DNA of 64,000 nt from Hydra vulgaris. Its lineage: Eukaryota; Cnidaria; Hydrozoa; Anthoathecata; Hydridae. The number at the start of each line of letters is the position of its first letter. Within the stretch, counting starts at the first letter, position 1. Positions 1 through 64,000 of this stretch are shown here, piece by piece. Where the stretch lies: contig NC_088929.1 of NCBI RefSeq assembly GCF_038396675.1, positions 33,602,501 through 33,666,500 of the forward strand, given 5' to 3'. The notes beneath the pieces were generated by a model. That model made no database searches. It saw only the letters and a program-made list of their open reading frames with translations, and had not been told where the DNA came from. The position numbers and the translations under genes were made by a program.

Positions 1-560
1 TTCACTCCAGCAAAACAATAGCATAACTAAATCTCTTGAAATAAAATGAGCAGGAATAGTTAAAAGTATGTTGCTTAGATTATATGATACATAACATCAG
101 ATAATTGTATGATTAATGAGTGATTATTAAAACAGCACACTTATGTAAATAAATGCTAAAACCTACTTTAACCATTATAAATTTATAAAATTTGTTTACT
201 TCATGATTTTTATCAAAGTATTATATTCTTAAGACTTTTATGCCATCTAATGATGCAAAAATAATCTAATGATGCAAAAATTAAAAATAGAAACTTATTA
301 AATTAAAGCATTTTTTCATTTTTTATGTTATTCAAATATGATTGATTGAGTATATATATGCAAACTTATTTATTTCAAAAAATATATATAACTCGTTTTT
401 AAATAAAAAGTAACATAAATAATATACACACACACACAAACATATAACATATATGTGTGTGTATCATATGTATATCATATATGTGTGTGGATGGTCATTT
501 TTAGGTTGGCTTGCGCAATTTAAAAAATTATTTAAATAAAAACTATTTAAGTTAAAATAA
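1..560. other. AT-rich sequence without a gene
   Basis: No convincing coding region on either strand. The sequence is very AT-rich. It holds a mixed CA/TG microsatellite at about 423-490, where a CA run, an ATATG core and TG runs form imperfect inverted repeats. Confidence 0.5.
423..490. repeat. CA/TG mixed microsatellite
   Basis: A run of (CA)n followed by CATATAACATATATG and (TG)n, then a second CATATATG-TGTGTG block. The halves are complementary, so the tract can fold back. Confidence 0.7.
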
Positions 561-712
561 AAACAACAAATAGAATGCTTTTAATACTAGATGAAATAAT
601 AATAAAAAACAGCAATTTACAGACAGCAAACAGACATTTTATTTAAATTCTAGATGAAATAATTTTTAAAAAAAAGTCAACAAAATTACAAATAAACAAG
701 GTTTTTTATAAA
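560..712. repeat. Degenerate AT repeat, left of the mariner insertion
   Basis: Successive imperfect copies of a unit of about 35-60 bp built around TTTTATTTAA-TTCTAGATGAAATAATTTTTAAAA. The array continues beyond the mariner at 1999-2175, and a related copy lies at 2878-2965. The mariner therefore landed inside a pre-existing repeat array. Confidence 0.6.
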
Positions 713-714
713 TA

Positions 715-1996
715 TTGGGTTGGCAACTAAGTAATTGCGGATTTTATTTAGAAAATAAAAGACAATTTTTTCATGGAACAAAATAACTTTATTATGTAAT
801 GTATTGCCCATTTTGAGCAATGACCTTTTGCCATCTTTCAGACAGCATCATAACTCCACGTTCATAAAACTTCTGGTTATTATCAGCAAAAAACTGAACC
901 AGGTACGATTTGACATTATCATCATTATTGAAATTTTTACCATTCAAGGAGTTTTGCAAAGATTGAAATAAAAAGTAATCAGATGGTGCAAGGTCAGGAC
1001 TATATGGTGGACGTGGCAAAACATCCCAACCAAGCTCCAATAATTTTTGCCAAGTGACCAAAGATGTGTGTGGCCTTGATTGTCATGATGGAATACAACA
1101 CCTTTTCAATTTGTCAATTTGGGCCACTTTTCTTTAACTGCATTGTTCAATTTTATTAGTTGTTTAATGTAGACACCTGAATTGATCGTTTGGTTGGGTG
1201 CTAAAAATTCAAAGTAGATAATTCATTTGTAATCCCACCAAACTGATAACCTAACTTTCTTTTGATGAATATCAGCTTTTGATGTTGTTTGAGCTGGTTC
1301 ACCTGGCTTGCTCCACAATCTTTTCTGATTGTTGTAAAAAACCCATTTTTTATCACCAGTTATCAATCGTTTTAAATATAGATCATTTTCATTACGTTTC
1401 TTTAATAAATCGCAGATGTTAATGCATTGTGTTAAATGATTTTCTTTAAGTTCATGAGGAACCCATTTATCAAGTTTTCGTACATAGCAAAGTTGTTTTA
1501 AGCGATTTCAATGCATGTATGTGATAATGAAGCTTTTCTGCATTTTCACGTGTTGCACTGTGACGATCCAAATCGATTGTTGCTTTGATTTGGTCGTTAT
1601 CAACTTCAACTGGAAAACCAGAGTATTTTTTTATCTTTGAGTGAAAAAATACCAGAACGAAACTTGGCAAACCAATTTTGACACTGCTGTTCTTTTAAAG
1701 TTTTGTCACCATAAACAGCACATAACTTTTTGTGAGCTTGCAATATGTTTTTTCCTTTCCGGATAAAAAAGTAAAATATGACAAAAATATTCATTTTGAT
1801 TTTCCATTTTTCACCAGACGCAAAAACAAAAACTGCTAAAAAAAACGATCTAAAAAACTTTTTCACTGATTGACAGTTGAAGTACCAACTATCAAATAAC
1901 AAAATGTATTTGACATTTCGATTATGTCAGCAAACCTAAAAATTCAACTAAAGCCACCTATGAGTGAAATCCGCAATTACTTATTTGCCAATCCAA
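715..1996 (-). mobile_element. Tc1/mariner element (mariner, 1.28 kb)
   Basis: The left end begins TTGGGTTGGCAACTAAGTAA at 715. The right end at 1996 is the inverted counterpart (TTGGATTGGCAAATAAGTAA on the minus strand), giving inverted repeats of about 27 bp with three mismatches. A TA dinucleotide flanks both ends (713-714 and 1997-1998), the standard mariner target duplication. The length of 1282 bp is typical of intact mariners. The transposase reads on the minus strand and is broken, so the element is not autonomous. Confidence 0.93.
792..1800 (-). pseudogene. Mariner transposase, broken
   Basis: DDE transposase of the mariner family, which would cut and paste the surrounding element. 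The N-terminal part (about 1640-1800) carries the mariner HTH signature GKNILQAHKKLCAVYGDKTL and then QCQNWFAKFRSG. The C-terminal part (792-1061) carries the third catalytic block, PPYSPDLAPSDYFLFQSLQ, in which the D of SPDLAPSDY is the last catalytic aspartate of the D,D34D type. The fragments between (1470-1670 and around 1100-1400) are in different frames and contain stops, so several frameshifts have accumulated. Family assignment is firm from the motifs; the exact start was not fixed because the N-terminus is also shifted. Confidence 0.9.
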
Positions 1997-1998
1997 TA

Positions 1999-2175
1999 TT
2001 AAACAAAATGATTAAAATAAAAAAGGAAAAATTAAATAAAACCTATGTTTTATTTAAGTTCTAAATAAAATGACTAAAAAAATCTCAAACAATTTCATTA
2101 AATTCTAGATAAAATGATTTTTTAAAAAAAGGCAATATAAAAAAGAAAAAAAAATTTTCCTAAATAAAATAATCA
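1999..2175. repeat. Degenerate AT repeat, right of the mariner insertion
   Basis: Continuation of the array at 560-712. Two clear units carry TTATTTAAGTTCTAAATAAA and TTCTAGATAAAATGA. Together with the left side it brackets the mariner. Confidence 0.6.
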
Positions 2176-2562
2176 CAAAATCCATTGCATAGCTCTAATT
2201 GACAGTGGAATTGTTTTTTGCCAGTAGTCAATACTAGTTCATTTATATAACTCATTAACAGTTTCAAAACTTATAAATGGTCTTAAGCTATGCAAATATA
2301 ACACCAGTTTTCTTAGCAATATAGATGCTGTTGGAAGAGCAGTTTTATAATTTTTTAATTATCTTAAAATGTAGAAAAATCTACCTGCATTCATTTTTAT
2401 AAATATTTCAACTATTCCCCTTTGAAACAAAGTAAATCTTTTTATCAGGCTGTTGAAAAATCAAACTTGCTACTCACTGATATTGAAGCAATTACTGGCA
2501 ACACATAATAAAAAGTGTTTTACAAATGTAACACTCTTGGCTTAAACTTCTTCAAATGAATG

Positions 2563-2741
2563 ATAGAAGGAAAAAAAATTAAATGTACACAACCTATGGA
2601 AGGCCTGCAAGCAGATGTTGTAACAACATTAAAAAACTCATTCCAGTTATGGAACTTAAAAAAACAAAGAGCAATTTTTAAAACTTTGATGGAGAAACTA
2701 ACTGTGGAAGACATATTGTCTAGTTGTCAGTATTTAAGGTA
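2563..2741 (+). other. Unrecognised short open frame, possible exon
   Basis: An open frame of about 60 codons on the plus strand ends exactly where a plausible splice donor stands (ATTTAAG followed by GTAAAC at about 2741). The middle (SFQLWNLKKQRAIFKTLMEK) is lysine-rich and helical looking. It faintly recalls the helical segment before F-boxes in FBXW proteins, but I would not assign it. A TGA stands just upstream in frame and no clear acceptor with a pyrimidine tract is visible. It could be a chance frame. Confidence 0.2.
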
Positions 2742-2877
2742 AACAACATTGAGAGCCATATAGTTTTACTGGTCATAATTTATACTTAAATACTTTTTTA
2801 AATATAGGTAATTTTACCTGTAATTTCATTTACTGGTGATAAAGAGAAAAAATAATAATATAACTAAGAATGGCAAA

Positions 2878-2965
2878 AAGAATGTTTTATTTAAATACTA
2901 AATAAGATAATTAAACTATAAACTGCAAAACGAACGTTTTGTTAAACTCTTAATAAAGTAATTCA
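2878..2965. repeat. Isolated copy of the mariner-flanking AT repeat
   Basis: Contains ATGTTTTATTTAAATACTAA and a second degenerate unit (CGTTTTGTTAAACTCTTAAT) resembling the units at 560-712 and 1999-2175. The region 2742-3150 otherwise shows no gene. Confidence 0.45.
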
Positions 2966-3158
2966 TGCATAATAGTGTTTTATGATTTTTCATAACAGTA
3001 CTTGATGAACAAAAAAGATTTGCTGTAATTTAAAAAAAATCACGCATTTATTTTTTTGGCAAGCACTTTTTTATGCGCTTGTAAAGTTTTTGAGGACATG
3101 AAGGCAAGCGTAAAAAGGCTTGAGCGCAAAAGCGGTGGCCAAATAGAGAAGACAAGCG

Positions 3159-3183
3159 CGCACACACACACACACACATATAT

Positions 3184-3234
<51 letters not shown>

Positions 3235-3240
3235 CACACA
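3159..3240. repeat. (CA)n/(TA)n microsatellite
   Basis: Alternating CA runs separated by TATATA blocks. Open frames here on both strands (runs of His-Thr or Cys-Val) are products of the repeat, not genes. Confidence 0.9.
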
Positions 3241-3268
3241 GATGGGGGCAGTATTTAAAACATCTTAC

Positions 3269-3986
3269 ATGAAAAATCATCAATCCACTCAAGATTCTCT
3301 GGTCCATAAAGATGGAAATAATTAAAAACATCTTTTGTACTCATTTTGTTTACACCATACAAAAGAATAGCATCTTGTCGAATTTCGTTATTAATATCCT
3401 TAGGAACACTTGGCCACCTATAAATAAAAACTGCATAGTTAGTATACTAAACAAACAGATATCGTGTTATAACAATGCATATAGTGTTTTTTAATTCATG
3501 TCACATGACAATAAAATGTTAAAAATACTATAACAATAGTTTGAATAAAAACTTTAACCAAACTTTGTTGAATTAAAATAAAATAAATAATGGTGAAAAA
3601 TTTCAAAAAAAAATTTATGAGGCAGCGGTGACACTTTATAAAATTAAGAAATTTAATGAACATGAATAGAAAACAAAATAACTTTACAAAATATTTTCCA
3701 AGTTTATCTCATCAAATGTTCCTAATTTTTTCAATGTAAGTTTGTTATTCTGTAAGTTTATACTCTGTAAGTTGGAATCTAAACACTTTGTCCCAAAGCG
3801 TTGCTCTCTTTTCTTTCGTTGATTTTCTGCTTCCTAAATTTTCAAATACATAAAACTAAATTATTTTATATAATTAATAAAAATAATTTCGTTATAAAAA
3901 ATAGAAAACAATTATAGAAAGAACCCTACCTCAGAATTTGGGTCGAAGCCAATTACAAAACTTGCCTTATTATGGTATTTCTTCTC
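3269..3986 (-). CDS. NCBP3: NCBP3 homologue, three internal exons (partial gene)
   Basis: Nuclear cap-binding protein subunit 3 binds mRNA caps and works with NCBP1 in mRNA export; that role is known from vertebrates. Here three minus-strand exons join cleanly: 3930-3986 (19 codons), 3688-3833 and 3269-3417. Each is bounded by AG acceptors and GTAGGG, GTAAAG or GTAAGA donors, and the phases match (0 between the first two, 2/1 between the next two). The joined product contains NKASFVIGFDP, then EAENQRKKREQRFG, then GVNKMSTKDVFNYF and LEWIDDFSC. Human NCBP3 has the same order, with GVDEMSTQDVFSYF and IEWLDDTSC in its RRM-like domain. The exon completing the RRM (expected to begin with GT, encoding C-N-V-V-W) was not found at lower coordinates. 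The N-terminal exon is also missing, perhaps above the Penelope/MITE cluster. Confidence 0.82.
3418..3687 (-). other. Intron of the NCBP3 homologue
   Basis: A 270-bp AT-rich intron with donor GTAAAG at 3687 and acceptor TTTATAG at 3418. It contains no other recognisable feature. Confidence 0.75.
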
Positions 3987-4004
3987 CTATAATTTTATTA
4001 AAAC

Positions 4005-4008
<4 letters not shown>

Positions 4009-4098
<90 letters not shown>
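4009..4098. repeat. (TA)n microsatellite
   Basis: About 90 bp of uninterrupted TA repeat just upstream of the most 5' visible NCBP3 exon. Confidence 0.97.
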
Positions 4099-4100
<2 letters not shown>

Positions 4101-4435
4101 CAAGTGACATCTTTAATAGTATGTGTAATAATATTATAAGCATTAAAACATCATATACGGTATCATACTATTTATTTCTTTTTTTAGGTAATATTTCGGC
4201 TCATATAGTGAGAGCTATTATCAAACTAATAAAACCGTTTAAAAAAAATGTTTAAAAAACTATACTGAACATAATCAAATGATGTCATTGCAACATCAGA
4301 TATTCAACATTTTTTAATTTTACAAAAATGGGTTTCCAATGGTGAGTCATCGCCAAATTGCTATTGTCATGATTTAAAACGTTTTCTTTAGGTTTCAAAC
4401 ATTGTATTTATTGTATTTTAATGGTCTCACAAATC

Positions 4436-5480
4436 TTTCTTGTGTAGTTGTTTGAAATAACAGACAGCATTTTAGGGTTCTCCCAGTTTATTTTTGAATT
4501 CATGCACCACATGTGCAATTAAGCTGGTACACTCCTGGATGACTATTTGGAGGCAGTTTAGACTTGTTTTGGCAAAGTATATTGATCCAGGGATTACCAA
4601 AATGGAAGACTATTTTAATGCCAACTTTAAGAAATTCTTTTCTAAGAACAAGGCTTGATTTTGGGACCCATGGTAAAATAACAAGATTTTTTATATCAAT
4701 TTTGAGAACAAGATGGATTTGTGGAGTATTTATAATTTTTAGCAATATCTGAATACTGTTTATAGGAATGTCCATTTTCAGTAAAAATCTTTATAAGAAA
4801 ATTAATTTCATCTTCAATGTTATGTTCTGAACTAATTTTGTATGCTCGAGCTAAAAAACCTTTAAAAATACCAACTGCGATATTCTGTGAATTAGATGAT
4901 TTGGTTTTATAAGCACGTTTGTAATTGCATCTTTATGGTGTATAGAAAACTCATTATTTGTGAAGGGAGTGATTGGTTGAAATACAAATATCTAAAAAAT
5001 TTAATTGGTGTTGAGCATTTTCGTATTCGCATGTATATTGGATAAATTTATCTTGTGAATTTAAAACTGTTAAAAAAGAATTTTCGTCATCAATATTAGT
5101 AAAATCAATATTAGTATAAGTTTTTGATGCAATATTGATGTTCAAAGCCTGTTAAATAGCATTCAATATGTTGTAAATATGCTTCTGACATGACAATCAT
5201 TATGGATAAACCTATAGGACCAGATTTTTTTTAAATATATACTTTGTCTTTCCATAATAACACTTACTAATACAGAGATCAATTAGTTTATGAATGTCTA
5301 CTAAAGATAATTTAGTTTGTTGTATTAGATCATCTCTATCTTTGTTTAGCATATCAATAATTGTAACAGTTGCTTCATCAAGTGACACTGATGGGTATAA
5401 ATTAAAAACATCAAATGACAGTTGAACTTCATTATTAATAAACCATTCTTTTGCTGTTGATACAAATGAAGATGAACTTT
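4436..5480 (-). pseudogene. Penelope-like retroelement, reverse transcriptase to linker, decayed
   Basis: Penelope-like elements encode a reverse transcriptase, often followed by a GIY-YIG endonuclease. On the minus strand, 5460-5260 reads STAKEWFINNE, then LSFDVFNLYPSVSLDEA (the RT palm block with the first catalytic Asp) and LVDIHKLIDLC. After a frameshift, GLSIMIVMSEAYLQHIE (5215-5165) corresponds to the GxPMGS..AE block, and QHQLNFLDICIS (about 5000) to the FLDV block. Further on (4775-4500), FHFGNPWINILCQNKSKL and HPGVYQLNCTCGA match the linker and the start of the GIY-YIG module. The rest of that module is deleted; only INWENPKMLSV, its expected C-terminal motif, remains near 4470. At least three frameshifts and several stops are present. 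No ADD motif was identified. Class assignment is from family motifs and is fairly secure. Confidence 0.75.
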
Positions 5481-5490
5481 TAATACAGCA

Positions 5491-5707
5491 TTCCCTCCCC
5501 TACTTTTTTTGTTCAGACCTTCTTTCTTTTTTTTAAAGAAATTTACAATTTTTATGAGAAATCTAAGAATTTTTTTTGAAATGAGGTAGTGTGCCCCCCA
5601 CTTTGAAATCCGTGTCATCGGCCCTGCAAAAACCATTGATTTCTTGTCCAACTTCCCAAACTTTATGGGAAAAAAATTCAATTGAAAATTGTCTAGATTG
5701 GTTTACA
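5491..5707. other. Unassigned insert between Penelope remnant and repeat element
   Basis: This stretch interrupts the continuity of the Penelope reading frame upstream of 5480. On the minus strand it begins with CAGGGCCGATGACACGG (near 5628) and ends in a TC-rich segment. That start resembles the CAGGG ends of hAT MITEs, but no matching partner end or duplication was found. Confidence 0.3.
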
Positions 5708-6181
5708 CCAGAGTTGTTAACAAGGCCAAAAGTAGCAAGGCAAAGGCCACATGTTACAAGACCAAGGCCAAAAGTTACAAAACCAAGGATAAGGCCAAGG
5801 TCACATGTTACACGGCCAATGCCAAGAATAAGAGTTTCAAGGCCAAGGCCTATGCAAACATTGTCTAGACCAAAGACTTTAATTTTTGCCTTACGTTAAG
5901 ACTAATTGTTAACAAAACCGTAGGTAGCAAGTGTTGTGAAATTAGATCAAGGTTATGCGCAGAATTTAACGAAGTCAATAAGAAAACTTGATATATAAGA
6001 AAGCCAAAATAAAAAATACATCAAAAATAAAGAATGAAAACTTTTAATTCTTTAAATTTATGTATTTTATGAAGGCCGAGACCAAAAATTTTAAGGCCAA
6101 GGCCAGAAGTTTTAAGACAAAGGCCAAGGCCTTAATTTTTGGCCTTAAGGCAAGGTCAAGGCCAAAGACTAACAACTCTGG
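5708..6181. mobile_element. Inverted-repeat element with internal GGCCAAGGC repeats
   Basis: The left end CCAGAGTTGTTA (5708-5719) is mirrored exactly by TAACAACTCTGG at 6170-6181, and the similarity extends a little outward (GTTTACA left, TTTAAAC right). The body carries two blocks (5722-5860 and 6073-6168) of short imperfect repeats around AAGGCCAAGGCCAAAAGTT. An AT-rich spacer of about 200 bp without that motif lies between them. No coding capacity. It looks like a 474-bp non-autonomous DNA element. The duplicated target could be TTTACA/TTTAAA (one mismatch), which is not conclusive. Confidence 0.6.
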
Positions 6182-6730
6182 TTTAAACGTTTATTTATTG
6201 TAAATGATCATTTAGCAAAAACCTTATCTAAAAATGACCTACGCAAAGTATTAAACTTTTATTCATTTTTTGCAATTAAAATTGCAAAAAATGTATCTTT
6301 TTCTTGCGTTCTAAGCAATAAAAAGAAGTAATTACTTGTTTTTTTTTCTTTTCATTTCTTTCGTATTCTCATATTATTTACTTTACGGTTTTTATATCTG
6401 TATACGGACTCATATTACTTTTCGGTTTTTATATCTGTATAAATTAGTTTCCTTTTTGCAACATTATCTGCTACCAACGTTTTACAATATAATATAGCAA
6501 AAATATATTCGAAATTGTAATTTAAGTGAGACACATCTAGATTTAGTACATAGGAATTATCAACTTCTGAAACTATCAAAAGTTTATTGGTTGAAGCACT
6601 ATTTTTTATCAGGTTATCAATAATATTTCTACACAATTTAAAGTAACACTAAAAAAAAAATTGTTTTATAATTTTTATTATTTATTATTTACAGCACTTA
6701 AGGGTTGTCTGTTAAAAATATTTTGAAGAA
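6182..6730. other. No assigned gene; unrecognised minus-strand frame at 6415-6636
   Basis: AT-rich. A minus-strand frame of 73 codons at 6415-6636 (with VSEVDNSYVLNLDVSHLNY) follows a possible acceptor (TTGTGTAG near 6636). It has no family I recognise and could be an exon or chance. The remainder shows nothing. Confidence 0.25.
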
Positions 6731-6732
6731 AG

Positions 6733-6815
6733 GTGCCGGGTACATCAACAAAATGGCCGATTTCAGGTACCCGGTAAAACTGCTGAATCACCGGGTCCCC
6801 GGGTACCTAACACAT
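6733..6815. repeat. GC-rich block of nested CCGGGTACC palindromes
   Basis: Within very AT-rich surroundings, GCCGGGTAC, GGTACCCGG, CACCGGGTCCCCGGGTACC and related motifs occur head-to-head several times. They give overlapping inverted repeats and a strong predicted fold. Confidence 0.6.
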
Positions 6816-6869
6816 CTCCAAATGTAAACATGATTAATACTAAACTTGGTTTTTAATATGACATTAATA

Positions 6870-7225
6870 ATCTTTTTAACATTCTTAAAAACAACATGTA
6901 TCCAATTTGGCCTATAAATAAAATTTATAATTCTTTTCTTAACAGAAAAATCTGAAATTCTACTAATCAATAAGAATCCAAAACTTCTTGGATCCTTAAA
7001 ACATGAATGATTGCACACTACAGGAGAGACGAAAACTCACACATATATAAACATCTCCATGCTTACAATAATTGTTTTGATAATTATAATGATTGCTTTT
7101 CAATATTGAATTTTGCTTCCAATAAATTTGAGCTTAAAGTAAAGAAAAGTTTATTTATTGAATGGAAAAATAAAAAAGATACGAACAAAATTGTAAGATA
7201 TGAACAAAGAGGTAAACCATTATAA
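6870..7225 (+). pseudogene. Penelope-like element, GIY-YIG C-terminal fragment
   Basis: The plus strand reads DENSHIYKHL, then FSILNFASNKFELKVKKSLF and IEWKNKKDTNKIV, ending in a stop at 7225. That order (SHIYKHL, FxIL..A...F.LK.KE..., I.W....LNKQ) is the conserved C-terminal tail of cnidarian Penelope-like GIY-YIG proteins. Upstream (6940-7010) LTEKSEILLINKNPKLLGSL may belong to the same protein in another frame. The following 200 bp, ending near CTGAAGATGATAAGAAAT (7405), look like the element's 3' untranslated end. It is in the opposite orientation to the remnant at 4436-5480, so it is a separate copy or an inverted fragment. Confidence 0.6.
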
Positions 7226-8015
7226 TATATCTCTTTTCACATAATAGTTACCATTTTATAAATCATTAAATTTTTGTCAAATATTTTAATACCTTTTGTA
7301 ATTATCAAAAAATTGTAATTTATATTTAATTACCATAGAATATTTGTATATAAAACTAAATAAGTTTAAAAGTTATAAAACTAGATAAGTTAGCTTAAAC
7401 CAACTGAAGATGATAAGAAATTATTTGAAACGTATAATGTTGTTTTATTCATTAAAAATATGGTTTTTATTAATAAGTGGAAAAACTTTGTTTTATTTCT
7501 CAATATTTTTACCAATTTTACAATAAAAACAACAAAAATTTAACTTGAGTCTAAAGTTTGTCTAAGTTTAAGGTTTCTTGGTTTAGCGCTAATGTCCCTA
7601 AAAGGCTAAATCAAAAAGGGTCTGGGTCCATATATACAGTGGAGGTAAAATATATACAAATATAAAAATACATACAGTGGAGGTAAAAATTTTCTGAATT
7701 TAAAATGTAAATTTCTTAGTGGCAATAGGTGATGGAAAAAGAGACAGTATTGTTCACTTCAACAACTATACACATACTTATTGATAAAAAGTCGTTTTAT
7801 ATAGAATCTATATAAAATCTATATAAAATACAAAATATATAAATAAAAATAATATAAATAAAAATATATATATATAAATTACAAAATATAGAATCTATAT
7901 AAAAGACAAAAAATTTCAAGCGCTTCCTGGGAATGCTTGCTTTATAGGCATATCTATATTATAGATATGCTTTTTTGTCTTTTATGTCCACGTGCCAGTG
8001 TTTTATTTTAGACAA
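7226..8015. other. No gene; short repeats and one palindrome
   Basis: Contains a direct repeat of ATACAGTGGAGGTAAAA (about 7635 and 7674), an AT-rich block at 7797-7905 in which TAGAATCTATATAAAA occurs twice, and a palindrome (GGCATATCTATATTATAGATATGCT) at about 7947-7971. No coding signal was seen. Confidence 0.5.
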
Positions 8016-8019
8016 CATG

Positions 8020-8475
8020 GCCTGTTTGTGTACTGCTTTTATGTTTGTTTCTTTAGAGTGGTTGTTATTTTCAGCAACAAATTTGATAAGGCAAAGCAAA
8101 ATAAAACAAACAGTTTTGAGTCCACATTAAAACTAATGATTGTCCTGTATTTTATTTGTTTCTTTTTAAAGGAAAGGGAAAATATAAATAGCTATCTGTT
8201 TGTAAAATATATTTGTATAACTTTAATGTAACAAGTATATATTGTCCCTATATGAAAACATTAATGTAATGCATGCATATACTTTTACGTATAACTTTTT
8301 TCATAATATATTATTATATTTATTTTTGTCTCAAGTATACGCACATTTAGCTTACTTGGATAAGGCGTTTACATCATACACAGAATGCCCGTGGTTCAAA
8401 TCCAACCACTTCCCAAACTTTTTTTGCTTTTCTTTCCCCATCCTTTTTGGTCTACTACATTATTGGTGAAATATA
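8020..8475 (+). mobile_element. tRNA-like SINE copy 1
   Basis: A box-A-like TTTAGCTTACTTGGATAAGG (8346-8365) and a box-B-like GGTTCAAATCC (8393-8403), spaced as in a tRNA gene, suggest a tRNA-derived RNA polymerase III promoter. Most of the body (8020-8340) and the tail (8410-8475) recur, inverted, at 8530-9345. The box pair is not at the 5' end of the shared unit, so transcription boundaries are unclear. A canonical anticodon arm is not evident. Confidence 0.5.
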
Positions 8476-8529
8476 CATAAACAATTGTTATAAATAATTG
8501 CATAATAATTAATAATAATTATTAATAAT

Positions 8530-9345
8530 AATTGCTCACCAATAACATAGTAGACCAAGGGAGACAAGGAAAAGATGAGTGAAAAAAATGCACAGATCCG
8601 AGTATTAAAAAGCAACAGGTATCCAAAATTAAAAAAGCACTCAAAGATTGGGAATAAAAATCGTGTAGAAATAGAAAGGTAATATGAAACAATTACAGCT
8701 ATGTGAAAAATGTGTAGATGGCATGGTCTAACTGAAGCCTAAAAACTATATATGTGTGTGTGAGCCTTACTTAAAAAATACACTGAAAGGTTTAAATGGT
8801 ATAAGAAATCTAAATGTGAAGGGGTGTGTATCATTTATAAACATACAACAAAAAGATTTTTTATATACAAAAAAGAAAAGATAAATGGTTACAAAGCAAA
8901 TATATGACCAGCAGTATTTGAAAGGAAACAATTGAAAAGAATAAACAGTGGTGGGGTTCAAAACCCCAGACTTTCTGTGTATCATGTAAATGCCTTATCC
9001 AATAAGCTAAACGTGGGAGTACTTGTCTAACAAATAAATATAAACATATTATTAAAAAAGTTATAAATAAAAGTATACACATTTATTACATAGAAGTTTT
9101 TACATAGGGAAAATATGTACTTTTTACATTAAAATTATACAAATATATTTTTTTCAAACAGATAGCAATTTATATTTTCGCTTTCCTCTTTTTAAAAAAA
9201 AACAAATAAAATAAAGAAAAATCATTCTTTTTAATGTCAATTTTTTTTCTTTCTTTTTTTTTTTGCTTTGCCTTATCCAATTTTGTAGCTGAAAATAACA
9301 CCATTCTAAAGAAATAAAAATAAAAACAGTACACAAATCGATTAA
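8530..9345 (-). mobile_element. tRNA-like SINE copy 2, inverted, with extra sequence
   Basis: Read on the minus strand it repeats copy 1: the body with TTGTGTACTG...ATTTCTTTAGA, then a box A (TTTAGCTTATTGGATAAGGC, about 8992-9013) and a box B (GGGTTTTGAACCCC, about 8953-8966). The tail segment with GGTCTACTATGTTATTGGTGA lies at 8530-8600. Compared with copy 1 about 340 bp (8600-8940) are inserted between box B and the tail. The two copies form a long imperfect foldback centred near 8500. Confidence 0.5.
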
Positions 9346-9551
9346 ATTATTAGTTTGATTTTTTTTTTTCCATTTAAATTTATTTTAATTTTTTATCTTG
9401 TTAGTTTTGCTTTCTTTATTTTTAAAACTAATATAAAAAAACTTGCAAATGGCTGTGACCAAGTTGTCTGAAATAAAATACTCATGCATGGACATACAAG
9501 ACAAAAAACCATACATGTTTCCTAGGAAGGCTTGTAAGGTGTTTGTAAATA

Positions 9552-9603
9552 CACCTAATAAAAGATGTATGTAGACATATCTACATACATCTTTTATTAG
9601 GTG
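9552..9603. repeat. Perfect 24-bp hairpin
   Basis: Arms 9552-9575 and 9580-9603 are perfectly complementary over 24 bp with a 4-nt loop (CATA). It lies in non-coding DNA. Confidence 0.95.
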
Positions 9604-9986
9604 CATGTATAGTATGTTTGTGTATAGTTTTTATGAAGTTTATGTTTACACATATTCTTCTTGTATATTAAAGTTTTGTGTGATGTTATGAGTTTGTTTT
9701 TTGTATATAAAGTTTATGTCTTAAATAATCATTGCTTATTAATAAGTAATAGTTATTAACAAATAAGTCAATACTTGAGTTTTGCAATTCCCTCCCCGTC
9801 TCCAAGGTGAGGAGAAGGAATTGCAACACCACTTGCCTTCTACCTACTCCACCCAAAAAGTCCCACTCATATTCAATGGTAACCTGGTAGAAAATATAAG
9901 AAATTGCGAATAATAACCTGACACTTCTATTAAAACTTTTTTAACAGATCTATTATTTTATTTATATTAGGTGTTGAGAACTCCCT
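9604..9986. other. No gene; imperfect inverted repeat
   Basis: AT-rich, apart from a GC-richer patch at 9780-9880 where TTGCAATTCCCTCCCC faces GGAGAAGGAATTGCAA. No coding region recognised. Confidence 0.45.
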
Positions 9987-12345
9987 TTATTTGTAAAACT
10001 TTGGCTGATACAGTAAAACAAGGGACATTGCTGAATGACAAGTCAAGCGAGAATGAATTTTAGTTGATTTACCTAGAGATAATAGCTCTTTTGAGCAGTG
10101 ACCATGATAGTATTTGTAAAAAAGTAAAAGAGATGCAATCATACAATGATGGGAAAGCGGTTCAAGCTCTGCAAATAGATCTGGTCCAACTATGTTTACA
10201 ATGCGTTTTTTACCTTGTCTAGAAGAGAAGAACCAGCCCAAATATGACAACAGTATTCCATACCGGGACAAATAAGAGATTTGTAAAGAATAGAATAAGG
10301 AAGATCATTAATGTAGATAAGAAACAAAACAGGACCAAAGATAGAACCTTGAGGTACCACAGAAGTTACTGGAAATAAAGAAACTGGCCTTTAAAGATGA
10401 CTTAAATGAAGCAGCTAGAAAGAAACAATTTGAGAACCTCAAAAATTTTCACAGGCACACCATATAAAACATGCTTATGGAGAAGACCAGCATGCCACAC
10501 TTTGTCAAAAGCTTTAGATATGCCTATTTAGATTTATCTAATGCATGATAAAATCTTTCAGTCACAGCAGTTAGCAAGTCTGCAGTAGAGCGAGAGGATT
10601 GAAAACTGTATTGATTGTCTAACAGTATGTTATTTGAATCAAGATGGGATGTGATAATTTTGTTGATTAAAGACTCAAAGACCATGCTAATTACAGAAAG
10701 AAGACTGATCAGACAAAAATTTGAGAGGTCAGAATTTTCACTGGAGTTCTTGAAAATTGGAACAGAAATCACTTTCCAGTAGACAGGAAAACAAGACTCA
10801 GTCAAGCACTTATTAAATAGTTTAGAGAGAACTGAAGAGAGTTCTGGACAACTATTTTGTAAGACTGTGATAGAAATGTTGTCTGGACCACAGGTCGTAG
10901 AAGAGTTTAATTGAGATGAATTTGAAGAAAAGTATTTTGCAAATAGATCTGTCTTAACATTGGGAGAGGTAATAAGATCAGTCCCATAAAAAAGAGATGG
11001 AATTTTAGACCTACCCTTGTTAAAGATGCTGTTGAAGATTTTCCGAAAGTCTCTAGAGCCTAACTTCTGAGATAAGAAATGAGACTTGTTTTTTTGAAAA
11101 AGATGAAAAAAAAGATTACAATTAGAATTAGCAGCTGCACAAAAAGGTGAAATTCATGGAATAGAATGAAGCTGGACTTGGAAAAGATAAGAAGAAATGA
11201 AAGCATCCATTCCTGCCTGAATCCAGAAGGTTATGTAGGAGGCGCATTTTTTAGTTGAGAGAGAAAAGACATCAGCCCAAGGACAGTCACAAAGAAAATC
11301 ACGCAAAGAATCCCAGTCAACTTTAGGGTAATAGTAAGTAGTGAGATGATAGGGTGAGTCTGAAAAGGAAGTACAAGATGAAGGATTTAAAGTGATCATT
11401 GCATGGTCAGAACTACTTAAGGGAGAAAAAGGAGATATTGAACACAAGCTAGGATCAGAGACAAGACATAAACCAAGGAGTGAAGGTAAATGATTAGAAT
11501 TAGCTGAAAAACAAGTCACAAAGTTAACTATCTGAGCAAGAGATTGAAAAATGCAGAAGTTATAGGCTTTAGTGCCAGCAGGGTCAGTGGCATTAGAGCC
11601 AAGCCAATCATTGTGATGATATTGGCAGAGGGGTAAAGAGAGAGGGCATGGTCAATTTGATCAGAAATCACATCTAAAAGTGCAGTCTTGAGAAGAAGGA
11701 AAACAATAAAGAACAAAAAGAATAGGTGATAGAGTGAAAAGATGCTAAGCGGAAGCAAATACAAGAATGGTCAAAGGATTCGAAACTGATTTCACGACAT
11801 ATAAGTGAATTGATATGTACGTATAGCCCCGAGCCAAGCATTTGACTATTGAAGTCTTTGCAAATCAAAAAATAGTACCCATCAAAAATAAAGTCTGAAG
11901 AAGGAATAGCTAAATTTAAAAAAGTCTCACTAAGAGCAAGCAAGTCTGGTGAATTTTGCAAGAGGTGAGACTCAACTGATGAAAGGTTGCTTCACAAACC
12001 AAGAATATTTATAAAAGATAGATTAAAACAGTTAGGTTATGGGGATAGTTTTTTATGTTTAATACTTTGGGTTAATTTTGGTTAATATTTTGGCTTAATG
12101 GGTTAATCCTGTTAATTAACCATTAACAATGTGGCATCAAGAATGTGCACTAAAAGCATTAACCATTCATGCGCAACATGGCACTTTTATTACTCTGATA
12201 TTTTGCAGCTGTTGATAGAATCAGCTCTCTGAAAGCTACCACAGAGTTCAAGAAACCTTAATATAAGCTGGCCTTATAACCATTTAACTGAGTTTTAGAG
12301 CTGTACCCTCATTAGGAGATAACAGAAGTTCCTGGATGGCACATA
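9987..12345 (-). pseudogene. LINE copy A (APE endonuclease plus RT), decayed
   Basis: Non-LTR retrotransposon on the minus strand, same family as the plus-strand copy at 58880-62592. The 5' untranslated part (12000-12345) matches copy B around 59310-59460. The endonuclease starts with SPDLLALSETFLN (11961-11674), and the SDH motif appears as LSSSDHAMITL (about 11400). The RT gives FESLINKIITSHLDSNNILL and QSSRSTADLL (10805-10524), then [20 protein letters not shown] (near 10330). Directly after that block the sequence jumps to [19 protein letters not shown], so the segment with the catalytic FADD motif is deleted near 10280. The C-terminus ends around STKIHSRLTCHS, and the 3' end seen in copy B is missing. 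Multiple frameshifts. CR1/Jockey-type group; exact clade not determined. Confidence 0.88.
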
Positions 12346-12657
12346 TGGTTATTGTCCTTTTGAAAACCTTTTTTTTCTATACTAAGTTGTATTGAATTTA
12401 ATAAGAATTGACAAAGTCATGACATTTTAAACTAAACAAAACTCAAAACTTAATCTTTAAATCAATATAATGAAACTCAGTACTTACAACATCTTAAGAT
12501 TTTGTAGAGTTGTTTGATTTTTCACCCTTAAAATACAGTGGCAACACTTTCCAAAGATATATAATATAAAACCTTCTTAATATAATCTTGTCATTAAAGC
12601 TAGCCAAGTGATTTTAAACTTTATTTAAAAACCACTTTGTATTAAAAATGCAATACT
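12346..12657. other. No gene seen
   Basis: AT-rich sequence between LINE copy A and a MITE fragment; nothing recognised on either strand. Confidence 0.45.
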
Positions 12658-12760
12658 ATCAGGGGCTATTCTATGAAAATAATTTGGGCGGCAGAACCCC
12701 CTGTGTTGGTGCAGCCGTATGGAGATTTTGCAGAAACATTGCTGTATGTAGACATTTTTT
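12658..12760. mobile_element. Fragment of a GGGCTATTCTA MITE
   Basis: Begins CAGGGGCTATTCTATGAAAA and matches the first 50 bp or so, and parts of the middle, of the complete 145-bp element at 14592-14736. Its own right end was not found, so it is truncated or belongs to a longer relative. Confidence 0.55.
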
Positions 12761-13143
12761 CGTGAAAAAAACAATATTTGCTGTAGAGTAAAAAAAAAAG
12801 GAAAAAAAAATAACCCCTGACTAAACCCTTCTTCTTTTCATCAAAAGAAGTGTATGCCGTACAGCCTATAGTATATTTAGCTTAGTTTAAACAAACAAAA
12901 AAATACAACAAAAGATATACATACATATACTTTTACACCATAATTTTGCGGAAGTTCATCATAAGAAATGTTTGGTACTTCAATTTGTAAATTTTCAAAA
13001 TCCATTCTATTATTATACTTTTACTTTTGACTCTGTAACAAAATTTATTTTGTTTTAAACCATTATAACCATAAGCCTTTAATGCAAATACATACCTAAA
13101 AACTATATAAAAATATGTTTTAAATATAAATATTATTAATAAT

Positions 13144-13204
13144 TAGTGGTAGTGGTAGACCACTTGCTTCATAAGCAAGAAGTTCCAAGTTCAATCCCCG
13201 CCAC
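13144..13204 (+). other. tRNA-Met-like sequence, probable SINE head
   Basis: An intact 5-bp anticodon stem (CTTGC at 13163-13167 with GCAAG at 13175-13179) closes a 7-nt loop TTCATAA with anticodon CAT. A box-A-like GTGGTAGACCACTTG precedes it, and a TTCAATC T-loop follows at the right distance. The T-stem does not pair and the acceptor stem is only partial, so this is not a functional tRNA. The following GGTAGTACCACACCC...GCAGCAGCTTTG section looks like the body of a tRNA-derived SINE. This is an inference from structure. Confidence 0.5.
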
Positions 13205-14020
13205 ATTTCTGGTAGTACCACACCCAACTTGTTTCTCTATGCAGCAGCTTTGTTTGTCAAGGTTTGTGTTTTGGACTTACAGAGTTGAGAAAGTAACCAT
13301 AACTAAAGTCAACTTCTAGAACAAATTCTCAAGCGTTAAAATGAATTAGAGGTAAATTAAATGTACAAAACATATAATATTTGAATATTTTGCTCATTAT
13401 ATTGGAACAGATTTTAACAATCGTAGCGGGTCTTGATTCACAAATCGAATCATGAATCAGTAGTATAAGAAAGTCCAAGTTTAAGCTTCTTTTTTTAAAA
13501 AAAAGCTTTACTTAAAAAAATATTTTTTGCCCAGATTATTTTTTCAGTGGTTGTTTGGAAGCAGTATTACAATTACTTTCGATAACAATTACTTTACTTT
13601 GGCTGAGATAAATAAAAACATTTTGGTAGCATCTTAGCATTGGATATCTAAAAAAACAACATTACTCACAAAATAAATAGTGATTCAAAAAACTTGAATC
13701 TTTTTTTTCTAATCGAATTTTGAATCGAAGCAACACTTGATTTAAAAATTGCAAGGCCCTAATATATATATTTCTTATTAAGTTATTTTTAGGTTTGTTT
13801 TGCTTGAATCATTCCATTTGATTTAAACATGAAAGATTTATCCAATGTAATTTAAAACTCAAATATGCTTTAAAAAGATAACTAACTAACATCATAAAAA
13901 TACTATCTAGATAAGTTTATAGTATGACTTTATTCATTTTTTAACTAAAACTTACAAATCTTGTCTTATTTTACTTAAACTTACAAATAGTGTGATTATT
14001 AGGTAAAATTTCAGGGCCAT
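13205..14020. other. No gene; repeated GATTC-rich segment
   Basis: Possible SINE body to about 13320. At 13430-13760 short motifs with GATTCA/TGAATC recur in both orientations (CTTGATTCACAAATCGAATC, TTGAATC, CGAATTTTGAATCGAAG). No coding signal. Confidence 0.35.
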
Positions 14021-14024
14021 TTTT

Positions 14025-14960
14025 TCAGTACCAATTCATTGTTGCTTTAGAATAGTTGGCTAAATCAGGCCAAAACTTTGCAGGAACATTATGAGAATTT
14101 AAAAAAGGTAAAAGACATTTTTCCAGGCACTCCTTCTTGTAGAGTTTAACGTTACAAATGGCTTTCATTTTTTTACCACAACTACAAATTGCTTGCCATA
14201 TCGTACGCTTCCTGCCAAACTTATCCAGCTTTTTATGTTTATATTTATTGCTGACAGCTCCACACATAATGTCAGCATAAAACCTGCAACAAGGTATTTG
14301 TCTAAAGTCTAATTTGACATAACCTTCATCATCAAGAATTAGGCAGCCATCGAACTTTGGCATAATGTTGCCATAAAGTTTTCTGTATGGTTTGGATACT
14401 TTATCTTGTGATAAGAGTTCTTTTGTATATTTTATCGTGCGATAAGATTTTCTTGTTGTACAGTTTTCAGCATGGTTTGGATATTTTATTTTGCGATAAG
14501 AGTAAATACTGTAAAAATTCTTGACTTTTTGCACAAAAGAACTTGGTGTATTGTATTAATTCGCTCTTTCATAGTCAGATAGTCCAGGAATGGGCTATTC
14601 TAGGAAAATAATTTTGGTGGCAGTACCCCCCCCCTGCTGATCCTTTTCTGTAAGGAAATTTGCTGTATTTGGGCAGTGCCTTAAATGGTGCCCAAATACG
14701 GTCGGCACTGTCAAATACAGTCTAGAATAGCTCCTGCCAGGATTCTGCAAGTGTGAATGACAAATTTTTATAGACAACATTTTATTCAACCCCTCCTTTC
14801 TTTCGGATCCTGACTCACGATAAAAATTTATTGTAACGTTTGAGAACCTGAGAAACAGTTGACTGACTGACTTTGGCTAGTTTAAAAAATTGTTCTAGAT
14901 GATGATCCCATAGTTTCTAAGTAATTCTTTTGACATCATTTTTTAATAATACTCTTTAAG
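14025..14960 (-). pseudogene. Mariner-like (DDE) transposase, broken and interrupted
   Basis: Transposase of a Tc1/mariner-related group. The N-terminal HTH (about 14930-14850) reads KVSQSTVSQVLKRYN. After a 145-bp MITE insertion (14592-14736) the protein resumes with NPGLSDYERA. The catalytic part gives KFDGCLILDDEGYVKLDF (first Asp) and then GRKRTIWQAI, LLPFLNSHNVPAKF and FWPDLA (second Asp). After ATMNWY it meets a stop, so the C-terminal third with the last catalytic residue is missing or scrambled. A 30-residue region with SYRTIKYPNHAENC appears expanded by an internal duplication (RKIKYPNHAEN, RTIKYTKELL). No terminal repeats of this element were found. Confidence 0.72.
14592..14736. 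mobile_element. hAT-like MITE, 145 bp, with 8-bp target duplication
   Basis: The left end GGGCTATTCTAG is mirrored by CTAGAATAGCTCCTG at the right. The flanks CCAGGAAT (14584-14591) and CCAGGATT (14737-14744) agree in 7 of 8 bases, the length expected for a hAT target duplication. Removing the element restores the transposase reading NPGLSDYER across the junction. A GC-rich inverted segment (TGGTGCCCAAATACGG and relatives) sits in the middle. Confidence 0.75.
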
Positions 14961-15878
14961 GAAAATGTTTGCTTATTTTTTTGAGAAAAAGTTTCATACA
15001 ATCATCAGATGTTATTAGTTAGTTGATAACTAGTTTTCACTATAAAAATATACTGAGTACTTACTAGAAGGTAAGGTATAAACATTCTCAAATGGAAATA
15101 ATGACTTCATACTGAAATAACCATAGACTGGGACTTCAGTATAAACATCAACTGAAAGTTTGGGCAGACAGTATTTAGATATATAAAAGACATTAATTAT
15201 AGCCTTGAAGAAAAGAATAATTTTTTTTTCATAAAAAAATTGTCAAGATTAAAGTGAGCATTTAAAAAAAAAAAAAAGGTTTGCATAATATTATTATGCG
15301 AACATTTTTTTCTTAAATAATATTTATACATTTATACTTCATAATAATTTAAAAACTATATATTTCTAAATTTAAAATATGTTCTAGTAAATTGTTTTAA
15401 CTTTTAAATAAATATAAACATTTTGACCTATAAACGTAACTTATTTTTGTAATGTAAAACTTTTTTCATTATGTAAAGCAATAGAAACAAGTAAAGTAAA
15501 AAGTATCAACAAATCAAAATAAGTTAAAAAATTAAGTGTTAAAACATTTATCTAAAACAAAAAATAAATTAAATAAAATAAAAAACTGTTAACACAAGAA
15601 AATACTACTTGACATAGAGTATAAAGACTTTTCATTTTTTCATCCCAAAATATCTAAAAACTATTATACAAATCGATGCATCAATAAACTATATAACTAA
15701 ATGAATAAAAAAGAAAATTTTTCTGTATTTTTTTTCTTTTTAAACCTTATTTAAAATTTTTAGAACAAACGGTCTTAAATTGTTGAAAGTATTCTAAAAT
15801 TGTTGAAAGTATTCTAAAATGCTAACCATAATTTGTTATCTCTTGATATGTAATCATGCCAACAATACCATGTTAACT
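14961..15878. other. No gene seen
   Basis: AT-rich, with a small palindrome at about 15284-15300 (GCATAATATTATTATGC) and a direct repeat of TTGTTGAAAGTATTCTAAAA near 15780-15818. No coding region was recognised. Confidence 0.45.
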
Positions 15879-16133
<255 letters not shown>

Positions 16134-16200
16134 TGAAACACCTATTATTTCTGTTGTAACCTGTTATCTCTTAAATGTATACATATATATAAAATAAGAT

Positions 16201-19200
16201 TTAACGACGCTTGTTACTATTGAACTTTGAGGAAGCACTTTTTGAATTAGTTGTGGGTTTAGACTTGGCATAAACTTCTTTTTTACTTTTTTCCCTCTCT
16301 TTTTTTTCCATAATAATTTTTTTCAGTCTTTTTTTGAGTTCTTCCTCTTCATCATCAAGCTCATGAATCCTCTTTTTTTTTAATTGTTCTTCTTTTGCTT
16401 TCTCTTCATCAAGTTTACGTTGCTTCTCTTCAATTTGTTTTCTTAATAAAATTTCAGCTTGTCTTCGAGCTTCTGCAATCTCTTCCTCTTGCTTTCGCTT
16501 AGCAATTCGTTTTAATAACTCAATTACTAAAATAGTTGCTTCTTCTTTCTGCTGCTTTTTCATACTTTCAGTCAAGTCTGCTATTTTTTTCTCTCTTTCC
16601 ATTTTTTGTTTAATAACTAATCTCTTTTGCTCCCTTTTCTTTTTACGTTTTTCTTCTCGCATCAGTCTTCTTTGCTCTTTTAACTTTAATGCATCTTGTA
16701 CTTCTGCAAGTTCTAAAAGTTCTCTTCTTCTTTTTTCTAATATTTCTATTTCATGCTTTCTAGACTGTTCTTCATGTTCTTTTTTTCGTTTCTCTTCCTC
16801 CTCAGCATCAGACCTTATTAACCTATCACGACGCCTATCTCTTCTTTTAATATTTTTTTCACTTAAATGTTGAGTTTTATCGAAATCCACCTAAAAATAA
16901 AATAGTAATATAACAATTATAAAACAGTAACATAAAGATTACTAGTTAAACAGTTACATTTTTTTTTATTCTTAAATATATTTTTTTATTTGGAAGAATT
17001 TAAAAAAATATATAAGCTTAATATTTATTTGATTACTATACTGAAACAAAAAAAAATAATAAAAAACAGAAACTTGATCATTAGAAATTAATTTTCGTTG
17101 TTAGTATGTCACTTTTGTTCAATGTCTATGAATATTCCTTATTGTTTTATATAGTAAGGTTAGGTGATTGTTAAGCAAAATTTTAATTAGTTTAGCATTT
17201 AAAACCTATTTTAAAAAAACAACTGTTATGAAAACTTTGATGAGTTAAGTTGTTGAAAAAACGTATAGATTTTTAATATTTAGAATAAAAGTCTTAATTT
17301 CTAATAATATGCACATTAAACCTTTTGAATGTGCATATTATAAGAATATTTGTATTACTATAGAACATTATTACTTTGCTTAAAAAAATATTTTATGCAA
17401 AGCAAATTGACTGTTACGTAGTTTTAAAGATGATTTAATAAAGGTCAACTGAAATATCTGCAATGTTTTCCGAGATTAAAATTGAAAAATACTAAAAAGT
17501 CATTTTTTAATACAAAAAAAAAAGCAGACATTTTAATATAGCAATAAATTAATAATTGAATTATTTACTACAGCTTTCATAGCTTAATTTATAATTAATT
17601 TTTACATCATCATAAAATATTTGCAGCTAATTATAAATGCTGAAACAAATTATATAATCAATTATAAGGATAAAACAAATTTCCTTTATAATATCTTTTT
17701 TAGAAACATTGTTTTAAAGTATCTTATAATATGCAGCAATAAGAATCACATAATAAAGGATAATATGCAAAATTATTGATTCAAAATAAATTTTGGAAGA
17801 AATGCTAAACATTTTTTTAAAGTAAACAAAAAGAATGAAAAAAAATTCAAGTATAATTTTTAAATGTCATACTAACAAATTAGAAACAAAATACATAATA
17901 CTTTTCTTGCAACTTTGCGTTTATAAATAACAACTTACTAGAATAAGTTGCTTGCAAAATAACAAACTTAAAATAAAATATTAAAATTTAAAATATTGTA
18001 TACTTTTTGAAAGTTTTGATTTGAAAGTTATATTTTAGATAATATTATAATATTATCTAAATTACAACTTTCAATATGTTCCCAGGAGTATACAAAAACA
18101 AAGAATGAAAAAAAAAGTTGCTCACTATTTTTAAAAAAGATGTAACTTCTGTCATTTAAAATATATAACAAAAAAGCAAGCATATTTCAATTTTTACAAA
18201 CTTTTTTTTCTCAAATTTGTCACTTCATGCATAAAAATTGTTAAAATAAATTATTTTTAAATATCAAGTACTCTTTTTCTTGAAAATCAATGAAAATACT
18301 ATAACTTTGGTAACTTAAGGATTATGTACAACCCGTCACAAACAATAAAAACAACAATTTGCAAGAATGTTGTGATACATTGATTGTGAAAAATGTATGT
18401 AAACCAATTACAAAAAAAAACATGAATTTTAAAATTAATGAGAAAATTTAACACTAGTATATTCAAGAGTCATCTAAATAAATTGTTTGCTAAAAATCAT
18501 TTTTGATTTCTGCTATTTAACAAATTATAACTATAAGCAGGAATGCGGAGTCCCAAAAAAGGACTCCGGATTTGAAAGTCACAAATAGATTACTTTATGC
18601 TAGGTTTTGGTATCCAGGAGCTCTTAAAATATAAATAAGTTTATGGACTACTAATAGGAAAAGAATTAAGACTTTTAGGTTAGAGGAACAATTGTTTTTT
18701 GAACCTGGAGTCCTTAGGTATAATAGCGGCAAGGACTTTGGGCTTAAAAACAATAAGTTTCAAGTCATTAAATCTCATGAACTTTTTTCCTATAGCAGAT
18801 CAAGTCAACAATCATGTTTAGAGCTTCTGGACACTACAGACTTGGAAAAAGTAGAGATATAAAGCCAGACTCCGCATCCTTGACTAAAAGTTATCAAAGT
18901 TCTTAACTAAAAAAAAGCTTTTTTAAAATTTAAATTGAATAATTTTTATTGATAATTTTTTGATAAAATAACTTTAGAAAACTTGTTTTCAAAATTTTTT
19001 AAGTTAAATTTGTGATTTTGTTATATGTTTTTGTGATGTGTTATAGAGATGATAAACTTGTGATATTGTAATATGTAATTAGTAGGTTAAACTTGTAATG
19101 TTGCAATATTTTGATTGGAATGTATATAGTGACAAACTTATGAAATGGTATTAGAAATTTGGTCAAACTAGTTGTTTTCATGTGAAATAAATTATTGAAT

Positions 19201-22200
19201 CCTAGTTTATATTTTTATTATTTTGTTTTTAGAATATAAATTAAAGATTTATTTTTTTAGTATAATTCAGAAAATATATTGAAAAAATATTTATTTAAAG
19301 CTTAAACCATCGAACTTAGGTGATTTTAGGTATTATTTTTAATAAAATATGCTTGATAGGTTAATTTTAATAATTATGCATAATTTTATGCCCTTCAGGC
19401 CTAAAATATCAAGATATAAAATTACTGCTTGATGAAAAAAATTCAAAAGAATACCTCTATTGGAGCAGTAGCACCTTTTTCTTCCTCAATTAAATACAAG
19501 AGTTTTTTATTTTTAAAAGCCCGCATAGCTTTTGAGAATCCAGCATAATCCATATATTGTATATAACAGTCAAAATAAATACTTGATCCTTTAGAAAATG
19601 TCTTAAACACAGGTTGCTGTGGCATTACAGGTGCAACTACTGAAGTGGAGTTCTCTTTATTTCCCTTTTTGGCTTCTTCAAGCATTTGTATCCTATCTCT
19701 ATAAATATCATTACTAGGTATATCAACTGCACGAACTTCACCAAAAGTTGAAAACACATCTTTTAAAACTAATTCTGAAGGCTTAGTATCATTTTCATTT
19801 TCAACAAAACGTTTTGTGGGCAGATGATTAATATAAATAGTATCTGGACGTTCACCAGGTTTATTTTCATTTGTTTCATTTGATTCTCTAAAAAACTTGT
19901 TCCAATCATTTTTTTTTGGGAATGGAATTTTTTTCCTAGCAGCTCTAACACGAAGTGGTTCAGCAAAATTACCTAGTTTTATAACTTTTCCATCTAATTT
20001 AATAAGAAATTTAGTTAAAGTTGTTTTTGAATCTGCTTCAGCATCAAATGTTAAGAGATCTAATGTTGATTTTTCAACTTTAAGATGTGTAAACTGGTCA
20101 GGTGCAACCATGGCTTTTAAACGTTCCATGATTTCCCAATTTGAAACAGTCACACCTTAAAATAACAGATTTTAATTAAATTTTTTAATTCTTTTTTTAT
20201 TGCTCATATTTTAATAGAAAAAATTTAAGTTTCTATACCAAATAAAAAAAAGTTGTAATCAAAAATTTATATATTAAATAGAATGAAGACCACCTAATAG
20301 CTTTTTTTCCTCTTTTTTTTTCTTTTTTTGTTTCTAGCTTTGTCAAATTAATAACTTTATATAAAATAAAATAAAAAACTATTAATGGAGAACACAAGAT
20401 GGAACCAGAAGAAATTGATTCCTTATCGAAAAACTTAGTATATTGTATACACAAACATAAAAATTAAAATTAAAGGGTATGGTATTCTTTAATTTATATG
20501 ATTAAAGGTTAACTTGCAGAATAACAGTTAATAAGAGAAATGAAAAAAAAACTATAATTAATTTCATTTTGAACCACTGAAATTGTTCTAATTACTTCTT
20601 TTTAATTAAAAACATCACCTTATACCTATATACATTTGAATAACTATACAATATTACCTACATAAACATTTATAATTAAAATTTTTTAGGCCTCAACATA
20701 AAATAGAATAACTTTTCTATAGCACTCAATATTTTTGATAATGTTCAATATTCAATATTTTTGTACAATTAATGAGCCTATTACTTTTAATTTCAATTAT
20801 AATCAATAAACTTGCTTATAAAAAAAGGCTACATTGAAAAGTACCTCTAACTAAGTGTTAAAAATTTTTTTCAAGTCACCTTACAAAATTTAATTTTGCT
20901 TTGCCAACAAATACATATATAGTTGTATTAAGAAACCCAATTTTAATTATTGACAAATTTGACTTAAAATCTGCATTTTGGCATACTACATTATTAAAAA
21001 GTTACATAAAAATTTAAAAGATTTTTTAAAAATTTTGTGCAGGTAAACACGGTTTAAAGTGTTAACAAACACACTATGAAATCCTAACAACACTATAAAA
21101 AAATTATGTAAAAAGTTTTGTAGCTGTAATTGTATTGTGGAAACTGAATAAAAAATGGACATTTAGTAATGAGTATGTGATTTGCAGTTAAAAAAGTTTT
21201 TAACTAGTATTCTTTTATTTATATTTTACAGGAATTTTAGTGTATCTGTGGATTATTATCCAATATCTGTGGATTATTATCCAATATCTGTGGATTATTA
21301 TCCAATATAAGTTTACACAAAATTTGTAAAAGAAGAAATTTTATTTATCAAAGAAAAATGTTTTATTTGTAAAAGAAAAAGCTTTATTTAACATTGTGTA
21401 GTTGGAGTGAGAAAATTATTTTAAAGAACTGAGATAATTAGATGAACGAACTGAAAATAATTATTATTTTTGAAATTTTTATAAAGTTTTGCTTCCTTTA
21501 AGACCCAACATGACGTACATTTAAAAAAACTTTTTTTTCTTCTGTTTAGAGTCTCATTGCAAGTTTCAGACTTGAGGCGGCCCCCCTAAATCTTCTTTAA
21601 TTTTGAAAAAATTCAACAGTGTCTAGTGAGAATCAATGGAAAATTTTAAGAATAGGGACAGATCAATTTTTGAAAGTATGGGACGCTGGATACACCCTAA
21701 TATATATACTATACATTTATATATAAAGTATGTTTTGCAAAACAGCGAAAAATATGTTCCTGTTTTGCAAAGACAGACATATACTATATATTTATATATA
21801 AATTATGAACTCTAGATGTATTCACTTTGAATATAACTATATTTAATGTAATTTTTTCAAACTCGATATTAAAGTAAAAGACTTTCCTATAATTTTCAAG
21901 TTTATTTAATGATTGATAATCAGGCTTATTTTTTAATTTTGAACATAATAAATATTTAGAACTGACTCTAAACTCTTTCCTTCACATAAAAAAGCCGAAA
22001 ATTTACGAAAAATTTAAAAGTAAACGATTATTATAAATATTTTTAAAGTACTAACGATTACATATTGCTATAATGGAATCAACATGTTAATGTTAGTTTA
22101 TATAACAAATTTACCTGGAATTTTTAGTGTAGGCATAGTAACAACTATAACAAGCCTTGAAATAGGTTTTAAATACAAGTTTCTCAAAGAGTGCAACTCT

Positions 22201-22262
22201 GTACATTCTGATAAATCAGCTGCAGAAACAACAGTTACAGCACCACTAGTAATGGAAACCAT
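16201..22262 (-). CDS. AKAP17A: AKAP17A (XE7/SFRS17A) homologue, complete, three exons
   Basis: In vertebrates AKAP17A is a splicing-associated protein of nuclear speckles that anchors protein kinase A. Three exons join in phase: 22115-22262 (ATG at 22262), 19455-20155 and 16201-16890 (TAA at 16201). Donors are CAG/GTAAAT and GAG/GTATTC; acceptors are TTTTAAG and TTTTTAG. The sum of 1539 nt gives 512 codons. Exon 1 carries LHSLRNLYLKPISRL, matching YGLYLKPITKM in human. Exon 2 carries VSNWEIMERLKAM, the motif GERPDTIYINHLP opening an RRM-like domain (about residues 150-283), and FGEVRAVDIP. Exon 3 (284-512) starts with TQHLSEKNIKRR and is a highly charged coiled coil. Residues about 401-415 (ILVIELLKRIAKR) align with the human PKA-binding helix. 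Human is longer (about 695); the disordered C-terminal tail is absent here. Confidence 0.95.
17297..17345. repeat. Hairpin in AKAP17A intron 2
   Basis: TAATATGCACATT on the left faces AATGTGCATATTATAAG on the right with a spacer of about 10 nt. Confidence 0.7.
18018..18078. repeat. Long palindrome in AKAP17A intron 2
   Basis: TTAGATAATATTATAATATTATCTAA is a perfect palindrome core. It is flanked by GAAAGTT on the left and AACTTTC on the right, giving a stem of over 20 bp with a small mismatch. Confidence 0.8.
18540..18879. mobile_element. GGATGCGGAGTC inverted-repeat MITE
   Basis: The left end GGAATGCGGAGTCC and the right end GACTCCGCATCC are inverted copies. GACTCCG also occurs internally just inside the left end, so the terminus can fold on itself. 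About 340 bp, no coding capacity, inside AKAP17A intron 2. No clear target duplication. Confidence 0.6.
20156..22114 (-). other. Intron 1 of the AKAP17A homologue
   Basis: A 1959-bp intron with GTAAAT donor and TTTTAAG acceptor. Apart from the 21-bp tandem repeat at 21243-21305 and a pair of TTTTGCAAA-containing repeats near 21730-21800, nothing recognisable. Confidence 0.85.
21243..21305. repeat. 21-bp tandem repeat, three copies
   Basis: Three exact copies of the unit ATCTGTGGATTATTATCCAA plus T. Confidence 0.95.
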
Positions 22263-22769
22263 TGTTATGGAATACGGACGTGTTGGGAAACAGCATAATA
22301 ATAAACTTAATCATAATGGGTTTGTCAATTTTTGTGAATTTATTTTTGCATTTGAGCAGAATATTAGCAGGACTAATCTGGAAAATTAGAATCTAGTGTC
22401 AAAATTAACCAGAGTTACCATTAAAATTAGAAAAAATCAACTTTATAAAGTTTTTTTTATTTGTTTTGCAGTTTATAATGCTGAAAAAAGTGCTGATTGT
22501 CTTCATGAAAAAATATATATACCATATTCCTGAAAAAACCGTGTCAGATAGTTAGACCTACATAAATCTCGACCTACTAAGTTGTTCTATAAAAAGAACA
22601 TCTACTAAAAAGTAGAACTAATTTTTAGATAATCTACTGAGGCTTAAATAGTCTGGACGCTACGTGTAATTTTTTCTTGGAAATGAAGTGGATATTACCA
22701 AAACTAATTGAATAGTTTAAGGTTAATGTCTTGAATAAGAAAAACTTTACGTGCCTTTATGAATGTGCT
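22263..22769. other. Upstream region of AKAP17A; no other gene
   Basis: Would hold the promoter and 5' untranslated sequence of the AKAP17A homologue. I see no reliable TATA or initiator element. Two small hairpins (GTTCTATAAAAAGAAC and TCTACTAAAAAGTAGA) lie near 22583-22617. Confidence 0.4.
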
Positions 22770-23110
22770 TAAAGGGTCAAATTTGGGCCCTTATTTCCTA
22801 CCGATGACTTCACGCTGATATATATTTTTTTAACCAACTAAAAAATACCTATTTACGTCAAACGTTAGATAAACTCTTAAGAAAACCTTTTAATAAATGA
22901 AAACATTTTGAGAAAAATCTACGGGCAATTCTAAAAGTATCAAATTGGGCCCTTATTTGGTACTGATGACGTCAAGCTAATTAGTTTTTTGAAAAAATAT
23001 ATCTTTACGTTAAACGAAAGGTAAACTCTTCCTAAAATAAATGTCGTGAGCAGATTTTTAAAAGGGAAAAAAACTAGGGCTGAAGTTCTTGATTGATGAC
23101 TTCATTTACA
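22770..23110. repeat. About 166-bp degenerate direct repeat, two to three copies
   Basis: TTTGGGCCCTTATTTCCTAC followed by GATGACTTCACGCTGA (about 22780-22820) recurs as TTGGGCCCTTATTTGGTACT and GATGACGTCAAGCTAA (about 22945-22985). The following TTTACGTCAAACG/TTTACGTTAAACG and AAACTCTT motifs also recur. A third, weaker copy (GATTGATGACTTCATTTACA) is at 23090. Confidence 0.6.
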
Positions 23111-23138
23111 TCAAGGATAAATATTTTTTTGTTTTTTT

Positions 23139-23175
23139 GCGTTCGTGTGTGTGTGTATCTCTCTCTCTCTCTCAA
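23139..23175. repeat. (GT)n(CT)n microsatellite
   Basis: GTGTGTGTGTGT directly followed by CTCTCTCTCTCTCTC. Confidence 0.9.
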
Positions 23176-24470
23176 TTTTAATACAATATTAAAAGACAAT
23201 CATTAATAAATTTGTTTTTAGATAAGGTTTGTGAAACTTTAATTACATATATTTTAGTAATTACAGTAAAAACATCTTTATTTACAAATTATTAACCCCC
23301 TGTCAATAATTTGGGAAAACTAAACTAAAGCTTTGCGGTATTCGATTTATGAACAACATGGCGGAAATTTTATACTTGAAATCTTTTCAATAAGTTGCAT
23401 CTATTTTTGTCTCTAACAAAAGTTGTAAGCAGTTTCCAAGTGGTACGTAAAGATTTTTAAATATCTTAAGTTATACGGAACAAGTCTGTACAAAAATTAG
23501 AATGTCCACTCAAAATACTTAGTTTACCTTATTATTTTTTTACATGTAGTGACCAGACTAAAATTAATTTCAACCGATTATAGTCTTTTTTATTTTCGAC
23601 CGATTTATGACGTTTTCGTTTTCGACCGATATATTTTTCGACGCATTTTATAGATTTTCATTTTCAACCGATTTGAGATAAATTATATTTAGCATGATCC
23701 AATCCAAGTCTTGCTCACTGTTTACGGCTTGGTCGATGCATGGCAGCCGTTTTTTGAAGGTTGTTTAGCCAATGCTTTGCCATTGCTTTTTTTTTGTGCT
23801 GATTTTGGTTTATTTTGTTTGTTTTTAACACTTATTGCTATTTTTATATATACCAATACTTTAATAAACTCAAGATTTTAACTCAGAGACTCTTGGGAGA
23901 CAAATGCAAGATTTTAACTTAAAGATTTTAAAGTAAAACAAGTCAGGAAGAAAAAGGTGAAGCGGGGTGATCTTTGCCTACCTAAAAAAGTCGTATGGGT
24001 GATATAAAATGGAATGTGGGATATTTTAAACTATAAATACACAGTCATTTTAGCAATACGTTTTATATTACAAATATTTTTATTTCAATAAAATTGCCTT
24101 TTAATACAATACATATAAAGGTTTAAGACTAGTGAACGGTTAAACTTTTTTACTACCATCATTTCAATTTGATGCTTGAATGAAATAACGTTTAGTACTT
24201 TTTGTTATCCATATTTTTCTGCCTGTCAAGCTGATAGATTAGTAATTACAAACAAGTCACCCAACAATAGCAAAAGAGGAGAAACGATAAAATAAGTATA
24301 AAATTGTAACCAAAATAGCTAAAAGTAAAGTAGTTGTAAAATAAACTATAAAAGTTAGTAATAACATTAAATAAGAAAGTAATAGATTTATCTCTTCTAC
24401 ATTAGTTAAGTAATACATATTTTTACATATTATAAGTAATGCAAAAAGAAAAAAAGGAAAAAAAAAGGAA
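23176..24470. other. No gene; short repeats
   Basis: Holds the ACCGATTTAT tandem repeat listed separately. A short frame starting ATGGCGGAAATT (about 23359) is open for only 11 codons and has no splice donor. The 84-codon minus frame near 24257-24511 is a hydrophobic low-complexity frame in AT-rich DNA. Confidence 0.4.
23545..23690. repeat. Degenerate tandem repeat with CGACCGAT motif
   Basis: Four or five imperfect units of about 30 bp, each with TTTTCGACCGATTTAT or TTTCAACCGATT, separated by T-rich spacers. Confidence 0.65.
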
Positions 24471-24475
24471 GTATA

Positions 24476-24566
24476 AAAAATAAACGAAAACAACAACAAA
24501 AAACTTATCAAGAGTATATATATACATTTGATGAGTTTTTTATTGTTGTTTTCTTTTATTTTATAT
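24476..24566. repeat. Inverted repeat, arms about 33 bp
   Basis: AAAATAAACGAAAACAACAA at the left faces TTGTTGTTTTCTTTTATTTT at the right, with (TA)n-containing loop sequence between. Arms have a few mismatches. Confidence 0.7.
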
Positions 24567-25320
24567 AGTAATTTCTATATCAATGAAATTTCTTGGGATG
24601 CAATATAAAAAGAGTATCTTACGTTTGACTCCATGATAATATTAGATAATTGTGTTGTTTTCGAAAAAATACTCTCAATGAAATACTATTCTGTATTTCA
24701 ATATAATATTTCAATACATTAAACACATTTAACTTGCAAAGGAATAAAGCAAAAGCATAAAGGAAGATCATTATTACTATTTGATGTCTTCATGTGGTAA
24801 CGCTTAATACTAATCAACCTCCAATATTACTGCAATCTTTTTCTCCTGACAATGTGTCAGGTGATTTAAAAGTCATTTAAATAGTTTTGCACCTAATTTC
24901 AAATAATGAATAGCAATATATTTACATATAATAACTTATTTTTAGATTGAAAAACTCACTCACAGTATTGTGTTATCTTCATTTTACCTTTTTACATTAT
25001 TAGCTTTTTTCATTCTTAATTAAATTGTTAAGCTAACATCACTATTCAATGTAATTCTAACAATAACTCAATCACATTGCTTTTTAAACATGTAAAAATA
25101 TTTAAAAAAACTGAGCAAATGATAATAATGATGATGAGAGCAATTATAATTCTACACTTATTGGCGTAAATAAAAGGTAATGTTTAATTTACATGTGATT
25201 TATACTTTATAATATAAAGTATAAATGATTTGAGATCCTTAAAATAACATTTACTTACTTTTAAAATAAAATCAAATATTATGATATTATGTAATGTATC
25301 GTCATAAGTTATATATTAAT
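24567..25320. other. No gene seen
   Basis: AT-rich. A palindrome TATACTTTATAATATAAAGTATA lies at about 25200-25223. The upstream parts of the integrase-bearing element (reverse transcriptase, protease) are not recognisable here. Confidence 0.4.
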
Positions 25321-25329
25321 TATATTAGA

Positions 25330-26260
25330 CACAGTGAAACAAGTTGTCGCTGAATGTGATGAATGTAATTCAATTGATCCTAATGTGATTTCGTTGGATA
25401 AAGGGAATCTAACTGTAAGCAAAGTGTGGGAAAGAGTAGCCTGCGATGTTACTCACGTTGGTTAGTTGCTATACCTTACCTGTATTGGTTGTGGCCCAAG
25501 CAGATACACGTTGTGGACACCATTAAGCGACGAAAGTACAACAATAGTTGTTCAATCTTTAGAAACAATATGGTCATTGCGTGGACCTCCTTCCGAAGTT
25601 CACCTAGATAATTCTGAGTCGTTTAGATCTCAGACTATGCAAGCAATGGCGTCGAAGTGGAAAATAAGACTTATTTATCGAGCTGTTGATAAACCATCGG
25701 GAAATGGAATTGTTAAAAGAGTTCGTCGAACTGTAAGAAGAATAAATGTGAGAGCAAAATGTGGTATACCCATGTCTGTATTCTTAATCAACAAGTTCCA
25801 TCAAAACACGGCACACCTTTTGAAATCTTTTGCCAACAATATAAACTCTTCCAAATTGCTGGAATCGATTTAATCGAGTCAACACAAAAGTCCCTGACTA
25901 AGTTTCAAAAATGAAAAGTTGGCGATAAAGTGTGGGTGAAGCCCAAGCATATGACGCCGTGTATACAGCGATGGTTAAAAGGAAGTATAGTGGCACTGCA
26001 TAATGGTTTAACAGCTGAAGTTGAAGTCAATGGACATACATTGCCACAACATTTTTCTCATCTGCACCATCGTCGTGTAGACAAAAAAAAAGAAGATATA
26101 ACAACTGATGACGATCACAATCTGACACTGGTTAAACCTCCTGAAACGAACTTAAAACATGTCGTAATCGAAGATCCAAGTTCTCAAATAAATTGGACCA
26201 CGGCGAAGCTGACATTAGTATGGAATACGCTGATCAAAACTATCCAACAAATTGTGAAAC
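25330..26260 (+). pseudogene. LTR-retrotransposon integrase, decayed
   Basis: Integrase domain of a Gypsy-type LTR retroelement, which would insert element cDNA into host DNA. In order: CDECNSIDP (the CxxC half of the zinc-binding domain), then ACDVTHVG with the first catalytic Asp. LTCIGCGPSRYTLW and HLDNSESFRSQ (second Asp) follow, then PSGNGIVKRVRRTVRRI. In active relatives the last motif is GNGIVERxHRT; the glutamate is the third catalytic residue and is Lys here. The C-terminal region (from 25930) reads KVWVKPKHMTPC and ends in a G-rich fold typical of the family. Frameshifts near 25456 and 25875 and a stop at about 25459. No upstream RT and no verified LTR were found; a TGTTGTGG at 26358 after a purine-rich tract could be an LTR start. 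Confidence 0.75.
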
Positions 26261-26353
26261 AGAGTTACAGCCTGTTTGGTTCTCTCGCTGTGGGAGAGGA
26301 GTACTTCCTAACCGAAAGTATCACAGTTATGTATGAGCTCTTGTTGAGCTAGG

Positions 26354-26929
26354 GTAGATGTTGTGGTTTTAATGTGCATCAATAATTTGTCAATAATAGC
26401 GCTGCTAGTTATTGACAAAAGTCACACGTTACATATTTTTATTATTATAAAGTTTTGTTTAACGACCATTAATTATTGACAAGAGTCGCAAGTTGTATTT
26501 TTAAATGCTACTTATAGCGAACGATTTTTTTTGTAAAAACGTTGAGGTTGTTGATAAAGTAATAAAAACATTAAAAACAAAATGGCTTCAAAATGCGTTG
26601 AACAACAAGGTTCAAAAGGTGTTAAATAAGTGTCGGTTAAAATATTGTAGCATGTCATAAAGTTTTTATCAGTAAATTTAATTTTAAGAACTTAAAATTT
26701 ATAAAAATCCACTGTCTTTTTTTTTAACTGTTTATGTATTTATATTAGTTAACTTACAAAATAATGAAAAATTTAAGATTAACTACAGTATATAAATATG
26801 TATTGTATAAGAAAACTAATTATTAACTTTACTTTAAGTAATATTTAATAAATGTTACTTTTTCCTAATAAATGTAGTTACTAAAATTACTATTAAATGA
26901 ATATTAAAAAAATACAAAAGAGATAACAA
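26354..26929. other. No gene; possible LTR remnant
   Basis: Directly follows the integrase. ATTATTGACAA-containing segments recur three times (about 26385, 26409, 26470), which could be a decayed LTR. A second LTR is not present in the window, so this is unproven. Confidence 0.3.
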
Positions 26930-27107
26930 TACAAATTCAATAAATTTAATACAAATTCTATAAATTTAATACAATTTCTATAAATTTAATACAAATTCTA
27001 TAAATTTAATACAAATTCTATAAATTTAATACAAATTCTATAAATTTAATACAAATTCTATAAATTTAATACAAATTCTATAAATTTAATACAAATTCTA
27101 TAAATTT
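26930..27107. repeat. 20-bp minisatellite, about nine copies
   Basis: Near-perfect tandem copies of TACAAATTCTATAAATTTAA. Only the first and third units carry a substitution. Confidence 0.95.
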
Positions 27108-27540
27108 TATTTTTTGTAACTTATTTTCCAATAAGTTACAAGAAAATAAAATACTAATCTTTGAATAAAAAAATACTACAATACAAATTCATAAAGGAAA
27201 CACATTACACAAGTTATAAGAAAGCTTATTAGGTAATTTCTAGTCTATAACTAGTTTAACAAGAAACTAAAAATAACAAAAAATTTCTATTCAAATAATA
27301 AAGAGATATTATGTATTAAAACAGCTGAATTAAATGTCTTAAAAAATAATCTCTGTATTTTTATTAACATTCAATTAAACTATTAAATAGTTTAATAATG
27401 GGTATTTAAAAAAAAAATCATGATTGCATTATTTATTTGTAGATAAAATATTATGTGAAGTATTATATATGTTAGAAATTTTTATTTACCAATGTAACAA
27501 CCATATGTGTCAATTATAAATAAATTACAAATAAATAAAT
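27108..27540. other. No gene seen
   Basis: AT-rich sequence between the 20-bp minisatellite and the ACGTTG-rich block; it contains TTATTTTCCAATAAGTTAC and other short inverted motifs only. Confidence 0.45.
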
Positions 27541-27850
27541 AGAATGCTGACGTTGCTTTGATGTCAAAAGTAAAAACGTAAGAAACGCAACGTTGTTCCA
27601 AAGTCGTTCTAACGTTAATCATACTAATGTTGGTTTTAAGTTAACAATCAACGTTGTTCCAACGTCGTTTTCATGTTAACATTCAAGACGTTAGATGATA
27701 ACGTTTTTCCGACATTGTTCCAACGTTTGACAGACAAACGTTAAAATAACACCGTTATGCCGACGTTGGAACATTGTTGGAATTTAGTTAACTTGCGTCG
27801 CGACCAAATCCAACCAAATTACAACAACACCTTGACGTCTTTTTCTTACT
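27541..27850. repeat. ACGTTG-rich block, probable non-autonomous element
   Basis: At least ten occurrences of AACGTT or ACGTTG in 250 bp, in both orientations (for example CAACGTTGTTCCAACGTCGT and GACGTTGGAACATTGTTGGA). The block ends in TTTCTTACTGGG, similar to CCCAGTAAG-type transposon ends. I could not find its matching left end. Confidence 0.5.
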
Positions 27851-27855
27851 GGGTA

Positions 27856-29555
27856 GGGTAGACCGGGGCGATTTCACCACTTTCGCGATATCACCAATGT
27901 AAAAAGAGTTAAAGCTTTATTATATTTTGTCAAATTCTGTGCACATGGTGAAGCAAAAGTAGACTTCACATGCCCATATATGACTAGAAAGGCATTGGAG
28001 CCAGCCATTTGATGAATCCGCCCATGCCACACCGCACACACAGCAGTGAGTGGTTTTATACTGTTTCTGTTATAAGCTTTTGATGTACTCAGTAGCTTTT
28101 GATTTAATAATGATTTTAAACTATGGGATTTCCTCTTCTTTGAGCCATTTGCTTTTATTTGATTGGGCAAATAATTCCTTTTCTTTCTTGAGCCATTTGC
28201 TTTTTATTTTTTTGTTTGATGGAGAATTTTTTCTTCATCGAGTAACTTGGGTTGGAAAACACATCCAGAAACTTTCTAGTTTTTGTATAAGTTAGTAATC
28301 TAAGTGAGAATTATGCCCTGTGGTGGGCAAATCTTTTTGTAAAGTAATCGACGACGATGTAGTTTTTTAGCATGTAAATAAGCATTATACCTTAATCACT
28401 TTTTTTTCAATGGAAATCCGCAATCTGCCATGTAAAAAAAGCATTTTACTAATGCTTGTTCATGTTGCTTTGTAAGCACTGTTTTTCCTCCCAAAGAGTT
28501 TGATTGTCAACGTCCATTTATCTTATCATTTAGCGTTAATCTCGGTACTCCAAATGTTTTTGCTGTTGTTAATATTTTACTGTTATCTTAACCAGCTTGA
28601 ATAACCAATTGGAGATTGGTATCATTGAAGGATTTCTTTTTCTTTGGGAGACACATGCATACCATCTGAAACATAAGTAATATTCAGCGAGTTTTAGATT
28701 TTGGCGCTTAGGGTAAAAATGCAGCAAGATAATTATTATCGATTGGCATAATAGGTATCTTTTTAAATATCGATGCTTGCATTTTATGATGGTGTATTTT
28801 CAACACGCTAATCGATATAGTGGCTATAAACAATCTGAGATGGTGAGCATTTAACGATAAGAAATGTGAATATAAGAAATGCATTTAATTGGAACAAATG
28901 ACATTTTCAAAATTTTAGGAGAGTTTTAGGAAACTATTTTTAAGTTAAATCATAAAGTAATTTAGTTTTAAATGTATCTCTAAAAACTATTGGTTTATTA
29001 TATCTTTAAAATACTTCTAACAAATTTATTATACGATAATTTCTGAAATATGTCCAATGACTTTATAAAATTGTTTGTATAATAATAAATATTAATATTA
29101 AATATTGTTTAGAAAGCAAAAATATTGTACATTATATGTAGTTTTTTAACTGTGGGGCTATTCTATCATTCTGTGGAGAAATCACCCCACAATAATCCTC
29201 TTGGACAAAAACCTATTTAAAATATATAAAACCTATTTAAATAGTTTTGATAAACTTATGAAGTACTCACTTTAGCAGTTATTCTCAAAAGTAGTTTCAA
29301 TCAATTTCACAAAATTAATAATTATGCCACTTGGAGCAAGAGTGACACGATAATATCAAATAATAACATTAAACAGCAAATTTCATTTAAAATTTACAAC
29401 AACCAATCAAATTAGGCGGCGACTATGATCAATCAATAGTTATTAGGTTATAATTTTTAATTAATAAATATTTTACATGATCTTAATTAGGGGTTATGCC
29501 AGAATAACATCTTTTTCTTGAAATTAAAAGTGGCGATATCGCCCCGGTCTACCCC
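27856..29555. mobile_element. DNA transposon with GGGTAGACCGGGGCGA ends (pogo-like)
   Basis: The left end GGGTAGACCGGGGCGAT, followed by CACC...GCGATATC, is mirrored at the right by GGCGATATCGCCCCGGTCTACCC. The inverted repeat is about 25 bp plus a nested GCGATATC palindrome. Inside, the minus strand carries remains of a pogo/CENP-B-type DNA-binding region. At 1.7 kb the element lacks room for the full transposase and is an internally deleted copy. The target duplication is not conclusive (TA on the left only). Confidence 0.7.
28310..28680 (-). pseudogene. Pogo-like transposase N-terminal HTH, broken
   Basis: The minus strand reads VSPKEKEIL near 28655. Shifting frames then give TAKTFGVPRLTLNDKI (about 28555), KTVLTKQHEQALVKCFFYMA and CGFPLKK (about 28400). 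This is the helix-turn-helix order of psq/pogo proteins (GVPxxTLxxK, LxxxxExxLVxxI, GFPLTK). Several frameshifts separate the pieces. The catalytic domain is absent. Confidence 0.6.
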
Positions 29556-29690
29556 ACAATAATCTACTTATATTAAAAATTAACTGAAATTTGTTATAAA
29601 TTAAATATACAAAAACATCGCATCTAAAAGCGGTTTCTTGATTCATAATATAGTCTTGACATCAAGAATCCCTGTCTTCTGCAATTTTCC

Positions 29691-30678
29691 CACAGTGGGG
29701 CAGAATAGCTTTAAAACTGGACAAAATTAACTTTTTTTATTTTGGATTTTTAAGTTAAAGTATTATTTTAAGAGCACTTAGGCTTAGGAAAAGTTACTCC
29801 ATAGTTTTTTAAACATTTGTTTACATTTGTCAGACGTTTTTAATGTATTTTTGAGTAATTTCGAGTAAAATTTTTTAAAAAACCGATAAGTGATAATATA
29901 AAGAGAAAATCAAAAGCGTGCATGAATAAATGATATTAAAACGTATTCTAATTGATTAAATAAAATAAATTACATTAATTCGAATTTAATGTAAAAAGTC
30001 ACTCAAAAACTCGATAAGTTTTATTCGCTTAAATTTGATCAAAACAAATCTTACAAAAAAAAAAAGAACGTCATTTAATTATTTTATTTATTTCGTCATT
30101 AAAAAAAGAATACGATGGCGTTTTATATAAGTAAAATCTACATGACTGGGACTAAAAGAAGACAATATTTTTTTGTTCCTAGTAAGAAATTTATTTTTCC
30201 TAAAAATAAAAATGGACGAAGTTTTCAATTTATATGGATAGAAAAATTTCCATGCATAACTAACATACTCCAATATATTTGATGGAGCTTTCTGTTTACC
30301 ATGTGTACTTTTTGGGCACAAAATCCTTGAAAAGAGTTTGGAACTTTTAACATGAACTAATAACTTTTAACATCTTAAATACAGTTTAAAAATATTTTTT
30401 CATTACTAAAAGGTAGCGGCAAACCTAAAATTGAAGAATCCCTGAAAAAAATTTGGAACTTTTAAAAAACTTCTTCTTTAACTCTAAAAAAACAAAGTAG
30501 TACTAATAACTCGCTACATTATGGGTTTTACAGGGTTAAAGGTCACTCCTACCCTAAAAAAAACATGCAGATAAGAGGGACCAGAGACTCTTTTATACAT
30601 TCCACCAAAAAATGTTTCACAACGCAATTTTTCATTTGCGTCAAATGTCCAGTGTTGAAGCAACTCTGCCCCACTGTG
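29691..30678. mobile_element. hAT-like element with CAGTGGGGCAGA ends
   Basis: CACAGTGGGGCAGAATAGCT at 29691-29710 is mirrored by GCAACTCTGCCCCACTGTG ending at 30678 (two mismatches). CAGTGG ends are typical of hAT transposons, and a TTF-type zinc-finger remnant lies inside on the minus strand. No 8-bp target duplication was recognised. Confidence 0.6.
30088..30330 (-). pseudogene. hAT/ZMYM-type TTF zinc-finger fragment
   Basis: The minus strand reads FCPKSTHGKQKAPSN and then SYAWKFFYPYKLKT. This resembles the block after the first cysteine of TTF-type zinc fingers in hAT transposases (C..F......G...L...GF..WKK). Upstream cysteines lie in another frame near 30330. Identification is tentative but agrees with the hAT-like ends around it. 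Confidence 0.4.
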
Positions 30679-30920
30679 CAGCGTTACTTTTTTATCTCTT
30701 TGTATTATTGCCGAACTTAATAGTAGTATTTTAGTAGTAGTGCCCTTTCGAGCGTGTTTGACACAGAACTCTTGGCAGCCACTGCAACCGAGGTAATGGC
30801 AAGAAAGAAAATTTACCTGCCTACTCCAAGCTTATTAAGACCACCTGTTAATTAACTTTTATTTGTTATTAACAAAATTGTGTTACCGAAACCATCTAAA
30901 TAATAGAAACATTTAATTCT
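30679..30920. other. No gene seen
   Basis: Includes a somewhat GC-richer stretch (GCCCTTTCGAGCGTGTTTGA at about 30742). No coding region recognised. Confidence 0.4.
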
Positions 30921-30923
30921 TTG

Positions 30924-31497
30924 CCTTTTTTTAACATGTGTTAAAAAAGGATAAATAAAATCAGGTCCGGGCAAACAGTTTTTTTTACTAATCCATATTA
31001 ATTGTATTCTGATTTAAAGACTTTGAGTTTAACTAATATTCAATATCCTCAATAAAAGTTAAAGGTTCTTTTTCTATTCTGTATAAAATAAAATAAATAC
31101 ATGATTATAAATGATCGATTATATTAATTAAACGGATACATAAGAATAAACTATATAATGAAGCAAACTCGACGACTATCCCTTTAGAATACATTAAGTT
31201 ACAATGCATTATGGTTTAATTAAATTTTTAATTAAACCACAATGCATTATGGTTTAATTTTTTGTAAAAAGCACGAATGCTTTGTGCATTTTTACTAAAA
31301 ACTAACTAAAACTAAGTTATGCTGCATAACTTATGCATATAAAGATTATTGATATATTTTCTTACTTGCCTTAAAATAAAAAAACATATTCCTATGTTTT
31401 TTTTCTTTTAAGGCAAGTAAGAAAATATATCAATATTTAATGGGTTTAATGGGGGAAGGGGAGGGCTACTACCCCTCCCCCTTCCCCCATTAAACCC
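30924..31497. repeat. Cluster of four hairpins
   Basis: (a) 30924-30950: CCTTTTTTT...AAAAAAGG around TTAACATGTGTTAA. (b) 31203-31223 pairs with 31228-31248 (21 bp, one mismatch), and part of the left arm repeats directly after it. (c) 31347-31376 pairs with 31406-31435, 30 bp perfect. (d) 31442-31465 pairs with 31472-31497, a G-rich/C-rich stem with one bulged base and a 6-nt loop. Hairpins (c) and (d) are adjacent. Confidence 0.9.
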
Positions 31498-32244
31498 GCC
31501 AATGTAGAGAGCTGAACGTGTCTCGGAGGAACTTGGTATGTGGCATCTATATGGCAATTAGCCGGAGGAGGATAAACCACAAACCATTATATTAAACAGT
31601 CATAGTTGTCAGTCTTTCTTTACAGCAATATAAGTCTGTATTAATTATTCCCAAAGAAAAAACCGTTTTTTTTAAATATCCGCTATATTTAATTTTAAAT
31701 CCATGGAAAATAACACCTAATTTACCAAAAGAGGCTATTCCGCAAATTGATTGAATTTCAGGATTTTAATATTGTCTTCAGCGGCGGGTTCTACAAAAAA
31801 TTAAAAAAGCAAGTTAGGTTAGCTAAAGTACAAAAAATTAAAAAAGCACTTATAAATGAAAATATGCGGACCTTTTTTTTTTATTTTATTTTAAAGACCT
31901 TTTTAGCCCCCTCCTTGGCGAGTGACAAAACCCGCCCTGATTATCTTAGAAGTAGATTTACCTCAAGCTAATGTATTGATTATTTAATCTACTTAATAAA
32001 TAAATTATAACATCTATTTACAGTCTCTGAATAGTTTAAACTTGTGGTAATGATATTTTGAACTGCAAACCTCAAATGAAATAATAAGCGAAAAATGAGG
32101 AATAGAAAAATAAATATTTTATGATATTTATTCATTTCGCATTAAGGAAGTTATTTTCCGTGTAAAATTTGTTCTTTAAACATTCGGTGACGAATTGCTT
32201 TTACTTTGAGAAATTTTGATTTTGCTTTTTGGTATTTTGTTAAA
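31498..32244 (+). other. Upstream region of the 14-3-3 gene
   Basis: Would contain the promoter and 5' untranslated region of 14-3-3. A 74-codon plus frame (31747-31971) with lysine-rich low-complexity sequence has no recognised family. No TATA box can be singled out in such AT-rich DNA. Confidence 0.35.
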
Positions 32245-35200
32245 ATGGCTGATAAGGATGAGTACCTCTACTTAGCTCGTTTAGCTGAACAAGCAGAACG
32301 ATACGAAGGTAAATTATATCAGTTTAAGATATTAGCAAGTTGTATAATAAATTGAGTTTAAGATTTTTTTGATGAAATATTAGCTCAGTTTAAAAAGTAT
32401 ATTTTTAACTGTTTCGATTTTCATCGATCTTTGATAAAAAGTATCAATTATTTTAATGTAAATATGTGTTACAACTGCACTAGGCGTATGGCTATCCATC
32501 TCTAATACATACATGGTTTTGTGATTTTTATATTTTTACACAATTACCTAGTAACTAGCAAAAAATAGTATAAAATGAGTATATATGTATTTACTGTAAA
32601 TAACTTATTAAAATTATTTACAGTAGATTGCAAATAAATGTTTTTAATAAAAAAACATACTTTCATAATAATATGTAGGATATGGTATTTAAAGAATGAT
32701 TTATTATTTTTCTAAGAATATTTTTAAATATTAATTTGGATATTCTATTTTATTAAATAGTATCTCGCATTCTCTTTGTTTGTATGTATTATAATCATAT
32801 TCTTCTGTAATTAGTAAATTAGTTTTTAATTCAAATTGAATTTTAGTGGTATAAAGATTAAAATAGTTACCCTATTAAGCTTTAATCTAATTTATACATT
32901 ACTATTTTTTATGAATCACTAATTTTTTATATACTTTTTTTTCAAAATGTATATTTATTATGAAGGTATTTTTATATCTATATGTTTCAATGTTTCAATT
33001 TTTAAAAATAAAACTAAAACAGTTCACATTTGAAATTATTTTTACCTTATGAAGCTCTAGTTGAAATCATTTACCTATATGCCTATTACCATGTGACTTT
33101 AAGTATTAAGCTTAAAAAGTTTATGTGAATGAAGAATAATTTTAAAATAAGAAGTTTATTAGTAGTATTAATAGAAATAACAAAACCATAGTTTTTATGC
33201 ATTATAACCTAAATTAGTATTTTTTATATAAAACAATTATTCATTTTGTGTATTAGTTTTTGTTTTTTTTGAGTCAAGTTGACTCTCAAAAAGTATTTAA
33301 ATTATTTCTTTTCTTTAATAATATTATGGGTTCATTAAATTTTTTCAGAGCCTTGTTACACCCCTAAAAATGTTTTTAATTTTTTCAATTTAGCATTTGT
33401 TTACTCTATAATGCACATTTGAAGAGTATGGGAAGATATTTTTGAAAAGTTTTGTTTAACTACCTCCCAAATATTCATATCATAAAAGAATTTTATTTTT
33501 AGTTAGCGACAATTTACTTTTCTTTTTTTTGTTTGTTTATTTCTTACTTTTTTTTTGAACAAGGAAGCAACAATATATGTTTTACTTAAACTTATTTATC
33601 AACTGAAGCTATTTTTAATAATTGTTGTAAATAATTTATATAAAGATTTTTAATTGTTATTTTATTAGCACCTATTGCTTACATTATCATTTATGTTTGG
33701 ATTATCTCATATCATCAATTATGGATGGATTATCTCATAGAAAGAGTAGGGACTGCAAAAAAAAAAGTTCTTAGCAAAAAATAAGCTGGTTTTAATTAAA
33801 ATTATGTCTTATTTCATGATTGGGTTTAAATGTTTTTAAAGTAATTAATTACAGTGTAATGTTTTCTAAAAAAACCCTCAAATAAACAGTGTTAAAAGAT
33901 AATTTAAATATTTTAAGGGAGATAACAGTTTTGATATAATAAAAATTGTGTTACACACATTAATAACAGACAATATAATTAAATCCATACAGCTTAACAA
34001 ATTATTTTTTATACCTTATTTAGAAAAAGTGTACAAATCTATGGATGTATTATATATATTTATATATATATTGTTTAGAAATCCTAACTTGAATCAAAGT
34101 ATTTTTTCAGAAAAAGAAAGAAAACAAGAGAGCTACAGGGTCATTCCATGTCAAATCAACCCCAAAAATAATTTTCGGCACCATGCCATTTCAGATTTTG
34201 ATGATTTTTGGAATACAAGCTTATATTAATGAAAGAAAACTTCATTCCAAATTTTAGTGTCTGAATCCTTACAGTTTCATAGATATCAAATCCAATCTCT
34301 TTTTGGATTATATTTTCAGCGTCATTTTCTTTTAAAGCCAGTTACATATCATAATTAGCTTTAACTTATGAAGTACTTGCTCAATAGTGTTAAAAATTTG
34401 TACCTAACTATTTTTTAGAGAGAAGAGCTCAAAAATGATACCTAAAACACTAAAAAATTAAATCTTCACTATGAAAATTCAATTTCAAAATGGTGTAACA
34501 CTTTTTATAAGTTTTTTGATGCCCCGTACAAAATATGTTTATCTTGAGATGCCTGAAAGACATGATTATAAAATTTTTTTTCTAATGTTCTATATATAAC
34601 AAATGCAATAAAACAAAAAAACTGCAAGGGTAATCTTTTTTAAATCAGATTTATTTGCATTTAAAGTTTTATATTTCTAAACCCCAAAAATATTGAAATT
34701 CAAAAATAAACCATGGAAATAATTAAATTGTAATGCTTTGATGATCAATTTCACTGATTTTGTATTGTCTTCCTGTGACAATTGTTGGAATATTAACCAT
34801 TAAAAATAAGTTTGTTGATGGAACCCAGCACACACCATCTCTATCAGATTTATTTGCATTTAAAGATTTATATTTCTAAACCCCAAAAATATTGAAATTC
34901 AAAAATAAACCATGGAAATAATTAAATTGTAATAAAAAAAGTTAAAATAAGACAATAAGAATTAACAATCTTTAACAGTTTTATAAAAAATTAGTTCTCT
35001 GGTTTAAAGTTTACTCAGCTTTCTTTAATGCTTTGATGATCAATTTCACTGATTTTGTATTGTCTTCCTGTGACAATTGTTGGAATATTAATCATTAAAA
35101 ATAAGTTTGTTGATGGAACCCAACACACACCATCTTTAGAAGACTAGCAATATGACCTTGAAGGGTAAAATAGATGCACGAATCTAACTTAACAGTTTTA

Positions 35201-38200
35201 AATTTCAACATCAATATCCTCCACTAGTCCAATCTATGGGTTGGTATTATAAACCAAACATGCAAACATTTCAATGCTTATATTAGTCAAGCAATCTTTA
35301 ATATTCTCATCAGTTTTTCAAACTGATGAGAATATTAAAGATCATCATCAGTTTTTCAAACTGATGAGGTTATTAAAGTTTCAACGTTTTTGTTGAAAAT
35401 CTTTGAAAAAAATTTCAATTTTTGAGTTATCATGTTTGACTCCTTAGATACGTATCAAAAACTAATTCCTATGATTTCATTTTCATAAAAAAAAAAAAAA
35501 AAACATTCCAGATGCTGTAAGTATGATTTGTTGTTGCTCAATGAAGGCTAGCAGTTGAAGTTAGTCTTTTAACAGTCCCACCAAAACCATCATAGGGTGA
35601 TTTACCATGGCTTGTTGCAAAGAAAAACCATGTACATTTCATAGCAAAATCTTGCCCATGGTGGTATATATTTATGAAATATTTGCAATTTTGTACTGGC
35701 CAGCACACCCATCTGAAAGTAATGAACAGTTTCTATTTGATGAGAAATATTGCTTTTAATATGTTCCATTGATAACTTCATTGCATGATATACCATATCT
35801 ACATCATGCAGTTAATCATCTGAGATAAAACATATTGAATCACATTTAAGGACATTATTTACTTTATAATAAACTACTGTAGGATGCAATGTTGCTTGAA
35901 CTTTGTTTCAGTGAAAAATTTGTACTTCGTCTTGTACAACAAACTCATAATTTTCTGAAAAATCACAAAGGACAATGACCTCAGTACTATTTAACTCATT
36001 TTTTATTTTCTATAAAAAATCAGCAATGTATGAATGTTTTGCAATGTAAAAATGAAAAGTAAGTTTTGTAACTTATTTATTTAAGTATTAATTAAGCTAC
36101 TTGATTTCTGTTAGACTTACTAGCACAGATCGGTCTGTTGTCTTCCATTGTTTGTAATCTATACAATAACCATGATCTTCATCAATATCTACTTGAGAGT
36201 AGAATTCATTTTCAAGATAATGTCTTAATAAAGAATCTTCTGGACACAGAGGGCAACAATGTAACATGCAATTCTTGTTAGCCCTACTAGAAATAAATCA
36301 ATAAGTTCATGATAAACCTTGGATGATTCAACTGCACTAATCATTAACCAGATGCTCACACTGTAATGCCCCATTATGGGCGATTTGAGCAACAGTGAGA
36401 AAAACAAGTTTTTATATCAGGATAACTGATTTTAAACTTAGCATACAGTAAATGCACATAAGTACAAATGAAATATTTCCTTTTCTTTTTTTTTTCAGGG
36501 AAAGACACCATTTTTCAGCAGCAGTTTGCGTGATATCTGCACCATATAATTAGTAACACTAAATTATTTTTCTATACATTTATTAGACCAAGGTATTGGA
36601 AACAGTAGTAATTAAATTTTCTGATTCCATTTGAAAGTTAAGATTTTTTCTTTAATTTTTCCTAAAAGTATATCCATATCATTTGCTTTTCATTTAACTT
36701 CCTCATATAACTTATTGAAGGAATCTTCTTGGCTTAACTGATCAGGACCTTTATTTAAAGTCCTTGCAATACCTAACTTTACTGTTTTTTGAACATGTAA
36801 CATTTCTTTTTACCGAGAGCAACTCTTGAGTGACTATTCACAGCATGCGTTTTGAGAGAACTTATGTTCATAACCGTCAAAAAAGAATTGAGATTTAAGA
36901 AGTTCATTATCTTCATCTTCATAAATCTGGCTGCTAGTTGGTTCTCCCGGTCCAACATCCTTAAATGACATTTAGTTATACATTATGAACATATCTTTTC
37001 TTTATTATACAATTTTTTTTATTAATCCAATTGAACATCTTTCTTTATCATTAATATTTTTATATTATTTTTTAGTTCTTTAAGAAATTTTTTTAAAATA
37101 ATTATTTGAAGATTCGTAAACAAAAAATCCTTCATTAAACATGAAGGTTATGCAAAGTGAAGATCTTTAATGTGAAATGCAAACAAGTTTATATATTAGA
37201 ACTGTACCTGAGATTCTAAAATCTTTTTGAAACAATGCAAAAATTAATGTATATAATTTTTTTTTTTCATTATTAAATATCAATTTTTCTAATTTTTTTT
37301 ATAAAACTTTTAATGCAAATAAATCAGATTCAAAAAAGAAAACCTCTGCAGTTTTTTTGTAATAAGGAGTTTTGTTATATATAAAAACATAGGAAAAATT
37401 TCTTTTAGGCATCTCAAGGTATACTTTTTTTTGTACCGGACATCAAAAAACTTATAAAAAGTGTTACACCATTTTGAAATTGAATTTTCATAGTGAAGTT
37501 TAAATTTTTTAGTGTTTTAGGTATCATTTTTGAGTTCTTTTCTCTAAAAAATAGTTTGGTACAAATTTTCAACGCTATTGAGCAAGTACTTCATAAGTTA
37601 AAGCTAATTATGTTATGTAACTAGCTTTAAAAGAAAATGGTGCTGAAAAATATAATTAAAAAAATGGATTTGATATCTATGAAATCGTAAGGATTCAGAC
37701 ACTAAAATTTGGAGTGAAGTTTTCTTTCATTAATATCAGCTTGTATTGCGAAAATTATCAAAATCTGAGATAGCATGGTGCTGTGCATAAATTGAATTGA
37801 GCTGGAATCACCCTACAACAGAGATCATAAGCCTTCTTTCAGCAGCCTCAAAACCACTTTATTAACTTTTAGAGTTATATTTTATTAGAAAACAGCATTA
37901 GAGTTGCATAGTCACTATCAAAGAATCTCAAGCAAAAATCCATAATTATAGTTAAAAAGATCTTTTTTTTTTCATATCCTAAAAAGAAAACAATGTAAAA
38001 CAGGCTTGACTCTAAGCTAGCCTATTAGATGAAGAAGGGGTGCAAGGCTGGTTAAATTAAATTTTCTGCTTACCCCATAAAGTCTTAGCCTATGAGGCTT
38101 TCTACAAAACAGTAGTTAAATTTTAAAAACTAGTTGATTGGGTATTTTTATTAAGACACTATTTTTAGTCTTAACTCAACCAAGAGCTCCATGGTTATTA

Positions 38201-41200
38201 GTTGCATGGTGGTCATGATGACTATCCTGACCTAATCTTGAAATATTGTTGTTACTGATTTTTTAATCATCAGCTAATTAATTAGTATTTGGTATTATTC
38301 CTGTCCATTGTTATCGATATTGTCCAAAAATGTGCAATTGGTACTTCAGGAGCTACAATCCATGCATATTCATGTACTTGTATGTTATTTTTAAATAAGA
38401 TGAAGAGTTTGTAAAGGGAAAATAAGGTTTATACATACAAAGGTAATTGTTTATGTGCCAATTGTTTAAAAAAGAAAAATACTTATATTGTTTGTTTTTT
38501 TAAAAGTGGTTTTATGACATTAATCATCAAGCTACCTTAACTGGTAAGAATTAGATAACAGCTTTATGAATGACTTTAATGAATTGAAAATATTACAAAG
38601 CTATCTTTGGTTTTGATTTCAATCTCTCCAAACTACTTTTTGGTTGTTTAACATTATTTAGTTCTAATGAAGCTGATGACTTATAACAAAAAGTCACAAA
38701 AAAATACTATTATAATAATCAAAAAAGTACTTGGTTCTCCGCTTGTTAAGGAAAAGCTTAATTTGCTTTATCTTTAATGTGTTTTTAATGTGTTCTAACT
38801 AAAACACATCTGCAAGTAGAATATAATTTAACATTGTAGACTTTTTTAATTACATTATTTATGTTTAAAACTAAGATGTATTTTTTTTTTAAATAAAGTT
38901 TTTTTTGAGTGCCCTTATAAACAGTAAGTATTTTAGTTACGCCCCTTTCTCTCCAAGTTGCAGTGGCGCGATGACTCCAAAAAGCCCATGCGGGATTTTT
39001 CTAAAAAGAAAGGTCCCGCATACGCTTTTAAGTGACCATAAGAACATAAATGCTATCTTTTACAGCAGTTATTAACTTAAATTAAATTAATAACGTTTAA
39101 GGTTGTCTTCCACAAGGGATCGTCCATAAATTACATAACGTAAACTTTCACAATAAACAAAACAAAAAAGATCAAAAGTTTTCCCTTCAGAGTCTTGATT
39201 TTAAAAAAAATAGCCCATTAAGTTAAATGAAAATTGCTGCGATTTGGACGATCTCCAAAGCAAAATATTAGAATTTTTTTGTCAATAAGTATGCGCAAAA
39301 GTAAACATTTCTGCTAATTTTGCTGATTTCGCTGCAGTGAAAAAAAAGTCATATTCATTTCAACTTTTTGCAGATTGTTATGAGTGAAAACCAATCATAT
39401 TTATATAGTATATCAAGTGATGTCAACAATTAAAAAAATAACTACAACAATGAACAACAACAACATTGATTTACATAGAATTTACCATAAACATTAGTAA
39501 ATTCATCAAATAAAGATGAATTTACTAATGTTGTCAATTCTGAAAGTTTTAATTCAGAGTTGAACCATCTGTTGTTTCTTGCAGTAACAGTTTTTCCACA
39601 GAAATGTTCCTATCTGAGGTTAGCATATATTTTATTAAACATTAAAAAAAAAAATTATACTAAATACTATTTTTAAATATATCATATTTAAAAATATTAA
39701 AAAACTTTATTTCAAATATGTACCATATTTTCAGATTAGAAAGTATCCATGTTTGTGGGATGTATATCGAAAAAGTTGCATGAAAAATAATATCTGGAAA
39801 TCAAAACGGCACACAGTGAAGCGAATTTACCTTGTTTTATAAGCATTAATATGTAATCCCTGATTATATATACTGATAAGTGAATTTTTACAAGAAAAAG
39901 TTTAAATTTAAAAAGATAACATTTATTAAGAAAAAAACAACTATTCATCTCCTCTGAGGAGGTCCTGTACGTCAAGATTAAGGTTAGGACTAGCAAATGT
40001 CTTGGGGTTCCTGAAAGCAATCAAAGAGATCACAGGGTTGCTCCTTATTAGTAAATAATGGAATTGGTTCTGCATCACCCGCATTAGTTCTAGATATTTT
40101 GCATTTGTATCTTGCATTTCATATGGCCTTATTATTGTGCTTCCTGAGCACAAAATAACTCTTTAAACTTTCTTTTGATTTCTTTTTTTCGAGATTTTAC
40201 AGATAATTTACCTTCTGGAGATAGGGACTGGTATCTTTTAGTTTCCATTTTATATCCCAAGTGTAGAATGAGTTCAAAAATTTGTATCCAACAATATTAT
40301 AGCATTCACTGCCTGCCGTCCAACATAGTCATCTTAATTTTAGTTTCTATCTTTGCTTTCTGGTTAGAGAAGGGGAGTTCAAGTTCAAAATCTTGAAGAC
40401 TTTCTATTTGCTCCCTAATATCTAATTCTTCAACTTTTGCTGACTTCTTTGTTTCTTTTTGGTATTGCAGGTGAAGAGGCCTTCAAAAGTGGGGGCCTGA
40501 AGGCATTGGGTTTGACCATACTGTGATTTCCCCTATTTCCAGTTTCAATGGAACATTTGCAGTTTCTAACAAGGATTTTTTGTTTTCAACTCCAGTTGCA
40601 AGATCTATGTCATCAAACCTTTGATTGTATACACTTTGAGTTGAGGCTCCATCCATTCCAGCTTTCATATAAAATTTTCCAGTTGTTTCTAATCCATCTA
40701 GACATTTTGTATTAAATATGTTTATAATTCTTGATAAAGTGTGGTTCACCATTGACTGAACATAACACTCGGCAGATGTTTCTAAAATTTCCAAATTTTA
40801 TGGACAACATTTGGATTTTGCATCAAATATTACTTTGACTGAGGGAATATCTCTGCATTTTGTTTCAGTGAAGAGTTTCTAAGAACTTAATATTGTGAAT
40901 CACTGAGATCACAATTTATCTTTAAAGCAAGTGCCTCTTCTGCTTTCATCATTATTGAGTTTGTTTTTGTAGTTTCAAAAAATTTTCTGGCTAGAGCTGG
41001 ATTTTTGACAGAATGTTTAATAACTTTTGAAAAGTCTGCCTCTCCTGTGCTTGACTTAAATGCAGCAGCACATGCGAGTTCTTTGGTACAATGGTCATTA
41101 ATCAAACTAAAAAAATATTTTATATTTTTAAAAGAATGTAAATTTACATAAAATTAGCAACCATAAAGGTAGCATATAGATTTTAATATACCTGGATACT

Positions 41201-44200
41201 TTTCTTCTTTTAGTTCTCTCCGAACTATCAGTCCATGGTGTAGCTGGTCTTCCTAATCTTGATGTGGGAGGAGCAGGTCTTGGGTACAGTTCTAACGCCA
41301 GCCATTCTTTCTCGCGTTCCTCAAGTGGAGAGAAGGTTCTTTTGTGCTTTTCATATTTGATCTTGAGCTTGGCGAGAAATGTTTTAATCTTACCTTTTAA
41401 ATCTTTAAAATTGTGAACATTCAACTTCACTTTTTCTTCAGCCGCAAGTTGGGATTATTAATTCCAACTTCCTTGATTTTATCCAAAACATAAGTCCTCC
41501 TAATGTGTAGTTTTTCACATAAGCACAACGTTACATTACATTTTTTTTTTCTTAACTCAATGAGAACTTGTCTCTTACAAATTTTAATCATAATTTATAT
41601 TAAATTACATACCTCAAAGATTACTATTAAAACCCACATAAACATGCCTAAAATTTCACTTTAACCATACAAACACATTAGCAATTACACACAAAACCGT
41701 ACAAACACATTAACAACAATTATTCACTTTAATTACAAACCACTAAACATCATGTAACATTTAATATAATATAATCACATCATGATATGTTTTCTGAAAA
41801 GTTGTAAAAAAAATTGATGAAAATGGTGCAATCCACTAATGTCCACTTTTTGAGCTTTTCGCTTCATTGTGCGGCGTTGCGTCATGACAAAAAAATTCGT
41901 TTCATGCGAATTATTTCGTCTTATAGAAAACAGCCTTTAACTGCTTTAAAGACCTAATTTTTATCAGCATTGGCATTATTGCTTAAAAATGAAATAACGT
42001 TAGATTTCAAATGCAGATCCAATGTTTAGGAAAACTAAGAACAACTAAAGGGTAATTTTGAGAATGTAGAAAAATCAATGGGCAATAAAAAAACAATATT
42101 GTAATATTATTTAAATATTGCAATAATGTTAAAAATAATATGGGTAGTTATTAAAACATAGCAATATTCACTTAACGAATATATACTATTCGCTAAGCAA
42201 TTAGTACTGTTAGTTGAGCGAACAGTACTGTTCATTAAGCAAACAGTACTGTTTGTTAAGCAAACAGTACTGATCGTTGAGCAAACAGTACTGTTCGTTG
42301 AGCAAACAGTACTGTTCGTTAAGCAAACAGTACTGTTCGTTAAGCAAACAGTAATGATCGTTGAGCAAACAGTACTGTTCGTTGAGCAAACAAACAGTAC
42401 TGTTCGTTGAGCAAACAGTACTGTTCGTTGAGCAAACAGTAGTGTTCGTTGAGCAAACAGTAGTGTTCGTTGAGCAAACAGTAGTGTTCGTTGAGCAAAC
42501 AGTAGTGTTCGTTGAGCAAACAGTACTGTTCGTTGAGCAAACAGTTGTGTTCGTTGAGCAAACAGTACTGTTCGTTGAGCAAACAGTACTGTTCGTTGAG
42601 CAAACAGTACTGTTCGTTGAGCAAACAGTACTGTTCGTTGAGCAAACAGTAGTGTTCGTTGAGCAAACAGTACTGTTCGTTGAGCAAACAGTACTGTTCG
42701 TTGAGCAAACAGTACTGTTCGTTGAGCAAACAGTAGTGTTCGTTGAGCAAACAGTACTGTTCGTTGAGCAAACAGTACTGTTCGTTGAGCAAACAGTACT
42801 GTTCGTTGAGCAAACAGTACTGTTCGTTGAGCAAACAGTACTGTTCGTTGAGCAAACAGTACTGTTCGTTGAGCAAACAGTACTGTTCGTTGAGCAAATA
42901 CTACTGGTTCGTTAAGCGAACAGTACTATCTGTTAAGCAAACTTTTCATTAGTACTATTCTATTAACAAACAAATAGTATTCGTTTAACAAATAGTATTA
43001 GATCCTCATAGAACTTGCTAGTTTTTCATAGAAATTTGCTAGTTGTTTCAGTATTTGTTAAAATCCAGTTTAAAGTTGAAGAGTTTGATTTTGGGTTGTT
43101 TTTTTTTTTTCATGATTGCTAAACAAATAATTCCCTTTGAACATTATTAGCAATTTGTGTTATTCATTCTGGACATTATTGTTGTTGTAATACAAATAAT
43201 TTTATTTAAGTATTATATCCACACGAAAGAATTTACGTAAGAATGTTGGTAAAATTCGTAGCACTCAACGTAAAAATCAGATACTACAAAATGCAACTAC
43301 AAATATCGTAAAATTACCTAAGTTCGGTCACCATGTAACTTTGGTCATTTAAGAACAAATAACAAAAATCCATGAGTATTTCAATTTTTTCAAGCTTTTT
43401 TTCTCCAATATTTTTTTTCGACACTTAGTGCATAAGCATTATAAAATGAGTGATAATTTGTATATGAAATCTACTAAAAAAGTTCATTTGCAAAACAAGA
43501 ATTTTGAAATTATGCAAACAATTAAAATCTAAAATAAGCAAAGTTTTGAATAAAATGATCAAAGTATTATTAAGAGTCACCAAGTTAACAATATTTAAAA
43601 AAAAAAAAATTTCCCAATGCTTTTATTGACTCCTTGTCTCTGTCTTTTTGTCTGCGAATATTAAATCTTGCAATCAATTTTTGAGTCAATTCCTGATGAT
43701 AGATTTTCTTCAAATTTTGCATACATATTCTTGCTTGATGACAATTCACTATATTCAATAATTAGTTTTGCAATAAGTCAATTAATTTAGTTATTTTTAA
43801 TTAAGTTTATTTTCTATTTGGAAAACAGAATAATAGTTTTTAAAATAAGTAAATTGATTGTTCTCCTACTTAAACTTACTTTTAGCTTATTTGGATAAGG
43901 TGTTAGATTTTTTTTTTTTACACACGCATACAGCAGAATGTTAATAAAATAAAATAGTAATATCAGAAAAAATTTATTGCAAAATTTAAAAATTCGTTTT
44001 TAAATTTACTTTTTCAAATATTAATTACAAATATAATTTTCCAAAAAAACAAAACCAGTGAATTGTTTTAATGATAGATTTAAAAAGAAGGTCTAATATA
44101 GAGAATGTATTCATGTTTTTATCGCCTGACGGTTAATTGTTAAAACAATATTTTGTGTGGAAAAATATTATGTAAATTAAAATAAATTACATAAATTTTA

Positions 44201-45778
44201 TTAAGTAAGTTACTGAACAATAGATAATTCAGGAACTATAAATACTTTATTGATATTATAAATAATACTTAACAAGTTTTATTTTAAACATAAATTGGTC
44301 TGATAGTTTGTAAAACTGAAAATTCTATAAAAAATGCACGCGTTACTATTAAAAAAAAAGAAAAAGGTTATTCTAGGTAACTTATTAGCATTCATACAAA
44401 ACGTTTAAAAGCATGAATCTGATTTTTTTTTCTTATCTTTTATTGTTTAAAATAATTTTCATGCTTTGAAATTACCTATTTAAAAAACTTTTTATGTATA
44501 ACTTGGAATTTCTATTAAAAAAAACAAACTTTAATTAGTCTAACAGCAATTTATTTTATCAGTGTAACTATACCTTTATTTATTCAAAAAGCATATTTTA
44601 AAACAATTTTAGATAATTTTTTTCTTTTTCTAAACTTTTTAGAATAATAGTAGATTTTTTAAAATCATTTTAAAAATATTTTGACTGCATAAAATGGTCA
44701 GATAACAGATTAAAATTTTAAATTAAAGCATTGTTTCCATGCTTAATTAGCAAATAAATAATCAGGCGGTCGGCAAAACAAGCAATAATTAAATTTAAGA
44801 CTAAATAGTTTTAATGATAAAATGTTTTTATTTATTTAATCTATTTCATTATAACAGCAAAAATTAGGGTCAGCATTCAGCAATGCCGACCTTATAGTGT
44901 TTTAGGTTGGCAAAAAGTTACCAACCTTGTGTTTATGTTTTATGGTAACCCCTTTGTATTAATTTTTTTTTTTTTGCCGGTCTGATGCCGATCTCTAACA
45001 GTTTGAGGTCGGCCGTTTATTGCTGACTTTATTTTTCGTAATTCCAAGGGTTGTGGTATAATATTTTAGAATAAATGCAATATATATATATATATATACA
45101 CACACACATATTTATATATATATGTAAACAATATATTTTAGTAAATAAAAATGAAAAATAGTCATAATTTTTATGCTTTTTTTTTATACACTACTACATT
45201 AGACTGTAAAAATGCTTTTTCAAGATTTAAAATATATTTTATCATTAAATATTTTTTTAATTATTTTTTTGGTAAAATTTAGAAATGGTTCAAAATATGA
45301 AAAGTATTGTTGTAATGGGAAATGGACTTTCACAAGAAGAGCGCAATTTACTTTCAGTTGCCTATAAAAATGTTATTGGCATGCGAAGAGTATCCTGGCG
45401 TGTTATATCCAATATTCAGAGTAAAGGAAATGATTTTTCTCCGAAGGTTGTTGCAAGTTATCAGGTTGAAATAGAAAAAGAACTAAAAGATATATGTAAT
45501 GACATTCTTGATCTTCTAGATACATATCTTATTAATCATTCAAAATCTAATGAAAATGAAAATTCAGACGCTTTGGTCTTCTACTATAAAATGTAAACTT
45601 TATCTTTATTTATTATGGTTTGTGTTTTGGCCTTATAGTATTGAAGGAGAATTTTCTTTCGAGTTTGGAGGAGATTTAAAAAGTATTAAAAAAAAAGTAG
45701 ACTAAAAAAGTAAAAAAAAGGTTGAAAAAGTAGTTATTACAAACATATTTTTAATAACATTAAAAATATTTGTTCACA

Positions 45779-45872
<94 letters not shown>

Positions 45873-45885
45873 TATATACATATAA

Positions 45886-45983
<98 letters not shown>

Positions 45984-46670
45984 ATATATTTTATATATAT
46001 ATATATATATATACATACATTATGTGTATATATGTTATTATACTATATATTATTATATATATCTATATCTATCTATGTGTCTTTCTATATCTATCAATAT
46101 GTATATATAGTATCTTGTGTAATTTTAAGTTAATTTTGTCAAAACATAGTATAAATAATGTAGTATATTATAATATAGTATAAAAAAGTAGCTTTTTCTA
46201 AACAGTATTTGTTTTTGTTTAGGAAAGGTGATTATTTGAGATATTTAGCGGAGTTTTCAACAGGAATTGATCGTAAAGATTATGCTCAAAGTTCTTTGGT
46301 TGCTTACAAACTTGCCTCAGACACTGCTGTTGAGCAGTTAGAAGCTACACATCCAATTCGTTTAGGCTTGGCCCTTAACTTTTCAGTATTTTATTTTGAA
46401 ATTTTGGATTTGCCTGAGCGAGCTTGTAACATTGCAAAAAAAGCTTTTGAAGATGCTGTAGAAAATTTAGATAAATTAAGTGGTGATAATTATAAAGACA
46501 GCACTTTAATTATGCAGTTGCTTAGAGATAATTTGACATTATGGACAGCAGAACCAACAGAGCAGCTTCCAGGTAATTATAACAAACAGCTGTATTTTCA
46601 AACATATATACTTGTTACTTGACTCTTGTGTTATCAGTCTGTATATATCTGTTATCAGTCTGTTATGTTA

Positions 46671-46758
<88 letters not shown>

Positions 46759-46823
46759 CACATATATATACATATATATATACATATATATACATATACA
46801 CATATATATACATATATATATAC

Positions 46824-46860
<37 letters not shown>

Positions 46861-47500
46861 GATCTATAGTTTGTTGGCTTTGGGAAGAGCGGAAGGAAAA
46901 AAGTGATTCTTACGCCAACATATACGTCACTTTTAATTACTTTTAACTTTCGTCCAACATTTCCGTGTTGGACGAAAGTAAAAACCATTAATTTAATTAC
47001 AAATTAATCGTTTTTTAAAAAAACCACAAAAACGCAAATTTAATTGACCAGAATGTTTTTAAAAACATTCTGAATGTTTTTAAAACATTTTGAATGTTTT
47101 TAACAATATAAACAATGTTTTTATTTTAATTTTTTTTAATAAAATGTTTTTATTTTTATTTTTTTTACTGTAAATCATGCGCGGAGTGTTGCTACATCGA
47201 CTATCTTATAGCCTGACTCGCAAGGGAGTGCTGCTACATCGACTGACAAATAGCCTGACTCGCAAGGGAGTGCTGCTACATCGACTGACAAATAGCCTGA
47301 CTCGCAAGGGAGTGCTGCTACATCGACTGACAAATAGCCTGACCCGCAAGGGAGTGCTGCTACATCGACTGAGGGTTTGGTTGGGGCAGGCAGTCTATCA
47401 TTATTAAAAAAAAAAATTCCGGTCTTGCATTTTAATTTTTACTTTTTGTCAACAAAATATGGAAAAAACTTTCGGACAACATCTAAGGGTTATATATATA

Positions 47501-47597
<97 letters not shown>

Positions 47598-47891
47598 TTA
47601 TGTATGTATAGTATATTATCAGTCTGTATTTTCAAAAATATATACTTGTGACTTGATTCTCGTGCAGTAATGATTTATTAAGAAGTAAAAGCATTTTTTT
47701 GATGGCTAATTTTGCCCATTTAATAGATATTTTTAAAATCTTTAATCAATAGTATATTGTTAGTTCACTAACTGGAGTTTGCTTAACAGAAAAATATTTT
47801 TTGTTATTATTAAATTTAAAAAGTCATTGTATTTTCAGCAGAGAAAGATGGTTGTAATGAGCTACAAGATGTTGAAGACCTGGACCCCTAA
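32245..47891 (+). CDS. YWHAE: 14-3-3 protein, epsilon type, complete, four exons
   Basis: 14-3-3 proteins are dimeric cytosolic adaptors that bind phosphoserine/phosphothreonine motifs. Exons 32245-32308, 45283-45592, 46223-46572 and 47839-47891 join in phase (donors GTAAAT, GTAAAC, GTAATT; acceptors ATTTAG, TGTTTAG, TTTCAG) to 777 nt, 258 codons, stop TAA at 47889. Both family signatures are intact: [19 protein letters not shown] and [18 protein letters not shown]. The phosphopeptide-binding residues correspond to K50, R57, R131 and Y132. [17 protein letters not shown] and the C-terminal LQDVED favour the epsilon group. Human epsilon has 255 residues. GMRRVSW is slightly unusual where most members have GARR(A/S)SW. 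No stop or frameshift; the gene looks functional. Confidence 0.97.
34138..34650. repeat. Left terminal inverted repeat of long-TIR copy 1
   Basis: Pairs along its whole length with 37295-37813. Diagnostic blocks include CTTATGAAGTACTTGCTCAA, CAATTTCAAAATGGTGTAAC and TTATAAGTTTTTTGATG, each found inverted at the right end. Confidence 0.85.
34645..35135. repeat. Internal tandem duplication of transposon copy 1
   Basis: 34645-34843 recurs as 34844-35135 with very few substitutions. The second copy has about 97 bp (34934-35029) that the first lacks; the missing block is bounded by short TAAT direct repeats, as expected for a deletion between microhomologies. The duplicated segment includes the end of the coding region (minus-strand [10 protein letters not shown]...TGRQYKI). 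Confidence 0.85.
35020..36970 (-). pseudogene. Protein of the long-TIR transposon, copy 1, heavily decayed
   Basis: Presumed transposase. Minus-strand pieces in shifting frames: a possible N-terminal start with [20 protein letters not shown] (36970), [12 protein letters not shown] and [16 protein letters not shown] (about 36270-36100). [20 protein letters not shown] (about 35620-35560) and [14 protein letters not shown]...TGRQYKIS (about 35130-35050) follow. These correspond in order to the better-kept copy 2 (62746-63435 and 58397-58834), which has CTQCPKS, QWVTTDRSDLV and FATSHGKQPCHGIGGTVKRL. Many stops and frameshifts; no function can remain. The C-terminal CWVP..TGRxYxI segment is intact in frame and present twice because of the tandem duplication. 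Confidence 0.75.
35296..35340. repeat. Perfect 21-bp hairpin inside transposon copy 1
   Basis: Arms 35296-35316 and 35320-35340 with a 3-nt loop. The right half is followed by a second CATCAGTTTTTCAAACTGATG hairpin, so the unit is partly duplicated. Confidence 0.92.
37295..37813. repeat. Right terminal inverted repeat of long-TIR copy 1
   Basis: Inverted counterpart of 34138-34650. Confidence 0.85.
38005..38215 (-). mobile_element. LINE 5' region fragment (same family as copies A and B)
   Basis: Read on the minus strand this matches 58990-59190 of LINE copy B: GCAAGGCTGG against GCGAGGCTGG, AGCCTATTAGATGAAGAAGG, GTCTTAACTCAACCAAGAGC. Only the far 5' non-coding part is present, which is unusual for LINE fragments. 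It may mean this 5' section is an independent repeat. Confidence 0.65.
38942..39030. repeat. Transposon end-like palindromic block
   Basis: GTGGCGCGATGACTCCAAAA and a CCCATGCGGG...CCCGCAT inverted pair. The reverse complement resembles the outer ends of the element at 39765-41925 (GCATG, GTCATGACGC, CGCAC), so this may be a stray end of a related element. Confidence 0.35.
39490..39532. repeat. Perfect 18-bp hairpin
   Basis: Arms 39490-39507 and 39515-39532, 7-nt loop. Confidence 0.92.
39765..41925 (-). mobile_element. DNA transposon remnant with CACARTGAAGCGAA ends
   Basis: CACAGTGAAGCGAA (39812-39825) is mirrored by CACAATGAAGCGAA read on the minus strand from 41871. Outside these, GTTGCATGAAA on the left and TTCGCATGAAA on the right (minus) also correspond, as do AAAACGG and CAACGCCG. 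The inverted ends therefore extend to about 39765 and 41925, with moderate divergence. A multi-exon minus-strand protein remnant fills the interior. The exact termini and target duplication are not resolved. Confidence 0.55.
39941..41450 (-). pseudogene. Transposon protein with DGxSxQSxYxQ motif, two-exon start, broken
   Basis: Presumed transposase. The first exon (about 41430-41195) ends [20 protein letters not shown] and splices at CAG/GTATAT to TTTTTTTAG/TTTG (intron about 41112-41193), continuing [20 protein letters not shown]. It continues with [12 protein letters not shown] and [12 protein letters not shown] (to 40890). After frameshifts near 40885 and 40800 it resumes with [15 protein letters not shown] and [17 protein letters not shown] (about 40680-40620), where the first Asp may be catalytic. 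Next come [11 protein letters not shown] and, in other frames, [11 protein letters not shown] and [14 protein letters not shown]. The same order occurs in an unnamed family common in cnidarian and arthropod genomes. CAC-type ends would suit the CACTA/Chapaev side, but the superfamily is not established. No functional protein can be made. Confidence 0.65.
42186..42925. repeat. 21-bp minisatellite with palindromic core, about 34 copies
   Basis: Unit GTTCGTTGAGCAAACAGTAC plus T. The core GAACAGTACTGTTC-like junction is self-complementary between units, so both strands give nearly the same repeat. Flanking units (42186-42350) are diverged (GTTAAGC, ATTAAGC); central ones are nearly identical, with a few CAGTAGTG variants. 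A 4-bp duplication (AAACAAACAG) near 42390 shifts the frame. Frames on both strands (LLNEQYC or VEQTVLF repeats) are artefacts. Confidence 0.97.
43878..43945 (+). mobile_element. SINE fragment with box A
   Basis: TTTAGCTTATTTGGATAAGG followed by TGTTAGA...CATACAGCAGAATG resembles the tRNA-like head at 8346-8390. Box B is not present. A poly-T tract interrupts it. Confidence 0.45.
44866..45032. mobile_element. Small inverted-repeat element with GTCAGCA ends
   Basis: GGTCAGCATTCAGCAATGCC followed by GACC at the left faces GGTCGGCCGTTTATTGCTGAC at the right. Internal motifs (GGTTGGCAAAAAGTTACCAACC, GCCGGTCTGATGCCGATC) are also palindromic. About 167 bp, in 14-3-3 intron 1. Confidence 0.5.
45593..46222 (+). 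other. Intron 2 of 14-3-3
   Basis: A 630-bp intron, AT/GTAAAC to TTTAG/G, largely filled by the (TA)n tract. Confidence 0.95.
45779..46020. repeat. (TA)n microsatellite in 14-3-3 intron 2
   Basis: About 240 bp of TA repeats with CATA and TTTA interruptions. Confidence 0.97.
46677..46861. repeat. (TA)n/(CATA)n microsatellite in 14-3-3 intron 3
   Basis: Pure TA to about 46745, then CATATA-type repeats to 46861. Confidence 0.97.
46946..46979. repeat. Perfect 14-bp hairpin in 14-3-3 intron 3
   Basis: ACTTTCGTCCAACA pairs with TGTTGGACGAAAGT around a TTTCCG loop; T-rich/A-rich flanks extend it with one mismatch. Confidence 0.9.
47179..47372. repeat. 42-bp minisatellite, about 4.6 copies, in 14-3-3 intron 3
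   Basis: Unit begins GCAAGGGAGTGCTGCTACAT and continues CGACTGACAAATAGCCTGAC. It is GC-richer than its surroundings. The unit length is a multiple of three, so a repetitive open frame exists, but the array is intronic. Confidence 0.95.
47490..47595. repeat. (TA)n microsatellite in 14-3-3 intron 3
   Basis: TA repeat with one TTTA and one TGTATACA interruption. Confidence 0.95.
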
Positions 47892-47913
47892 TGTTGGGCT
47901 TCCTCATGTGTAT

Positions 47914-47988
<75 letters not shown>

Positions 47989-49715
47989 CTTACTATATAT
48001 TTATTAAACTATAATATTTATCAATAAACATTTAGAAGAATTTTACCACTTTTTTTTTAATAAAAATAACAAGTTTGATCTATTTATCTACTGTTTAATA
48101 TATTACTTGTTTATAATCTTTTTTTGTGCCGTGTATATATGCAATAATTTTATTTAAACGAGTTTTTAATATATTTAACTGTGTTTGGCATTTTTAACTT
48201 TTTATAGTTAAAATATAGAGAAAAATTTATTTGCAGTTTTTTGTTTTATTTAATAAATAAACTGTTTATTTGAACAATTTATCATATCAATTATAAATAC
48301 TATAGTAACTTTTAATTGATCAGAAATTAGCTAAAAGGATGTCCTTCGTCTTTACATGACAAATGTCATACATCATTTCATAGGAAGTAGTTAATAAAAT
48401 GATAAACGACACTACAGATAAAATAGTAAAAGAATGTCACTGCGCCACTACATAGAAAAGTCTACAGTTTATTATCATGCACGTAAAGAAAAAATGTTTT
48501 TTTTTTTTAGAAATGCAGTAATGTTTTAGTGAAAGTAATCAAGACTTAAGGGCATTTGAGATTTTTTTTACTTTGATAAGTTATAATGATTTGTATGGTC
48601 ATATATATTGTTTAAAAAAAAAAAAGCGTCGGTATTGATTTTTTGTTTTTAAATCGTCAAGAACTATTAGAATTATTTGTTTGTTTATGCGACACAATGG
48701 TCGCAAAAAGTGACCAACGGAGCCGTCCAGTCACGTAGATCTGGGAGATGTGAAAATAGAAGTATTAGAACTATTAGAATTATTTGCAAATTTATTTGAG
48801 CATGTACTGAATTATATTTTTTCAATTTGTAGTAAACTGATTTTTCTACAAACAAGCTGTTTTTTAGTTAATTTGTCTAAAGCCTTTAATCTAAAATAAA
48901 AGTTTAGGCTGCCCTTCAAAGTGTAAAAAGATTTTAGACTTAAATAATTTTAAACTTAAAAGATTCCCCCATAAATTTCTAGAGGAAAAAAAAGATTGAA
49001 GTTATTAGATAAACGTTTAGCCTTTAAAAAAAATCGCATTGAATGATAAAAAAAAAACATCTACTTTTTAACAAATCCATTATAACTTACGAATAAGCCT
49101 AAAACTTGTCGATCGGTATTTACAGGGAATTTGAATCACAAAAAGTCTATTTACGATTTCCACTAAGTTTCTGAAAAACTGTCAATTTATTATCGGTATT
49201 GGTAAAAAAGGCTACAGATGCAAAAGCTTTAGGAAATAGAAGTATGTTAGGTAAATCATCTGCTTGTCTAGTAAAGCAGATAAAATGAATCGAGAAAAGT
49301 GTTGAAAAGACAGTGTCTTGATGGTGAAGGTAAATTTAAAGGCTTGTTTTTGTTTTGCAGAGAAATGAGTATTGTTGATTTACGCATGAAAACGTTACAT
49401 ATTCTTCTTTTTGACTTAAGAATAAAAGCGTCTCGTTTAGCTTTAATGAATAAAAATTAGACAATTTATTGACCACAACAAAAAATACAAGACGTTAAAA
49501 ATAGTTCATACTCCTAACTTTATTTTAAGTTCAATTCTATACAATTTTATCGGACTCAAATCAAAATTTTTAGAAAGATCAACGACCAAAGTAATAATGG
49601 AAAGTTGATAAAACAAAGCATGTTCGAATCAAAGTAAAAGTACAAAAGAACGTGTATGAGCAATATTTAAAGCACTTCATGTTTTAAATATAGATAGCCT
49701 TCAATTTTAAATATA
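47892..49715. other. Downstream of 14-3-3; no further gene
   Basis: The 14-3-3 3' untranslated region starts here and includes a (TA)n tract (47918-47985). A direct repeat of GAACTATTAGAATTATTTG occurs at about 48659 and 48767. No coding region recognised on either strand up to the hAT element. Confidence 0.5.
47918..47985. repeat. (TA)n microsatellite after the 14-3-3 stop codon
   Basis: TA repeat starting 27 bp after the stop, so probably within the 3' untranslated region. Confidence 0.95.
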
Positions 49716-49723
49716 GATACAAT

Positions 49724-52162
49724 CAGGGAAGGCGGAAGAAATAAAAAAAGTGAGGGGGGGGGGAGGCTAAAATATTTTGCAAACTTCATAAAACTAATAT
49801 TAATTTTCAGTTATTCTTAAAAAAAAACAACCCACATGCATCCATTTTCAATAAAGTATAATATCAACTATAAAGATATTTCACTAAAAATTAAAAGAAT
49901 ATGTTACAATCTTAGAGAAAGATCTTTCGGCTGTGCAGGTTGTTAATGGTATCGCCAAGTAAATTTTAAGAAGTTTTGATCTTTCAGAAAACATTATTGA
50001 GACTCCTTTACAGTCGTTATATCAATTATAGCTGTGATTGATGTTATCTGTTTAATGTTCATTTTATATGTAATGTTGTAAGTTTCCTTAATGGATTTAA
50101 ATAGAAAGAGTTCAGCTTTTAATTTTACATGAACTATATCATTTTTATAGAAAACCTATATAATATCTGAAGCTTTTTTGTCCGTATCACCATTTTCAGT
50201 GGACAATAATAACCTTTCTAAAGCAATTATTGATTCCATTGAATTTTCTGAAAATCGCTAATTTAATTTACTTTCTATAACATCAAGTACCTCGTAATAC
50301 TAAGCTTGGTAATATTCCATCGTGTCCCATTTGTGAATGTTCAAATTATTATCATCAAACACAGAAGGAGTTAAACGTTGGCGAAGCAATAAAGCATGAG
50401 GTGAATTGCAACCAATTTTCTTAACTCCTTCATTAACACAAGATTCAAAAAATGATTTAAAACGTGTTTCTGATCTCAGATGATATATGAATTTTTAATA
50501 ATATTATTGATGAGGCAGTTGTTTGAGGATCTACTTCAGCAGATTGCATATGTTGAGAGACTTGCTCTACAGTTGCAAACACAGCATAAGCAAGACGAAG
50601 CCCAAAATATAATTGAAATGATAATAATTTATCAAGTAAACCTTTTGCTTGGGCTCTGTTAGAATCATTTTATTCAGAAATTTCTTGAAGCTCTAAAACA
50701 ATTTCTTGAAAATATGTCAGAATTGAACCATATGATTTGGTCCTCGCGGTAAAACGAGTTGGACAAGGAGCACTTAAATTGATTTGCTTGACATCCTCGT
50801 CAAGTATATCACGTTGTAACTTTTTAAACCTTACTAGTCTCTTTGGAGCTAAACAAATGAAATTATACAATAGCTGGCACAATTCCTATCCCTCGTTTAT
50901 ACAACTGACTTGTTTACAAGCATCTTGAAAAACAAGGTTGAGCCGATGTGTGTAACAGTTTATAAAAATCGCTTCATTGACATCATCTTGAAATAGTTTA
51001 GCAGCACCACTTAGATGCCCTGACATTGAAGCGGCACTATCGTAACTTTGCCCCCGCACCATTTTCTTGTCTAGTTCACATCTTAATAAAACATCATATA
51101 TTGCATAAAGAAGCAACTTACTGTCGGTAGCATCAACTGCATTGAGACCAAGAAAATCTTCGTATATTATAAAATTTTCAGAAACTGATCGAACACATAT
51201 ATCCATTTGCTCAATACCGAAAATGTCTCGAGTTTCATCGCATATTACAGAAAAAAAAATTCTCGATTTAATAGCACTTAATACATTTCTTAGCACATAA
51301 TTTGCCAGTAGTTCTATCGTCTCGTTAACAATATCATGAGACATGTACTTACTGTTTGACAGCCAGCTCGATAGAGGTGGATTATTTTCACTCTTCAATA
51401 AAAGTAACTAATTAAGATTGTCTTCAATTTCATCATTCCGTCGAATAGCTAAGCCTTGTTGAGTAACACATTTTAATGTTAAGATTACGCGAATTAAGCA
51501 CTCGTAATGCTCATCGCATTGCTTATCAAGCATTTCACTTATCATTTGATTTTTTTGGTTGCTTCAATATTGGCAGGATTTAATTCTGTTTTTTCGGCAT
51601 TCCACTCACAGCAGGAACAAGTAAGAAAAGATTTTTCAATGTCGTTTCCTTCTTGAATAATTTCTTCCGCTGGTAAAGTTGGACTTGAAGAATGCTTCTT
51701 ATGTACAAAGTAAGAAATCAGTGTTCGTTGTTTTTTATGAGACGGTTCCGTCATGACTCTTTGTAGTTGAAAGGAAATACTAGTCGTAAGAATAGGAATT
51801 GTGAATTATGTAAAATGTGCTTATGCATAGATTTATATAATATTCACAACCGTTAATCGCTCCCTTGTGAATTGTAAAATATTGTTCAAAGCAAACACAT
51901 AAAGTTATTATTTCAAATACAAAACGCTAATTGCTCCCAAGAAGTTGTAAAATGTGATTCGAAGCAAATACGTTAAGTTAGTATTTTAAATACAAAATAC
52001 TAATTGACCTCTAGCTGCTTGAAGTTGTAATTTAAAACAAGATAAAAAATTTTGAAATAATAATTTTGGAGACTTGAAAAGTGGGGGGTAAAATATAATA
52101 CCAAAACCCCCCACACTTTTAAAAGTGAGAGGGTTGAAGCCCCCACTGTTCCGCCACCCCTG
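49724..52162 (-). mobile_element. hAT transposon, 2439 bp, perfect 8-bp target duplication
   Basis: The ends CAGGGAAGGCGGAA (49724) and CAGGGGTGGCGGAA (minus strand from 52162) form an imperfect inverted repeat with G-rich tracts inside. GATACAAT stands directly outside both ends (49716-49723 and 52163-52170), a perfect 8-bp duplication characteristic of hAT insertion. A ZMYM1-like transposase remnant is on the minus strand. Confidence 0.92.
49880..51754 (-). pseudogene. hAT transposase (ZMYM1-like), broken
   Basis: hAT transposases move their own element; ZMYM1-like members carry a TTF zinc finger, a DUF4371-type catalytic core and a C-terminal dimerisation domain. Minus-strand order: KKQRTLISYFVHKK at the start (51752) and FLTCSCCEW. 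Then ENNPPLSSWLSNSKYMSHDI and SRIFFSVICDETRDI (first catalytic Asp region), RGQSYDSAASMSGHLSGAA (second Asp) and CYTHRLNLVFQDAC. PCPTRFTARTKSYGSI (about 50760), NSPHALLLRQR (about 50400, other frame) and TTCTAERSFSKI (about 49930, dimerisation domain) follow. Frameshifts near 51540-51400, 50885, 50665 and 50470 break it; the part between the zinc finger and core is mostly lost. Confidence 0.85.
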
Positions 52163-52170
52163 GATACAAT

Positions 52171-53369
<1,199 letters not shown>

Positions 53370-56300
53370 AATAGATAATATGAAATAATTCATTGTCAAT
53401 AATAAGAAGTTTTTGTTTAAGTTTTATTTTAAATTTGTGAAAAAAAGCAGTAGTTTTGATGTCGTTATTAAATTTAGAATTCCATAATTTGGGTCCTCTA
53501 TATGCAATAGAGAAGTTGGTGGCTGTGTAATAGGTTTTGGTATGAATGTAGTTTTAATTTAAAAATCTAGTAAAGTAAACATGATTTATTTTGTTAAAAA
53601 AGGTATTAAATATTAGAAGTGTCATTTTATTATCAATTTTGTACATAAAAGTAAGTATCTGATAAATGTTTAGTTGGTAAACATTGAGTATATTTAGTTT
53701 ATTAAATAAACCTTTTAAGAGCGTTAAACTGTTTACGTTTGAAATAATTCGTATAGCATGTTTTTGTCTACTGTTTTCGTTTTTTTATCTTGGTTGCGTT
53801 GGTGCTGCACCAAACAATGTTCCCATAACTAGGGTAGCTGTGAATAAAATAAAGTATATGTTTTTTATATAGTTAAAAACAGTTTTAAAAAGTATATATA
53901 TTTTTTTAACAGGTTTAAAAACCTTTTGGCTTTATATAATAAGCCAATATTTTTTGATATTTTTTTTCTATTATACATACGTATTCACGCCACAAAAGAT
54001 TTTTGTCTAGAAATACTACTAAGAACACGAGTGATCTCTTTTTATATTAGAATTATCAATACAAAGATAGGGAAGTTTTAATGGAATAATTTTTTTTCGT
54101 GGAGTCTATGGAAAAGAGTGTACTTAGTTTTACTTATATTTAAGGATAGTTTATTCTACTTGAACCATTCAGTTAAATTTGTGAGTTCCTTATTGACAGT
54201 TTCAAATAAGAAGTCGATGTTGCTATTAGAGTAAAAAAAGTTTGTGTAATTGGCGAATAAAATTCAGGTGAAAATATTAGAAAACCTATGTAAGTCGTTT
54301 ATATAAACAAGAAAGATTGGTGGTCCAAGTATTATTCCTTGAGGAACACCGCATGTGACTGTCATATACTTTGATTTTCCTTCGTTATACAATATATATT
54401 GTTTTCTATTTGTTAAGTAACTTTAAACCAATCAATGTTTGGGTTTTTTATGCCATAATGTTTTAGTTTAGCTGGAAGAATGTTATGATCAACGCTTTGC
54501 TGAGATCTATGAAAACTCCTACTGTATATTTTTTTTCATCAAACGCTTTAAGTATGCCATGAATAAGGTGAATAATGGCATGGTCAGTGGAATGTCTTGA
54601 CTTAAATCCGAATTGTTTGTTGTAAAGAATATTATTACTATTTAGAAAGGAATAAAGTCTATTGTACATAATTCTTTCTAGTATTTTTGAGAAACAAAGA
54701 CGAATTGAGATTAGTCTATAGTTTACGACGTTTGAAACATCACCAGATTTGAAAATTGGTACAACTTTTGCAATTTTAAGTTCTTCAGGACAAACGCCTT
54801 GTTTTAAAGATAGATTAAAAATGTGCAGTAGTGGAATAGTTATATATTTTACTGATTTTATAATGACGCGACTACTGATATCATCATATCCTAAACTTTT
54901 TTTAGGTTTTAACACAAACATTGCATCCAACAGTTCTCTTTCCGTAAGTTCATTATTGTCCATCACATTGGTATTATTAGAATTTAAAAAAGATTCGAAT
55001 TTTACTTTTGTGGTTTCTATTTTTGATGCTACGTTAGAACCTACATTAACAAAATACTGATTAAATTGTTCTGCAATTAAAGATTTATCTGAATAAATTC
55101 ATTATTTGATTTTAGATTGATTGAAAGTCTATTCCGATCAAGATTTTTTTTTCCAGTTTATTCTTTAATTATATTCCAGATCTTTCTTGCATTTCATTTT
55201 TGTGTTTACTTAACTGTTCAGAATAATAATATTTTTAAAGAACGTTTTAAAATTGATTCAAAAAGACGCTTATAGTTTTTATACTTGTTTTCATTTTCAA
55301 GTTGTTTTTTTTAGGACGACTTTAGAATACCCTTTGTTATCCAAGAATTTAATTGCGTTTTTGTTTTGACAAATTTCGTAGTCTCCGAAAAAACTTTGTT
55401 ATAAACTTTATGAAACTTGTTAAGGAACATATCATATGCTTTATTAACGTTTATAATTTTTAAAAGATGATTCCAATTTGTAAAAGATAATTGGTTATGA
55501 AAATAATTTATATTAGTTTCATTGATTACTCTACTTTTTCTTTTAACTTTTTGGGCACTTAAATTATCGCACTTTTGTGACACTATAAATACTAGAAAGT
55601 GGTCAGAAATGCCAGATTTAAATATTCCTGTTTTAATTTTGATATTTATGAATTCATTAGTGAATGTTTGATCAATTGCAGTAGCACTTTCTTTGGTAAT
55701 TCGAGTGGGTTTGTTGATAAGTGGAATGTAACCATTCTGGACAAAACAGTTGAAAAAGTTTTTCATTTTTTTATTTGCGTCGTACTCAAGAAAGTTGAGG
55801 TTAAAATCGCCCACGAGGTACACGGTTTTATTTCATCTTGATTTGGTCTTAAATATCTTTTCTATGTAATCTTCAAATAGTTTTATTGTTCCAGAAGGTG
55901 GCCTAAATATAACGTAGACAATAATATTTTTAAGACTTTGTTTGCAATTTCAATGCGCAAAGACTCATAATTGCTTGTTGAGCATAACTCTTTTTTACAT
56001 TTATATGTCTGTAAGTTATTTATAAAAATACATTATCCCCCACCTGTCTTCTCAGAGTTCCTAAACTGATGAGTTGCTTTATAATTTTGTAACTGATAAT
56101 TTGAATCATTCTCAATGGTAACATCGTGACACCAAGTTTCGCTAAGACAAATAACTTTAAAATCAATTTTGCTTTTAAACAAAAATTGCTTGAATAATTC
56201 AAAATTTTTTTGTATGCTTCTTATGTTTAAGTGCAAAATTGAGAACGAATTATTATCCAAACCTTCAATAAGGTTTTTCGATTCTATATCATTAGTATAT

Positions 56301-57013
56301 TGGATTGAAATTTCTAATTTGTTCTTTATAATAGTCAATATTAGGATCAGAATCTTTATTAAATAATTTTGTTTTTTTATTTAGAATTGATTTAAATTCA
56401 GTGTTTTGGAAAATGGTATTTTGACTCATTGTAAGGATAAATGTATTAAATAAAAAAAAAAAAAAAATGAACAATAATGTAATTATTTTTTTAAGTATAA
56501 TAAATTGTGTTTTTTAAAGGTTAAAAATAGAAAATGTGATTAAGCGCTGGTTTGCTTTCTCCTAAAATCTTTCACAATGAGTTTATCGTAAATAATAACA
56601 GAATACTTACTATTCTTTCTCTGTTCTTTCACTTTGTGTAGTAAATTTTTTCTTACTTCATGTGTTTCGCTGGAAAAATCTTCATTAATATAGATTCCCA
56701 ATCCTTTGAGTTTATTTGCTGCCTGTAACACCTTTACTTAGACCTTATAGTGAAGAAATTTGACAACTATGGTTCTGGTCTTGTTTTCTTCATTTTTTCC
56801 CGTTCTGTGAGCTCTTTCTATGTCGATATTGCTAAGACATAGATTACTCTCGAACAAATTTTAGATTTCCGCTTATGAAGTTAAAGATGTCTTTCTGTTG
56901 CTTGGCAAATATTTCTTGAAATATATTGTGAACGATGTTTATCGATATAATCGATTCACTTGTTTTGTTATTTGCGTCATTTTTGTTTTTAAAATCGTTT
57001 TTCTTTTCCATCG
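53370..57013 (-). pseudogene. LINE copy C (two-ORF CR1/L2-like), decayed
   Basis: A different non-LTR lineage from copies A and B. ORF1 (57013-56540) starts MEKKNDFKNKND and ends GLGIYINEDFSSETHEVRK, YSVIIYDKLIVKDFR, the C-terminal domain seen in many LINE ORF1 proteins. ORF2 starts near 56428 (MSQNTIFQN). Its endonuclease shows SILHLNIRSI, VICLSETWC, YLVGDFNLNF and GISDHFLVF. The RT shows IAKVVPIFKSGD, FGFKSRHSTDHAI, GVFIDLSKA (frameshift right after it) and CGVPQGSILGPP. The catalytic box reads FANYTNFF instead of FADDTN (about 54245). The 3' part has YGNIVWCSTN and YRGPKLWNS (about 53500). Frameshifts and stops are frequent. Confidence 0.85.
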
Positions 57014-57165
57014 TAACGATAAAATATATAACCTAATTAAAAAGATATTTTTTAGATAATTTTAATATCTTTGTTTTTCTTTCCTTAAAAAAAAAAAGAA
57101 AATATTCTTCGGTATAGAACGCGTCTCCACTCAACGAAAGCCAGATGAGGTCTTCGCAATTGGCG

Positions 57166-57262
57166 GTCTGTCACGGAGAAAACTGTCCGTCGGAGTAAAC
57201 TGTCCGATAGGACATTTTACTCCGGAGTAGATTGTCCTACATTAGAGTAAGTTGTCCGCTTT
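57166..57262. repeat. Imperfect repeats of GGAGTAAACTGTCC
   Basis: GGAGAAAACTGTCC, GGAGTAAACTGTCC, GGACATTTTACTCC (inverted), GGAGTAGATTGTCC and AGAGTAAGTTGTCC follow each other within about 90 bp. Direct and inverted copies alternate. The block lies between the 5' end of LINE copy C and the left end of the long-TIR transposon copy 2. Confidence 0.8.
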
Positions 57263-57659
57263 GAATAATGTGAAATTTCATCAGACAAAATAGCTTACGG
57301 GTAATTCCCTGTCAAAACAACAAAAATTCAAAAAAAAATAACCCACTATCTCTAAAGAACTTAATTTTTGCAACAAAGATACTTAACTACGCTAAAAAGA
57401 ATTTCCCAAAGTTGATTTAAACAAATCGGAATATTTTAGAAGTTATGCTAGTTTGAAATTCAAAAGTAGCATTTTTACTTAACACGCTCCCCTAGCAACG
57501 TCCTTAGTAACAAGTAAATGTCGATACATACGTTGTTACCTTGACTATATTCTTTCATAATTTGAAATTTTCCACATATATCCTAGATACTATACCATAA
57601 AATTATACTAAGAAATAATAGTTTTTTATATTTATTAATAAATCAATAAGAGAAAATCG

Positions 57660-58396
57660 GCGTTTTTAATAAAATTTAAAAGTAAACATGCTTACTTTAA
57701 GAAGAATTACAGAAAAGGTTATGATCTATATATTTCCAAACTTCATATTCTTAAAGTATATATAAATATCTAAAAAAAAACAAAAAAAAAACTGCGCTGT
57801 TTTTTTGACTTACTAATCTAAAAAATTTAATTTTTACTTTTGATTGATAGTATATTGAGATTGGACAGAAGATTGATAAGTAATTATGTTTAGGCACATC
57901 CAGAAAGTAAAAGTTCTCATTTATGTGTAAAACTACAATATGAATACTTAATGAACTCAATTAAAAATATATAAACATTAAAGACAGGTATATTCACTCA
58001 GAGCTAGTCAAAAAAATAAAAGGTATTTTCACTTAGGTGTAAAACTGCAATATCCATGTACATAAATAAACTCAATTTTAAATATCAAAACGCATTAACT
58101 CTTTGAATTCCGTGTTTTTATGAATTGACAAATCTTTATACAAATTAGTGAACTATAAATATTTTTTTGTTTTTCTTTGAACTGTAAAACAAAACAAAAT
58201 TAGGTAATTTTTTTTTAACAAATGAAATATATTGTCATATACATATCATAGACATACACAAACTGACGATTCTGAGTAATAATTGATAAAAAGGAGCAAC
58301 CAAATGTCTTTCAAGATTCAAGAGCCATGTTGGTAAATAAATTTAAATTCCACATCAACTTTGCACATCACTTTGCATCTTACAATTTTTAAATAT
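57660..58396. other. Non-coding part of transposon copy 2
   Basis: AT-rich sequence between the terminal region and the 3' end of the transposase frame. TGTAAAACTGCAATATCCATG and a related TGTAAAACTACAATATGAAT segment recur near 57926 and 58040. No coding signal. Confidence 0.4.
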
Positions 58397-61300
58397 TTAA
58401 GTCAAACTAGGCATAGTATCATCACTGCAGTATCTTATCTTAACTTCATTTTGACATACAGGAATAAATTCATGAAAGTCTTTAGTTCCAGGTATTGTTT
58501 TTACATTTTTAAATCGTTCAGATTGTAATAATCTTGTTTCGACCAAACTTTCACTTGAAATAAAAATAAAGTTTATACCTTTGATGTTGTTAGTGCAATA
58601 TGTAAACATATCACGTGAGTTCAATATTTGATTTGTAGAAATTTTCTGCAAACTAGCATTAGCTACAAGCCGTTTAACTGTTCCTCCTATACCATGACAA
58701 GGTTGCTTTCCATGGCTGGTTGCAAAGAAAACCCATTTTGCATCTGTCCCAAAGTCTGATTTATGCTGATATAGGTTAAAAATGTTTTTGCAGTATTTAT
58801 ACTGATATAAACAGCCATTAGAAAAATAGATCACGTTTGCAATGCTGGGTATCTTTTGCTTCAGATTATTTATAATTTAAGTCAGATCAGGTTATCCTTC
58901 TACTGGTAACATGTAACCCAGTACAATCTGCTTCATGTCCTGCTGCCTTGTAGGATACGCCTTTGTAGGCAAAGGCTAGGAGATGCCAACTCCGATTTAA
59001 AACACCCCCTGCCTTGGGGCTCTTGGTTGAGTTAAGGCTAGAGATGGTGTCTCGATAAAAATACTCATCTTGGGCAAATGTTAAATGCACCCCGCTACTG
59101 ACTTGTAGAAGGCCTCTTAGGCAAAGACTTAAGGGGTAAACAGATTCTATCTGCTGACCAGCCTCGCACCCCTTCTTCATCTATTAGGCTGGCGCAGATG
59201 TATTTTTAATACATTGTTTCCAGTTTAGGATGTTGAATACTGGATCTTCTTGACTCAATGCATGGGTTTTGCTTGTGTCTCTGTTTTTATGACTAGGCAA
59301 CTCATTCTATTATCTCCTAATGAGGTTACAGCTCTAAAACTCAGTTTTATGGTTCTGAGGCCGGCTGGTAGTCAGGTTTCCCGAACTCTGTGGTAGCTCT
59401 CAGAGAGGCTGATTCCATCAACAACTGAAAAATGTCAAAGTATTAACAGTGCCATGTTGCACATGGATGGTGTCCCTGTTTGTGCTTTTGGTGTGCATTG
59501 TGGAGGCCACATTTGGAGCCCTTTGTTACGGCTTAGGGTTTATTAGTAGTAATGAGGCAATTGCTTGGGCTATTAAACGGTGTTCTGAGTACTATCAATA
59601 TGCTACAATGCTTTGAGTCAAGTTCATCAATCTAATTTAAAAATGAATAAAGTACCAAAAACCATAAAACACAAAAAACCATCATCATCACCAAGTTCTC
59701 TAAACCTATTATTCACTAATATTCGTGGTCTTCGAAGTAACTTTTCTTCTGTTGAGTCTTATCTCTTGCAAATTTCACCAGACCTACTTGCTCTTTGTGA
59801 GACTAATTTGAGTTCGGCTGTCTCATCTTGTGATCTTAGTGTTGATGGTTATCTTCCTCTAATTCGTAAAGACTCCATTAGTCACATGCTTGGCCTCGGC
59901 ATTTACATTCGTAAGAATTCACCCATTTGTCGTGAAACTAGGTTTGAATCCACAGTCTATTCTTTCATGTGCTTTCGTTTAGCACCACTTCACTCTATTG
60001 CCTTTCTCTTTGTTCCATATCGCTCTCCTTCATCTCAAGACTGCACTCTTTTTGACGTTATTTCTGATCATATTGACCAAGCCCTCTCTCTTTATCCATC
60101 AGCTAATATAGTTGTTGTCGGTGACTTCAATGCTCACCACTCTGAATGGCTTGGCTCTAGTGTCATTGACTCTGCAGGCATTAAAGCCTACAACTTTTGC
60201 CTTTCTCAATCCCTAACTTAAATAGTCAACTTTCTAACTCGCTTTCCTGACAACCCGAATCATTTACCTTCTCTACTTGACTTATGTCTTGTTTCTGATC
60301 CTAGTCAGTGCTCAGTTTCTCCACATTCACCCTTAGGTTTTTCTGATCACAGTTTGATCTTTCTAAAACTAATATCTCATTCTTCTTCATCACCTGAATC
60401 CCCCTATTATCGAACCTCTTACAACTACAGTAAAGCTGACTGGAATTCTTTCCATGATTTTCTTTGTGATGGCCCTTGGGTAGAAATCTTTCGTCTTCCT
60501 GTCGACAAATGTGCTTCTTACATAACTTCGTGGATTCAGGCTGGAATGGAATCTTTTATTCCCTCTCGACAATTCCTGGTCAAGCCTCACTCTCCTCCAT
60601 GGTTTTCCTCACACTGTGCTGCTGCGATTGCCAATCGAAACCGTTACTTCCATATTTATCAGCAAAACAATTCTCCAGAAAACAGACCTCTGTTTATTAC
60701 TGCTAGAAACAATTGTAAAAAGGCTTTGGCTAACGCCAAAACCTGCTATTCTCAGGACATGAAATCTCGTATCTCCTCTCAAAAATTAGGCTCTCATGAC
60801 TTCTGGAGAATCTTTAATAATATCAATAATAACCACCTCTCTTTTATGGTTCAGACTTTGTCACCTCACCTAAAGACAAAGCCGAATTGTTTGCTAAAAA
60901 CTTTTCATCAATATCATCTCTTGATTCCACTAGTTGCGTTCTACCTGATATTGCCAACAAACAGGTTGATCCATTGCTTGACATTCATATCACTCCAACA
61001 TCTGTATCTAAAGTGATTTCCTGCCTAGACTCTTCTACAGCTTGTGGCCTGGACAACATACCTGTTATTGTCTTGCAGAAGTGTTCTCCGGAGCTGTCGC
61101 CAATACTCTTAAAACTATTCAACAAGTGCTTCTCAGAGTCTTATTTTCCAGCCTGCTGGAAGCGGCATCTGTTATCCCTATCTTCAAAAATTCTGGAGAA
61201 CGATCTGATTCGTATAACTACCGTCCCATAAGTCTTCTTTCTATCTTAAGCAAGGTTTTTGAATCTTTAATTAACAAACATTTAATTTCTCATCTTGAAT

Positions 61301-64000
61301 CCAATAACTTACTTTCTGACCATCAATATGGATTTTGATCTTCTTGTTCTACAGCTGATTTGCTAACAGTAATAACTGACAGGTTTTATCGTGCATTAGA
61401 TGAAGGTGGAGAGGTTAAGGTCATCGCTCTTGACATTTCAAAAGCTTTTGATAAAGTTTGGCATGCTAGTCTGCTCCATAAGCTTTCTTCTTATGGTGTA
61501 TCCGGCAACATCTTTAAGATCATTGAATCCTTCCTTTCCAATCGTAGCATAAAAGTTGTTCTCGATGGACAACACTCTTCTTCTTATTCTGTAACTTCAG
61601 GGGTTCCTCAAGGTTCTATCCTTGGCCTTATACTCTTTTTAATATACATTAATGATCTTCCAGATATTCTCACATCTAAGGTGGCATTGTTTGCTGATGA
61701 TACTACCATTTAATCTTGTCGTGATAAGAAACCAACACCCTATGATTGCTTGGAGGAGGCATTTGAGCTTGAAAAGGATCTCACTTCTGCTACAGCATGT
61801 GGCTCACAGTGGCTGGTGAACTTTAATTCAGATAAAACTCAATTTTTTTCAGCCAATCGTTATCGCAATAATTTAGAACTTCCTATATTTATGAACGGTG
61901 ATGTTCTCGATGAGTCACCTACTCTTCATCTTCTAGGATTAACTCTTACTTCCAACCTTTCTTGGAAACCATATACTAAATCAGTTGCAAAATTAGCATC
62001 TGCTAAGGTTGCATCTCTTTATCGAGCTCGTCACTTTCTTACTTCGGATTTTATTCTCTATCTCTATAAATCTCAAATCCGGCCTTGTATGAAATACTAT
62101 TGCCATATCTGGGGCAGATCTTCTAATGATGCTCTTTCTCTTTTAGAAAAGGTGCAAAAACGCATTGTAAGCATAGTTGGACCTGCTCGTGCAGCCAACC
62201 TCCAACCATTATCACATCGTCGTAATGTTGCTTCTCTTTCTCTTTTCTACAAATACTATAATGGGCTGGGCTCTAAAGAGCTAGCGTCTTGTGCCATCTA
62301 CTAAAATTCATTCTCGTGTTACTCGTCATTCAATTAAGTGTCATCCTTTTTCTGTGACTGTTCCTAAGTGCTCCAAAAACGCTTATTTGTCTAGTTTTTT
62401 TCCTCGAACATCAGTTCTTTGGAACTCGCTTCCTTCATCTTGCTTTCCTGATTCATATAATTTGCAATCTTTTAAGTCATCCATCAACCTTTATTCGCTC
62501 TACAATCTTCATCTTTTCTCTTTCAGTAACTTCCAACTTTAATTAGTGGCTGCTTGCAGTCTTGCTGGAACCGAAGATGTTTAAAAAAAAAATTGATTTT
62601 TGTACCTCGTAAACCATTGGTATCATGATTGTTATCATCTGATATAATGCAATATGAAGTGGAATGCAAAACTTAATTTTCTTTATAGTACACAACTACT
62701 GGATAAAGTGTGCACTGAAGATTATTATAATGGAAACCGTGTACTTTATCCTGCACAACAACTATAGTTTTCTACAAAATCTTCTAGAGTTATTGCCTTA
62801 TTTGATGGCAGTTCTTCTTTAAGATTTTTTAAATATTTAGATTGGCATTTAGAAATATATGAAGCTGTTAGCTTGACTAGTTTTTCCATCACCATATCTA
62901 CATCATCTGGTATGCTTACAAACTGTATAACTAAATCTGATCTATCAGTAGTAACCCATTGGTTAAATTCGATAGCATCTTCTTCCTCAAACTGCCCTAT
63001 TAGTTCGAATAGTTTTTCTTCTAATTTAGATGTACTTTTTGGACATTGTGTACATCGATTTAACATGCATTCTTTATTTTGCATATCACAAACAATAAAT
63101 TTATATAGTTCATGATAATCAATTTTAATGGGTAGGAGAATTAACTTCATGTTTTGATGGTAGATACAAACGCACACAGAATGGGTTCCTGATGAGTTTG
63201 GCAATACACACCATTTAGGTCTTAAAACGCAAAACTTGGAAAAACCTAACTTTACATGTGGATATAGAATTTTAAATGAGACAAATAACTCTTTCAAGCT
63301 TGAGAAAAGTAGTCGCTTTTGCATATGGACTTTCCAACTAACACTTACAAAATCTTTTTGACCAGGCATCTGGCGAGAGTTTTCACCATCTTCATAAAAA
63401 TTTTTCACATAAGTATTTATTTGATCAGGCAGCATTTTACCTCACTTAGCTTGTGTAACTGCTTCCTTCTTTGCTAAATATCTAGATTTTATTATTAGAT
63501 ACTTTGAAACACCAAAATACTCACTTGCTGCTTCAATTGACCATTCTTGTGGGCGCAAAGTCAATACTTGAATTTTGTCCTTAAATGAACAGCATTTTTC
63601 AAGTTAATCTTTTTTCAAAACTAACAATTTTTTGAACTGTACAACTTTTTTTTTTTAAATCAAGAATATATTCATTATCAAAAACTACAACTTCTGTCAA
63701 TGGAATTTTTAAAGAACTTAATAAATTTTCTTTTAAAACTGTTGATATAGTTTTAATTTTTTTTTCCCAATACTCATATGATTCGCAAATGGTTTTCCAT
63801 GAAGCTTGACTGGTGACATGCCAATTATACTGAGACAATCAGAAAATTCTTGTCTGTTTTTATTTATATCAGCCTCTTGTTGAACATTAAATACGTTTTC
63901 TTTATTTATACTTTCATTTGTGTAATCATCAGCAATATCAATGTTATCAGTATTAATTTCAACGGAAGCTTTTAATTTGACTAAGCATCTTGTACAAATT
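58397..64000 (-). pseudogene. Protein of the long-TIR transposon, copy 2, split by a LINE
   Basis: Presumed transposase; family recognised from many unnamed metazoan TE proteins, biochemistry unknown to me. Minus-strand order from the window end: CTRCLVKLKA (possible zinc-binding pair), GMSPVKLHGKPFANHM and, after a frameshift, DKIQVLTLRPQEWSIEAASE then FGVSKYLIIKSRYL (an HTH-like stretch, about 63560-63490). KDFVSVSWKVHMQKRLLFSS, FSKFCVLRPKWCV, GTHSVCVCIYHQNMKL, CTQCPKS and QWVTTDRSDLVIQF follow (63435-62746). Then come VHGFHYNNLQCTLYPVVVYY and CIISDDNNHD (about 62740-62600). After LINE copy [40 protein letters not shown] and TVKRLVANASL (58834-58600), ending near SDDTMPSLT. A stop follows VVYYKEN, and frameshifts are present near 63440 and 63600-63800. 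Confidence 0.75.
58880..62592 (+). pseudogene. LINE copy B (endonuclease plus RT), nearly full length
   Basis: Plus-strand CR1/Jockey-type retrotransposon, sister of copy A. The 5' non-coding region is 58880-59610. The coding region reads LLFTNIRGLRSNFSSVES, SPDLLALCETN and VVVGDFNAHHSEWLG (endonuclease), LGFSDHSLIFL and ADWNSFHDFLCDGPW. The RT gives ESLINKHLISHLESNNLLSD, VIALDISKAFDKVWHASLL (first Asp), SGVPQGSILGLILF and VALFADDTTI (catalytic box intact). The C-terminus is SVLWNSLPSSCFP. Stops at 60219, about 61336 and 61711 and frameshifts near 60870, 61175 and 62290 disable it. The 3' end has GAACCGAAGATGTTT followed by a short poly-A (about 62583-62592). It lies in antisense orientation in the coding region of the long-TIR transposon. 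Confidence 0.92.

Follow-up and report, generated by a model that had tools for sequence, protein, structure and literature searches.

A decayed transposon of Hydra vulgaris with long inverted ends and 4-bp target-site duplications probably belongs to the Sola superfamily

Sola transposons are described as encoding a DDD transposase, generating 4-bp target-site duplications and ending in inverted repeats of 11-1124 bp (PMC10741241). In amoebae, Sola2 elements are described with AT-rich 4-bp duplications (PMC3627910). The published annotation of the Hydra vulgaris AEP genome attributes 596 Mb, or 65.3% of the genome, to transposable elements, and its 14 families listed as putatively active include Sola-2 (PMC12220107). 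In the same annotation, families take their names from the best Dfam hit and elements without a hit are filed as Unknown (PMC12220107), so that the "Sola-2" of the AEP annotation could be a different group from the one considered here.

The window, i.e., the whole stretch of 64,000 nucleotides of H. vulgaris DNA that was analysed, holds a decayed transposon (copy 1) and part of a related element of another family (copy 2), the features of which are collected in Table 1. Filed according to the published descriptions, copy 1 is in our judgement a dead member of the Sola superfamily, most likely of Sola-2, with a probability of roughly 80%. It is very probably an ordinary cut-and-paste DNA transposon of a known kind and not a new mobile element.

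Table 1. Features of copy 1 and copy 2 in window coordinates
Feature	Position	Strand	Evidence or remark
TACA target-site duplication, left of copy 1	34134..34137	.	
Decayed transposon copy 1, full length of 3,676 bp	34138..37813	.	shared ends, inverted arms, TACA flanks
Left terminal inverted repeat, copy 1	34138..34689	+	local alignment; blastn 86.2% over 499 columns
Partial tandem duplication over 3' end of copy 1 transposase gene	34644..35143	-	repeat families D1, D2
Broken transposase gene, copy 1	34994..36895	-	tblastn with L029 and A6 members; alignment to copy 2
Right terminal inverted repeat, copy 1	37293..37813	-	local alignment; comparison with relatives
TACA target-site duplication, right of copy 1	37814..37817	.	
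Copy 2, element from another family, related to copy 1	57299..64000 and on	.	end pattern, protein alignment
Copy 2 transposase piece from the second and third putative catalytic positions onward	58397..58876	-	reads N and H (dead)
LINE (endonuclease and reverse transcriptase) inside copy 2	58878..62590	+	Pfam PF03372, PF14529, PF00078
Copy 2 transposase piece, Cys/His region to first putative catalytic D	62746..63441	-	
Copy 2 helix-turn-helix piece	63442..63603	-	weak HTH_23 match, E 0.011, below Pfam cut-off
Copy 2 N-terminal piece with CTRC (CxxC) motif	63733..63999	-	

A first-pass annotation of the window had claimed a transposon with inverted ends of about 500 bp and flanking TACA duplications at this position, and its coordinates proved exact, with TACA on both sides. 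It had also proposed aligning 34138-34650 with the reverse complement of 37295-37813; the arms do align in inverted orientation as far as the element ends at 34138 and 37813 (local alignment), and blastn pairs 34178-34673 with 37300-37781 at 86.2% identity over 499 columns. Both arms start with GGGT(C/G)ATTCC, and the outermost 30 bp of the right arm are unlike the left arm, a trait also seen in relatives from the same family. The start of copy 2 at 57299 reads GGGTAATTCC. A 23-bp end pattern built from the ends of copy 1 and copy 2, with up to three mismatches allowed, matched the window three times (both ends of copy 1 and 57299) and never in 100 shuffles; on this and the blastn pairing, a chance origin of the inverted arms was rejected. 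Agreement over 4 bp between two random flanks of the window occurred in 0.9% of draws.

The transposase gene of copy 1 is interrupted by stops and frameshifts, and for this reason copy 1 no longer encodes a working enzyme. In tblastn, the transposase encoded by L029, which belongs to the family of copy 1 and is free of stops, covers 34994-36559 piecewise (best E 3.6e-118), and A6 members extend the match to 36895. Residues 542-578 of L029 match copy 1 twice, within the partial tandem duplication. All three aspartates of the putative active site are kept, i.e., the D of DFSEN, SDG and DGFGG. The decayed protein had been said to share its core with the copy at 57299, and this holds: a frameshift-aware alignment of the copy 1 and copy 2 proteins gives 134 identical residues over 298 codons, and a degenerate TSHGK...GGxxK core pattern matches once in each copy and not at all in 100 shuffles. 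Differences between the two fall on codon positions 1, 2 and 3 in the numbers 132, 92 and 172, a sign of past selection on the protein.

Copy 2 extends beyond the window, with its right end at window coordinate 65248; its flanks are TTAC and TTAA, alike at three of four bases, and 528 of 660 aligned bases of its inverted ends are identical. Although copy 2 might seem to stop near 58.9 kb, this reading was rejected, since a LINE interrupts the element and the remainder resumes beyond it. The LINE, with breakpoints at 58877 and 62591, is absent from all seven near relatives of copy 2 examined (L005-L011), in which the sequence passes this point uninterrupted. With two of the putative catalytic positions changed, a frameshift and the split by the LINE, copy 2 no longer encodes a working enzyme either.

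To tabulate ends and flanks in other copies, as the first-pass annotation had also proposed, 33 places besides copy 2 were taken, comprising copy 1, 20 open-frame stretches and 12 elements matching the end of copy 1; picked for open frames or end matches, they are not a random sample. The near relatives of copy 2 (L005-L011) were left out of the flank tally. Ends were placed by end similarity, and the flanks played no part in choosing them. Both ends were located in 23 of the 33 places, copy 1 included, and copy 2 brings the total to 24; the places dropped, with one end or none found, were L016 (two genes), L018, L019, L026, L030 and L031 among the open-frame stretches and L041, L042, L046 and L047 among the elements matching the end of copy 1. 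An exact 4-bp duplication flanks 20 of the 23 elements, at many different sites (7/10 in the family of copy 1 and 13/13 in other families), and the inverted ends recur as well; no element has flanks that match over 5 bp. Counting copy 2, the 24 end pairs divide into 20 exact, two alike at three of four bases and two without a match. The three exceptions among the 23 are L045 (TAAT/ATAT, inside an AT microsatellite), L038/39 (TACA/CATA) and L036/37 (AGCT/AGCC). A or T occupies 68 of the 80 bases of the exact duplications, a mild excess over the 0.72 expected from the composition of the window (p 0.005), and none of the 20 is TTAA. The terminal bases are mostly GGGT, GGGC or GAGT, with GGTT (L036), GGAT (L043) and GGGA (L046, one end only) as unusual forms.

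Relatives are numerous in the Hydra genome (911.5 Mb searched, in 15 contigs). The copy 2 protein fragment has at least 152 matches (150 scored out of 4366 first-look candidates), the L029 transposase at least 81 match rows (74 scored out of 8108) and the left end of copy 1 at least 56 match rows (40 scored out of 394), the last figure sometimes counting both arms of one element; the thousands of unscored candidates are not confirmed relatives. Internal stops are lacking in 25 of the 81 L029 match rows, of which four are short pieces. Twelve genomic elements measure 3,441-5,291 bp. In four families, the copies compared lie at different sites and are 96.7-99.4% identical over the longest blastn piece (2.5-5.3 kb), with a peak of 99.4% over 4.9 kb, which shows that these families moved recently. 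The family of copy 1 is older, its pieces of 0.9-2.5 kb being 82-91% identical.

The proteins of ten long open Hydra frames were aligned over 817 columns with that of a relative from outside Hydra (L002, see below). Some of the stop-free Hydra frames are incomplete: L029 is without its N-terminal part, and L012 and L021 are without the C-terminal segment. From N to C terminus, the proteins consist of a PGxxLCxxC segment, a helix-turn-helix, a Cys/His region with seven invariant Cys/His residues, the core, and a C-terminal CKYD...WPxRxD segment. D430 (in DFxEN), D516 (in SDG, or SDR in L029) and D557 (in CDGIGGTVKR) are identical in 11/11 proteins, which amount to about seven independent families with the rest near-copies, and their spacing is D-(80-86)-D-41-D. 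The only acids of the core present in all 11 rows are these three together with E433 and E442. Their conservation suggests that D430, D516 and D557 form a DDD catalytic triad, and the core may adopt an RNase H fold in which the first aspartate would lie on a strand, the second would end a later strand and the third would start a helix. The AlphaFold2 models, one built from a single sequence and one from four rows of the alignment, were too poor to show this fold (mean pLDDT 36.1 each). Pfam listed HTH_23 for L019 alone among the 11 proteins (E 0.00028, below its cut-off).

Outside Hydra, a pattern search of genome contigs matched three contigs, and only one of them, L002 (contig JAAEPJ010000558.1, filed as a bacterial metagenome-assembled genome), carries a relative, in an open frame of 690 aa. 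This protein shares the invariant acids and the Cys/His region with the Hydra group, and 27% of its aligned residues agree with L019, but its N-terminus is unlike theirs; long inverted ends were not found on the 4-kb contig. Scanning genome contigs with poor patterns from a two-row alignment gave no match, and viral contigs scanned for homologues yielded no relative. Phage and plasmid proteins returned just two rows at chance level (E 0.2), which are duplicate records of a single phage, and the window has no Rfam match at gathering score.

The Hydra group resembles Sola on several counts: exact 4-bp duplications in 20 of 23 elements, inverted ends of about 500 bp within the Sola range of 11-1124 bp, lengths that fall within the 2-9 kb of most Sola elements, and a transposase that would be of the DDD type, given the three aspartates conserved in 11/11 proteins. 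The AT-rich duplications (68/80), as in amoeba Sola2, and the putative activity of Sola-2 in AEP favour that group in particular. To our knowledge, and going by the duplication lengths familiar to us, Sola-2 is the only entry on the AEP active list that is a TIR-type DNA transposon with 4-bp duplications at variable sites. This argument, though indirect, is the main one for the label Sola-2, AEP being the likely strain here. One difference is that the Sola2 elements of amoebae, as far as that account describes them, have inverted ends of only 12-21 bp and Fanzor1 proteins (PMC3627910), whereas the ends of copy 1 reach about 500 bp. The first-pass annotation was right that this is a DNA transposon, and the long inverted ends and the 4-bp duplication that it described are confirmed by other genomic copies. 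Its doubt that a known superfamily could be assigned found no support, the features fitting the description of Sola; it offered Sola1, Academ and Ginger2 as loose fits and left Sola2, the best fit here, unnamed.

Within the superfamily, Sola1 (a Repbase name) and Sola3 share the 4-bp duplications with the Hydra group. Sola3, as far as is known, duplicates TTAA only, a sequence found in none of the 20 exact duplications. We regard Sola1 as very improbable: its 4-bp duplications would suit the elements equally well, but it is missing from the AEP active list as published, where Sola-2 stands (PMC12220107). An unlikely, though less remote, reading is an as yet unnamed superfamily of DDD cut-and-paste transposons with 4-bp duplications, like Sola in outline only, which would have been active recently in Hydra, would occur also in the lineage of L002 and would have been folded by annotation into other classes. 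It would agree with the protein searches, in which no named transposase family was matched in Pfam, NCBIfam, PHROGs or PDB sequences, and with the literature searched, in which the ATSHGK signature was not found. The literature matches listed for the terminal words included no transposon work by title. Against an unnamed superfamily, the AEP list already includes Sola-2 (PMC12220107), and a group so abundant and partly young should have been named by an annotation of the same (likely) strain based on Repbase and Dfam.

Other superfamilies agree less well with the flanks and proteins. The duplications of hAT, P, MuDR and Zisupton are about 7-11 bp long, and these were rejected, as 0/23 pairs match over 5 bp. 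Academ, Ginger and Chapaev make duplications of about 4 bp, which would suit the Hydra group. Chapaev, however, ends in CAC, unlike the GGGT, GGGC or GAGT of most elements here, and Ginger has a Gypsy-type integrase core, whereas Pfam listed no integrase core family for any of the 11 proteins up to E 1. Kolobok likewise combines a duplication of about 4 bp with a DDD/E transposase, but its duplication is specific to TTAA (PMC9587614), which contrasts with the variable sites and the 0/20 TTAA of the Hydra group. Pfam listed no transposase model for the 11 proteins, which also speaks against Kolobok, Academ, Ginger and Chapaev, and we consider an origin from any of these four hardly credible.

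If the Hydra elements move as a Sola-2 transposon would, the N-terminal Cys-rich and helix-turn-helix parts of the transposase may bind the long inverted ends, the RNase H-like core with its D-D-D triad may cut at the GGGT/GAGT ends, and the cut ends would be joined to the target with a 4-bp stagger, leaving the 4-bp duplication. The Hydra group to which the dead copy 1 belongs includes recently active families and very probably deserves the label Sola-2. The group had been singled out as under-described, and this is borne out in one respect only: none of the models in the protein libraries searched recognises its transposase core. Should the label prove wrong, a model animal would harbour a large group of transposons still without a name. 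Should the group be Sola-2, the finding would have practical value, as the many stop-free and near-identical copies in Hydra, with clean ends and duplications, would make transposition open to testing.

The near relatives of copy 2 (seven genomic loci, all without the LINE that interrupts it) overlap at the point of the break, by 4 bp in six of them and by 6 bp in the remaining one, and from these overlaps the LINE's own duplication seems to be short. Within copy 1, the hairpin is adjoined by a partial duplicate.

Five of the Hydra stretches with open frames related to the transposase (L012, L013, L020, L021 and L022) form one family, with frames of 656-661 aa and ends of which one is GGGT and one GAGT. 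The C-terminal segment is absent from L012 and L021, the two members of this family that were aligned, and their frames stop shortly past PGTRSYHQFVP or a variant thereof, therefore an intron at that point is possible.

Features located in the two copies and in related sequences
Feature	Sequence	Position	Description
Perfect hairpin	Copy 1	35293-35342	23 bp, 3-base loop
Inserted LINE	Copy 2	58878-62590	endonuclease and reverse transcriptase matches
Pair of transposase frames	L016 (Hydra stretch)	3390-8060	convergent, ends ~0.5 kb apart
Open frame	L030 (Hydra stretch)	1495-5136	1,214 aa, contains part of transposase
Transposase relative	L002 (JAAEPJ010000558.1)	993-3062	690-aa open frame, 4-kb contig

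The transposase relative on L002, a contig filed under MAG Cli_8, is the sole match in this supposed bacterial genome. Words such as GTGTTGGACGTAC recur on the contig beyond the gene. The contig is probably contaminating host DNA.
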